Assembly: GCA_903887845.1 (NCBI GenBank) | Contig: CAISRC010000016.1 | Location: 1 to 40,865, forward strand | DNA length: 40,865 nt | Source of the DNA: an uncultured Chlorobiaceae bacterium | GTDB lineage: Bacteria; Bacteroidota; Chlorobiia; Chlorobiales; Chlorobiaceae | Reading direction: 5' to 3' | Shown: positions 1-40,865 of the stretch, in pieces | Numbering within the stretch: the stretch's first letter is position 1 | Layout of the letters: every line of letters begins with the position of its first letter | The notes under the pieces: generated by a model | What the model saw: only the letters and a program-made list of their open reading frames with translations | Told to the model about the DNA's origin: nothing | The model's database searches: none | Translations under genes and position numbers: made by a program

Positions 1-844
1 ACTTGATGTCATAGCAGCGACTGCGGGCCCCGGCCTGATCGGCGCCGTCATGGTGGGGCTTTGTTTTGCCCAGGGTTTGGCTTATGCTCTCGAAGTCCCT
101 TTTGTGCCGGTCAACCACATCGAAGCTCATATCTTTTCTCCTTTTATTAATGAAGGTTCCGGGCACAGTGCCCCTGAAGCTGCCTATGTGTCGCTGACCG
201 TCTCGGGAGGCCATACCCTGCTTTCAGTTGTGGCGCCTGATCTCTCCTATACGGTGATTGGCCGGACGCTTGATGACGCCGCAGGAGAGGCGTTTGATAA
301 AACCGGCAAGATGCTCGGTCTCCCCTATCCTGCCGGCCCGGTCATTGACAAACTGGCAGAAAAAGGCGACCCGACCTTTCACCTCTTCCCACGCGCCCTC
401 ACCTCCCGGTCGCAGAGCAGTAAAAGCTGGCAGGGAAATTTTGATTTCAGCTTTTCGGGCCTGAAAACCTCTGTACTCACCTGGCTGCAGAAACAGAGCG
501 CGGAGTTCATAGAGCGCCATAAAGCAGACATTGCCGCTTCAATTCAGGCCGCGATTGTCGGCGTGCTGGTCGAAAAGAGCATTGTGGCAGCACGCAGCAG
601 AAACGTCAAAGCGGTCTCAATTGCCGGAGGAGTCAGCGCCAACTCAGGACTGCGAAAAGCCATGCAAGAGGCCTGCAATAAAGAAGGCATTGCACTGCAT
701 CTGCCCGCCGTCACCTACTCAACCGACAACGCCGCAATGATTGCCACGCTTGCCGGGCTTAAACTCTCGCGCGGCATGAACGCTGAACGCCGCTACAATG
801 TGGCGCCTTACGCAAGCTTTGCCGCTGGCGCAAAGAAGGCGTGA
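1..844 (+). CDS. tsaD: tRNA N6-adenosine threonylcarbamoyltransferase TsaD, 3' part (5' end outside window)
   Basis: This is the C-terminal part of TsaD (Kae1/YgjD family), which transfers the threonylcarbamoyl group onto A37 of ANN-decoding tRNAs in the cytoplasm. The reading frame is open from the first bases of the window, so the gene is cut by the window edge; an internal ATG at 50 is not the start. Visible family signatures are the glycine-rich stretch [11 protein letters not shown] at the window start, the metal-binding HIEAH motif, the nucleotide-binding SGGHT, the [10 protein letters not shown] segment, and [11 protein letters not shown] with [10 protein letters not shown] near the end. 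The stop is at 842-844. The gene converges on the hip operon across about 250 bases with no clear terminator. Confidence 0.95.
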
Positions 845-1091
845 TTGCAGGAACAATAAGCTTCTTTCAGTGATTATCAACAGGTCGTACGGTGAATACT
901 TCAGATATAACACACTATCTTCAGTGTCTGGATGAGCATTTCACAACATGGCCTGCTCTTTGGTTATGTCACCTTCACAACAGAAGCAACATAGAATCAA
1001 GACTTTGTGCTACGGCAGACGAACTTCGGGCAAACTGAAGGCTGAAGTCTTCAGAATACTCTGTTCCGGTTCTCGAGCTGGTCTTTTTGCG

Positions 1092-2048
1092 TCAGTCCAA
1101 AAGATTGAGTTGATAATACTTATTCAAAATAAGTTGCTTGTATGCTGATTGCATCTTGTCATCAAGAAAACTGCTTTCTATCAGCCTCTCCCACACCGGA
1201 ATCACATTCCGAAATCTTTTGAACATTCGACCTTGCACCTTTTCATCTACCGACAACGTGCCAAAAGCTTTTTTAAAATCATTGAGCGTGATCCTTTTTT
1301 TCTTCCCATTGAGCGTCAAGGCAAGATCTTCTTTATCTTCAGGAGAAACAAGCGCAGTAGCAACCATATCATAAGCTGGTACAAGGCTGATACCACCTTT
1401 TTCGGGAGTATCGATCAGCGAAAAGTTTTTCAGGTGCATATCAGCATTGCCGGTCAGGAAGCAGAACAGCACCATCTCAAAAAAATTGATGACATCCAGA
1501 CCGGGATTTACCGAATGACGACGTATCGCTTTTGCAATCTGCTCGTAAGATCCGTTATACTTTTCTTCAGTCAGTCTTTCAGTTATCTGGCACATATCCT
1601 CCATCTGCACTTTTCCGTTTTTTGTCCGGTCTATGCGACGTGTCAAGTATGCAAGGTTTCCTGACTGCATGCGGATCAGGCAATGGGGAACGGTATTGAT
1701 CCTGACCGCTTCCGCCATGAGCATCGTCAAGTCCTCTATCTCGGGCAGTTGCGGATATTGTTCTGAAGGAGGCTTGAGTATATATCCCCCCCAAAGGCCG
1801 ACAATAGTGAATCGTTGGGGAGAGCGACCGCGCCGGTCCTGCGCCAAATGAAGAGACAATTTTGGCTGTACCCCAGGGATGGTAATATGACTGCGAATGA
1901 CCTCAAGCGCAAGCTCATCGAGCTGACTTTCGTTAAACGGCAAAAGAGGTGGAGTCGCTGTTCCAAACATTTTCTTGCTGCATCGTGGATGATAGTCAAC
2001 GTCGATGTGCTCCAATGGCTTATAACAGAAGAGACAATGATGCTTCAT
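1092..2048 (-). CDS. hipT: HipT-type serine/threonine kinase toxin of a hipBST module
   Basis: This 318-residue protein has the HipA kinase fold but lacks the N-subdomain 1 of full-length HipA; that piece is encoded separately just upstream. It begins with a CxxC pair (residues 5-8) and HPRC (20-23), typical of short HipT proteins and possibly zinc-binding. The Gly-rich loop is TIPGVQPKLS (56-65). The catalytic loop is GNADMHLKN (200-208, Asp203) and the metal-binding Asp227 is in PAYDMVA. HipT-type toxins phosphorylate a translation factor (tRNA synthetase) to arrest growth. In the characterised enterobacterial HipT the loop carries two phosphorylatable serines two residues apart; here the equivalent residues appear to be His54 and Thr56. 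The start lies 3 bases after the hipS stop. Identity as a HipA-like kinase is sure; the tripartite assignment rests on size and gene order. Confidence 0.88.
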   Translation of the reverse strand: MKHHCLFCYKPLEHIDVDYHPRCSKKMFGTATPPLLPFNESQLDELALEVIRSHITIPGVQPKLSLHLAQDRRGRSPQRFTIVGLWGGYILKPPSEQYPQLPEIEDLTMLMAEAVRINTVPHCLIRMQSGNLAYLTRRIDRTKNGKVQMEDMCQITERLTEEKYNGSYEQIAKAIRRHSVNPGLDVINFFEMVLFCFLTGNADMHLKNFSLIDTPEKGGISLVPAYDMVATALVSPEDKEDLALTLNGKKKRITLNDFKKAFGTLSVDEKVQGRMFKRFRNVIPVWERLIESSFLDDKMQSAYKQLILNKYYQLNLLD

Positions 2049-2051
2049 CGC

Positions 2052-2375
2052 TTACTCCGTTATGACAGGATGCACGCTCACCGCCCCGATACAATCCTTA
2101 CAGCAACTCATCAAAAGTCCCATACGATCTCGCGCGTCAAGCTTCCAATTCCTTTCCGTCAGATTGAGAAGCCATCCCTCGGGAATTAATCCATCAAAAA
2201 AAGGAATCATTGTTTTGCTGGTATATGCGGTAGCCTTCAACGGCAGAGTAACGCTTATCGCCTTCGGATTTTCCGAAGCCAGATACGCCCCTTCATAAAG
2301 AAAGTGATAACCCTCTTCATCTTGTATAAGCCAGCCGGCTGTACGATCCTGATACTGTATTTCAGCTTTTTTCAT
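2052..2375 (-). CDS. hipS: HipS antitoxin, equivalent to HipA N-subdomain 1
   Basis: This 107-residue protein corresponds to the HipA N1 domain. Features include the sheet-forming start (AEIQYQDRTAGWL), the central segment KAISVTLPL, and the signature FFDGLIPEGWLLNL followed by LDARDRMGLL. In known hipBST systems HipS is the protein that neutralises HipT, while HipB only augments it and represses transcription. The ATG at 2375 is preferred over the TTG at 2378 because a strong purine stretch (AGGGGGG) sits upstream at the right distance. The gene follows hipB almost without a gap and precedes hipT by 3 bases, so all three are one translationally coupled operon. Confidence 0.85.
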   Translation of the reverse strand: MKKAEIQYQDRTAGWLIQDEEGYHFLYEGAYLASENPKAISVTLPLKATAYTSKTMIPFFDGLIPEGWLLNLTERNWKLDARDRMGLLMSCCKDCIGAVSVHPVITE

Positions 2376-2378
2376 CAA

Positions 2379-2585
2379 CTATTCCCCCCTTTCCTGCTTG
2401 ACAGGGCCAAGTTCATAACCGAACAACCCAAGGAGTTGGTTCACCTTGTCCATACGCAACGTTTTCTTCCCCTGTTCGAGATCCCGGATGAAACGCAGCC
2501 CTGTACCGGCTTTTTCTGCCAGTTCTGGTTGGGTCATGCCAAAGGACTTTCGTTTTTCACGAACAAATTCAGAAAGATCATTCAT
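2379..2585 (-). CDS. hipB: HipB, XRE-family DNA-binding component of hipBST
   Basis: A 68-residue helix-turn-helix protein of the Cro/CI (XRE) type. The recognition region runs from MTQPELAEKAG through TGLRFIRDLEQGKKT, followed by LLGLFGYELGPV, which is the usual HipB C-terminal strand. HipB dimers bind operators in their own promoter, and several TATACC/GGGTATA dyads lie directly upstream (2600-2690). It is the first gene of the minus-strand operon hipB-hipS-hipT. Confidence 0.9.
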   Translation of the reverse strand: MNDLSEFVREKRKSFGMTQPELAEKAGTGLRFIRDLEQGKKTLRMDKVNQLLGLFGYELGPVKQERGE

Positions 2586-2599
2586 AGTATAAAAGCACC

Positions 2600-2690
2600 T
2601 GATCGGGTATAATTAACAAAACAATAACACCAATCTATACCATTTCGGGTATATAATCAAGCAAATCAACAATAATTATACCCGATCGGG
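2600..2690 (-). promoter_or_regulatory. Probable HipB operator cluster in front of the hipBST operon
   Basis: Three related dyads lie upstream of hipB. GATCGGGTATAATTA is at 2601-2615, TATACC-N5-GGGTATA at 2636-2653, and TTATACCCGATCGGG at 2676-2690, which contains the perfect palindrome CCCGATCGGG (2681-2690). The first and last are inverted copies of one another. The half-site TATACC resembles the TATCC half-site known for Escherichia coli HipB. Assignment to HipB is inference from position and symmetry. Confidence 0.6.
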
Positions 2691-2694
2691 AACG

Positions 2695-2937
2695 TATCAA
2701 AAAAAGATCAGGGAACTGCTTCTTCTCGGTGAACATCAGCGTCTCGAATTCAAGACATTGGCAAAAAGCTCTGTGTGTCGTGATGACTGCGGCTTTCTCA
2801 ACTCAGGCAGAGAAGAACGACAAGGGTTGAAACTCACTCACTCAGGCACATCTTCGTGGTGCATTGCTTTTTTTTGTGTCCATGAACAAGCTTTTTTGTA
2901 TGTTTACGGACAAGGTATAGTATACCTCTTGTAACGC
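2695..2937 (+). pseudogene. Possible fragment of an AlbA_2/Schlafen-type ATP-binding protein
   Basis: A plus-strand frame with no plausible start codon encodes IRELLLLGEHQRLEFK (about 2707-2754). This resembles the N-terminal entry of AlbA_2 (divergent AAA_4/Schlafen-like) domains. The match fades after roughly 18 residues and the frame ends at TAA near 2935-2937. It may be the stub of a gene deleted when the hip module arrived, or chance. Evidence is limited to the short motif. Confidence 0.3.
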
Positions 2938-2991
2938 TTTTGTGACAACAAGAATGCAAATTATTGTATTGTATAGAGCTAAGACTATACA
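2914..2991. promoter_or_regulatory. Two dyad symmetries upstream of yajC
   Basis: Two perfect inverted repeats lie in the stretch before yajC: GGTATA-G-TATACC (2914-2926) and TGTATAG-N8-CTATACA (2970-2991). They use the same TATACC/TATAG vocabulary as the hip operators, with opposite half-site orientation in the first. They may be operators for the yajC operon or further HipB sites. No convincing -35/-10 pair could be fixed. Apart from these and the short AlbA-like fragment, the 464 bases between hipB and yajC hold nothing recognisable. Confidence 0.4.
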
Positions 2992-3049
2992 TACATTGCA
3001 GTAATGCTCACCAAAAAGCTGTTATTTTTTTTAATATCACGACCCTGTT

Positions 3050-3406
3050 ATGCACAATACTCTACTGTCACTACTTCTTTTCGCACCTCCCGTCGCAGGT
3101 CAGGCGGCACCAAACCCATTGATTCAGATTGTCCCGTTAGTCCTTATCTTTGTTGTCTTTTATTTCTTCATGATTCGCCCTCAGCAGAAAAAACAGAAAG
3201 ACCGGGAAAAGGTGCTTGACAGCCTGAAACGAGGCGACAAAATTGTCACCATTGGCGGCGTTCATGGTACTGTTGCAGGAATTGATACAGAGAAGAAAAC
3301 TGTTCTTGTTCAGGTCAGTGATTCCACAAAAATCACGTTTGACCGCACCGCCATTGCCAATATTGACAAGCAGGATTCGGGCGATAAACTCACGACCAAA
3401 GAGTAA
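3050..3406 (+). CDS. yajC: Sec translocase accessory subunit YajC
   Basis: A 118-residue single-pass membrane protein of the YajC family, the SecDF-associated part of the holotranslocon. A hydrophobic N-terminal segment and the transmembrane helix [17 protein letters not shown] are followed by the family hallmark [10 protein letters not shown]. Next comes a cytoplasmic domain with [17 protein letters not shown]. It opens a tight plus-strand run; carA follows after 10 bases. Pairing with carA rather than secD suggests a rearranged order compared with Proteobacteria. Confidence 0.95.
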
Positions 3407-3416
3407 GAAGATTATA

Positions 3417-4541
3417 ATGCAGCCAATACGAGCAAAACTGGTACTGGAAAACGGCTCTGTCTATAGAGGTACCGCATTCGGCCATATCGGAGAAGCAACC
3501 GGTGAGGTGCTCTTCAATACATCGCTTACCGGATACCAGGAAATTCTGACCGATCCTTCCTATGCCGGTCAGATGGTGCTGATGACCTATCCGCTGATAG
3601 GAAACTACGGCATTAATCCAACCGATAACGAATCGGGAAAAATATGGGCCTCAGCCTTTATTGTTCACGAAGTATCGCGCGTCCACAGTAACTTCGAAGC
3701 ATCGCAAAGTCTTGATTCTTTGCTCAGGGATTCCGGGGTCATGGGGCTTGCCGGTATTGATACCCGCAGGCTTGTTCGCGAGATCCGTGAAAAAGGAGCC
3801 ATGCGGGGAATTATTTCTGTGCTTGATGAGAGCGATGAAAAACTGAGAGAGAAAGCACGTCAGAGCCCTGAAATGTCGGGTCGCGATCTGGTCAAAACCG
3901 TTACCGTGTCTGAAAATTATACCCTTGAACGAGAGGATGCCCGCTACCATGTCGCTGCATTCGATTTTGGCATTAAAACCAATATCCTGCGAATGCTGCA
4001 CGACACTGGATGCAAAGTAACGGTGTTACAGGCCGGAACATCTGCGGAAGAGGTCATCGCACTGAACCCTGACGGGGTTTTTCTTTCGAATGGCCCTGGC
4101 GATCCCGCCGCAGTAGGTTACGCTATTGAGACCATCAAAAAACTTGTCGCTTATAACCGGAGCACAAGGCCGTTGCCGATCTTCGGTATCTGCCTCGGTC
4201 ACCAGTTGCTTTCCCTGGCTTTCGGTGCAGAAACCTACAAACTGAAATTTGGACACCACGGCGGGAATCACCCGGTTAAGAATTTACAAAGCAGTCAGAT
4301 AGAGATAACATCACAGAATCATGGTTTTGCGGTGACCATGGAGTCACTGCCTGAAGATCTTGAAATGACCCATCTCAATCTTTACGACAATACCGTTGAG
4401 GGGATAAAGCACAAAAAGCTTCCATGCTTTTCGGTACAGTACCATCCCGAAGCCGCACCGGGACCACATGATTCGAACTATCTTTTTGAAGAGTTCACTT
4501 CGCTTATGGATTTAACTCAACCCATTTTATTGAAGAGATGA
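3417..4541 (+). CDS. carA: Carbamoyl-phosphate synthase small (glutaminase) subunit
   Basis: CarA supplies ammonia from glutamine to the large subunit CarB for carbamoyl phosphate, the precursor of pyrimidines and arginine. The N-terminal CPSase_sm domain starts at [15 protein letters not shown]. The class I glutamine amidotransferase domain shows the oxyanion strand SNGPGDP, the nucleophile elbow [10 protein letters not shown] with catalytic Cys, and the His-Glu pair in [11 protein letters not shown]. The ATG at 3417 gives 374 residues, the normal family length; the longer upstream frame (to 3243) overlaps yajC and is not used. The stop overlaps the next start by 4 bases. carB is not in the window. 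Confidence 0.97.
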
Positions 4542-5677
4542 AAAAAAGATTATTTACTCCGGGGCCAACCCCGGTGCCTGAAAATGTCATGCTTCGCATG
4601 GCTGCTCCGATTATCCATCACAGGAACCCCGAGTTCATGGAGATTTTGACCAGGGTTCATGAAGATCTCAAATATCTGTTCAGAACAACCCAGCCGGTTG
4701 TTGTGCTCAGTTGCTCTGGAACCGGCGGCATGGAAGCCACTATTTCAAGCCTCTTCAAACAGGGCGACAAGGTCATCACCGTCAACGCAGGCAAGTTTGG
4801 CGAACGCTGGGGCGAGCTGGTACGCGTCTTCACTGGCAACTGTATTGAGGAAAAAGTAGCCTGGGGTTCAGCCATTCAGCCAGAGCGACTTGCTGAACTG
4901 CTCAAAGAGCACCCTGATGCTAAAGGAGTCTGCCTGACTCACTCGGAAACATCAACCGGTACGGCTGCCGATATTCAGACGCTCAGCGCACTGATTCGCG
5001 AGCAGTCAGAAGCTCTGGTTATCGTTGACGGCATTACTGCTGTCGGAGCTCACGAGTTTCTTTTTGACGATTGGGGCGTTGATATCTGCATTACCGGCTC
5101 CCAGAAAGGCCTTATGATGCCGCCGGGACTGGCGCTGGTTGCCATTTCTGAACGGGCACAGGATATCATTAAAGGCCAAACCGGCATGACGCAGTATTAC
5201 CTGAGCCTGAAAAAAGCTCTGAAAGCCCACGCTGGAGACGATACACCCTTTACCCCTGCGGTCTCATTGGTCATAGGGCTTGATGAAGCATTGCAGATGA
5301 TCAAGGCTGAGGGCATTGAAAATATCTGGAAACGTCATGAAAGTCTTGCAAGTGCATGCCGACAGGGATGCAACGCTCTCGGCATGAAGCTGTTCAGCAA
5401 CTCTCCGTCGTTTGCTGTTACTCCTGTCTGGCTTCCCGAAGGAGTAAAGTGGTCTGCATTCAACAAGGCACTGAAAAAAAGCAACGGCATCACGGTCGCT
5501 GCAGGCCAGGATGAGTACAAGGATAAAATTTTCCGTATCTCCCATCTTGGTTTTTACGATGAACTCGACATGTTGACCGTCATTGGCGGCATTGAACGGG
5601 CACTGAAAGAGATTGAGTTCCCTTTTGAAATCGGCGCAGGCGTCAGCGCTGTCCAGAAGGCATTCCTCGGCAACTAA
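4538..5677 (+). CDS. Class V PLP aminotransferase (serine/alanine-glyoxylate aminotransferase family)
   Basis: A 379-residue fold-type I PLP enzyme. The start [15 protein letters not shown], the substrate/PLP segment [12 protein letters not shown], and the Schiff-base lysine motif [13 protein letters not shown] (Lys about 190) place it with alanine/serine-glyoxylate transaminases. This group also includes the so-called small subunit of cyanobacterial soluble hydrogenase. The specific substrate cannot be read from sequence; photorespiratory-type glycine/serine metabolism is one option. The ATG overlaps the carA stop (ATGA), indicating translational coupling. A TPR protein gene follows after 21 bases. 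Confidence 0.85.
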
Positions 5678-5698
5678 AGCTTCGGGAGTGCTTTCACT

Positions 5699-6367
5699 AT
5701 GATATTCCTGCACACTCTCCTGCTTGTTGTTGCACTCGCATCTTCAATGCAGGAGATGCTCAGGGAGTATCGTTTGCAACTGAAAGCTGATGCACTCTAC
5801 GAACGTCACGCATACAGAGAAGCTGAAACCGTTTTTCGGCAGCTTGTCTCCCTTGCTCCTGCACCTCAAGAGAGATCGGCAGCGAGTTTCAATCTTGCCT
5901 GTGCTCTCTACATGCAGGGGAAGTATCCTGAAGCGGGTACTCTCTTTGCCGGCAACACCAAACCTGGCAATGAACACCAGGAGAACCGACTGAAGTCAAT
6001 ATTCAATGAAGGAAATACTCTTGCCATGAGAGCCATCGGAAGCAGCGAAAAAGCACAAAAAAACGCGCTGTTCCACCAATCACTCAATTGCTTTAAACGT
6101 GTACTGTTAACCGAACCGGGCGATGGCGATGCAAAAATCAATTATGAAATTGTCCTCCGGTATCTGGATGAACTCGAGAAACCGGAACAATCATCGTCGT
6201 CAACAACCGATAAAAAAAGCTCTCATCAACCAACATCCGGCATTGGCAAGGGTATCGCAGATCGCCTGCTTGAGAATGCTCAACATGATGAATCTTCACT
6301 GATGCGAAGGCTTTCAGGAACAGGAAAATCATCGTCACAGAGCAGCAAAAACAACCAGGACTGGTAA
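5699..6367 (+). CDS. Tetratricopeptide-repeat protein with N-terminal membrane anchor or signal
   Basis: A 222-residue protein. Residues 1-17 are hydrophobic (MIFLHTLLLVVALASSM), suggesting a signal or anchor. They are followed by TPR-like helices: KADALYERHAYREAETVF, ASFNLACALYMQGKYPEA and an IFNEGNTLAMRA segment. The last 55 residues are Ser/Gln/Lys-rich and low in complexity. The arrangement resembles BatC/BatE-type TPR proteins of the Bacteroidetes/Chlorobi Bat (aerotolerance) clusters, and a BatD-like gene lies 2.9 kb downstream, but that link is inference. It sits 21 bases after the aminotransferase and 6 bases before the radical SAM gene. Confidence 0.7.
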   Translation: MIFLHTLLLVVALASSMQEMLREYRLQLKADALYERHAYREAETVFRQLVSLAPAPQERSAASFNLACALYMQGKYPEAGTLFAGNTKPGNEHQENRLKSIFNEGNTLAMRAIGSSEKAQKNALFHQSLNCFKRVLLTEPGDGDAKINYEIVLRYLDELEKPEQSSSSTTDKKSSHQPTSGIGKGIADRLLENAQHDESSLMRRLSGTGKSSSQSSKNNQDW

Positions 6368-6373
6368 AGCGAA

Positions 6374-7789
6374 ATGCCCCCGACAAAAAAAGTCCTGCTG
6401 GTATTTCTTCCATCAGAAAGCGGTGTTGATGGCGCCCGTTCACTCTATAGCGAAAAAGAGATCAACCCTCTCTCAGGATGGTTCAACCGTTCGCTCAGAA
6501 CAATCATCAAACAAAGCCAGTTCGCCATTCCACCACTCTCGCTCATGATCCTCAGCTCTGTTGAGGTCCCCGGAGTTCAGCAGTCGATTTGCGATATGCG
6601 GTTTGAAGAGTTTCCCTGGAACGAAAAATGGGATCTGGTCGGTATCAGCGTACAGACCGGAATGGCTAAAAATGCGTTTGCTCTCGCCGACAAACTGCGT
6701 TCCGCAGCAATCCCCGTCGCTCTTGGAGGCGCCCATGTAACGCTCTTTCCTGAATCATGCCGCCCTCATGCCGATGTGCTTGTACCAGGAGAGGCTGACG
6801 ACCTCTGGAAAGAGGTGCTCACCGACCTTGCAGCAGGGATACTTAAACCACTCTATCGCTCCGACAGCTTTCCCGATCTCGGACGCTCAAGGCCTGTCAG
6901 TAAAACATCGCTCATCAAAAGCCGATACTTTACCACTAACCTGATCCAGACTGGACGAGGATGCCAGTATAGCTGCGACTTCTGCAATGTCCATCTCCTT
7001 AACGGCCATACCTTGCGGAGACGAGCAATCACCGATGTCGTCAGTGAAGTTGCGCGGTTTCAGCAGGATGACCGCCGAATATTCTTTTTTGTGGATGACT
7101 CCATCAATGCCGACCCCGTTTATGCGCTTGAACTCTTTCGAAAACTCACTCCATTGAAGATTCGCTGGTTCGGGCAGGCGACCACAACCCTCGGCCAGCA
7201 GCATGAGTTGCTTAAAACCTTCGCCAATTCCGGATGCCAGGCGCTCCTTGTTGGTATAGAGAGCATTGAGGCAAAAAGCCGAAGCGCCCACAAAAAAAAT
7301 CAGAACAGGGCTGGAGAGCTGGTCAGGGCCATTACAACCATCAGAGACGCAGGAATAAGCCTTTATGGAAGCTTCATTTACGGCCTCGACGGCGACACCG
7401 TTGATACTCCGGCAGCAATTCTTGATTTTATCCATGAAACAAAGCTTGACGTGCCGGGCATCAACATTCTGCGACCGACGCCCGGCACACAGGTTTTTGA
7501 GCGGCTCAGGGAGGAGGGACGACTGCTCTTTGACCCTCTCGACATTACCGCATATCGTTACTCTTTCGGCCAGGAGATGCTTTACCTGCCAAAAAATATT
7601 CCACTCGACGCTTTTATCGAAAGCTACTCCACCCTTACTCGCCAAGTGTTTACTATAAAAAACTCCGTCACAAGAGGCCTGTCGGCACCCAGGGCGAAAA
7701 GTGCTGTCATGCTCTTCAATCTCTTCTACACCCATCTTTACGGGCTCTCCCGTCGGGATCTGCAGCATCAACGTGAAAACAACTTCTGA
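6374..7789 (+). CDS. B12-binding-domain radical SAM protein (BchE/BchQ/BchR-like)
   Basis: A 471-residue protein with an N-terminal cobalamin-binding-like Rossmann region (about 1-150, including DLVGISVQTGMAKNAF and ALGGAHVTLFPE). It is followed by a radical SAM barrel with the Fe-S motif CQYSCDFC (Cx3Cx2C). GIESIEAKS and PGINILRPTPGTQVFERL match the class B (B12-dependent) architecture. In green sulfur bacteria this architecture is used by BchE and by the bacteriochlorophyll C-8 and C-12 side-chain methyltransferases BchQ and BchR, which are of similar length. I cannot separate these from other family members by eye. It is the last gene of the yajC-carA run. Confidence 0.8.
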   Translation: MPPTKKVLLVFLPSESGVDGARSLYSEKEINPLSGWFNRSLRTIIKQSQFAIPPLSLMILSSVEVPGVQQSICDMRFEEFPWNEKWDLVGISVQTGMAKNAFALADKLRSAAIPVALGGAHVTLFPESCRPHADVLVPGEADDLWKEVLTDLAAGILKPLYRSDSFPDLGRSRPVSKTSLIKSRYFTTNLIQTGRGCQYSCDFCNVHLLNGHTLRRRAITDVVSEVARFQQDDRRIFFFVDDSINADPVYALELFRKLTPLKIRWFGQATTTLGQQHELLKTFANSGCQALLVGIESIEAKSRSAHKKNQNRAGELVRAITTIRDAGISLYGSFIYGLDGDTVDTPAAILDFIHETKLDVPGINILRPTPGTQVFERLREEGRLLFDPLDITAYRYSFGQEMLYLPKNIPLDAFIESYSTLTRQVFTIKNSVTRGLSAPRAKSAVMLFNLFYTHLYGLSRRDLQHQRENNF

Positions 7790-7883
7790 AAAAACCATTT
7801 TGCCATACGCCGAATAATTTTTAAACTGTCAATCAAAGTTTTTGAGACTATACCCGGCACAACAACCTAAACCTTTCCTGAAC

Positions 7884-8324
7884 ATGACTATGAAACCCTT
7901 TCTGCCTTTTTTGACAGCGGGCCTTCTTTGCCTTGGCGCCTGTGGCCTTGAGAAGCCACCTGCCTCCCTCAAATTTCCTGATGAAAAGAAAGAAGCGGCC
8001 GCACCTGCGCCAGAAGCTGCTGCACCTGCTGCTGCACCTGCCGCAACTGAAGCTCCGGCAGACCCAAAACTGGCGGCAGGTAAAACTGTGTATGACGCCA
8101 GTTGTGCGGGATGTCACGAGGCGGGCATGATGGGTGCCCCAAAACCGGGCGACAAAGCCGCATGGAGTGCTCGTATAGCAAAAGGTCTGGATGTCATGAC
8201 GAAAAATTCACTCCAGGGATTCACGGGTAAAGCGGGCATGATGCCGGCAAAAGGCGGCAATTCAGCTCTGACTGATGAACAGGTGACAAACGCCGTCGCC
8301 TTCATGGCAGATAAATCGAAATAA
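7884..8324 (+). CDS. Monoheme c-type cytochrome lipoprotein (cytochrome c5-like)
   Basis: A 146-residue secreted heme protein. The N-terminus is a lipoprotein signal with lipobox LCLGAC, followed by an Ala/Pro/Glu-rich linker (about residues 30-65). The heme domain has CAGCH as its single CxxCH motif. KPGDKAAWSARIAKG and later Met-containing GKAGMMPAKGG offer candidate sixth ligands, as in cytochrome c5-type proteins. It probably works in the periplasm, anchored to a membrane, as an electron carrier. The ATG at 7884 is chosen to give a complete lipoprotein signal; an upstream in-frame start (7842) would add a non-signal extension. A terminator follows immediately, so it appears monocistronic. 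Confidence 0.88.
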   Translation: MTMKPFLPFLTAGLLCLGACGLEKPPASLKFPDEKKEAAAPAPEAAAPAAAPAATEAPADPKLAAGKTVYDASCAGCHEAGMMGAPKPGDKAAWSARIAKGLDVMTKNSLQGFTGKAGMMPAKGGNSALTDEQVTNAVAFMADKSK

Positions 8325-8339
8325 AATATCATTGCGAGC

Positions 8340-8373
8340 GGGAGCTGTAGTACAACAGCTCCCCTTCTTTTTA
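8340..8373 (+). terminator. Intrinsic terminator after the cytochrome gene
   Basis: GGGAGCTGT (8340-8348) pairs perfectly with ACAGCTCCC (8355-8363) around a 6-base loop. A T-rich tract TTCTTTTTAT follows. Confidence 0.8.
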
Positions 8374-8455
8374 TCGGCTTCACAGCAGAACTGATTTCAG
8401 TTACCCTCCCGCCATAGAACATGCACCTGTCTCATACACAAAAATTCTTTGTATC

Positions 8456-9256
8456 ATGACCCCTCTCCATATTGGCTTTGTCGGAACAGGAAGAATTGCC
8501 CGGGCTCTTATTGGAGGCCTCAGCCAGAGAGAGAACACTCTGATTTCAGGTTTTGACAAGGAGCCTGCTGCACTCTCTGCCATTTCCGCCGATTACCCCG
8601 TGCAGCCCTGCCTGTCGATTGAAGAGGTCGCACGGAAAGCGCAAGTCATCATCCTTGCCGTCAAACCCTACCAGATTGCAGAGGTGCTCGACAAACTGAA
8701 ACCATCACTCAATGCCGATCACCTTATGATCAGCGTTGCTGCGGGTATCTCGTCGGAGTTTATCAGAAAAAATGCAAAGGAAGAGCTGAAAGTCATCAGA
8801 GTTATGCCCAATACTCCCGCTTTCGTTGGCGAAGGCATGACCGCTCTCTGCCGTGGCAAAATGGCGACAGATAAGGATCTCGCCCTTGCCAGTGAGCTCT
8901 TCAGTTCGATAGGCAAGGTGCTCATTCTTGATGAATCGCAGATGGATGCAGCAACAGCACTCTCCGGCAGCGGTCCAGCCTATATGTTCTCTGTTCTTGA
9001 CTCGCTGGCCGAAGGGGGAAGGCTGAGCGGCCTCTCTTATGATGAAGCGCTGCTTCTTGCTGCGCAAACCATGATCGGTGCGGCAAAAATGGTGCTGTCC
9101 GGCACAAAAAATCCTGATGAACTCAAACGAGATGTCACGACGCCTGGAGGAACAACAGAAGCCGGACTGAAGGTCATGGATGGACATAATATCAGGCAGA
9201 TTCTTGTAAAAACCGTTGCCGCCGCTGCGGCCCGTTCCAGAGAACTCATGAAATAA
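8456..9256 (+). CDS. proC: Pyrroline-5-carboxylate reductase
   Basis: ProC reduces 1-pyrroline-5-carboxylate to L-proline with NAD(P)H, the last step of proline synthesis. The 266 residues match the family size. The N-terminal dinucleotide-binding motif is GFVGTGRIARALIGGL. VRVMPNTPAFVGEGMTAL and the C-terminal substrate-binding signature ALSGSGPAYMF with TPGGTTEAGL are present. The stop is followed after 5 bases by the BatD-like gene, so the two are likely cotranscribed. Confidence 0.97.
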   Translation: MTPLHIGFVGTGRIARALIGGLSQRENTLISGFDKEPAALSAISADYPVQPCLSIEEVARKAQVIILAVKPYQIAEVLDKLKPSLNADHLMISVAAGISSEFIRKNAKEELKVIRVMPNTPAFVGEGMTALCRGKMATDKDLALASELFSSIGKVLILDESQMDAATALSGSGPAYMFSVLDSLAEGGRLSGLSYDEALLLAAQTMIGAAKMVLSGTKNPDELKRDVTTPGGTTEAGLKVMDGHNIRQILVKTVAAAAARSRELMK

Positions 9257-9261
9257 TCATT

Positions 9262-10608
9262 ATGGCCAAAAGCTTGCCTCTTAAGCGGTACTGCGCTCTC
9301 TTCTGGCTTATCATCACATCCCTTTGCGCTCCAGCAATTACAGGGGCATCAGGGAGTCCGGATAAGCCGTTTCTTGTTTCTTCAATAAGCAGCACAAGCC
9401 CTTTTGTTGGCCAGGAAATTCTTTTGACCTATACACTCTATTTCAAGAATGCTGCACCAAAAATATCCGCTGAAACCAACCCTTCACTGCAAGGTTTATG
9501 GGCAAAGGAGAGCATACCTGACCACTTTATCAAAAGCATTCCAGCCACAGTTCAGGGAGAGCGCTTCAGAAGCGCCATTGTCAAGCAGTTCAGACTGGTG
9601 CCTATTCAGAGCGGGAGTATCACAGTTTCAGGCTACAACATGCAGTGCGTTCTACCACAGCAACAGGTTGCGACCAATGGAAATGAGTTGCCCGATACGC
9701 CTTTAAAATTAACAGCGCCTCCCATTATCATCTCCGCACGCGCTCTTCCCGAACCAGTTCCGGAAGGATTCTCAGGTGCCGTCGGTGACTTTTCGCTTAC
9801 CCTTCTCTCCGATAAAGAACATCTGAGGGTTGGCGAACCGTTATCCGTGAAACTCACGCTCACAGGAAAGGGAAGCCTGCTGACCCTGGAACTTCCCGTT
9901 GTTCACCTCCCCGAAAGTTTCCGGCAAAACCCACCCGAAAGAACGACAACCCTCAACAAAGAGTCAGAGCTCAGCTCAGGCTCCATAACCTCTACAATTC
10001 TTGCCTGGCCTCAATCGGAGGGTGAGTTTCAAATCACGGCACCTCGTCTTGTTGTTTTCAATCCTGCAACAAAACAATTCAGCACACTTCCTGCAAAGCC
10101 GCTTGCCTTAACAGTAACAGCAGCAGTGCAAGGTATAATGACAAACGAAAAAGAGCCTTCTGACGCAACCCCGGAAAAAATGAGAGACTTCTCTCCGCTT
10201 ATCACCAATACAGCAATCATAATAGTATTGCTGCTCTGTGGCGTTGCCATAGCAAGAGCAAGAAAAATAATAGTACAGAAGAGAGAGAAGATACAACGTG
10301 ATGCTGCGTCAGAACTCAAGCCTGATATGGGAAAATCAGCCGGAAAAATGAAACAGCAGCTTTTCACCATGCTTGAAGAGGCAGGAATAAAAAGCCCGGG
10401 AGGCATGACCCGGAGTGAGCTGAAACAGGCTCTGCTGGAGATCAACATTACCGATGAGCGTCGAACAGAACTCCTGACGGTGCTTGATGCATTAGACATG
10501 ATCATCTACTGTCCCGCCGGGACAACAGAGACAGGAATCCCTGAATGGATTCCTGCAAAAGTTACTGTTCTGCTGAATGAATTGAACAAGGCGGGAGGGG
10601 CTCGCTGA
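9262..10608 (+). CDS. BatD-like exported protein with C-terminal transmembrane helix
   Basis: A 448-residue protein with an N-terminal signal peptide ending near ITGASGSP. The repeated beta-sandwich region contains the BatD hallmark FVGQEILLTYTLYFKN and VGEPLSVKLTLTGKG. One transmembrane helix (NTAIIIVLLLCGVAIA, about residue 315) precedes a cytoplasmic helical tail with GGMTRSELKQALLE. BatD proteins are part of the Bat aerotolerance/moxR-linked clusters of Bacteroidetes and Chlorobi and probably act in envelope assembly; the biochemistry is unknown. No BatA/BatB or MoxR gene is adjacent. Its last 47 bases overlap the convergent GDPD gene. Confidence 0.75.
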   Translation: MAKSLPLKRYCALFWLIITSLCAPAITGASGSPDKPFLVSSISSTSPFVGQEILLTYTLYFKNAAPKISAETNPSLQGLWAKESIPDHFIKSIPATVQGERFRSAIVKQFRLVPIQSGSITVSGYNMQCVLPQQQVATNGNELPDTPLKLTAPPIIISARALPEPVPEGFSGAVGDFSLTLLSDKEHLRVGEPLSVKLTLTGKGSLLTLELPVVHLPESFRQNPPERTTTLNKESELSSGSITSTILAWPQSEGEFQITAPRLVVFNPATKQFSTLPAKPLALTVTAAVQGIMTNEKEPSDATPEKMRDFSPLITNTAIIIVLLLCGVAIARARKIIVQKREKIQRDAASELKPDMGKSAGKMKQQLFTMLEEAGIKSPGGMTRSELKQALLEINITDERRTELLTVLDALDMIIYCPAGTTETGIPEWIPAKVTVLLNELNKAGGAR

Positions 10609-11422
10609 AGAGAGCGATGGCTCGTTCAGGATAATCGGTAATGATTCCATCGGCACCAAGGGACTTCATGGCAAGCATCTCTTCAGAAAGATTCACCGTC
10701 CAGGGAACAATCCTGATTCTCTGTTTATGGAGATCATCAGTCAATTCGCGGTCAACACGAGAAAAGTGGGGATTGACATACTGCGGAACAAAGCCAAGTG
10801 CTTGCAGGGATTTCGGAATATGTTGCACCTCATCAATCAGCAAACCATAGCAGAGCTGCGGGTTTAACTTCCATGCCGCCCCAATCACCCGACTATCGAA
10901 AGATTGTATCCGGACCCGGGACGAAAACCCCTCTGCCTGAACAAGCTGAAGAACAAGCGCTGCATACTTGTCGGGGTGTGGATGAAAAACAGCATCCTTA
11001 TCAGGCCATGACTTAATTTCAAGGTTATAAATCATAGGTTTCTTCATCCCTGAAGAGGCCATAAAGGTGTCGACCTCCCTGAATACGGTGGCAAGAAGCG
11101 GTTTGCACGCGGGAATTCGAACCTGGGAGGGAAAAGAGGGATGAGGCAGACCACAGTCAAACGAGGCAATATCGGCATACATCATATCGTACATGATGTA
11201 GCACCATCGGTCTTCCATGCTCAGAGGATGCCCTTGCGGATCCGAACAAAGTGGCGCGGAAAGCCAGGGATCATGAGAAACAACAAGCTCATGATCTTTC
11301 GAAACAACAAGATCAAGCTCCAGAACCCTTACACCAAGAGCAGCCGCATGACAAAATGCCTGAAGGGTATTTTCGGGGAAAAACGATCTCGCGCCCCGAT
11401 GTGCCTGTATCTCAAAAGCCAT
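10562..11422 (-). CDS. Glycerophosphodiester phosphodiesterase (GDPD) family protein
   Basis: A 286-residue TIM-barrel GDPD protein without a signal peptide, so cytoplasmic. Catalytic signatures are AHRGARSFFPENTL (general acid/base His), ELDLVVSKDHELVVSHD (metal ligands Glu/Asp and second His), NLEIKSW, and the C-terminal VNLSEEMLAMKSLGADGIITDYPE. It likely hydrolyses glycerophosphodiesters to glycerol-3-phosphate and an alcohol. The 3' end overlaps the BatD-like gene on the other strand by 47 bases. A small basic-protein gene lies 29 bases upstream in the same direction. Confidence 0.9.
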   Translation of the reverse strand: MAFEIQAHRGARSFFPENTLQAFCHAAALGVRVLELDLVVSKDHELVVSHDPWLSAPLCSDPQGHPLSMEDRWCYIMYDMMYADIASFDCGLPHPSFPSQVRIPACKPLLATVFREVDTFMASSGMKKPMIYNLEIKSWPDKDAVFHPHPDKYAALVLQLVQAEGFSSRVRIQSFDSRVIGAAWKLNPQLCYGLLIDEVQHIPKSLQALGFVPQYVNPHFSRVDRELTDDLHKQRIRIVPWTVNLSEEMLAMKSLGADGIITDYPERAIALFSEPLPPCSIHSAEQ

Positions 11423-11451
11423 AGTTTCAAACTCCCAGGCAGCAGGATCGC

Positions 11452-11757
11452 TTATGGGTTACGTTTGCCGGAAGCAGGACGCGATACTTTTGAAAAAGTC
11501 TTCTTTTTCGGCTTTCTTTTCTGAGGCTTGTTTCCGTCCGCACTTTTCGAACCCGGATGCACTCCCCCGCCACTCACACTGAAATAGTCTGACGGGCTTT
11601 TAGCTTTGCTTTTGTTAAACCGGTTTTTGCGGTACTTTTTTTCAAGGTCAGCATAAGGACTGGGCGGGTCTGGAGAGGTATTGTAATTATTAAAATTCGG
11701 TTCGTCAATGACCTCAACATCATCCAAAACCACGTCGGGATGAACTTTAGTAACCAA
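11452..11757 (-). CDS. Small basic protein of unknown function
   Basis: A 101-residue protein I do not recognise. The first half is acidic and Asn/Pro-rich (DVVLDDVEVIDEPNF) and the second half is strongly basic (NKPQKRKPKKKTFSKV). This looks like a disordered nucleic-acid-binding or ribosome-associated tail. The frame runs in the same direction as the GDPD gene 29 bases downstream and has the same base composition as its neighbours, so I accept it as a gene. No catalytic motif is visible. Confidence 0.55.
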   Translation of the reverse strand: MVTKVHPDVVLDDVEVIDEPNFNNYNTSPDPPSPYADLEKKYRKNRFNKSKAKSPSDYFSVSGGGVHPGSKSADGNKPQKRKPKKKTFSKVSRPASGKRNP

Positions 11758-11968
11758 GTTATTTCAATTTATGTTCAACAAATCAAGAGCACTTTTTTTA
11801 CTCAGGATTATTTCTGAAGGGAGTCTAATTTACAATTTTAGAATTAAAATACAAGCAATACCTTAAACTCTCCCCCGTTAATACCGGCCTGTTCGCGTTT
11901 TGGCATTGCTTGTTGTCGGTATAAGTCGTAAATTCTTAATTATTTCACAAAAAAACCGGAGATTATCA

Positions 11969-12139
11969 ATGGATATTCGCAGATGGATTCTTGCTGTTAT
12001 TCTTCCCCCCGCAGCCGTCACAAACAAGGAGGCTGGCACGATTATGCTAACCGGGCTTCTGACGCTTTTCGGCTGGGTACCCGGTATCGCCTTCGCAGTT
12101 TTCATGATGCTCCAGGAAAAACGCCAGGCAAGCGCCTGA
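11969..12139 (+). CDS. Pmp3/YqaE-type (UPF0057) small membrane peptide
   Basis: A 56-residue, two-helix hydrophobic peptide. The pattern WILAVILPPAAVT followed by TGLLTLFGWVPGIAFAVFM is the Pmp3/YqaE proteolipid signature; family members affect membrane potential and salt or cold stress tolerance. The ATG at 11969, preceded by CCGGAG, is chosen; the longer upstream frame lacks a ribosome binding site. The universal stress gene starts 9 bases after its stop, so the pair looks like a small stress operon. Confidence 0.85.
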   Translation: MDIRRWILAVILPPAAVTNKEAGTIMLTGLLTLFGWVPGIAFAVFMMLQEKRQASA

Positions 12140-12148
12140 CATCCCCCC

Positions 12149-12610
12149 ATGAAGCTTCTGGTTGCAATCGATTTCTCTGAACTTGCCGGGAGAGTTATTG
12201 CTGAAGCAGAAAAACTTGCAAAAAGCCTCTCGGCACAAGTTTTTCTGCTTCATGTCATTCCACCCTCCTCACCAATTCTTGATGTACCTCCAGAAGTCGA
12301 AACATTGCTCCCCGCTCAAAAGACGCATAATAACGAGGGTTTTCCGCTCAGCGAAGAGCCTGAATCCAAGAGACTTCTGACTGTTGCCGCAAAGCTGCAG
12401 GAAAAAGGCATTGATACCTCAGTCATTATTGCACAAAACGACGAGGTTACGGCGATTATCGGTGAAAGCAAGAAAAACAGTGTTGATATGATCATGCTTG
12501 GATCGCATGGACACGGAGCACTTTTTCACCTGCTCATTGGCAGCGTCTCGGAAGGAGTAATCCGGCAGGCATCCTGCCCGGTCATTATCGTGCCTTCAAA
12601 AAAGTGGTGA
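12149..12610 (+). CDS. Universal stress protein (UspA family)
   Basis: A single-domain Usp of 153 residues. It starts with the typical strand KLLVAIDFSELAGRVI and ends with the nucleotide-binding signature GSHGHGALFHLLIGSVSEGVI, followed by CPVIIVP. This is the ATP-binding subclass (G-x2-G-x9-G-S). It follows the Pmp3-type gene by 9 bases and converges on leuA. No strong terminator is seen in the 56-base gap. Confidence 0.92.
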   Translation: MKLLVAIDFSELAGRVIAEAEKLAKSLSAQVFLLHVIPPSSPILDVPPEVETLLPAQKTHNNEGFPLSEEPESKRLLTVAAKLQEKGIDTSVIIAQNDEVTAIIGESKKNSVDMIMLGSHGHGALFHLLIGSVSEGVIRQASCPVIIVPSKKW

Positions 12611-12666
12611 ACAGCCGCCAGGCCGAGGTAATAACCCGGCCCGCGTTACCGCCGAAAGAACTGCTG

Positions 12667-14343
12667 TTACGGAAGCCTGTTCAGGGCACTGACCGTCGCC
12701 TTGATTGATGCAAGACTGATATTCGAATCAATACCGGCACCATAAGAGAGACTGCCATCAGCACAAACAATCTTGATGTAAGCAACCGCCAAGGCTCCGG
12801 CGCTGCGCCCGATAGCATGTTCGGCATACTCGTCAACACTGAAATCCAGTCCGCTCTCCCTGATAAATCCCTTGACAAAGGCATCAAGAGGACCATTCCC
12901 CTGTGCTTCAAAGCTGAACTCCCGCTCTTTCGTCTGCACGACACAACTGATGGTAGTATCCTCTTCATCCTGACGACGAGGCTCCTCATCATCCCAGGTG
13001 ATATGGCACTTCTTGAGGGTAACCGGCTCCCTGAGTTTTACATACTCCGCATGAAACAGTTCATGAATCTGCTCAGGAGTCAACTCTGCGCCTGTGGTAT
13101 CGGCAACGCCCTGAACCGCCTCAGCAAAATCAGGCTGCATCCATTTCGGAATTTGAATCCCGTAATCCTTCTCAAGAACGTAAGCGACACCTCCCTTTCC
13201 GGACTGACTGTTGATACGCACTATGGCCTCATAGGTGCAGCCAACGTCCTGAGGATCGATGGGCAAATAGGGAACTGCCCACAAGCCACCGAGCGAAGAT
13301 GGCTGCGCTTTCATCCCTTTGCTGATAGCATCCTGGTGCGAACCTGAAAAAGCGGTATAGACCAGATCACCGGCATAAGGATGACGGGAATGAATATCCA
13401 TACGGGTACAGCGCCGATAAACATCCCGAATACGGGGCAGATCAGAAAAATCAAGTTCAGGATCAACTCCCTGGGTAAAGAGGTTCAGCGCCATAGTGAC
13501 AATATCCATATTGCCGCACCGCTCACCATTGCCAAACAATGCTCCCTCAACACGGTCAGCGCCAGCCATCACGGCCAATTCAGCCGTAGCAACGGCAGTA
13601 CCGCGATCATTATGGGCATGAACACTGATCAGGACAGCATCTCTCGCCTTGATGTTGCGGCAAAACCACTCAATCCGGTCAGCATAAATATTCGGCTGCG
13701 ACATCTCAACAGTAGAGGGCAGGTTCAAAATAATCTTGTCATCCGCAGAAGCGCCCCAGGTATCCATAACCGCATGGCAGACATCCAGCGCATAATCAAG
13801 CTCGGTGCCGGTAAAACTTTCAGGGCTGTACTCGAGGCGAATACCAGCGTTGCCAGATTCATCCTTAAGACGGCGAACAAGCGCTGTCCCCTCAATCGCA
13901 ATTGCCTTGATCTCCTCCCTGTTTTTGCGGAAGACCACATCCCGCTGCAAGGTCGACGTCGAGTTGTAAAGATGCACAATGGCATGTTTCGCCCCGCTGA
14001 TGGCATCGAATGTTTTTCGAATCAGATGTTCGCGCGCCTGGGTCAACACCTGGATGGTGACATCATCAGGAATCAGGTTGCCATCAATCAGCCGCCGGGC
14101 AAAAGCATACTCGGTTGCTGATGCGGAAGGAAAACCAACCTCAATCTCCTTGAAACCGATTGAAACCAGAAGCTGGAACATGGCAACCTTTTCATCAACG
14201 CTCATCGGCACAGGAAGCGCCTGGTTGCCATCCCGAAGATCAACACTGCTCCATATCGGGGCTTTCGTGATGGTCTTGTCTGGCCAACTTCTCCCGGCAA
14301 GAGCAACCTGGGGATATGGCGCATACTTTTTATAATTCATCAT
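12667..14343 (-). CDS. leuA: 2-isopropylmalate synthase
   Basis: LeuA condenses acetyl-CoA with 2-oxoisovalerate in the first committed step of leucine synthesis. The N-terminal HMGL-like TIM barrel contains the metal/catalytic motif SVDLRDGNQALP, the GFKEIEVGFPS strand and HAHNDRGTAVA. After a linker comes the C-terminal LeuA regulatory domain (VDEYAEHAIG and the end at SALNRLP), which binds leucine for feedback inhibition. The long type with APIWSSVDLRDGNQ fits the fungal/actinobacterial LeuA2 group. The ATG at 14343 is chosen because GGGAG lies 8 bases upstream; ATG 14349 and GTG 14352 are too close to it. Expression is probably attenuated by the leader at 14392-14541. Confidence 0.96.
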   Translation of the reverse strand: MMNYKKYAPYPQVALAGRSWPDKTITKAPIWSSVDLRDGNQALPVPMSVDEKVAMFQLLVSIGFKEIEVGFPSASATEYAFARRLIDGNLIPDDVTIQVLTQAREHLIRKTFDAISGAKHAIVHLYNSTSTLQRDVVFRKNREEIKAIAIEGTALVRRLKDESGNAGIRLEYSPESFTGTELDYALDVCHAVMDTWGASADDKIILNLPSTVEMSQPNIYADRIEWFCRNIKARDAVLISVHAHNDRGTAVATAELAVMAGADRVEGALFGNGERCGNMDIVTMALNLFTQGVDPELDFSDLPRIRDVYRRCTRMDIHSRHPYAGDLVYTAFSGSHQDAISKGMKAQPSSLGGLWAVPYLPIDPQDVGCTYEAIVRINSQSGKGGVAYVLEKDYGIQIPKWMQPDFAEAVQGVADTTGAELTPEQIHELFHAEYVKLREPVTLKKCHITWDDEEPRRQDEEDTTISCVVQTKEREFSFEAQGNGPLDAFVKGFIRESGLDFSVDEYAEHAIGRSAGALAVAYIKIVCADGSLSYGAGIDSNISLASIKATVSALNRLP

Positions 14344-14391
14344 GGTCATCACTCCCTTTTCTTCTTTTTATGAATGGATATATAAATGGAT

Positions 14392-14424
14392 AAAGCCACC
14401 AATCCCGGAGGGACTGGTGGCTTT
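14392..14424 (-). terminator. Attenuator hairpin in the leuA leader
   Basis: A long near-perfect hairpin lies between the leader peptide and leuA. In the transcript AAAGCCACCAGTCCC pairs with GGGATTGGTGGCTTT around a 3-base loop, with one mismatch. The following tract ATCCATTTATAT is only moderately U-rich. Its 5' arm can alternatively pair with the end of the leader ORF (14455-14472), as expected of an attenuator. Confidence 0.75.
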
Positions 14425-14454
14425 CACAATGTTCTCTCTGACGGCGAAAACGAA

Positions 14455-14541
14455 CTAAAAAGCACCTCCCCCACGAACGCCAATACCTGCCAGCAGCAGG
14501 TTCAGGGTAAGCAGAAGGTCGTTTGTGTTCGTTATACGCAT
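14455..14541 (-). CDS. leuL: Leucine-rich leader peptide of leuA
   Basis: A 28-codon ORF begins at ATG 14541 and ends at TAG 14455-14457, 112 bases before the leuA start. Its middle encodes DLLLTLNLLL, with seven leucines within ten residues, followed by AGIGVRGGGAF. Clustered codons for the end-product amino acid, short length and position before a hairpin are the hallmarks of a ribosome-mediated attenuator. Stalling at the Leu codons would leave the last codons (GGAGGTGCTTTT region) free to pair with the terminator 5' arm. Confidence 0.8.
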   Translation of the reverse strand: MRITNTNDLLLTLNLLLAGIGVRGGGAF

Positions 14542-14591
14542 TGTTATCACCACAATAATCAACAGATGAACTGAATATCTTACTTTCTTTA

Positions 14592-14619
14592 AAGATAAAA
14601 AAATAACCACTGCCTGCAA
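14592..14619 (-). promoter_or_regulatory. Candidate sigma-70-type promoter for leuL-leuA
   Basis: On the minus strand TTGCAG (14619-14614) and TATCTT (14597-14592) are separated by 16 bases. Transcription would start about 44 bases before the leader-peptide ATG. Assignment is by consensus resemblance only. Confidence 0.35.
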
Positions 14620-14777
14620 ATCTCCCCTGAACATTTCTCAGGTTGCCGTGATTACTAATCAATAATCCCCAACAGGCTGTGCTACTCCTGCAAGACGCAA
14701 TAAAACAAGCTTCGAGTACACACTCAATGACACATCGAATTTTCCGCCCTATTACAATCATTCAACATTGAACAGAG

Positions 14778-16445
14778 CTACCGCAACCAGTTCCGTATAA
14801 TCCGGATAATCTCCTTTTTACTGCGGGTTTCAAGCATCATATTTCGCCAATAGCTGTCAGCAGCCATTTTGCTGATGACGCCAAGAAGCTGAATGTGACT
14901 GTCAGGATCGGACTGTGGAGAGAGGATCAGAAACATAATCCGTGTTGTTTTGCCTGATTCTGCATCATAAATGCCTACCCGGCTGACGCCTATAGCGAGA
15001 ACCGGTTTGTTGAGATTGTCAAGTCTGGCATGAGGAATGGCGATATCTGCACCAACAAAGGTACCTCCCTGCAGCTCCCGTTCAAAAAGGCCCTTGAGCG
15101 CACTCACTTCGTCAATACCAGGATTGACAAGACAGCATTCGTGAAGCAACTGGCGAAAAGCCTCTTCCTTTTCAAGAACACTATCCCAAAGGAGAACAAT
15201 TGCACTCCTGATCACCCCTTTCCATCCATATTGAGACCGGCTTACTGCTGCAAGGCTTCCTTTAAAACCGGAAAAGAGTTTTGGCTTTTGTACAACACCG
15301 TCTTCCCTGGTATCGAGAACAATGACGTTGATACCCCTACATTCACTGATCAAACGTTCAATAATGGTCTGTCGACCCTGAAGACGTTGCCATAACGAAA
15401 GTTTTCTTCCTGAATTGCCGATAATGATGTGTCCGACACGATATTCCCTGGCAAACTGCAGAATGGTTTTAACCACATCGTCACCTTTATAGGTAAATAC
15501 CGTAGCGCCAAGTTCCTGGGCAAGAGCAAGTGTATTGGAAAGCAATCGTTGAACTTTTGCATCAATATTGATTGGACTCTCTGAAAGTGTCTTCACATAG
15601 ACCGCATACCAGTCTCTGTTCAGTCTCCCTGCTATACGCGATGCGTAGCGCAGAATGGCATCACAGTTCCGGGTTTTTGAACTGAGGCAAACCATAAGCT
15701 GATCAGGATTGGCAACCGAGTCATCATGAAAGTGGTGCCGTCGCTTCGAATCAAGCTGTGCGGCAAGCTCTCGCAGGGTCAGCTCCCTGAGCTGCTCAAG
15801 ATTTTCAGATTGAAAAAAGTTGGAGAGGGCCGTCTCCAGAAGACCAGGAACATAGACTTTTCCTTCGGAGAGGCGCTGACGCAGATCATCGGTTGTAATA
15901 TCAACATTGACAAGCTGATCGGCCAGCACCAGAATTCGGTCAGGCACACGTTCCTTAACCTTCACTCCGGTGGCCTGTTCTACCAGTTCATAAAGGCTTT
16001 CGATATGCTGAATGTTCAAGGTGGAAATAACATGAATACCGGCAGCAAGAATCTCCTCAACATCTTCATATCTTCTGGTATTTCTGTTTCCCGGAATATT
16101 GGTATGGGCAAGTTCATCAACAAGCACAACTGAGGGACGACGCTGAAGAACAGCATCAACATCCATTTCGGTAATTTCAATGCCCCGATATAACATACTT
16201 TTTCGGGGAATAATCTCCAGCCCTGACAGCAGGGCTTCAGTCTCTTTCCTGTTATGGGTTTCTACAAGGCCAACAACAACATCAATCCCATTGTCTTTAA
16301 GACGTCTTGCCTCCTGCAGCATTTGCCAGGTTTTGCCGACTCCGGCGCAGTAACCAAGATAAATCTTGAGTTTGCCGCGTTGAGATCGCTGAATCAGATG
16401 CAAAAAGCTGTCAGCTCGGTTGCTCTCCAAAGTTTTCTCTTCCAT
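14778..16445 (-). CDS. KdpD-like regulator without kinase: KdpD N-domain + Usp domain + PTS EIIA domain
   Basis: A 555-residue protein with three parts. Residues 20-230 are the KdpD N-terminal domain, with a Walker A variant GYCAGVGKT (31-39), GLVETHNRKETEALL, VLVDELAHTNIPG and STLNIQHIESL. Residues about 245-375 are the Usp-like domain of KdpD, ending in IIIGNSGRKLSLWQRL and INVIVLD. Residues about 400-555 are not the KdpD membrane/histidine-kinase half but a PTS EIIA type-2 (fructose/EIIA-Ntr) domain, with the phospho-His motif IAIPHARLD (His472). The frame is intact, so this is a fusion and not decay. In enterobacteria free EIIA-Ntr binds KdpD and modulates Kdp; here the two are one polypeptide. 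It is the last gene of the kdp operon, 20 bases after kdpC. Confidence 0.88.
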   Translation of the reverse strand: MEEKTLESNRADSFLHLIQRSQRGKLKIYLGYCAGVGKTWQMLQEARRLKDNGIDVVVGLVETHNRKETEALLSGLEIIPRKSMLYRGIEITEMDVDAVLQRRPSVVLVDELAHTNIPGNRNTRRYEDVEEILAAGIHVISTLNIQHIESLYELVEQATGVKVKERVPDRILVLADQLVNVDITTDDLRQRLSEGKVYVPGLLETALSNFFQSENLEQLRELTLRELAAQLDSKRRHHFHDDSVANPDQLMVCLSSKTRNCDAILRYASRIAGRLNRDWYAVYVKTLSESPINIDAKVQRLLSNTLALAQELGATVFTYKGDDVVKTILQFAREYRVGHIIIGNSGRKLSLWQRLQGRQTIIERLISECRGINVIVLDTREDGVVQKPKLFSGFKGSLAAVSRSQYGWKGVIRSAIVLLWDSVLEKEEAFRQLLHECCLVNPGIDEVSALKGLFERELQGGTFVGADIAIPHARLDNLNKPVLAIGVSRVGIYDAESGKTTRIMFLILSPQSDPDSHIQLLGVISKMAADSYWRNMMLETRSKKEIIRIIRNWLR

Positions 16446-16465
16446 TGATTCAATTTTTTTCAGAA

Positions 16466-17053
16466 CTATTTCTGCAGTCGATCAAGCAACCTGTTGAGTT
16501 GCAGAACATTAACCAGTGACTCATTCAATACGGGAATGGTGGTTGTTCCACTTGCAGGATTATTGATGACACTCATCACCTGATCGCAGGAGATACCTCT
16601 TGCACGAGCCACTCTCGGCACCTGAAATATAGCCGCATCAATGGAGATGTGAGGATCAAGACCGCTGCCTGAAGCCGTAACAAGATCGGCTGGAACCTTT
16701 TCACCTTTTTTTGGAGAAAGCGCAGCAAGCAGTTTTTCTGTCCTTTGGCGCATCACGAGAGATGCGGGTGAGAGGTTGCTGCCTCCAGATCCTGAGGCAT
16801 TCCATGAGACTGCCGAAGGTCGAGGCCAGAAATATTCTGGCCGAGTAAACTGCTGGGCAAGAAGTGTACTGCCGATAACCTCTCCGTTTTCAGCACGGAC
16901 AAGTGACCCTGATGAAGAACCGGGAATTACCCGAGCAGCCATAAGAATAACTAACGTGTAGAGTAAACTGCAGATAAGAACGGTTAATGGAAGCAGACGT
17001 AATGATACCCAACATTGCCGGGTAAGCTCCCTGAACGATAGTATTGTTGTCAT
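16466..17053 (-). CDS. kdpC: Potassium-transporting ATPase subunit C
   Basis: A 195-residue KdpC with one N-terminal transmembrane helix (LLPLTVLICSLLYTLVIL). Its periplasmic domain has the family motifs QFTRPEYFWPRPSA, ASGSGGSNLSP, LVTASGSGLDPHIS and FQVPRVARARG. KdpC stabilises the KdpFABC complex and supports potassium binding by KdpA. It starts 17 bases after the kdpB stop. Confidence 0.97.
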   Translation of the reverse strand: MTTILSFRELTRQCWVSLRLLPLTVLICSLLYTLVILMAARVIPGSSSGSLVRAENGEVIGSTLLAQQFTRPEYFWPRPSAVSWNASGSGGSNLSPASLVMRQRTEKLLAALSPKKGEKVPADLVTASGSGLDPHISIDAAIFQVPRVARARGISCDQVMSVINNPASGTTTIPVLNESLVNVLQLNRLLDRLQK

Positions 17054-17070
17054 GATAGTAACACGTTTGC

Positions 17071-19155
17071 TTAAACAAGAGCGGTCAATGCAAGAACCAT
17101 ATCAATCAGCTTGATGCCGACAAAGGGCACCATGACGCCTCCCAAACCATAGATAATCAGATTTTTACGAAGGAGGGTATCGGCTCCCATCGGGCGATAT
17201 TTAACGCCCCTGATAGCAACAGGTATCAGCAGAGGAATGATAATGGCATTAAAAATCAATGAGGAGAGAATTGCGCTTTCGGGTGTCGCAAGATGCATGA
17301 TATTGAGGACCTGAAGCCCTGGTATTGCCAGAACAAACATTGCCGGAATAATGGCAAAGTATTTTGCGACATCGTTGGCGATAGAAAACGTCGTCAGCGC
17401 ACCTCGCGTCATAAGCAACTGTTTGCCGATTTCGATAATCTCAATGAGTTTTGTTGGATCACTGTCGAGATCGACCATATTTCCCGCCTCTTTGGCCGCC
17501 TGGGTACCGGAGTTCATAGCGACTCCAATATCAGCCTGGGCAAGCGCTGGCGCATCATTGGTGCCATCCCCCATCATGGCAAGAAGTCTTCCGCTCTGCT
17601 GTTCTTTTCGTATATAATGCAGTTTGTCTTCGGGACGCGCTGAGGCAATGAAATCATCGACGCCAGCCTGGGCTGCAATGGCTGCGGCAGTAAGTGGATT
17701 GTCACCGGTCACCATCACCACGCGCAAACCCATGGCACGAAGACGGGCAAAACGGTCGTAGATGCCGGGTTTGAGAATATCGGAAAGAGCAATCACACCA
17801 AGAAGCTCCTTACCTTCAGCGACAGCAATAGGGGTCATGCCCTTGCGGGCAACATCATCAACCAACCCCTGTAATGTTTCGGAGACCGTTCCGCCCAATC
17901 TTGCACAATAGTTTATGAGTGTATCAGGCGCACCTTTGCGGAGGCTCTGACCATCGGGGAAATCAATACCACTCATTCGGGATTGAGCTGAAAACGGCAC
18001 AACTTTTCCTTCACCATCATAAACAGCCTTTATGCCCAACGTTTTTTCAGCAAGAGTAATAATTGATTTTCCTTCAGGCGTCTGATCGCCGAATGATGCC
18101 TTCATGGCAATCGAAGCAAGACGATCCCTGCTGATACCCGGCAAAGGAAAATAATCCGTTGCCTGTCGGTTGCCCATGGTGATGGTACCGGTCTTGTCAA
18201 GAAGGAGTGTGTCAATATCTCCGGCAAGCTCCACGGCTTTGCCGCTCTTTGCCAGCACATTGGCAGAAAGTGCCCGATCCATACCAGCAATCCCTATGGC
18301 GGAAAGCAGTGCTCCAATGGTGGTCGGAATAAGGCAGACAAGGAGAGCTACCAGCGTCGGCACAGGAAGGGTTATACCAAAATATTTACCGATTGGCCAG
18401 AGTGTACCCGTTACCATTAAAAACGCCAGCGTAAGACCTGCAAGGGTCACCGTCAGAGCAAGTTCATTGGGTGTTTTCTGCCTGACGGCCCCCTCGACGA
18501 GGGCGATCATTTTATCAAGAAAGGAGTGTCCTGATGAAACGGCAATACGAACAACGATATAATCCGAGATGACTCGTGTTCCTCCGACAACTCCGGATCG
18601 ATCGCCACCAGCCTCTCTTACTACCGGTGCTGACTCTCCGGTAATGGCCGATTCATCAACCAGAGCGGCCCCTTCAATAATCTCGCCATCTCCAGGAATA
18701 ATTTCCCCGGTCAAGACAATAACCCGGTCACCTTCCTGGAGTTCGTCAGAATTTACGGATTCCTCTTTACCATCACTTACTCTTCTTGCAACCGTATTCT
18801 GGCGTGTACGTTTGAGACTCTCCGCCTGGGCCTTGCCCCGGGCTTCCGCCAGGGCTTCGGCAAAGTTTGAAAACATCACCGTAAGCCACAATATGAGCAT
18901 GACCGTTACGGTATAGAGTTGGTGTCCAACTCCACTCATGGCATTGACACCTGCAATAAGTGTTGTCAGCACGGCTCCTGCTTCAGTAACAAACATGACA
19001 GGATTTTTTACCATAGCCCTTGGGTCAAGCATCACTATTGAGCGTCGAAGTGCGCTGATAACAAGCTCCTTTTGAAAAATAGAGCTTTTTTTCATCTGAC
19101 GACGCTCGAATTTAGCCTGATCAGAGGGATGTGGCAGAGAATGACTGTTCATCAT
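17071..19155 (-). CDS. kdpB: Potassium-transporting P-type ATPase subunit B
   Basis: KdpB is the P-type ATPase subunit that powers high-affinity potassium uptake in KdpFABC at the inner membrane. The catalytic phosphorylation motif DKTGTITMGNR, the TGES actuator loop (DESAITGESAPV) and the hinge MMGDGTNDAPALAQADIGVAM are complete. GMTPIAVAEGKELLGV is also present. The start ATGATG at 19155, 5 bases after the kdpA stop, gives 694 residues, close to the usual length. The longer frame up to 19344 lies inside kdpA and is rejected. Confidence 0.97.
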   Translation of the reverse strand: MMNSHSLPHPSDQAKFERRQMKKSSIFQKELVISALRRSIVMLDPRAMVKNPVMFVTEAGAVLTTLIAGVNAMSGVGHQLYTVTVMLILWLTVMFSNFAEALAEARGKAQAESLKRTRQNTVARRVSDGKEESVNSDELQEGDRVIVLTGEIIPGDGEIIEGAALVDESAITGESAPVVREAGGDRSGVVGGTRVISDYIVVRIAVSSGHSFLDKMIALVEGAVRQKTPNELALTVTLAGLTLAFLMVTGTLWPIGKYFGITLPVPTLVALLVCLIPTTIGALLSAIGIAGMDRALSANVLAKSGKAVELAGDIDTLLLDKTGTITMGNRQATDYFPLPGISRDRLASIAMKASFGDQTPEGKSIITLAEKTLGIKAVYDGEGKVVPFSAQSRMSGIDFPDGQSLRKGAPDTLINYCARLGGTVSETLQGLVDDVARKGMTPIAVAEGKELLGVIALSDILKPGIYDRFARLRAMGLRVVMVTGDNPLTAAAIAAQAGVDDFIASARPEDKLHYIRKEQQSGRLLAMMGDGTNDAPALAQADIGVAMNSGTQAAKEAGNMVDLDSDPTKLIEIIEIGKQLLMTRGALTTFSIANDVAKYFAIIPAMFVLAIPGLQVLNIMHLATPESAILSSLIFNAIIIPLLIPVAIRGVKYRPMGADTLLRKNLIIYGLGGVMVPFVGIKLIDMVLALTALV

Positions 19156-19159
19156 TATT

Positions 19160-20830
19160 TCAATGATTGATTGCAGTAAGATGATCGGCGACCGGACCAA
19201 GAACAGCGACGGGCAGAAAAAGAAGTGCCCCGATAAACACAACGCTGCCGAGAATAATAAGCCCAAAAAGCAGTGTGTCAGTGCGAAGGGTTCCGGCTGT
19301 TTTGGGAACCGGCTGTTTTGATGCCAGTGAACTGGCAATGGCAAGAGGCAGAATGACAGGAATGTATCGTCCCAGCAGCATCACCACACCTGTGGCAATG
19401 TTCCAGGGAACCGTATTATCAGCAAGCCCCTCGAAACCGGAACCATTGTTCGCTGCCGCAGAGGTAAACTCATAGAGAATTTCGGTAAACCCGTGGGCAC
19501 CGTTATTCAGTACCGTTGCGGCACCTGCCGGAGTTGCCGCAAACAGTGCTGTCCCTCCCAGAATCAGCGCGGGATGAACCAGCAAAGCAAGCAGCGCAAG
19601 CGTCATTTCACGGGTTTCAACCTTTCGGCCAAAATATTCCGGTGTACGACCCACCATCATGCCGCAGATAAAAACACCGACAACGATAAAAATAAACATG
19701 TTGATGAGGCCAACACCAACGCCGCCAAAAACCACATTCATCCACATACCGGCAAGTGGCACAAGGCCGGTCAGCGGGTTGAGGCTGTCGTGCATACAGT
19801 TGACAGAACCATTGCTTGTCGCCGTTGTCAAAGCAGCCCAAAATGCGCCAGCCCCTGATCCAAAACGAAGTTCCTTGCCTTCCAGATTTGGGGTTATGTC
19901 AACGGGAAAACCAGACAATGCCGCAGCCGGAGCACTTTCAAACCAGATTGCCGCTGCACTTTTCAAAAGCAGCAACGCCATCATGACCGAAAATATCACA
20001 ACTGCATCGCGCATTCGTCCCGTGATGCGCCCGAACATCCAGACCACAGCCATGGGAAGCAAAACAAGAGTAACACACTCCACTATATTGGTAAAGAACG
20101 AAGGATTCTCGAACGGATGAGCTGAATTGCCGCCAAAAAAACCTCCCCCGTTTGTGCCAAGCTGCTTGATCGCCACCATAGCAGCTACGGGCCCGCGTGC
20201 TATTGTTTGTGTTGCACCCTCAAGGGTGTGAGCTACTATCGCGCCATCCAGAGTCATCGGTACGCCTCCTGCCAGAAGAAGCAAAGCAACAAAAAGAGAC
20301 AGCGGCAGCAGAATAAAAAAAGTGATGCGCAGCAGATCACGGTAATAATTACCGACAGTCTGCTTCCCGCCGAGCGCTCTGGCAAGAGCCGCAAGGCAGG
20401 CAATTCCTGTACCAGCCGAAACAAACTGCAGCCACATCAACCCGAAAAGCTGAGAAAAATAGCTCATGGATACTTCACCGGAGTAGTGCTGCAAGTTGGT
20501 ATTCGTCACAAACGATGCCGCTGTATTAAATATAAGGCTTGCCTCAAGCGGCCCTTTCGCATCAGGATTCAATGGAAGCCACTGCTGCAGGGCAAGAATG
20601 ATCGTCACAAACGCAAACATCACAACGTTGAACACCATCATGGAAAGGAGATAGCGCTTCCAATCCTGCTCTTCGATGACCGGGGCGCCGCCGATTTTTC
20701 TGAAAATGCCTGAAGTCCATAGGCCATAGCCAGATGCCTCATCAGGCTCGATCAGTCGTGCCATAGCGAGTCCAAGAGGCCATGACAAGAGGAGAGGAAC
20801 AACCAGTAACAATAAATAGAGCTGCGACAT
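19160..20830 (-). CDS. kdpA: Potassium-transporting ATPase subunit A
   Basis: KdpA is the channel-like potassium-binding subunit of KdpFABC, with about ten transmembrane helices. Selectivity-filter-like loops are visible: FVTNTNLQHYSGE, QLGTNGGGFFGGNSAHPFENP, TTATSNGSVNCMHDS and SAAANNGSGFEG. The ATG at 20830 (MSQLYLLLLVVPLLL) gives 556 residues. The upstream in-frame extension runs through kdpF and is rejected. kdpF ends 10 bases upstream. Confidence 0.97.
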   Translation of the reverse strand: MSQLYLLLLVVPLLLSWPLGLAMARLIEPDEASGYGLWTSGIFRKIGGAPVIEEQDWKRYLLSMMVFNVVMFAFVTIILALQQWLPLNPDAKGPLEASLIFNTAASFVTNTNLQHYSGEVSMSYFSQLFGLMWLQFVSAGTGIACLAALARALGGKQTVGNYYRDLLRITFFILLPLSLFVALLLLAGGVPMTLDGAIVAHTLEGATQTIARGPVAAMVAIKQLGTNGGGFFGGNSAHPFENPSFFTNIVECVTLVLLPMAVVWMFGRITGRMRDAVVIFSVMMALLLLKSAAAIWFESAPAAALSGFPVDITPNLEGKELRFGSGAGAFWAALTTATSNGSVNCMHDSLNPLTGLVPLAGMWMNVVFGGVGVGLINMFIFIVVGVFICGMMVGRTPEYFGRKVETREMTLALLALLVHPALILGGTALFAATPAGAATVLNNGAHGFTEILYEFTSAAANNGSGFEGLADNTVPWNIATGVVMLLGRYIPVILPLAIASSLASKQPVPKTAGTLRTDTLLFGLIILGSVVFIGALLFLPVAVLGPVADHLTAINH

Positions 20831-20840
20831 GACTTGATTG

Positions 20841-20921
20841 TTAAAATTTCTCAGGATTGACAATGGCAAAAACCAGGTAAACCATGCAGGCGAGAAAAGT
20901 GAGTAATACCACAATATCCAT
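20841..20921 (-). CDS. kdpF: KdpF small stabilising subunit
   Basis: A 26-codon ORF encodes one transmembrane helix ending in the typical KdpF tail (YLVFAIVNPEKF). KdpF sits between KdpA and KdpB and stabilises the complex. It has a good ribosome binding site, GGAGG, 6 bases before the ATG and precedes kdpA in the canonical FABC order. Confidence 0.88.
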   Translation of the reverse strand: MDIVVLLTFLACMVYLVFAIVNPEKF

Positions 20922-20922
20922 A

Positions 20923-21021
20923 TTAACCTCCGATATGAAAAATGAGACCGACGAATGCTGCAAGCCCTGCAAGAATCAGAAAAATGAGTATGCCGAGATA
21001 AAGATGATGGTAGACATTCAT
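20923..21021 (-). CDS. 32-residue single-helix membrane peptide upstream of kdpF, unknown family
   Basis: A 33-codon ORF with ATG at 21021 and TAA at 20923-20925, one base before the kdpF start. It encodes MNVYHHLYLG followed by a hydrophobic helix (ILIFLILAGLAAFVGLIF) and HIGG. The kdpF ribosome binding site is formed by its last codons (GGA GGT), so the two are translationally coupled. An upstream AAGGACGGTGA is a possible ribosome binding site. I do not recognise the family; position suggests an extra Kdp-associated peptide. Confidence 0.6.
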   Translation of the reverse strand: MNVYHHLYLGILIFLILAGLAAFVGLIFHIGG

Positions 21022-21066
21022 GAGAGTCACCGTCCTTCTATTGAGTAGGCTACACCTTTATAGTAA

Positions 21067-22899
21067 TTATTGATTGTCTTGTCGGACGGGTAGAGTAAAA
21101 TAAAATACCGACCCCTTCCCTTCGACATTTTCAGCGCCAACTGTTCCTCCTTGTGCTTCAACAATCTCCTTCACAATAGAAAGCCCAAGACCGATTCCGC
21201 TTTTTGCTTTTTGGCCCGGAACCCGATAAAACCTTTCGAAAAGATGCTCAAGATGTTCAGATGCTATACCGTTCCCGGTATCTTCAACGGAGAATTTGAT
21301 CTTTTCATCCTCTTCAGCAGCGCTGATGGTTACTTTACCGCCCGGCGAGGTAAACCGCAATGCATTCGAAAGAAGGTTCGCAAAAACATGCTTGATGCGT
21401 TCCGGATCTGCTATAACGTCAGGCAATCCCTCATGAATAGTATTGACAATGGCTACCCCCTGATCAGTGGCATGAAGCATGAACGGCTCAATACCTTCGC
21501 CGCTGAGACGAAAAGGAGAAACCGGAATAATGTTCATAGGGGCTTTTCCCGATTCAATCCGGTTGAGCTCCAGAAGATCATCAAGCATACGTGCAAGCCG
21601 CTCACTCTCATCACGTGCAGACAACAACAGATCTGCCTGCTGTTCGTTGAGATGACCTATGCGTTCTTCAAGCAGAAGATGAACAGACATTCGCAACGAG
21701 GTAAGAGGGGTTCGCAACTGATGGGATACCGTAGCAATAACACTGCGCTTGAGCTCAAGCTGTTCGTGAAGCTGTGTCACATCCCTGAAGATCAGCGCTG
21801 TTCCGGTAAACTCCTCTCGCTCAGCGCTAAAAGGAACAGGTACTACCACAGGTTGAAAAAAGTACTCACTCCTCCCATCGAAATGCTGAATGTAGTCATG
21901 ACCCTCTTCCGACTCCGTTGCGGAACCCTGTCGAACCGTCTTCTGCCACACTCCCTTCAGCCAGTCATGACCGATATCCTGAACAAAAACACCCGCTTTC
22001 AACCCAAAATATCGTTCCGCAGTGTCAGTGGATACTGCAACTTGTCCATTTGCATCCAGCACCGCAATTGGCAAGGGTAGAACCTTGAACACCTCCTGCG
22101 TTACCCGCCGACTGCGATAAAGCTTGTCCTGATCGCTTTTGCGCATTTTTCGGAGAGTTGCAGCCATATCGTTAAATGATTGTGAAAGCTGCCCGATTTC
22201 ATCCTTTGAGGTGGTATCAAGAACAAGATCAAGATTGCCTTTCCGAATCTCTTCGACTGATGCGCTCAACTTTTTGATCGGCATGAGAATCCAGCGATGG
22301 GATCGAAAGCTGAACAAGAGAGCAATAAGTGCACTGGCAAAAATAGCCGAGAGCATGGTATTGTGCGCCGATGCCGCCATCTGGCGAGCATTATCGTTTG
22401 CCGCCTGCATGTTCGCCTGGTTCATCTCCAGAACCTGAGCTGAGAGTTGCTTAATTTGCTGAGAAAGCGGAAGCAGGTCAGTAAAATATCGTCGCTGGCG
22501 TTCGGGAAAAGAGATCGATAGATCTGTAACCTGTTTAATAATAAAATTATACCTAAAAAAAAGAGTATTGATTTGCATGGCTTTCTGATGTTCACCGGGA
22601 AGGGTGATATTGCCAAGCTCCACGCGAAGTGCATGACGAAAGTTTTGTTCATTCTCGTGAATAGTGGTCATTCCATCATCGTAATGACCTGCAAAGGTAA
22701 ACAAGGCGCCACTGTCAATGCGATCAAGAGACTCAGTCATTTTCTGGCAGGCAACCACACTGCGATAGTTTTGCCTGAGAATAACATCAATAGCTCCGCC
22801 AAGGGCATCAATGTGACGTATTGTAAGCACTCCTATTGCAACAACAATGAGAAGCAGACCTCCGAATCCCAGAACCAGTTTTTGTCTTATACCAATCAT
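21067..22899 (-). CDS. Membrane sensor histidine kinase (HAMP-PAS-HisKA-HATPase), KinB-like
   Basis: A 610-residue inner-membrane sensor kinase. The first transmembrane helix is at 8-28, then a helical periplasmic domain of about 150 residues, and a second helix at 183-199. HAMP follows (about 200-255, MPIKKLSASVEEIRKGNLD), then PAS (about 265-380). The dimerisation/phosphoacceptor box VSHQLRTPL has His393. The ATPase domain contains HVFANLLSNALRF, VEDTGNGIA and GIGLGLSIV. The layout resembles Pseudomonas KinB, the partner of AlgB. It lies between the NtrC-type regulator and kdpF, 45 bases before the small membrane peptide, so it is probably the first gene of the kdp transcript. AGGAG precedes the ATG. 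Confidence 0.92.
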   Translation of the reverse strand: MIGIRQKLVLGFGGLLLIVVAIGVLTIRHIDALGGAIDVILRQNYRSVVACQKMTESLDRIDSGALFTFAGHYDDGMTTIHENEQNFRHALRVELGNITLPGEHQKAMQINTLFFRYNFIIKQVTDLSISFPERQRRYFTDLLPLSQQIKQLSAQVLEMNQANMQAANDNARQMAASAHNTMLSAIFASALIALLFSFRSHRWILMPIKKLSASVEEIRKGNLDLVLDTTSKDEIGQLSQSFNDMAATLRKMRKSDQDKLYRSRRVTQEVFKVLPLPIAVLDANGQVAVSTDTAERYFGLKAGVFVQDIGHDWLKGVWQKTVRQGSATESEEGHDYIQHFDGRSEYFFQPVVVPVPFSAEREEFTGTALIFRDVTQLHEQLELKRSVIATVSHQLRTPLTSLRMSVHLLLEERIGHLNEQQADLLLSARDESERLARMLDDLLELNRIESGKAPMNIIPVSPFRLSGEGIEPFMLHATDQGVAIVNTIHEGLPDVIADPERIKHVFANLLSNALRFTSPGGKVTISAAEEDEKIKFSVEDTGNGIASEHLEHLFERFYRVPGQKAKSGIGLGLSIVKEIVEAQGGTVGAENVEGKGSVFYFTLPVRQDNQ

Positions 22900-22934
22900 C
22901 TATGATCTCCTGACATGTTCATGATTAAGTAGTA

Positions 22935-22951
22935 ATGCAAAAAGTGTACCA
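22935..22951 (-). promoter_or_regulatory. Sigma-54 (RpoN) promoter driving the kinase-kdp operon
   Basis: On the minus strand the sequence TGGTACACTTTTTGCAT fits the sigma-54 consensus TGGYACRN4TTGCW at every defined position. The -24 GG and -12 GC are 10 bases apart. Transcription would start near 22925, about 26 bases before the kinase ATG. The adjacent gene encodes a sigma-54 activator, which supports the call. Confidence 0.82.
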
Positions 22952-23078
22952 ATAATGTAATTGCTTGTAAATTAACAGAACAGCCGGGGAGAGTCGCGAT
23001 GACCCTTTGAAATTATCAAGGGCACACGAACTGCGAGCTTGCATTTTTCAAGCTGCCAGGGGCGGGGAAATCCGGCGC

Positions 23079-24410
23079 TTAAATTCCATACTGTTTTCGT
23101 TTTCTCCAGAGCGTCGCCTGATCAATACCAAGAAGCTCTGCTGCTTCTTGAAGAGATTTTGTTGAAGCAAGAATACGACGAATATGGTGCTCCTCAATAA
23201 CCTCCAGGGTTAACGGATCGCCAAGAGAGACCGTATGTATTTTTTTTACAATGCTTTCAGGAAGAAGTTCCAGTCCAATACCATCTGTTTTGCTCAAAAT
23301 AACAGCTCGTTCAATAACATTGCGTAATTCGCGAATATTGCCCGGCCACGAGTAGGTTCTGAGTGCTTGCATAGCCGTATCCGTAAATCCTTCAAGTTTT
23401 TTGTGATTCTGGGCCGCAAAAAACTTCAGCATACTCACAGCAAGCTGTTCAACATCATCAGGACGGGCTGCAAGAGGTGGCAAATCAATCTGGATAACAT
23501 TCAACCGATAAAAAAGGTCCTCACGAAAACGCCCCTCTTTTACCTCTTTTTCAAGCTCTTTATTGGTTGCGGCAATAATCCTGACATTAGCTTTGCGTGT
23601 TTGATGATCACCTATCCTTTCATACTCCCGATCCTGAATAAAGCGAAGAAGTTTTGGCTGAATTGAAAGAGGCAGGTCTCCGATTTCATCAAGAAACAGG
23701 GAACCCCCTTCACAGGAAAAGACTCGTCCCGGATTATCCCTGACAGCTCCGGTAAATGATCCCTTCACATGCCCAAAAAGCTCACTTTCAAGCAGCTCAT
23801 TGCTTAATGAAGGACAAGAGATAACCCCGAATGGTTTGTCAGCTCTGCTGCTCCAGTTATGAAGGGTACGCGCAAGCACCGTTTTGCCGGTGCCGCTCGG
23901 GCCACTTAAAAGAACAACAGCTTCAGACGAGGCAACCTGACGAGCCAACTCAACAAGCCGTTGCATAGAGGGATAACGGGTTGTAAAAGTAATCTCAGGA
24001 TGAATGCGGCTCAAATCTTCCTTCAAAGTCACAATTCGCCGCTCCATCTCACTCACTTCAGCAATACGTCTTATAACAAGATCAAGTTGATCTGGTGTAA
24101 ACGGCTTGGCAATATAGTCAGATGCACCCCGCTTAATAGCTTCGACAGCGCTCTCAATCGAAGCATAAGCAGTAATCACCACAACCTTGATCCATGGATA
24201 AGTATGAAGCATCAACTGCACCAGATCAAGCCCGTTCGCTGTTCCCAAACGCAAGTCAATAAAGACAAGATCAAACACCTGACGATCAGCCTCTGCCATT
24301 GCATCCCTGGAATTGCTGACCGCTTTCACAAAATGGCCTCGCGATTCCATAAAAACCATAAGAGTTTTGCGAATGTTGATTTCATCATCAACAATGAGGA
24401 CATTAAGCAT
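23079..24410 (-). CDS. Sigma-54-dependent response regulator, NtrC/AlgB type
   Basis: A 443-residue activator in three domains. The receiver (1-120) has acidic pocket Asp8/Asp9, phosphoacceptor Asp52 and Lys102. The AAA+ domain has Walker A GPSGTGKT (170-177), a sigma-54 contact loop GSFTGA (217-222) in place of the usual GAFTGA, Walker B SLFLDEIGDLP, and the arginine-finger region RFREDLFYRLNV. The C-terminal Fis-type helix-turn-helix ends in LGIDQATLWRKRKQYGI, which resembles AlgB. It lies directly upstream of the sensor kinase gene and the sigma-54 promoter, so it is the likely activator of the kinase-kdp operon. The 179-base gap to the kinase also contains a small dyad (AGCTTG/CAAGCT) without a U tract. 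Confidence 0.93.
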   Translation of the reverse strand: MLNVLIVDDEINIRKTLMVFMESRGHFVKAVSNSRDAMAEADRQVFDLVFIDLRLGTANGLDLVQLMLHTYPWIKVVVITAYASIESAVEAIKRGASDYIAKPFTPDQLDLVIRRIAEVSEMERRIVTLKEDLSRIHPEITFTTRYPSMQRLVELARQVASSEAVVLLSGPSGTGKTVLARTLHNWSSRADKPFGVISCPSLSNELLESELFGHVKGSFTGAVRDNPGRVFSCEGGSLFLDEIGDLPLSIQPKLLRFIQDREYERIGDHQTRKANVRIIAATNKELEKEVKEGRFREDLFYRLNVIQIDLPPLAARPDDVEQLAVSMLKFFAAQNHKKLEGFTDTAMQALRTYSWPGNIRELRNVIERAVILSKTDGIGLELLPESIVKKIHTVSLGDPLTLEVIEEHHIRRILASTKSLQEAAELLGIDQATLWRKRKQYGI

Positions 24411-24493
24411 AGTGCAAGAGATTTATTGTTCGCTATTTACAATTCATCCAATCGGGCTCTTACACAAAGATGACGCATAGTTGGTATAAAAAC

Positions 24494-24533
24494 AAAAAAG
24501 GCAGCACACCGGTTGATGTGTGCTGCCTTTTTT
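24494..24533. terminator. Bidirectional intrinsic terminator downstream of tRNA-Asn
   Basis: A perfect 10-bp stem (GGCAGCACAC at 24500-24509 with GTGTGCTGCC at 24518-24527) is flanked by A6 on the left and T6 on the right. It therefore terminates transcripts from either side; the minus-strand tRNA ends 2 bases from it. Confidence 0.88.
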
Positions 24534-24534
24534 C

Positions 24535-24609
24535 TGGCTCCGCGGGCAGGACTCGAACCTGCAACCCTGCGATTAACAGTCGCATGCTCTACCATTGAGC
24601 TACCGCGGA
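24535..24609 (-). tRNA. tRNA-Asn (anticodon GTT), CCA encoded
   Basis: A complete cloverleaf is visible on the minus strand. The acceptor is TCCGCGG/CCGCGGA, the D arm GCTC/GAGC, the anticodon stem TGCGA/TCGCA around CTGTTAA (GTT, Asn), and the T arm GCAGG/CCTGC with TTCGAGT. The discriminator is G and the CCA end is encoded at 24535-24537. Confidence 0.97.
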
Positions 24610-24760
24610 ATATTTTGTCGGCTAATATACACCTGTTTTTACAAAAAGCAAACCCTCACAAGCATTTTTTATGCGTTTATGTGAAAGTTGTCCTGCTGCC
24701 GGCTTTCATTTTCCATAATAATTTTTGTACATTGATTCTCTTTTATCGAAAAGATGGTCT

Positions 24761-25285
24761 ATGTATAAAGAGAAATCACTGATAGAGATTCGCACCAGTA
24801 CTCTTTCAGAAGGAATCAACAATCTTGATTTTACCTGTCAAGCCGGAGATTTCGAAGGAAGGAGGTTAGCTGAGGCTGGTTTTACGAAAGAGATTGCCGT
24901 TCATGTCATTGCCAAAAAGAGTGACGACGAAATAGCGGTCACCATCAACACATCAGCAGTCGCCGATTCTTCGTGCGACCGATGTCTTGCTCCGATTGCA
25001 AAGGTTCTGACCGGCTCGCTTGATCTTTTTTATACCTTTGGAACATCTCTTGACAGAGAGCACGATGAGAATGACGAGTATCGTCAAATTGAGAAGAGTA
25101 CCGAATACATTGACATTACTGAAGAGGTGTGCGACACGTTAATCCTGTCGGTGCCAATGAAGATGACCTGCACGAACAACCCTGACTGTCGGTTGTTCAG
25201 CAGCCATGAACTCGAAGAGCCTCAGGCCGGGCGTCAGACGTCATGGCAGGAGTCACTTGAAAAGCTGAAAGAAAAGTATCGTTAA
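24761..25285 (+). CDS. DUF177/YceD family protein
   Basis: A 174-residue YceD/DUF177 protein. The family is linked with 23S rRNA accumulation and nearly always sits directly before rpmF, as here. Visible features are a CDRC pair in SSCDRCLAPI, an acidic middle, YIDITEEVCDTLILSVPMK, and a second cysteine cluster CTNNPDC. These are the usual DUF177 landmarks. The ATG at 24761 fits; the longer upstream frame has no support. rpmF follows after 26 bases. Confidence 0.85.
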   Translation: MYKEKSLIEIRTSTLSEGINNLDFTCQAGDFEGRRLAEAGFTKEIAVHVIAKKSDDEIAVTINTSAVADSSCDRCLAPIAKVLTGSLDLFYTFGTSLDREHDENDEYRQIEKSTEYIDITEEVCDTLILSVPMKMTCTNNPDCRLFSSHELEEPQAGRQTSWQESLEKLKEKYR

Positions 25286-25311
25286 CTGACTTATAAATAA
25301 AGAGCAGCACC

Positions 25312-25503
25312 ATGGCCAATCCTAAAGCCAAAATGTCGAAATCCCGCAGGGATAAAAGACGCGCCCAATTCAATGCCCGCACAAAACCGGCAACAACGGT
25401 CAATTGCCCTCACTGCGGCGAACCAACCCTTCCGCACCGTGCGTGCCGCCATTGCGGATATTATCGTGGAAGAAGTGTCGTCAATAAATTAGCAAAGAGC
25501 TGA
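25312..25503 (+). CDS. rpmF: 50S ribosomal protein L32
   Basis: A 63-residue L32 with the conserved start [18 protein letters not shown] and the zinc ribbon CPHCGE ... CRHCGYY. It lies in the classical order DUF177-rpmF-plsX, joining ribosome and phospholipid synthesis genes. Confidence 0.98.
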
Positions 25504-25531
25504 TCAACTAAAACAAGACAAAAACCCGATC

Positions 25532-26557
25532 ATGTTGACCATTGTTGTTGACGCCATGGGTGGAGACAATGCGCCTGCCTGTGTGATAGAGGGGACTGTT
25601 CAGGCATTGCAGGAAAGTGGCAACCGGTTTGAAATCGTGCTTATCGGTCAGTCGGAAAAAGTAGAGCCGCTGCTTGCCTCCTATGATACAAGTACGCTTA
25701 ACCTGAGATTTCTGCATGCACCCGAAGTGGTAACCATGGAAGATATTCCTGCCACCGCCGTCAAGACAAAGCAGGAGTCATCGCTTGTCAAGGGCTTACA
25801 GCTCTGCAAGGCAAAACAGGCAGATGCCTTCGTCAGCGCAGGCAATACCGGCGCACAGATGGCAGCGTCGCTTTTTGTGCTCGGCCGACTGCCCGGTGTG
25901 CTTCGTCCGACCATCTATGCCTATTTTCCGCGCATCGAGGAGGGACTGACCAATATTGTCGATGTCGGGGCAAATGTTGACTGCAAACCTGATAATCTGG
26001 TGCAGTTTGCCGAAATGCTGACCATTTACCAGCGCTATGGTGCTGGAATAGAAAAGCCTATCACCGGTCTGCTCAACATCGGAGAGGAGGAGGGCAAGGG
26101 ATCGGAGGTACTCAAGCAGACATACCGTCTTCTGAAAGAGGCTGACAGCAAGGGAAAAATAACGTTCATCGGCAACATAGAAGGACACGATATTCTGAAG
26201 GGGGAGGCCACAATCGTTGTTTGCGACGGGCTTGTGGGCAACACCATCCTGAAATTCGGCGAAAGCATTCCTGAATTTCTGGGAACATTGTTTAAGCGCT
26301 CACTGGAAAAACTTGTCATCTCCGGTCAGTTCAGTCCGGATATTGCAGCGTTGACGACTGGCATGTTCAAGGGAATGTTTGAACCCTTTGATGTTGAAAA
26401 ATTTGGAGGCGTGCCATTTCTCGGGGTTGACGGCATCTCCATCGTCGGTCACGGCCGCTCTTCTTCAAGAGCAATAAAGAACATGATTTATATGGCTGAG
26501 CATATGATCGAAAGGAGAGTTAATGAACATATCGCGGAAGTTCTGTCGGAAAATTAG
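25532..26557 (+). CDS. plsX: Phosphate acyltransferase PlsX
   Basis: PlsX converts acyl-ACP to acyl-phosphate, the acyl donor for PlsY at the start of phospholipid synthesis. It is a 341-residue soluble or peripherally membrane-bound protein. Signatures are [12 protein letters not shown] at the N-terminus, [47 protein letters not shown] and [13 protein letters not shown] at the end. It is followed after 18 bases by fabH. Confidence 0.97.
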
Positions 26558-26575
26558 AAAAACTGCATACTACGT

Positions 26576-27565
26576 ATGAAAGCTGCAATTACGGCCACGG
26601 CCAACTATTTACCTCCTGATATTCTGAGCAATCATGACCTTGAGCTCATGCTCGATACCAACGACGAATGGATTCGTTCGAGAACAGGTATCAGCGAACG
26701 CAGAATACTCAAGGATCCTGAAAAAGCAACATCATACATGTGCGGAGAGGTTGGCAAGCGGCTGCTTGAAAAAAGGCAGATTGCGGCAGATGAAATAGAA
26801 TTGATCATTGTTGCCACCATGACTCCCGACATGCTCTTCCCTTCCACCGCATGTTTTACACAAAGCATTATCGGAGCATCCAAAGCATGGGCATTTGATG
26901 TCAATGCTGCATGTTCCGGATTTCTTTACGCGCTGAACACCGGAGCCCGCTTTATCGAAAGTGGTGCGCACAAAAAAGTGATGGTCATAGGCGCCGACAA
27001 GATGTCAGCCGTTACGGACCCTACTGACCGCTCAACTGCAATTCTTTTTGGAGACGGGGCTGGCGGAGTCATCCTTGAGCCGGCAAAAGAGGAGGGATAC
27101 GGCATTCTTGATACTCGCATGTACGCCGACGGAGCAAACGGCACCGATCATCTTCTTATGAGTGGCGGCGGCAGCCGACATCCGGCAACCTACGAGACCA
27201 TCGACAAGAGAATGCACTACATCCGCCAGGATGGCCGACAGGTTTTCAAGGCCGCTGTCACATCCATGGCAGAGGTTGCCCAGGAGATCATGAATCGCAA
27301 TAATCTCAAAGCTGAAGATGTTGATTATCTCGTGCCTCACCAGGCCAATCAACGCATTATTGATGCAACGGCAGAGCGAATGGGTGTTGACAAGAGTAAA
27401 GTTGTATCAAACGTCGCCATGTACGGCAACACGACGGCTGGTACCATACCAATCTGTCTTGCTGAACTTGATGAACAGCAGAAACTGCACTCAGGCTCAA
27501 ATCTGGTTCTCGTCAGTTTCGGCGCAGGATATACCTGGGGTGGCATCTATATTAAATGGCAATAA
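26576..27565 (+). CDS. fabH: 3-oxoacyl-ACP synthase III
   Basis: FabH starts fatty acid synthesis by condensing acetyl-CoA with malonyl-ACP. The 329-residue thiolase-fold protein has the catalytic Cys in [13 protein letters not shown], the His motif [10 protein letters not shown], the Asn motif [10 protein letters not shown] and the C-terminal SFGAGYTWG. The last bases of fabH overlap an alternative upstream start for fabD, but the likely fabD ATG lies 8 bases after the fabH stop. Confidence 0.97.
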
Positions 27566-27573
27566 AACTCTTT

Positions 27574-28503
27574 ATGAAAGCTTTTGTTTTTCCGGGACAG
27601 GGTTCCCAGTACTGCGGCATGGGCCGTGACATTTTCGACAACTTTCCTGCTGCCCGCGCCATGATGGAGAGGGCAAACGAACTACTCGGCTATTCAATAA
27701 CCGATATTATGTTCTCGGGCAGTGAAGAGGAGTTACGTCAGACAAAGTATACACAGCCGGCTATTTTTCTCCATAGTATTGCCGCCGCAACACTTCTCGG
27801 CAGAAACGATATTGCCATGACTGCGGGCCACAGCCTTGGTGAATATACCGCACTTTGTTTTGCCGGTTCTCTCAATTTTGACGATGCCATGCGCATTGTT
27901 GCAAAACGGGGAGAGCTGATGCAGAATGCCGGTCAACAAAACCCCGGCACCATGGCCGCCATTATCGGCATGCCCGACAGCGCACTTGCAGGCCTTCTTG
28001 AAGAGGCTTGCACAGAGGGTATTGTTCAGGCCGCCAACTTCAATTCTCCCGGACAGATTGTCCTTTCAGGCGATATTGCCGCCGTGAAAAAAGCGGTTGC
28101 ACTTGCTCCCTCCAAAGGGGCCCGCATGGCAAAAGAGCTGGTGGTTTCCGGCGCATTTCACTCCCCTCTCATGAAGCCTGCCGAAAAGGAGCTTGCTGCG
28201 GCGCTTGATCTTATGGAGATAAAGAATGCCGGGATTCCGGTCTGCATGAATGCCGTAGCCCGTCCGATAACTGACGCCGCAGAGATCCGCAAGAATCTCA
28301 TTCTCCAACTGACCAGCTCGGTGCTGTGGTCACAGTCAATCGAGGCAATGGTGCAAGGCGGGATAACGGAGTTTATAGAAGTCGGCCCCCAGAAAGTGTT
28401 GCAGGGTCTGATCAAACGAATTGACAAGAGCGTCGCTATCCGTGGCATTGATACCGCAGCGGATATTCAGCCGCTGGTTTACTATTTAACATCAACCGAC
28501 TGA
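27574..28503 (+). CDS. fabD: Malonyl-CoA:ACP transacylase
   Basis: FabD loads malonate onto ACP. The 309 residues include the N-terminal [12 protein letters not shown], the nucleophile elbow [10 protein letters not shown] with active-site Ser, the GAFHSPLM segment with catalytic His, and [10 protein letters not shown] near the end. The ATG at 27574 ([10 protein letters not shown]) matches the family start; a start at 27556 would overlap fabH and add six residues. fabG follows 4 bases after the stop. Confidence 0.97.
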
Positions 28504-28507
28504 AACT

Positions 28508-29245
28508 ATGTTTGAAGGAAAAATCGCTGTTGTCACCGGAGCAGCCAGAGGAATCGGGCAGGCTATCGCTTATAACCTTGCCGCCAGAGGCGCCGATATC
28601 GTGCTGGGCGACATTAAGGCTGAGTGGCTTTCCGAGAGCGCCGAAGGGATAAAAAAACTTGGCAGAAAAGTCTGGTGTTTTGAGCTTGACGTCACCAACG
28701 CCACTGCCGTGCAAAATGTCTTTAATGATATTGCCGCCGAGACCGGAAGAATCGATATTCTCGTCAACAATGCAGGTATTACCAAAGACGGTCTGCTGAT
28801 GAGAATGAGCGAAGAGGATTGGGATGCTGTGCTTACCGTCAATTTGAAAGGTACTTTTGCCTGCACCAAGGCAGTCAGCCGCATCATGATGAAGCAGCGT
28901 TCCGGTTCCATCATCAACATCGCTTCCGTCGTCGGACTCATGGGCAATGCCGGTCAGGCCAACTATGCCGCATCGAAAGGGGGCGTCATTGCCTTCACCA
29001 AATCAGTCGCTAAAGAGTTTGCTTCCCGCAACATCAGGGCAAACGCCGTCGCTCCGGGATTCATTTCATCGAAAATGACTGACGCGCTCTCCGATGAAGT
29101 TCGCCAGAAAATGCTCGAAGCTATCCCGCTCGCCAGCTTCGGTACTCCGGAGGATGTAGCCAATGCCGTTGCATTTTTGGCCAGCGACCAGTCCTCCTAC
29201 ATCACCGGCCAGGTTATCAGCGTCAATGGCGGGATGGTTATGTGA
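28508..29245 (+). CDS. fabG: 3-oxoacyl-ACP reductase
   Basis: FabG reduces 3-oxoacyl-ACP with NADPH in each elongation cycle. It is a 245-residue short-chain dehydrogenase with [14 protein letters not shown] (cofactor loop), [16 protein letters not shown], catalytic Ser in [19 protein letters not shown] (Tyr-x3-Lys) and the C-terminal [15 protein letters not shown] typical of FabG. It sits between fabD and acpP. Confidence 0.97.
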
Positions 29246-29246
29246 T

Positions 29247-29274
29247 TTGGGCAAGGTTATTTTCTTTGTATATT
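29247..29274 (+). promoter_or_regulatory. Candidate promoter for acpP
   Basis: TTGGGC (29247-29252) and TATATT (29269-29274) are 16 bases apart in the 88-base gap between fabG and acpP. An extra promoter for the abundant ACP would be sensible. The call rests on consensus resemblance alone. Confidence 0.4.
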
Positions 29275-29333
29275 GACTGACTTTTTTAAAACTTTTCATT
29301 CTAACAACCAACTCTTAATCCGGAGAACACACT

Positions 29334-29573
29334 ATGACTCAGGCAGAAATTAAAGATAAAGTATACGATATTATCGTCAGCAAGATGGGCGTCAACAAAG
29401 ATCAGATCAAGATGGAATCAAAATTTTCCGATGACCTCGGTGCTGATTCACTTGATACCGTTGAGCTGATCATGGAGCTTGAAAATGAGTTCGGTGTGCA
29501 GATTCCTGATGAAGATGCTGAAAAGATCGGCACTGTGCAGCAGGCAATCGATTACATCGTCAACAAAAAGTAA
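29334..29573 (+). CDS. acpP: Acyl carrier protein
   Basis: A 79-residue acidic ACP. The phosphopantetheine attachment site is Ser39 in [14 protein letters not shown] strong CCGGAG ribosome binding site lies upstream. It carries acyl intermediates for the neighbouring FabD, FabG, FabH and FabF enzymes. Confidence 0.98.
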
Positions 29574-29624
29574 CCAGCATCACCGTAAAGCAGGCAAACG
29601 GCAACAAGTTTAAAATCAGAACCA

Positions 29625-30878
29625 ATGGCTCAGGATCGCAAAAGAATCGTCATTACCGGAATAGGAGTTTTAACTCCTGTGGGTCTTTCCAAAGAGGAGT
29701 TCTGGGACTCACTCTCACATGGAAAGAGCGGTGCGGCGCCGATCACCTATTTCGATGCGACTGATTTTGCGACAACCTTTGCCTGCGAGCTGAAAGGATT
29801 TTCGGCGGCCGACCATATCGACAGAAAATCCGCCGACCGGATGGATCCCTACTGTCAGTATGCTGTTATCGCCGCAGATCAGGCGCTGAAAGATTCAGGA
29901 CTTGATCTGAAGGAGATTGATCCGCTGAGAATCGGTGTGGTGCATGGCTCGGGCATAGGGGGCATGACCACGTATGAACAGCAGTTCAAGACTTTCCTGG
30001 AAAAAGGGCCGAGACGCATCAGCCCCTTCTTTATTCCCATGCTCATTCCCGACATCGCAGCCGGACAGATCTCTATCCGGCATGGGCTTATGGGACCAAA
30101 CTATGCAACCTCTTCGGCATGCGCAACATCACTTCATGCCATTATGGATGCCTACTTGCTGATTCAGGCAGGTATGGCTGATTATATGGTATGTGGCGGT
30201 TCTGAAGCGCCAATAACACAGATGAGTGTTGGCGGCTTTAACTCAGCCAGAGCGCTCTCTACGGCAAATGACCGGCCGCAGCAGGCTTCCCGCCCTTACG
30301 ACCGCGATCGTGACGGCTTTGTGATGGGAGAAGGTGGGGGATCGCTGATTCTTGAATCGCTTGAGTCAGCAAAAGCTCGTGGAGCAAAAATTTATGCCGA
30401 AATCGTTGGAGTGGGTGCAACCGCTGATGCCTATCACCTGACGGCCCCACACCCTGAAGGACTCGGTGCAGTCAATGCCATGAGAACCGCCATAACGATG
30501 GCTGGTATAGCGCCCGAACAGATAGACTACATAAATACCCACGGTACATCGACACCCCTCGGTGACCTTGCGGAGGTTGCTGCCATTAAAACGCTTTTTG
30601 GCGAGCACGCCTACAACCTCAGTATCAGCGCAACCAAATCAATGACGGGGCACCTTTTAGGCGCCGCCGGAGTTGTTGAGTCAATTGCCTGTCTTCTTGC
30701 CTTGCAGCACCAGACCGTACCACCAACGATCAACCTCGACAATCTTGACCCGATGGTTGACCTTGATGTGACGCCGAACACCCCGAAACAACGGACCATA
30801 GAGTATGCGCTGAACAACGGTTTCGGCTTTGGCGGGCATAACGGATCCATCATTTTCAGGAACGGCTCTTCGCTCTGA
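29625..30878 (+). CDS. fabF: 3-oxoacyl-ACP synthase II
   Basis: FabF elongates acyl-ACPs by condensation with malonyl-ACP. The 417 residues show the start [14 protein letters not shown], the active-site Cys in [11 protein letters not shown], and the two catalytic His motifs [11 protein letters not shown] and [11 protein letters not shown]. The C-terminal [15 protein letters not shown] is also present. It lies 51 bases after acpP. The rnc start follows 8 bases after the stop. Confidence 0.98.
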
Positions 30879-30886
30879 CAAAACCA

Positions 30887-31699
30887 TTGCTGCCTGTGGA
30901 GCAATTCTGGCAAAAGCTTACCTCCTTTGCCTTTCACCGAACAGGCGAGAATACCCTTGAGGCAAAGACGACCATCCTTGCGCAAGAAACCATTGACTAC
31001 CTGCAGCAGCTTGTCGGATCACCCGGCAACAACATGCTGCTCTACCAGACCGCTCTGACCCACCGTTCCGTGGTTCATGACCCTGCTACGCCCGACCTCA
31101 TCGAATCAAACCAGCGCCTTGAATTTCTTGGCGATGCAGTGCTCGGCATGCTTGTTTCCGACTACCTTTTCCGCCATTTTCCGGCAAGCGCTGAAGGTGA
31201 ACTCTCAAACACCCGGGCCAAAATTGTCAACAGCAAATCCCTTGCCGGGTTTGCCCGCAGTATTGGCCTTGGCGACCACCTCCTCCTCGGCGAATCCGCC
31301 GACCACCATAACATCAGAGTAAGCGAATCGGCCCTTGCCGATGCCTTCGAGTCACTCATAGGGGCAATTTACCTCGATAAAGGAGCCGACGTGGCTTACG
31401 ATTTTGTTGTTCGCCATATCATCAACCATGCCAATTTCAAAAGCATCGTTGCCACAGAGTACAACTACAAAAGCCGCCTGATCGAGTATACACAATCCCT
31501 GCATCTGCCGCCACCCCTCTACGCTGTTCTTGCCGAAGCCGGGGCAGAACATGCAAAAACCTTTACGGTTACCGTAACCTGCAATGAAGAGCTCCTTGGA
31601 ACAGGAACTGCTCGACGCAAAAAGGATGCTGAACAATTAGCGGCCAAAGAGGCTATGGAGAAAATTGACGAACAAGGTGTTTCAGACAACAACGCTTGA
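30887..31699 (+). CDS. rnc: Ribonuclease III
   Basis: RNase III cleaves double-stranded RNA in rRNA maturation. The 270-residue protein has the catalytic signature QRLEFLGDAVLGMLVSDYL, the second acidic cluster ALADAFESLIGAIYLDKG, and a C-terminal double-stranded RNA binding domain ending in GTARRKKDAEQLAAKEAM. The only start fitting the fabF end is TTG at 30887 (alternative GTG at 30896). A start with ATG would cut into the domain, so a weak start is likely real. It ends the fatty-acid cluster and is followed by a long palindrome. Confidence 0.95.
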   Translation: MLPVEQFWQKLTSFAFHRTGENTLEAKTTILAQETIDYLQQLVGSPGNNMLLYQTALTHRSVVHDPATPDLIESNQRLEFLGDAVLGMLVSDYLFRHFPASAEGELSNTRAKIVNSKSLAGFARSIGLGDHLLLGESADHHNIRVSESALADAFESLIGAIYLDKGADVAYDFVVRHIINHANFKSIVATEYNYKSRLIEYTQSLHLPPPLYAVLAEAGAEHAKTFTVTVTCNEELLGTGTARRKKDAEQLAAKEAMEKIDEQGVSDNNA

Positions 31700-31710
31700 G
31701 CCTCTACTCT

Positions 31711-31770
31711 GGGAACGCCGAGCTCCAGCTCGGCATATCAACCTTCGCCGAGCTGGAGCTCGGCGTTCCC
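31711..31770. repeat. REPIN-like element: perfect 24-bp inverted repeat with palindromic arms
   Basis: The arms at 31711-31734 and 31747-31770 are exact reverse complements, separated by 12 bases. Each arm begins or ends with GGGAAC/GTTCCC and itself contains the nested palindrome GCCGAGCT-(CC or GG)-AGCTCGGC. Two inverted copies of a short GC-rich palindrome form the architecture of REP doublets (REPINs) mobilised by RAYT transposases. It is located 11 bases after the rnc stop and could also act as an RNA-stabilising or terminating hairpin, although no T tract follows. Confidence 0.8.
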
Positions 31771-31885
31771 GGGACAGATATCCCCAGAAAAATAATTTCT
31801 GATTGTCTTGAGCTTCTCTTTCCCATCTTCTATATTAAATAACAGCATATAATTCAACCGCCACTCCAGAAGCCGCACAAGCACC

Positions 31886-33334
31886 ATGAGAGAAAAACTG
31901 ATTTTTGATCTTTCCCGCGAGGGACGCAAGGGATACAGCCTCTCCGGAAACGATTGTCCTGAACTCCCTCTTGAGAGTATCATCCCCTCAACGTTTCTGC
32001 GCAAGGCTCCAGCCGATCTACCGGAGGTGCCGGAGAGCGAGGTGGTGCGCCACTTTGTACGGCTCTCAAACTTGAACCACCACGTCGACAAGAATATGTA
32101 TCCTCTGGGAAGCTGTACCATGAAGTACAATCCCAAAATAAACGACTACACCTGCGATCTGCCGGGATTCAGCGCCCTTCACCCCTTGCAGCCTGCAGCA
32201 ACCACGCAGGGAGCGTTGCAGCTCATGTATGAACTTGCCGAGATGCTTCGCGAAATTGCCGGAATGGCGGCCGTCACGCTGCAACCGGCTGCTGGCGCCC
32301 ACGGAGAGCTGACCGGCATTCTGCTGATCAAGAAATATCACGAGGCACAGGGAGGAGCAAAACGGCACAAGCTGCTGGTGGTTGACTCGGCACACGGCAC
32401 CAACCCCGCTTCAGCCGCGCTGGCGGGCTATGAAATTATCTCCGTCAAGGGCAATGCCGACGGGCGCACCGATTTGGAGGATTTGAAGAGCAAGCTTGAT
32501 GGTGATGTGGCCGCGCTGATGCTGACCAACCCCAATACCATCGGCCTTTTTGAAAAGGATATTCAGCAGATGGCCAAAATGGTGCACGACAACGGCAGCC
32601 TGCTCTACATGGATGGTGCCAACATGAACGCCCTTCTCGGCATCACCCGCCCCGGCGACATGGGCTTTGATGTGATGCACTACAACCTCCACAAAACATT
32701 TTCAGCTCCTCATGGCGGCGGCGGCCCGGGCAGCGGCCCGGTCGGTGTCAGCGAAAAACTGGTGCCCTACCTGCCGGTTCCGATTATTGTGAAAGAGGGA
32801 ACAACCTACAAACTCTCCTACGACCGCCCGGAGAGCATCGGCAGCATGATGAACTTCTATGGCAACTTTGCTGTGCTGGTGAGGGCCTACACCTACATCC
32901 GTATGCTCGGCCCCGACGGTCTGCGCCGGGTCTCGGAAAATGCCATCATCAACGCCAACTACCTGCTCAGCCTGCTGCTCGAAAGCTACGACCTGCCCTA
33001 CCCGAAACCGGTGATGCACGAGTTCTGCCTTTCGGGAGACCGGCAGAAAAAAGCGCACGGTGTCAGAACGCTCGATATTGCAAAACGGCTGCTCGACTAC
33101 GGCTTTCATGCCCCGACCATCTACTTCCCGCTCATTGTCAGTGAAGCGTTGATGATTGAGCCAACCGAGACCGAGTCAAAAGAGACGCTTGATGTCTTTG
33201 CCGAAGCGCTGCTCAGCATTGCCCGAGAGGCTGAAACGACACCTGAAGTTGTACTGGCCGCTCCGGTGACAACGCCGGTGAAGCGACTCGATGAAGCGAT
33301 GGCCTCAAGGCAGCTCAACATCTGCTGTTCATGA
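31886..33334 (+). CDS. gcvPB: Glycine dehydrogenase (decarboxylating) subunit 2, P-protein beta
   Basis: The PLP-carrying half of the split glycine cleavage P-protein, which decarboxylates glycine and passes the aminomethyl group to GcvH. The 482 residues contain the N-terminal [26 protein letters not shown], the PLP lysine motif [16 protein letters not shown] and the C-terminal [19 protein letters not shown]. The partner gcvPA is not in the window. The last codons (QLNICCS) and the first 44 codons reappear in a collapsed copy at 37692-37850, showing that this locus was duplicated. Confidence 0.97.
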
Positions 33335-33430
33335 TGAGTCGGCGGCTCCTCTGACTCTTTTTCCTCCTGCTCTCTCTGCCCGGTTTGGCTCATGCAATGC
33401 CGGGCAGGGAGAAGCTTCCTTCTTCTCTGA
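33332..33430 (+). pseudogene. Decayed copy of the GH3 hydrolase 5' end (signal peptide region)
   Basis: Directly after gcvPB (overlapping its stop as ATGATGAG) is a degraded version of the start of the intact gene at 37865. Shared blocks include CTCCTGCTCTCTCTGCCCGG and TGGCTCATGCAA. Translation gives MMSRRLL, then a TGA, then LFFLLLSLPGLAHAMPGREK, which parallels the LSLPGLAHAKPGTEK of the intact protein. Similarity stops after about six residues of the mature protein. It marks the left edge of the accessory island. Confidence 0.85.
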
Positions 33431-33440
33431 TTCAAACATA

Positions 33441-33882
33441 ATCGTTCCTTGTTTTGGTTAATGAAGTTGTGGTTCTCCATTTCTTTGAGCTATAAAAGGA
33501 AAACGACATGCTCTTTTATTGAAATAATACTCACTCTATCAGGGATCTTAAACTCATGGCCTGAAAGGTGAGGTGACTCACTCGTTGTGTGTTTTGTTCG
33601 GGATGGAGTGAAGGGAATTGATGCCGCTTGTTCAAGAAGTGCTTCCGACAGCAGCCACAAGATTCTCAACTTTGAACAGCATAAGGCAGACTCCGAGCCA
33701 CACCACAGAATGTAATTCCTTGCGGTCATGGTGAGTTTTTGATCGCAGTGTCCAAAGTCAAATGCGACATTATTTACGTTTACTTAACGGGTCATTTTTG
33801 GCATTATTATAGCATCATTTCCATATAACTATCACCGAAACAAACCATGACGAGTGGTTCGCCTCAGAATTCGGATGATTAA
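33441..33882. other. Intergenic stretch without recognisable gene
   Basis: About 440 bases hold no convincing coding region. A 79-codon minus-strand frame (33490-33729) has no family resemblance. A weak dyad TCGCCT/AGGCGA surrounds 33860-33887. The sequence is probably debris from the island's formation. Confidence 0.5.
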
Positions 33883-34014
33883 GGCGACCCCAACATCAAC
33901 CAAATCGCCCATGTGCCGAACCTGAACCAGCCAACTGACTCCAAACAGCTTAATCACGTCTTGCAAGAATACTTTAGAACGCTTAAGTTACTTCGAGAGG
34001 TGAGAACGCATTAA
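33883..34014 (+). pseudogene. C-terminal fragment of a MobC-like relaxosome protein
   Basis: A 43-codon open stretch without start codon encodes GDPNINQIAHVPNLNQ followed by a helical QLNHVLQEYFRTLKLLREV tail and TAA (34012-34014). The NINQIA box and trailing helix resemble the end of plasmid mobilisation proteins MobC (typically GNNINQIAH...LN). An in-frame TAA lies just upstream, so only the fragment remains. If right, it links the island to a mobilisable plasmid or conjugative element. Confidence 0.45.
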
Positions 34015-34034
34015 CTTTTTATACGTAGGAAATA

Positions 34035-34811
34035 ATGGGCAAGAAAACTGAGAATACGAAAGAAAACCAGACCAAAGGTACAGTGGTTCAGGTAGTTTGC
34101 TGTGTTTGCAATATCGAAACCAACCATATTGTTTGTCAATCTCTTGAGCATGAGACATTAGGTGCGAAATTTGAAAAATCCGGATATTCTTGTGATTCCA
34201 ATGCTCACCTGCTCATTGACCTTTATGATAGCTTTCAGATTATACAATGTCAGGGATGTAACTCTATTTCCTTTAGACAGGTAAGAAATTGTTCTGAATA
34301 CGACAATGACACTGTTTTTTTGTATCCTCACCGTTCTAAAACGACCAAGCCGATTAAAGACTACTTCCACGTACCAAGAGATCTACAGCTAATCTATTCC
34401 GAGACAATTGAGTGCTTTAATCATGATAATTCATATCTTTGCGCAGCGGGTCTTAGGGCTATTGTTGAAGGAGTTTGCGCAGATCAGAAGATAACGGATG
34501 GCCCTGAGCTAACATCAACAGGCGACCAAGTTAAAAAAAATGGTAAACCATTGAGAAAAAACGCTCTCTACCACAAGATTATTGGTCTTGTAGAGAAGGG
34601 AATTCTAACAAAGGAACAGGCAAATATTCTGCATTTTCATAGAAATCTTGGCAACGATGCACTACACGAATTGCAACGACCAAGTGCTAAAGAACTAAGT
34701 CTTGCTATAGATGTCCTTGAAAACGTCTTGGACGTGCTTTACGAAAGCCCTAAGAAAGGAGATGTTTTGAAAGATTTTAAAGAAAAGAGAAGTAATAAAA
34801 AAAAATTATAA
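34035..34811 (+). CDS. DUF4145 domain protein with N-terminal zinc-ribbon-like cysteines
   Basis: A 258-residue cytoplasmic protein. The N-terminal part has two cysteine pairs, CCVC (about residue 23) and CQGC (about 75), which could form a zinc ribbon. The C-terminal part (about 120-240) matches DUF4145: AAGLRAIVEGVC, a LVEKGILTKEQANILHFHRNLGNDALHE stretch seen as KGILTKEQANIL and RNLGNDALHEL, then ELSLAIDVLENVLDVLY. DUF4145 belongs to the HEPN-like helical group and is often found in defence islands and restriction loci, but its activity is not established. Lysine-rich, AT-rich codon use differs from core genes. TAGGAA is a ribosome binding site at the ATG. It is preceded by the MobC-like fragment. 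Confidence 0.75.
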   Translation: MGKKTENTKENQTKGTVVQVVCCVCNIETNHIVCQSLEHETLGAKFEKSGYSCDSNAHLLIDLYDSFQIIQCQGCNSISFRQVRNCSEYDNDTVFLYPHRSKTTKPIKDYFHVPRDLQLIYSETIECFNHDNSYLCAAGLRAIVEGVCADQKITDGPELTSTGDQVKKNGKPLRKNALYHKIIGLVEKGILTKEQANILHFHRNLGNDALHELQRPSAKELSLAIDVLENVLDVLYESPKKGDVLKDFKEKRSNKKKL

Positions 34812-35117
34812 CTGATTTAAGTGGGATCACTTCAGAATTGGAAGATTAGAGCACGGTAAGCGATTTCTATCGGTATAAAATCTTTTTACGAATAAGCTTA
34901 ATTAAGCATTTAATGTAGAGTAAAAAAGAAAAAATACTCAATACTGATCTAAGGCAGCAGCGCCTCAAAATCTGATAAAAGTAGCTGATTTTTTGACAAA
35001 AGCTATTAAAGTTATGACGCAATACATGTAAATATTTTACAGTATTTTAAAATCTCTTAACATTCTATTTTTTCGGAAATCTGAAGCGACCCCATAAAAA
35101 CCATAAAACAACGTGCT
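34812..35117. other. AT-rich gap with no gene seen
   Basis: These 306 bases are very AT-rich with scattered stops in all frames. The end TCTGAAGCGACCCCAT resembles the GGCGACCCCAAC found at 33883-33894, possibly a short repeated scar. No promoter or hairpin is clear enough to call. Confidence 0.4.
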
Positions 35118-36068
35118 ATGAATACCAAAAAGATCGTTCAAATATATGAGGAGGAAGGTGGGGACGTACTCAGGTTTATAGACGAAAATGGTAACTCAAC
35201 AAACTATAATAAGCTTTCGTCATTTTCATTTAAAAGAGAAATTAAATTTAATGTTGACTCGCTTGAGGTTCATGAGAGTGGGAGTGTCTATTTGCATGTT
35301 TCTGAAGGGGGGCATCAAGCACCCCCAAGTGCGCCTGAACGACAAGATCTTCTTAAAACAGAAAGATATATTAAAGGATTTGCTACTCTAAATAAAAGAG
35401 GTTCGTACTCGGGAAAAAACGTTTTATCGGTTATCGGTGATTCTGAAAACAGTATCTCTCGCATTTCCCTTTTTATTAGGCGACTTGATTGTATTCCAAT
35501 TACTAAGGATAAAGCCGCTGCGTATTATTCTAAAAATCCTTCAGTTACGTTATATGGATATGATTTTGACTCTTTCTTGGGCTTTTACCCTGAAGGGGGG
35601 TGGTATTTAGACATTTCTTTGGCAGATGAAATACTTAAAAATCTCATAGATGCGATTTTTAACAAGCGGCTGAAAAGTCTTGAACTCAGTATATACTTTC
35701 GAGATATCTATACAGATGTTGGTGAATATTATTCTTTACCTGATGGTTATGAAAAATATGAAGAAGAACCTAATTATTACTTACGTCCCAACATAGAAGA
35801 TGGGGAGGTTAGTCATCCTGAAACGGCACATGGTCTGGTGACACATTGGAATATGGAGTTTTCCAATTCGTTTCAATTTTCAGACTCAAATGATCTCATG
35901 TCGTTGAAGGATTCCACAGTAGAAGCTCCGAAGGCTTCCGAAAATGAACGGATGTTCGAAGAGATAAAAAGAATGATAGGTGAAGTTGGATCCCTACGCA
36001 CTACTGTTATTGTGCTTGGCTGGATATTGATCGCTATCTCATTACTTTCTATCGTAATAAGAAGGTAA
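35118..36068 (+). CDS. Unknown protein with C-terminal transmembrane anchor
   Basis: A 316-residue protein I do not recognise. The N-terminal part (IYEEEGGDVLRFIDENGN) looks like a small beta domain. The middle is a mixed alpha/beta region with YLDISLADEILKNLIDAIF and LELSIYFRDIYTD. Near the end a short coiled segment (ERMFEEIKRMIGEVGSLR) leads into one transmembrane helix (TVIVLGWILIAISLLSIVI) and RR at the terminus, so it is tail-anchored with most of the chain in the cytoplasm. Codon use is AT-rich, as in the rest of the island. It ends 15 bases before the convergent DUF6988-like gene. Confidence 0.65.
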   Translation: MNTKKIVQIYEEEGGDVLRFIDENGNSTNYNKLSSFSFKREIKFNVDSLEVHESGSVYLHVSEGGHQAPPSAPERQDLLKTERYIKGFATLNKRGSYSGKNVLSVIGDSENSISRISLFIRRLDCIPITKDKAAAYYSKNPSVTLYGYDFDSFLGFYPEGGWYLDISLADEILKNLIDAIFNKRLKSLELSIYFRDIYTDVGEYYSLPDGYEKYEEEPNYYLRPNIEDGEVSHPETAHGLVTHWNMEFSNSFQFSDSNDLMSLKDSTVEAPKASENERMFEEIKRMIGEVGSLRTTVIVLGWILIAISLLSIVIRR

Positions 36069-36083
36069 TCATTTTGTCTGGTT

Positions 36084-36698
36084 CTATGTTTTTTCAGAAA
36101 ATAGTCTCTTGCAGGTTGAGTAAATCTCATTTGCCATGATTGTGTTTTCTATCAGGCCTGCCAACCCTACCAAAACCATTTGCGTCACACTGCAAGCAAA
36201 ATTCAGTATCTCCGACACTTGTTCATCTGTATAGTTATCAGCAATTTCAGTAGCACTAATCCGGTTTGTTATCTGCAACATTCCGCCGTGGATTAGGCTA
36301 CACATAATATTCCAAAGTTCCTTTTTTTTCTTTGATAACACCCCATTTGCAAAGGCTGGCAGTTTCTCGATTTGTTCAATAAGTAAGTCAATTTTAGGAA
36401 GTTTATCTTCTTTACAAAATTTCTTGATGTCAGAGTCTTTCGCGCAACGATGAAGCCAAACACCTCGAATGTAAGCCTCAAACTGAGGACGCAGTAAAGC
36501 GGCTGCTGAACCATTGAGTGGTATTGTATGAGATACCAAAAGCTGTATCGCACTATGATGCTCTAATGCTGTCTGGAATAACGTTGCTGGAAAACTTTTT
36601 TTCAGTGTATCTCTATTAACCTCAACTACGTTGTCTATCAATTCACTACAATACGTTAAAAGCTTTTTGGAGCTATCTATATCATCTTTTAAACCCAT
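36084..36698 (-). CDS. DUF6988-like helical protein
   Basis: A 204-residue, all-helical protein. Landmarks TALEHHSAIQLLV, ALLRPQFEAYIRGVWLHRCA, KLPKIDLLIEQIEKLPAF and SLIHGGMLQITNR, then YTDEQVSEILNFA, agree with my recollection of the DUF6988 family (related in style to DUF5677). The conserved Arg of RPQFEAY and His of the IHGG box are compatible with a HEPN-like arrangement, but no activity is known. It is the only island gene besides the antitoxin on the minus strand. Confidence 0.6.
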   Translation of the reverse strand: MGLKDDIDSSKKLLTYCSELIDNVVEVNRDTLKKSFPATLFQTALEHHSAIQLLVSHTIPLNGSAAALLRPQFEAYIRGVWLHRCAKDSDIKKFCKEDKLPKIDLLIEQIEKLPAFANGVLSKKKKELWNIMCSLIHGGMLQITNRISATEIADNYTDEQVSEILNFACSVTQMVLVGLAGLIENTIMANEIYSTCKRLFSEKT

Positions 36699-37026
36699 AG
36701 TGCCTTTATTAAGGAAATAGTTATAATTATTTTAAAGAACAAGATTCCATTTATGGCTATTGTATGGAAATGTTTTTTGTTGAGTTTCCCTATTTTTCCG
36801 AACTCTCCACCGACCCCAGTGATTAAGGATTCCGTCATTATAACTTTTCGTGAGCAGACATCTTCTTTGGCCATTCACACATGCAAAGAAAGGCCCAGCG
36901 GAAAAGCCATAAATTTAATAAGGGGGCGCTTATGAAAACGATTAGCTTTCATCATTCCTGCCCTGCTGCATATCCCTGCCGGAGGCCGACTGTCGCGAAG
37001 CAGCGCTCATTGGCTTTCCTGGCCTT
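36699..37026. other. Intergenic stretch with one doubtful 37-residue ORF
   Basis: Mostly AT-rich, featureless sequence. One small plus-strand ORF, ATG 36932 to TGA 37045, has an AAGGGGG ribosome-binding-like run before it. It encodes a Cys/Arg-containing peptide (MKTISFHHSCPAAYPCRR) and overlaps the antitoxin end. I see no homology and consider it doubtful. Confidence 0.35.
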
Positions 37027-37302
37027 CTACAGAATGGAAACTTGAATTTTTTTCCCCAGTACTTCAGCATAGTGATGCAACGTAGAAAGCCTGATATCCT
37101 CAGAATGGTTTTCAATTCTTGAGATTGCCGATTTCTTGGTATTCAGCTTGTCGGCCAGAGCTTCCTGTGTAAGCCCTGCGTTTTTTCTCGCTTCTTTCAA
37201 CGCCACTCCGATCTTGAACTCTTCGTATTCTTTATCGAAGGTCTTAGCAAATTCAGGGTCACGGCTTTTCCGCTTTGCAATAGCGCGTTGTAAGTCATCC
37301 AT
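37027..37302 (-). CDS. XRE-family antitoxin (HigA-like), orphaned
   Basis: A 91-residue helix-turn-helix protein. The first 30 residues ([16 protein letters not shown]) form the toxin-contacting extension seen in HigA-type antitoxins. The XRE domain is [20 protein letters not shown] with [10 protein letters not shown]. The ATG at 37302, with AGGAGG 9 bases upstream, is preferred to the 121-residue longer frame, whose extra N-terminus reads through the toxin remnant in the wrong frame. It overlaps the stop of the broken toxin gene by a few bases, which is the normal spacing in higB-higA pairs. Confidence 0.8.
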
Positions 37303-37445
37303 ATTGTTTCCTCCTGAGATAGTCTTTCTTTCGTTTTTCAGCCAGTTCGATTTCTTCTGGCGGGGTTTTCTGGGTTTTCTTTGCGAACCCATTTGTAAGA
37401 ATCACCAAATTTCCATCGGTCAAAGAAGCCGAGTAGTCGGAACAC
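37295..37445 (-). pseudogene. Remnant of a RelE/HigB (Gp49-like) toxin gene, truncated and frameshifted
   Basis: Upstream of and overlapping the antitoxin start, the minus strand encodes [18 protein letters not shown] followed by [18 protein letters not shown] and a stop at 37297-37295. This is the diagnostic C-terminal motif of Gp49/HigB toxins. The preceding strand [11 protein letters not shown] is in a different frame, with the shift around 37403-37412 (AAATTTGG instead of an expected AAATTGG). No N-terminal half is found upstream, so the toxin is dead. The remaining sequence up to 37691 shows no gene. Confidence 0.75.
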
Positions 37446-37691
37446 ATTGTTAACGATAAGGTGAACATTATGCAAGCTTAAAAAGTGTCAGCTTTTTGGT
37501 TGGCGAATATTCACAGTTTCAAAAACTCTATTCTCTCTCTTTCCCCCATTATTGTTTAAATTCCCGGAACATAAGAGGGTTATCCAGATTGAATGAATTG
37601 CGGTTATTGTAAAGTTTAACCCGATAACATCCACGAGCCAAACACATAACTCTTTCATAAAGAATTAGATACAGATATTATAATCAACACC

Positions 37692-37850
37692 ATGAGAGAA
37701 AAACATATTTTTGATCGTTCCTGCGAGGGATGCAAGGGATACAGCCTTTACGGAAACGATACCCCTGAACTCCCTCTTGAGAGCATCCATCCCTCAACAT
37801 TCCTGCGCAAAGCTCCTGCCGAAGTGCAGCTCAACATCTGCTGTTCATGA
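37692..37850 (+). pseudogene. Collapsed in-frame mini-copy of gcvPB (52 residues)
   Basis: The ORF starts [18 protein letters not shown] and ends [13 protein letters not shown]. The first 44 codons match the start of intact gcvPB (114 of 132 bases identical by hand count, seven amino-acid changes). They are joined directly to its last seven codons (QLNICCS), so about 430 codons are missing without loss of frame. The stop overlaps an upstream ATG of the GH3 gene, as in the ancestral junction. It marks the right edge of the accessory island; no activity is expected. Confidence 0.9.
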
Positions 37851-37864
37851 TGGGGGGAAGAGCC

Positions 37865-39583
37865 ATGAGGCTGCTCCTCTCACTCTCTCTTCTCCTGCTC
37901 TCTCTGCCCGGACTGGCTCATGCAAAGCCGGGCACAGAAAAGTGGTGTGCGCAGCAGATTTTCAGCCGCAAGGATTCGGGCATTGAAGAGCAACTGCAGG
38001 GGATGAGTCTGCCGGAAAAGGTGGGACTGATGCTGATCGCACAAATTGAGCCGCATACGATCAACACCCAGCACAAGGAGTACCATCTCCTGAGTCGACT
38101 GGTGCAGGAGGGAAAGGTTGGAGGCATCATGCTGCTCAAGGGGGATGCCCTCACCGCTGCTACGTATATCAATTATTTTCAGTCGATTGCGCCCCATCCT
38201 CTGCTGATAAGCTCGGATATGGAGCGGGGGGTAGCCATGCGCCTCAGCGGAGCCACCGAGTTTCCGCCGAATATGGCGGTGGCGGCCACGCAGGATCCGG
38301 AGCTTGCCGAGGAGATGGCGGAGGCTATTGCCGAAGAGGCGACCATGATCGGGATGCAGCAGAACTATGCCCCAACAGTTGACCTGAACATCAATCCGCT
38401 TAACCCCGTTATCAACACCCGCTCATTCGGCGACAGCGTGCCGCAGACCATCGCCATGTCGAACGCCATCATCAAGGGGCTCCAGTCGAACGGTATCATC
38501 GCAACGGCAAAACATTTCCCCGGCCACGGTGACGTCTCGGTGGACAGCCATTTTTTATTGCCGGTGCTCAAGGCGGACCGAACGCAGCTTGATGCCTATG
38601 AGCTGCAACCCTTCAGGGCGGCCATTGAACGGGGGGTCATCAGCGTCATGGTGGGTCACCTCGCCGTACCGAAACTGACCGGCAGCATGGAGCCAGCCTC
38701 CCTTTCGAAACTCATTGTGACCGATCTGCTCCGTAAAGAGCTTGGTTTTCAGGGGTTGATTATTACCGATGCTTTGAACATGAAGGCGCTCTACAACGGC
38801 CAGAACGTTGCCGAGATTTCGGTCAAGGCGGTGCAAGCGGGCAATGACCTGCTGCTCTTCTCTCCCGATCCTGAGCTGACCCACAGCGCTGTGGTCAAGG
38901 CGGTTGAAAAGGGGGAGATTGCGATCGAACAGATTGACAACTCCGTGCGCCGAATCCTTCAGGCCAAAGCGTGGCTGGAGATAGAGAGGCGAAAAACTGC
39001 CGATTTGAAGCAGGTCAAGAGAGAGGTGAGCCCTCCCACCCATCAGCATCTCTCCAGAAGAATTGCATCACGCGCCGTCACGCTGGTGAGCGACACCAAC
39101 CACCTCCTGCCTCTCAAACCAACCGAGGGGATTGTGAATATTATCGTGCAGGACAGAATAAACAATGAGACGGCAAGGAGATATATCAAGCAGCTCGACA
39201 AGTTTTATACGGTCAACCATATCAGAATCAACCCCGGCACGGACTCACTTACCTACGCCAACGCTGCCGAGCTGGCCTCAAAGGCAAAAGCGGTGATCGT
39301 CACCTCCTACAGCCAGTCACTGAGCAGCTCAGGTGCCCTGAAACTTTCCGCCCAACAGCAGCAGTTCATTCACTCTCTCGTCGGGATTGTGCCGAAAGAG
39401 AGCCCGCTGATACTCCTGTCGCTTGGTACTCCGTATATCATCAACTATTTTCCTGAAATAAGCAGCTACCTCTGCACCTACTCCCCCACTGAAGATTGTG
39501 AGGAGTTGGCGGTCGAGGTGTTGCGGGGAGCACTGAAACCACGGGGAGTTCTGCCAGTGTCGCTGCAGGGGCACTCCCGCTGA
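37865..39583 (+). CDS. Glycoside hydrolase family 3 protein (beta-N-acetylhexosaminidase-like), exported
   Basis: A 572-residue secreted GH3 enzyme. The signal peptide is RLLLSLSLLLLSLPGLAHA. The catalytic barrel has PTVDLNINPLNPVINTRSFG, the NagZ-type signature KHFPGHGDVSVDSH and the nucleophile loop GLIITDALNMKAL. A C-terminal GH3_C-like domain follows (from about residue 390), which small NagZ proteins lack; the size agrees with the periplasmic NagZ/BglX-like forms of Bacteroidetes/Chlorobi. It probably removes N-acetylhexosamine from cell-wall fragments or glycans. ATG 37865 is chosen because GGGGGG lies 7 bases upstream; ATGs at 37847 and 37850 overlap the gcvPB remnant stop. bchZ follows after 19 bases. 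Confidence 0.9.
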   Translation: MRLLLSLSLLLLSLPGLAHAKPGTEKWCAQQIFSRKDSGIEEQLQGMSLPEKVGLMLIAQIEPHTINTQHKEYHLLSRLVQEGKVGGIMLLKGDALTAATYINYFQSIAPHPLLISSDMERGVAMRLSGATEFPPNMAVAATQDPELAEEMAEAIAEEATMIGMQQNYAPTVDLNINPLNPVINTRSFGDSVPQTIAMSNAIIKGLQSNGIIATAKHFPGHGDVSVDSHFLLPVLKADRTQLDAYELQPFRAAIERGVISVMVGHLAVPKLTGSMEPASLSKLIVTDLLRKELGFQGLIITDALNMKALYNGQNVAEISVKAVQAGNDLLLFSPDPELTHSAVVKAVEKGEIAIEQIDNSVRRILQAKAWLEIERRKTADLKQVKREVSPPTHQHLSRRIASRAVTLVSDTNHLLPLKPTEGIVNIIVQDRINNETARRYIKQLDKFYTVNHIRINPGTDSLTYANAAELASKAKAVIVTSYSQSLSSSGALKLSAQQQQFIHSLVGIVPKESPLILLSLGTPYIINYFPEISSYLCTYSPTEDCEELAVEVLRGALKPRGVLPVSLQGHSR

Positions 39584-39602
39584 ACATCATAGCATTATCA
39601 TC

Positions 39603-40865
39603 ATGGGAAAAACCATTCGGGACGAATCAACCGCAAGCGCCTACTGGGCGGCAGTCAACACCTTCTGTTCACTCCAGGATGTCCACGTCATTGCCGATGC
39701 GCCGGTAGGGTGCTACAACCTGGTGGGGGTGGCGGTCATTGACTATACCGATGCCGTACCCTATCTGGAGAACTTTACCCCGACCAGCCTCACTGAAAAG
39801 GAAATCGCCTCCTCAGGCAGCTCGGAGATTGTGAGGGAGACCATTGAAAAGCTCCAGGCACCGGGGCGGCAATTGATTCTGGTCTCAAGCGCCGAGAGCG
39901 AGATGATTGGCAGCGACCATGAGCGGATGCTGACGATGAAGTACCCCGATGTCCGCTTTTTCCCCTCAAACTCCCTTGGCGAAGATGAGTGGCAGGGACG
40001 CGACCGCGCTCTGGTGTGGCTTAATGAGACGTTTGGCGACAGCGAACCCGCCGCTGTAAAACCCGGCACGGTCTCGATTATCGGCCCCACCTACGGCTGC
40101 TTCAACAGCCCCTCTGATCTGGCCGAAATCAAGCGGCTCATTGCTGGAGTGGGAGGAGAGCTGCAGCATGTCTACCCCTTTGAAAGCTCGCTGCACGACG
40201 TTGCCGACCTGAAAAATTCCGATGTGCTGGTGGTGCTGTACCACGAATTCGGCCACGCCCTGGCCGAACAACTTGGCCGTCCGGTGCTGCAAGCCCCCTT
40301 CGGCATTGGCGAAACCCAAAACTTTATTCACGACCTTGGCCGCCTGCTGAAGCGGGAGCAGGAGGCCGAAGCCTTTTTGCTGAAGGAGAAGCGCACCACC
40401 CTCAAGCCGCTCTGGGATCTCTGGCGCGGACCACAGGCGGAGTGGTTCCCGACCATCCGGTTCGGTGCCACCGCCGCAAAAACCTACGCCCTCGGCCTCG
40501 AAACCTTTCTGGCGGGAGAGATGGGGATGCAGTGCCTCTTCAGCCACGATACCGCCAAAGCCGACAACACCCTCATCCGCGAGGAGATTCAGCAGAAACA
40601 GCCGCAGTTCCTCTTCGGCAGAATTGTCGATAAAATCTATCTGGCCGAACTTGACTCGAAAAGCCGGTTCATTCCGGCAGGCTTCCCCGGCCCCATCGTG
40701 CGTCGTGCGCTCGGCACCCCCTTCATGGGCCACAGCGGAGCCATCTATCTCTTGCAGGAGATTGTCAACTCCCTTTACGACATGCTCTTCAACTTCCTTC
40801 CACTCAACCGCCGCACCGCCGTGGAGGAGCCTGCACAGAAGGTTGCCTGGAGCAGCGAAGCCAAT
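39603..40865 (+). CDS. bchZ: Chlorophyllide a reductase subunit Z, 5' part (continues beyond window)
   Basis: BchZ pairs with BchY as the nitrogenase-like catalytic component that, with BchX, reduces ring B of chlorophyllide a in bacteriochlorophyll a synthesis. The frame is open for 421 codons to the window end. It begins GKTIRDESTASAYWAAVNTF; the Cys in DAPVGCYNLVGVAV and the SSAESEMIGSDHERML, SLGEDEWQGRDRAL and PTYGCFNSPSDLAEI segments match the BchZ pattern. GH3 upstream (19-base gap) is likely only a genomic neighbour. This gene is the best marker of the phototrophic host. Confidence 0.9.
   Translation, partial: MGKTIRDESTASAYWAAVNTFCSLQDVHVIADAPVGCYNLVGVAVIDYTDAVPYLENFTPTSLTEKEIASSGSSEIVRETIEKLQAPGRQLILVSSAESEMIGSDHERMLTMKYPDVRFFPSNSLGEDEWQGRDRALVWLNETFGDSEPAAVKPGTVSIIGPTYGCFNSPSDLAEIKRLIAGVGGELQHVYPFESSLHDVADLKNSDVLVVLYHEFGHALAEQLGRPVLQAPFGIGETQNFIHDLGRLLKREQEAEAFLLKEKRTTLKPLWDLWRGPQAEWFPTIRFGATAAKTYALGLETFLAGEMGMQCLFSHDTAKADNTLIREEIQQKQPQFLFGRIVDKIYLAELDSKSRFIPAGFPGPIVRRALGTPFMGHSGAIYLLQEIVNSLYDMLFNFLPLNRRTAVEEPAQKVAWSSEAN

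What the first reader, a model, noticed from the sequence alone, without database searches (positions are those of the whole stretch)
14778..16445. KdpD-like protein with kinase half replaced by a PTS EIIA domain
The ORF is intact and joins the KdpD N-terminal ATP-binding domain and Usp domain to an EIIA type-2 domain with its phospho-His (His472, IPHAR). Free EIIA-Ntr (PtsN) is known to bind KdpD in enterobacteria; here evolution seems to have fused them, and the kinase function is taken over by another protein. It may sense phospho-PTS or nucleotide state and modulate the pump or the neighbouring kinase.
Basis: partly seen in the sequence, partly recalled or inferred. Interest (0 to 1): 0.7.

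Follow-up and report, generated by a model that had tools for sequence, protein, structure and literature searches.

The report
Potassium-pump kinase fused to PTS sensor
In green sulfur bacteria and some sulfate-reducer relatives, the short KdpD protein (whose E. coli counterpart domain is a serine kinase that shuts the Kdp potassium pump) carries an extra phosphate-relay (EIIA) domain at its end, suggesting that potassium uptake is tied directly to the cell's PEP-driven signalling relay.

Summary
The minus-strand gene 14778-16445 encodes an intact 555-aa protein: KdpD N-domain, Usp domain, variable linker, PTS_EIIA_2 domain with His472. Profiles, solved homologues and a predicted fold support the domains. 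The same fused frame occurs in 50 genome-contig loci, mostly Chlorobiaceae plus Desulfobacterota, with His472 in 51 of 51 sequences. The interpretation needs correcting. The retained N-domain is itself catalytic: E. coli KdpD's N-domain is an atypical serine kinase that inactivates KdpB (PMC11018627); its key residues and the KdpB TGES target are present here. KdpD/Usp forms without a histidine kinase are a known class; the novelty is the added EIIA. That EIIA is not the organism's own free EIIA fused in place: the free one persists and forms a separate clade. The genome encodes EI, HPr and HPr kinase, but no PTS_EIIC and no c-di-AMP cyclase (the known input of short KdpDs). A conserved -24/-12 element precedes the operon, next to an NtrC-type regulator. 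Four relatives without Kdp keep the fused protein beside a KimA-type potassium importer. Likely role: PTS-responsive serine-kinase regulator of potassium uptake. New variant of a known kind; mechanism untested.

The parts
14778..16445 (-). kdpD-EIIA fusion gene, 555 aa: KdpD/serine-kinase domain (aa 22-235), Usp (aa 246-380), variable linker (about aa 379-405/421), EIIA type 2 (aa 406-555)
15030..15032 (-). codon of His472 (IPHAR), predicted phospho-histidine of the EIIA domain
   Evidence: aligned with the PtsN active-site IPHGR; invariant 51/51
16113..16121 (-). Walker B core V109-D110-E111 (VDELAHT); with Walker A GYCAGVGKT (aa 31-39) and R191 the predicted serine-kinase active site
   Evidence: role of the E. 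coli counterparts from PMC11018627
16466..17053 (-). kdpC
   Evidence: PF02669 4.7e-55
17071..19155 (-). kdpB, 694 aa from the ATG near 19155 (mechanical ORF extends to 19344); carries DESAITGES, whose serine is the target of the KdpD serine kinase in E. coli
19160..20830 (-). kdpA, 556 aa from the ATG near 20830 (mechanical ORF extends to 20914)
20841..20921 (-). kdpF-like peptide MDIVVLLTFLACMVYLVFAIVNPEKF
20923..21021 (-). 32-aa hydrophobic peptide MNVYHHLYLGILIFLILAGLAAFVGLIFHIGG, conserved between the kinase gene and kdpF
21067..22899 (-). separate histidine kinase (HAMP, HisKA, HATPase_c), 610 aa, not KdpD-like
22936..22951 (-). -24/-12 (sigma-54-like) element TGGTACACTTTTTGCA upstream of the kinase gene; best-scoring site of the window
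23079..24410 (-). NtrC-type sigma-54 response regulator, 443 aa
   Evidence: RpoN present in genome

Best explanation
The protein is a soluble, PTS-responsive regulator of potassium uptake built as serine-kinase domain (KdpD N-domain) + Usp + EIIA. Proposed working: (1) at sufficient K+ the N-domain, with ATP at its Walker A/B site, phosphorylates the serine of the TGES loop of KdpB and shuts the pump, as E. coli and Deinococcus geothermalis KdpD do; (2) His472 of the EIIA domain takes phosphate from HPr~P, fed by EI and PEP, so its phosphorylation state reports PEP/energy (possibly nitrogen) status; (3) that state gates the serine kinase in cis and/or docks the protein on the neighbouring histidine kinase in trans (as free PtsN does on KdpD), thus also setting transcription through the NtrC-type regulator and the sigma-54-like element. 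Shown here: domains, conserved residues, genetic setting, PTS relay genes, no detected c-di-AMP cyclase or PTS_EIIC. Inferred: every catalytic and regulatory step.
For: Domains by profile, solved homologues and fold. Serine-kinase residues K38, D110, E111 invariant where covered (48/48) and R191 invariant (48/48); aromatic at position 40 in all kdp-linked copies; KdpB keeps DESAITGES in all 17 loci checked. The E. coli counterparts of these residues were tested in PMC11018627. EIIA active-site residues R456, E457 and H472 invariant (51/51), H517 in 49 of 50. EI, HPr (LHTRP; KSIIGV) and HPr kinase in the genome, no PTS_EIIC. c-di-AMP cyclase, the known input of a short KdpD, not found in any of 39 genomes of the window's family. 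Constant linkage to kinase and NtrC-type regulator; -24/-12-like element 25-40 bases before the kinase gene in 16 of 18 kdp-bearing loci. Free PtsN binds KdpD in several Proteobacteria, and a second ptsN sits in some alpha-proteobacterial kdp operons (PMC9239096, PMC13104625).
Against: No biochemical test. Nothing shows that this EIIA is phosphorylated or that its state changes serine-kinase activity. Desulfobacterota with the fusion, and G164, also have a c-di-AMP cyclase, so EIIA cannot be explained simply as a substitute for c-di-AMP. Four genomes keep the fused protein without Kdp, so KdpB cannot be its only target. The full-length model is only moderately confident in the KdpD part.
Confidence: 0.55

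Rival explanations
1. The EIIA domain acts only in trans on the separate histidine kinase: the fused protein is an adaptor that switches the kinase and NtrC-type regulator according to PTS state, and serine phosphorylation of KdpB is secondary or lost.
For: Kinase and regulator accompany nearly every fused copy with sufficient flanks, even where kdpABC is missing. Free PtsN interacts with the transmitter domain of E. coli KdpD (Mork-Morkenstein 2017, reference title seen in PMC13104625) and with the GAF domain in S. fredii (PMC9239096). One kdp-less clade has lost the aromatic at position 40 (Leu instead of W/Y/F), expected to weaken the adenine site.
Against: Walker A, Walker B and R191 stay invariant in all copies, including kdp-less ones, so nucleotide binding or catalysis is under selection.
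Confidence: 0.3
2. The EIIA domain is a structural or ligand-binding remnant without PTS phosphorylation; the protein works as an ordinary KdpD/Usp serine kinase.
For: The EIIA is less conserved than the KdpD and Usp parts; one of 50 copies lacks the second histidine.
Against: His472, R456 and E457 are invariant in 51 sequences down to about 32% EIIA identity; complete phosphorelay genes in the genome.
Confidence: 0.13
3. Assembly or annotation artefact joining two genes.
For: The window comes from a fragmented assembly of 144 contigs.
Against: The same continuous frame in 50 loci from many assemblies, including the isolate genome Chlorobium ferrooxidans DSM 13031 and Desulfobacterota; junction conserved.
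Confidence: 0.01

Closest known systems
KdpD/Usp-only atypical serine kinase (short KdpD, e.g. D. geothermalis; PMC11018627)
   Same: KdpD N-domain plus Usp, Walker A/B and Arg kept, no histidine-kinase core, separate kinase chain, KdpB TGES target present
   Different: Carries an extra C-terminal EIIA; the host family has no detectable c-di-AMP cyclase, which controls the Deinococcus protein; the Usp motif has Lys where the second Ser of the c-di-AMP motif is expected
PtsN (EIIA-Ntr) of PTS-Ntr
   Same: EIIA type 2 fold, invariant phospho-His, link to Kdp potassium control
   Different: A fused domain, not a free protein; below the PtsN equivalog cut-off; separate clade from the free EIIA of the same bacteria
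Full-length KdpD sensor histidine kinase
   Different: No HisKA or HATPase_c; histidine-kinase function on a separate HAMP kinase with an NtrC-type regulator instead of KdpE
CPA2-type cation/proton antiporters with C-terminal EIIA (e.g. L081, L084)
   Same: Ion-homeostasis protein with a C-terminal EIIA of this type
   Different: Membrane transporter rather than soluble kinase; how these EIIA domains relate to those of KdpD is not resolved
KimA potassium importer (PDB 6s3k)
   Same: The 660-664 aa permease of related modules matches it (E 1e-64)
   Different: Not present in the window; only in related loci

Membership tests
KdpD/Usp atypical serine kinase | KdpD N-domain | tested here: met
   PF02702 E 1.7e-92; 2r8r match
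KdpD/Usp atypical serine kinase | Walker A G-X5-GKT, Walker B D/E, aromatic/Arg adenine pair | tested here: met
   GYCAGVGKTW, VDELAHT, R191
KdpD/Usp atypical serine kinase | Histidine-kinase core absent from the chain | tested here: met
   No HisKA or HATPase_c in P0001
KdpD/Usp atypical serine kinase | KdpB with TGES serine nearby | tested here: met
   DESAITGES in window KdpB
KdpD/Usp atypical serine kinase | Serine phosphorylation of KdpB | not testable with these tools
   needs biochemistry
KdpD/Usp atypical serine kinase | Control by c-di-AMP through Usp (shown for one member, not a defining feature of the whole class) | tested here: inconclusive
   No DAC domain found in own genome or family; motif (A/G/C)XSXSX2N has K257 in place of the second Ser; binding itself not tested
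NCBIfam NF038185 KdpD_non_kinase | curated score cut-off 550 | tested here: not met
   350.7 bits
PTS EIIA type 2 | Pfam PTS_EIIA_2 above gathering score | tested here: met
   63.5 bits vs 27
PTS EIIA type 2 | Conserved phospho-His | tested here: met
   H472 51/51
PTS EIIA type 2 | Phosphorylation by HPr | not testable with these tools
   EI, HPr, HprK genes present but no assay
PtsN equivalog (TIGR01419) | cut-off 138.7 bits | tested here: not met
   49.6 bits
Full-length KdpD histidine kinase | HisKA and HATPase_c in the same chain | tested here: not met
   absent from P0001; present in the separate gene 21067-22899

The most novel reading that the evidence does not exclude
A serine kinase whose activity is set in cis by a PTS phosphorelay domain, a way to couple PEP status to ion transport that I found described nowhere; in Kdp-less relatives it has been re-aimed at a KimA-type importer or at the kinase, so that the module regulates interchangeable potassium importers.
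Probability: 0.3. Interest if true: 0.78.

Novelty: new variant of a known kind. Interest (0 to 1): 0.6.

Why it matters
Free PtsN (EIIA-Ntr) is known to touch KdpD, but in which form, at which site and to what end differs between species. A natural fusion conserved across two lineages makes the link covalent and testable in one soluble protein. It also offers a possible answer to what controls a short KdpD where c-di-AMP is apparently not made, and shows a regulatory cassette that accepts either Kdp or a KimA-type importer. No description of this fusion was found in the searchable literature.

Tried and rejected
Origin of the EIIA from the local free EIIA: rejected, separate clade with support 100/98. 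EIIA as a strict substitute for lost c-di-AMP: weakened, because fused Desulfobacterota and G164 have DAC, and some split-KdpD genomes lack it. Assembly artefact: rejected. Independent fusion in G164/L064: not decided; the KdpD tree puts it with the fused forms (100/99), but its branches are long. Sigma-54-like element upstream of kdpA, or of the kimA-like genes: not found consistently. Literature searches for a KdpD-EIIA fusion gave nothing relevant; the supplementary tables of PMC11018627, which classify KdpDs of 5495 species, could not be read, so the architecture may be listed there unremarked.

Full report
WHAT IS THERE. The gene lies on the minus strand, 16445 down to 14778, with no internal stop. 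Pfam gives KdpD at residues 22-230 and PTS_EIIA_2 at 422-552, the latter well above its cut-off. phmmer against solved structures finds the P. syringae KdpD N-domain (2r8r) and PtsN/EIIA-Ntr structures, with the IPHAR histidine, residue 472, aligned to the PtsN IPHGR histidine. A model from 19 homologues has a confident EIIA (406-555; Z 19.8 to EIIA-Ntr 1a6j, 2.2 A over 148 residues) and a recognisable Usp (247-380; Z 17.4 to the c-di-AMP-binding Usp of S. aureus KdpD, 7ji4, 2.6 A over 125 residues). Overall confidence of the model is modest (mean pLDDT 66), mainly because of the KdpD part.

SURROUNDINGS. The operon on the minus strand reads: NtrC-type regulator, histidine kinase (HAMP, HisKA, HATPase_c), a 32-aa hydrophobic peptide, kdpF, kdpA, kdpB, kdpC, kdpD-EIIA. 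The best -24/-12-like site of the window, TGGTACACTTTTTGCA at 22951-22936, lies just before the kinase gene. A similar element (mostly TGGYACG-CTATT-TGY) sits 25-40 bases before the kinase gene in 16 of 18 kdp-bearing loci compared, while the kdp-less loci show no good match there. In one search, 0.9% of random 220-base stretches score 17 or more, but 28% score 14.5 or more, so it is the constant position, not each single score, that is telling. RpoN is encoded in the genome. Transcription by sigma-54 is inference.

DISTRIBUTION. A survey of 198 genomes of the phylum found full-length relatives (about 60-90% identical) in many members of the window's family, whereas other members of the order and phylum that have KdpD carry mostly either a KdpD/Usp protein of about 370-430 aa without EIIA or a full-length KdpD; the exception is G164, with a distant fused protein. 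A scan of genome contigs with the EIIA part returned 68 loci, of which 50 hold KdpD and EIIA in one frame: mostly Chlorobiaceae, including the isolate Chlorobium ferrooxidans DSM 13031, plus Desulfobacterota such as Desulfobacterium sp. TRIP AH-1 with the same operon. His472, R456 and E457 are invariant in 51 of 51 sequences; H517 in 49 of 50; K38, D110 and E111 in 48 of 48 where covered. The linker 379-421 varies freely. Synonymous changes dominate in every domain; dN/dS for EIIA is 0.07-0.25 against the window's close relatives, 0.15 and 0.50 in two other pairs.

ORIGIN. In a tree of the KdpD-Usp part, fused forms group apart from the split Bacteroidota forms (100/99), and Chlorobiaceae sit within a series of Desulfobacterota branches. 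The tree is unrooted, so transfer from Desulfobacterota is only a suggestion. The fused EIIA is separate from the free EIIA of the same bacteria (100/98), and that free EIIA persists beside hisS and a cdsA-like gene. So the organism did not simply fuse its own PtsN-like protein.

MECHANISM. In E. coli the KdpD N-domain is an atypical serine kinase that inactivates KdpB by phosphorylating Ser162; Walker A, Walker B D/E and a Trp/Arg pair are needed (PMC11018627). All have counterparts here (GYCAGVGKTW, VDELAHT, R191), and KdpB keeps DESAITGES. That Ser162 is the serine of TGES is my own knowledge. The same paper describes KdpD/Usp chains without histidine kinase as a common class, often with the kinase on a separate chain, and shows c-di-AMP stimulation for the D. 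geothermalis protein. In the window's genome and in all 38 other family members examined no c-di-AMP cyclase domain was found, although 11 of 12 genomes from the rest of the order have it, and position 257 of the Usp motif given in PMC8214093 is Lys or Arg instead of Ser in most copies. A complete relay to an EIIA is present: EI, HPr with LHTRP and KSIIGV, HPr kinase, and no PTS_EIIC, which agrees with the description of Chlorobia as having a regulatory PTS (PMC2405797). The most economical reading is that EIIA feeds PTS state into the serine kinase, the neighbouring histidine kinase, or both. Against a simple swap of inputs: Desulfobacterota with the fusion do have the cyclase.

A SECOND IMPORTER. 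Several relatives have a 660-664 aa permease between regulator and kinase; it matches KimA (6s3k, E 1e-64). Loci come as kdp only (the window), permease only, or both. Four genomes, 98-100% complete, keep the fused protein with the permease but have no KdpA anywhere. The serine-kinase residues K38, D110, E111 and R191 are kept in kdp-less loci, although one clade of them has Leu at position 40 and Gln at 113. KdpB therefore cannot be the only partner, and the constant partners are the histidine kinase and the regulator.

VERDICT. Observation confirmed; interpretation partly right. A new variant (EIIA-bearing) of a known kind (KdpD/Usp serine kinase without histidine kinase). Interesting because it makes the PtsN-KdpD link covalent and testable.

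Noticed in passing
20923-21021 (-); also in L045, L046, L048, L050, L053-L055, L058, L061: A 28-34 aa hydrophobic peptide (MNVYHHLYLGILIFLILAG...) conserved between the histidine kinase gene and kdpF in most kdp-bearing loci; possibly an additional small Kdp subunit or regulator.
   Followed up: partly
L046:506-2497, L047, L050-L052, L060, L063, L065: KimA-type permease between regulator and kinase in relatives, absent from the window; it replaces or accompanies kdpABC.
   Followed up: partly
L075 (G169), L129 (Chlorobium ferrooxidans), L137, L148: EIIA proteins of the fused clade without the KdpD part (about 206-221 aa; cut off by the contig end in L148, where it stands directly before a regulator-permease-kinase module).
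   Followed up: partly
whole-genome searches of family f1: No c-di-AMP cyclase (DAC) domain found in 39 of 39 genomes of the window's family, although other families of the order have it.
   Followed up: partly
L081, L083, L084, L085: CPA2-type cation/proton antiporters with a C-terminal EIIA domain in other members of the phylum.
   Followed up: no
12149-12610 (+): Free-standing universal stress protein on the opposite strand near the kdp operon, separated from it by leuA (12667-14352).
   Followed up: no
24535-24609 (-): tRNA-Asn (GTT) directly upstream of the response regulator gene.
   Followed up: no

What the first reader, a model, noticed from the sequence alone, without database searches (positions are those of the whole stretch)
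21022..24410. Kdp potassium pump apparently placed under a sigma-54 two-component system
Seen: an NtrC/AlgB-type activator gene, then a near-perfect sigma-54 promoter (TGGTACA-N4-TTGCA, 22935-22951) reading into a KinB-like kinase gene that runs directly into kdpF-A-B-C. Known: kdp is classically activated by KdpD/KdpE, with KdpE an OmpR-type regulator using sigma-70. No kdpE is present. Inferred: potassium limitation or envelope/turgor signals act through this kinase and an RpoN-dependent activator, with the kinase gene inside its own target operon (positive feedback).
Basis: partly seen in the sequence, partly recalled or inferred. Interest (0 to 1): 0.75.

Follow-up and report, generated by a model that had tools for sequence, protein, structure and literature searches.

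The report
Sigma-54 potassium regulator linking Kdp, KimA
In this green sulfur bacterium the potassium pump Kdp sits behind a sigma-54 promoter and a paired DNA operator that this genome otherwise holds only before a second potassium importer (KimA); in related gene sets that serve KimA without Kdp, the regulator has often lost the part that talks to sigma-54.

Summary

Comparison supports sigma-54 control. Two palindromes TTG-N7-CAA, 32 bp apart, precede the promoter. In this genome the exact pair occurs twice: here and before KimA. In the genus 18 of 19 pairs at HK promoters have the sigma-54 element, 17 at 99-100 bp; the layout recurs in an Aminicenantes and a Desulfurivibrio contig. Sigma-54 control of kdp with split KdpD is published for Desulfovibrio vulgaris, so the core is known in kind.

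New: (1) most KimA genes with the pair have a -10-like TATGTT at a fixed distance (22 of 25), the geometry of a class II sigma-70 activator. (2) In KimA modules without kdp, 11 RRs have GAFTGA Thr changed to Pro, 7 of them also an altered Walker A, receiver and HTH kept. (3) No diadenylate cyclase in 16 genus genomes searched, so EIIA-Ntr may replace c-di-AMP as KdpD input. All inferred from sequence; on the tree the association in (2) is not significant.

The parts
23079..24410 (-). NtrC-type response regulator (receiver, AAA+ with GSFTGA, Fis-type HTH)
   Evidence: Pfam hits; motifs; 48 orthologs in 39 of 65 genus genomes
23039..23051 (-). upstream activator palindrome 1, TTGAAAAATGCAA
   Evidence: coordinates; conserved pair
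23007..23019 (-). upstream activator palindrome 2, TTGATAATTTCAA, 32 bp from the first
22936..22951 (-). sigma-54 -24/-12 element TGGTACACTTTTTGCA, 100 bp from the start of palindrome 1
   Evidence: exact consensus, only one in window; element present after 18 of 19 pairs at HK promoters of the genus
21067..22899 (-). membrane histidine kinase (HAMP, HisKA, HATPase_c; PAS-like region by eye)
20923..21021 (-). 32-aa hydrophobic ORF before kdpF; a short hydrophobic ORF sits near this place in 19 of 21 hand-picked kdp loci
20841..20921 (-). kdpF, 26 aa
19160..20830 (-). kdpA
   Evidence: PF03814, TIGR00680; start chosen at the ATG visible
17071..19152 (-). kdpB (start uncertain: 19152 or 19095); carries TGES
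   Evidence: TIGR01497; TGES
16466..17053 (-). kdpC
   Evidence: PF02669
14778..16445 (-). short KdpD: KdpD N-domain + Usp-like + EIIA-Ntr domain with IPHA histidine; no kinase half
   Evidence: His472 invariant in 14 of 14; PDB best matches 2r8r for the N-domain and PtsN 3urr for the C-terminus

Best explanation
A sigma-54-dependent potassium-uptake regulon. The membrane kinase phosphorylates the NtrC-type RR (inferred). The RR binds the two palindromes at 23051-23007, about three helical turns apart, and remodels sigma-54 RNA polymerase at 22951-22936 (operator and promoter supported by conservation, action inferred). One transcript then makes the kinase (a positive loop on the kinase, not on the RR), KdpFABC and a short KdpD. 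The short KdpD is most likely the brake: its N-domain corresponds to the atypical serine kinase that inhibits KdpB in E. coli (PMC11018627), here with an EIIA-Ntr domain as probable input, since no c-di-AMP cyclase was found in the genus. In this genome the same operator pair also lies before a KimA K+ importer gene on another contig.
For: Domains. rpoN and 5 strong sigma-54 activator hits in the genome. Operator pair: 62 hits in 61 genus genomes against 12 for the reversed control; 43 of the 61 hits examined lie within 400 bp before HK or KimA; in this genome 2 hits, the kdp promoter and KimA (control 1). Of 19 pairs at HK promoters, 18 are followed by .GGYRC-N5-TTG, 17 of them at 99-100 bp and one at 199 bp. 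G063, which lacks the pair before HK, has two palindromes 31 bp apart and CGGCACGGGTTTTGCT between HK and kdp. Same layout in L104 (Aminicenantes) and L107 (Desulfurivibrio), where the pair occurs once per genome. KimA identity: PDB 6s3k, E 4e-65 for the ortholog in L032; own copy 90% identical to it. Diadenylate cyclase found in 0 of 16 genus genomes and 9 of 9 of other families of the order. HPr and EI present in this genome. Published parallel: D. vulgaris DVU3334 on kdp with split KdpD.
Against: No expression or binding data. The -12 C is present in only 10 of 18 sites. A 9-of-12 sigma-70-like match overlaps the site. One pair (L199) has no sigma-54 element after it; there HK and RR are fragments. 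Two further intact RRs (G002, G069/L200) have no site in their module, and the paralogous kdp clade has only degenerate palindromes. Of the 8 non-genus or fringe genomes searched for the exact pair, 4 had none, and the hits in G084 and G088 were not traced to kdp. In the other loci only 4 of 60 stretches before kdpA hold a strong sigma-54 match (0.21 expected by shuffling) although 48 of 60 have a sigma-54-type RR nearby. Short KdpD occurs without KdpA in 5 of 15 KdpD-bearing genus genomes, so KdpB cannot be its only partner.
Confidence: 0.8

Rival explanations
1. The HK-kdp operon is driven by an ordinary sigma-70 promoter overlapping the site; the sigma-54 match is chance.
For: TTTACA-17-TACACT, 9 of 12, overlaps the site; 11 exact sigma-54 matches exist in the genome.
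Against: GG and TTG are kept in 18 sites of relatives while the TACACT letters change (TACGGT, CACGTT, CACGCT); fixed distance to the operator; same layout in other phyla.
Confidence: 0.07
2. The two-component system senses envelope or turgor stress (AlgB/KinB-like) and potassium uptake is a secondary output.
For: The kinase lacks the KdpD N-domain and has its own N-terminal and HAMP regions; in D. vulgaris other stress regulators also target kdp.
Against: In this genome the operator pair is found only before two K+ importers, and HK stays with KimA and KdpD in modules without kdp.
Confidence: 0.15
3. The short KdpD is not (only) a KdpB serine kinase but the sensor half of the kinase in trans, or a regulator of KimA.
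For: Short KdpD lies directly after HK, with KimA before HK, in genomes where no KdpA was found: G002, G016, G020, G021, G023 (completeness 85, 98, 81, 100, 91%).
Against: Walker A GVGKT and Walker B DEL are invariant in 14 of 14, as the serine kinase needs; both roles may hold.
Confidence: 0.4
4. The operator before KimA is a repression site or a relic, not a class II activation site, or KimA uses a degenerate sigma-54 promoter; broken GAFTGA motifs mark regulators on the way to pseudogenes.
For: UAS2 would overlap the -35 region, where a repressor also acts. The KimA copy of this genome has only a 45-residue match to an RR C-terminus and TATCTT in place of TATGTT, and its best sigma-54-like match (10 of 12, without GG) is better than most shuffles, p 0.03.
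Against: Pro-type RRs show no inner stop and keep receiver and HTH (0-1 and 0 changes at invariant positions against 4-7 in AAA+); TATGTT sits at one fixed distance in 22 of 25.
Confidence: 0.35

Closest known systems
D. vulgaris Hildenborough kdp operon DVU3334-3339 (sigma-54 RR DVU3334, HK DVU3335, short KdpD DVU3336)
   Same: Sigma-54-type RR assigned to kdpFABC; HK split from KdpD/Usp (PMC3333781, PMC4641369: passages read)
   Different: No KimA target or EIIA-Ntr fusion in the passages read; the DVU3334 binding motif was not seen, so operator identity is untested
E. coli KdpD/KdpE
   Same: Two-component control of kdpFABC; KdpD N-domain
   Different: One-piece KdpD and OmpR-type KdpE with sigma-70 (recalled); here an NtrC-type RR and a sigma-54 element
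Short KdpD/Usp serine kinases (Deinococcus geothermalis; PMC11018627, passages read)
   Same: KdpD N-domain plus Usp without kinase half, downstream of the pump genes
   Different: Extra EIIA-Ntr domain; no diadenylate cyclase in 16 genus genomes; c-di-AMP motif matched in 1 of 14
NtrC of Rhodobacter capsulatus and Caulobacter, TyrR, HupR (NtrC-family proteins acting at sigma-70 promoters; PMC10274813, PMC3162934, passages read)
   Same: No working GAFTGA, receiver (in the NtrC cases) and DNA-binding part kept
   Different: Here point changes among orthologs of one genus that also holds intact forms and sigma-54 targets

Membership tests
sigma-54 promoter | GG at -24 and GC at -12, 10 bp apart | tested here: met
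   Exact in the window; in relatives, among 18 sites that the search pattern with GG and TTG found, the C of -12 is kept in 10
sigma-54 promoter | Transcription depends on rpoN | not testable with these tools
   rpoN present; no expression data
NtrC-family enhancer-binding response regulator | Receiver, AAA+ with Walker A/B and GAFTGA, HTH | tested here: met
   SGPSGTGKT, GSFTGA, LFLDEIGDL; GSFTGA is listed as a working variant in PMC4641369 (passage)
KdpD/KdpE two-component system | OmpR-type KdpE | tested here: not met
   KdpE finds only the RR receiver in the window; genome-wide not tested
KdpD/KdpE two-component system | KdpD with kinase half | tested here: not met
   Protein 16445-14778 ends with EIIA, no HisKA
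KdpD serine kinase (short KdpD) | KdpD domain with Walker motifs, Usp, target Ser in KdpB TGES | tested here: met
   PF02702 1.7e-92; the Usp match is below its cut-off (15.7 of 24 bits); GVGKT and DEL invariant; TGES in KdpB (that S162 lies in TGES is recalled)
KdpD serine kinase (short KdpD) | c-di-AMP as signal (proposed for short forms) | tested here: not met
   DAC domain in 0 of 16 genus genomes; binding motif in 1 of 14
EIIA-Ntr (PtsN) | PTS_EIIA_2 domain with phosphorylatable His | tested here: met
   PF00359 2.8e-17; PtsN structures best; His 14 of 14; HPr and EI in genome; phosphorylation not testable
KimA potassium importer (relatives, and contig C47 of this genome) | Homology to B. 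subtilis KimA | tested here: met
   6s3k E 4e-65; transport not testable

The most novel reading that the evidence does not exclude
One potassium-responsive regulator serves two kinds of RNA polymerase: from the same operator pair it fires a sigma-54 promoter at kdp and, bound at about -42 and -74, a housekeeping promoter at KimA. In modules that serve KimA without kdp, often beside a second, kdp-linked copy, the sigma-54-contacting loop (T to P or A) and often the Walker A threonine have decayed, so the genus holds before and after states of an enhancer-binding protein turning into an ordinary activator. The EIIA-Ntr domain fused to KdpD replaces c-di-AMP as the metabolic input.
Probability: 0.4. 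Interest if true: 0.78.

Novelty: new variant of a known kind. Interest (0 to 1): 0.62.

Why it matters
It places kdp of green sulfur bacteria, and perhaps of many bacteria with short KdpD, in a sigma-54 circuit that surveys looking for KdpE would miss, and ties it to KimA. The loss of the sigma-54 contact in close relatives would make the evolution of sigma-70-acting NtrC proteins directly testable by swapping single residues between close orthologs in a laboratory host. The KdpD-EIIA-Ntr fusion suggests that the PTS-Ntr to Kdp link known in Proteobacteria can be hard-wired.

Tried and rejected
Riboswitch control: the Rfam scan of the window at gathering thresholds gave only a tRNA. c-di-AMP control of the short KdpD: rejected for this genus. 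A terminator reading of the palindromes: the scan lists no terminator-like site there. A clean sigma-54 site before main-clade KimA genes: of 27 KimA rows with the pair (30 rows in all), the best match reaches p 0.05 against shuffles in 3 (L061 and L207 with canonical sites, L058 of this genome without GG); L208 has a GG/TTG site at p 0.10. Five KimA genes lack the exact pair: L028, L059, L062, L223, L224. Broad sigma-54 promoters before kdp in the named loci: weak, 4 of 60 (59 named loci and L022; the L109 row was misplaced by a slicing slip in my script). Phylogenetic correction of the GAFTGA/kdp association: at least 3 changes, 3 independent pairs, the sign test cannot reach 0.05; whether the Pro rows are one or two clades is unresolved, support 27. 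I counted Ser (G059) and VSFTGA (G020) as broken although GAFSGA forms are thought to work (PMC4641369); strictly broken are 11 Pro and 1 Ala. Rechecked: 8 of the 11 Pro rows lie in genomes with a second RR, kdp-linked in 6, at a contig end in 2, so the wording was changed and the probability of the novel case lowered from 0.45 to 0.40. The draft also held G051 and G063 to be counterexamples; one search found palindromes and a sigma-54-like site between HK and kdp in G063. In G051, TGGCATGCATTTTGCT is visible there by eye only. Not done: structure prediction, fold search, KdpE search in the whole genome, KdpA search beyond the 25 genus genomes.
Full report
What is in the window. All genes named here are on the minus strand. 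RR (24410-23079) has receiver, sigma-54 AAA+ and Fis-type HTH; HK (22899-21067) has HAMP, HisKA and HATPase; kdpA, kdpB and kdpC follow; kdpF is 20921-20841, and a 32-aa hydrophobic ORF lies before it. The last gene, 16445-14778, is a KdpD N-domain with a weak Usp-like match and a PTS_EIIA_2 domain, without kinase half. The sigma-54 site is the only exact match in the window and one of 11 in the genome, against 0 for the reversed pattern. rpoN is present. The organism is taken to be Chlorobiaceae: two named Chlorobiaceae MAG contigs carry kdp genes with this KdpD (L100 and L101), and L100 has the same length and match position as the contig L023 of the held genus genome G008.

The operator. 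Upstream of HK lie two TTG-N7-CAA palindromes 32 bp apart (23051-23039 and 23019-23007). Searching 61 genus genomes for the exact pair gave 62 hits against 12 for the reversed control. Of the 61 hits examined (the one in G042 was not fetched), 43 lie within 400 bp before HK or KimA. This genome has two: the kdp promoter and the place before its KimA gene on contig C47; its reversed control has one. KimA was identified through the match of the L032 ortholog to the solved KimA structure 6s3k; the own copy is 90% identical to that ortholog.

The promoter in relatives. One search looked at 19 exact pairs at HK promoters (18 loci; in L184 the HK gene is beyond the contig end, in L199 HK and RR are fragments). 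Of these, 18 are followed by .GGYRC-N5-TTG, 17 at 99-100 bp from the start of the first palindrome and one (L209) at 199 bp; L199 has none. The C of the -12 GC is kept in 10 of the 18. In G063 two palindromes 31 bp apart and a CGGCACGGGTTTTGCT site lie between HK and kdp instead. The layout is also found before HK-kdp in an Aminicenantes contig (L104) and a Desulfurivibrio contig (L107). Of 8 genomes searched through loci, these two hold the exact pair once each, at kdp; G084 and G088 have one hit each that I did not trace; four have none; the control has one. Against: a paralogous kdp clade has degenerate palindromes, though clear TGGCACG-N4-TTG sites, and G002 and one module of G069 have an intact RR and no site.

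Two kinds of promoter for one operator. Main-clade KimA genes (80% identity or more) with the pair mostly have no sigma-54 site. Instead TATGTT stands exactly 68 bp from the start of the first palindrome in 22 of 25 rows (17 of 19 after clustering at 90%), against 0 of 15 HK promoters. If TATGTT is a -10 box, the second palindrome is centred at about -42 and the first at about -74, the place of a class II activator (geometry recalled, not from a call). The three exceptions (TATCTT twice, TATTTT) are KimA genes, including the one of this genome, that lie after short matches to an RR C-terminus, and the own KimA promoter has a 10-of-12 sigma-54-like match without GG (p 0.03). The divergent KimA genes L061, L207 and L208 have a GG/TTG site 77-78 bp after the second palindrome.

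The regulator. One search covered the 65 held genus genomes and found 48 RRs in 39. In 11 the GAFTGA Thr is Pro, in one Ala, in one Ser, and one has VSFTGA; all 14 lie in modules without kdp, while 24 of the other 34 are kdp-linked, 5 are not and 5 are undetermined. Seven Pro rows also have GKN in place of GKT in Walker A. Eight of the 11 Pro rows lie in genomes with a second RR, kdp-linked in 6 and at a contig end in 2; G006, G016 and G072 have only the Pro form. At 159 positions invariant in 30 intact RRs, the 10 Pro rows long enough have 4-7 changes in AAA+ (T220P itself counted), 0-1 in the receiver and 0 in HTH; the Ala, Ser and Val rows have 1-3, 0 and 0; leave-one-out intact rows have 0-2, 0-1 and 0-1 (43 of 48 RRs used). 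Fisher p for broken against no kdp in the module is 1.5e-7 without regard to kinship; on the tree there are 3 independent pairs, so no significance can be claimed. Of 11 broken rows scored for a sigma-54 site in the module, 10 lack it and 1 (G021) has it; of 29 intact rows, 25 have it and 4 lack it (G063 of these 4 has it further down).

Short KdpD. Of 25 genus genomes, 15 have KdpD and 10 have KdpA; G002, G016, G020, G021 and G023 have KdpD, next to HK and KimA, without KdpA. The EIIA His is invariant in 14 of 14 and the domain matches PtsN structures best. Diadenylate cyclase is found in 0 of 16 genus genomes and in 9 of 9 others of the order; HPr in 24 of 25 genomes searched and EI in this genome. 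Matches over nearly the full fusion also occur in L102-L106, labelled with other phyla or unclassified.

Generality. Among the 80 named loci (the best KdpD matches, a biased and capped set), 60 have kdpA; 48 of these have a sigma-54-type RR in the fetched stretch, 1 a KdpE, 11 neither.

Literature (passages found by text search inside each paper, none read whole). PMC3333781: DVU3334 regulates its own kdp operon, with a split kinase. PMC4641369: DVU3334 has GAFTGA and potassium uptake as target; T to P inactivated a NifA. PMC3162934: about 110 homologs with minor GAFTGA deviations, with a preference for Pro at position 4; TyrR, DhaR and HupR are sigma-70 dependent. PMC10274813: NtrC forms without GAFTGA act at sigma-70 promoters. 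PMC11018627: the KdpD N-domain is a serine kinase on KdpB; a short form responds to c-di-AMP. PMC9239096: unphosphorylated EIIA-Ntr interacts with KdpD in several Proteobacteria. PMC8214093: c-di-AMP motif. PMC12316311: 'kdp' and 'potassium' do not occur in its main text. PMC2700814: Geobacter kdpABCDE, no sigma-54 remark in the passages. Searches for Chlorobium with KdpD and potassium (0 papers), kdp with RpoN and Chlorobi (1, on Geobacter), KimA with two-component system and sigma54 (top 15 of 129 listed) and KdpD with EIIANtr (10 listed, passages of one) showed no report of the KimA link, the fusion or the GAFTGA series; the library lacks most subscription journals.

Verdict. What deserves attention is the shared operator with two promoter types, the decay of the sigma-54 contact in modules that serve KimA without kdp, and the KdpD-EIIA-Ntr fusion without c-di-AMP.

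Noticed in passing
window 20923-21021: A 32-aa hydrophobic ORF before kdpF; a short hydrophobic ORF near the same place in 19 of 21 hand-picked kdp loci from several phyla, perhaps an overlooked small Kdp membrane peptide.
   Followed up: partly
L058 (contig C47 of this genome), 8191-10510: Own KimA gene with exact operator pair, preceded by a 45-residue match to an RR C-terminus, with TATCTT in place of TATGTT.
   Followed up: partly
L199 (G018), 2719-3215: kdp genes with operator pair, but HK and RR reduced to fragments and no sigma-54 element after the pair.
   Followed up: partly
L102, L103, L104, L105, L106: Nearly full-length KdpD-Usp-EIIA matches in contigs labelled Desulfobacteraceae, unclassified bacterium, Aminicenantes, Syntrophaceae and Phycisphaerales.
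   Followed up: partly
L118-L178, named loci mostly of Bacteroidota: kdp with short KdpD, a separate kinase after it and often a sigma-54-type RR before kdpA; clear sigma-54 sites in few.
   Followed up: partly
L209 and L204, upstream of HK: Stacked operators: L209 has an exact pair 199 bp from the sigma-54 site and, by eye, a degenerate one at the usual distance; L204 has a second pair with its own site about 500 bp further up.
   Followed up: no
L227 and L229: RR variant GAFTNA in kdp-linked RR copies; the RR match in L227 has an in-frame TAG.
   Followed up: no
window 12149-12610: Stand-alone universal stress protein gene about 2.2 kb beyond the end of the kdp operon, opposite strand.
   Followed up: no
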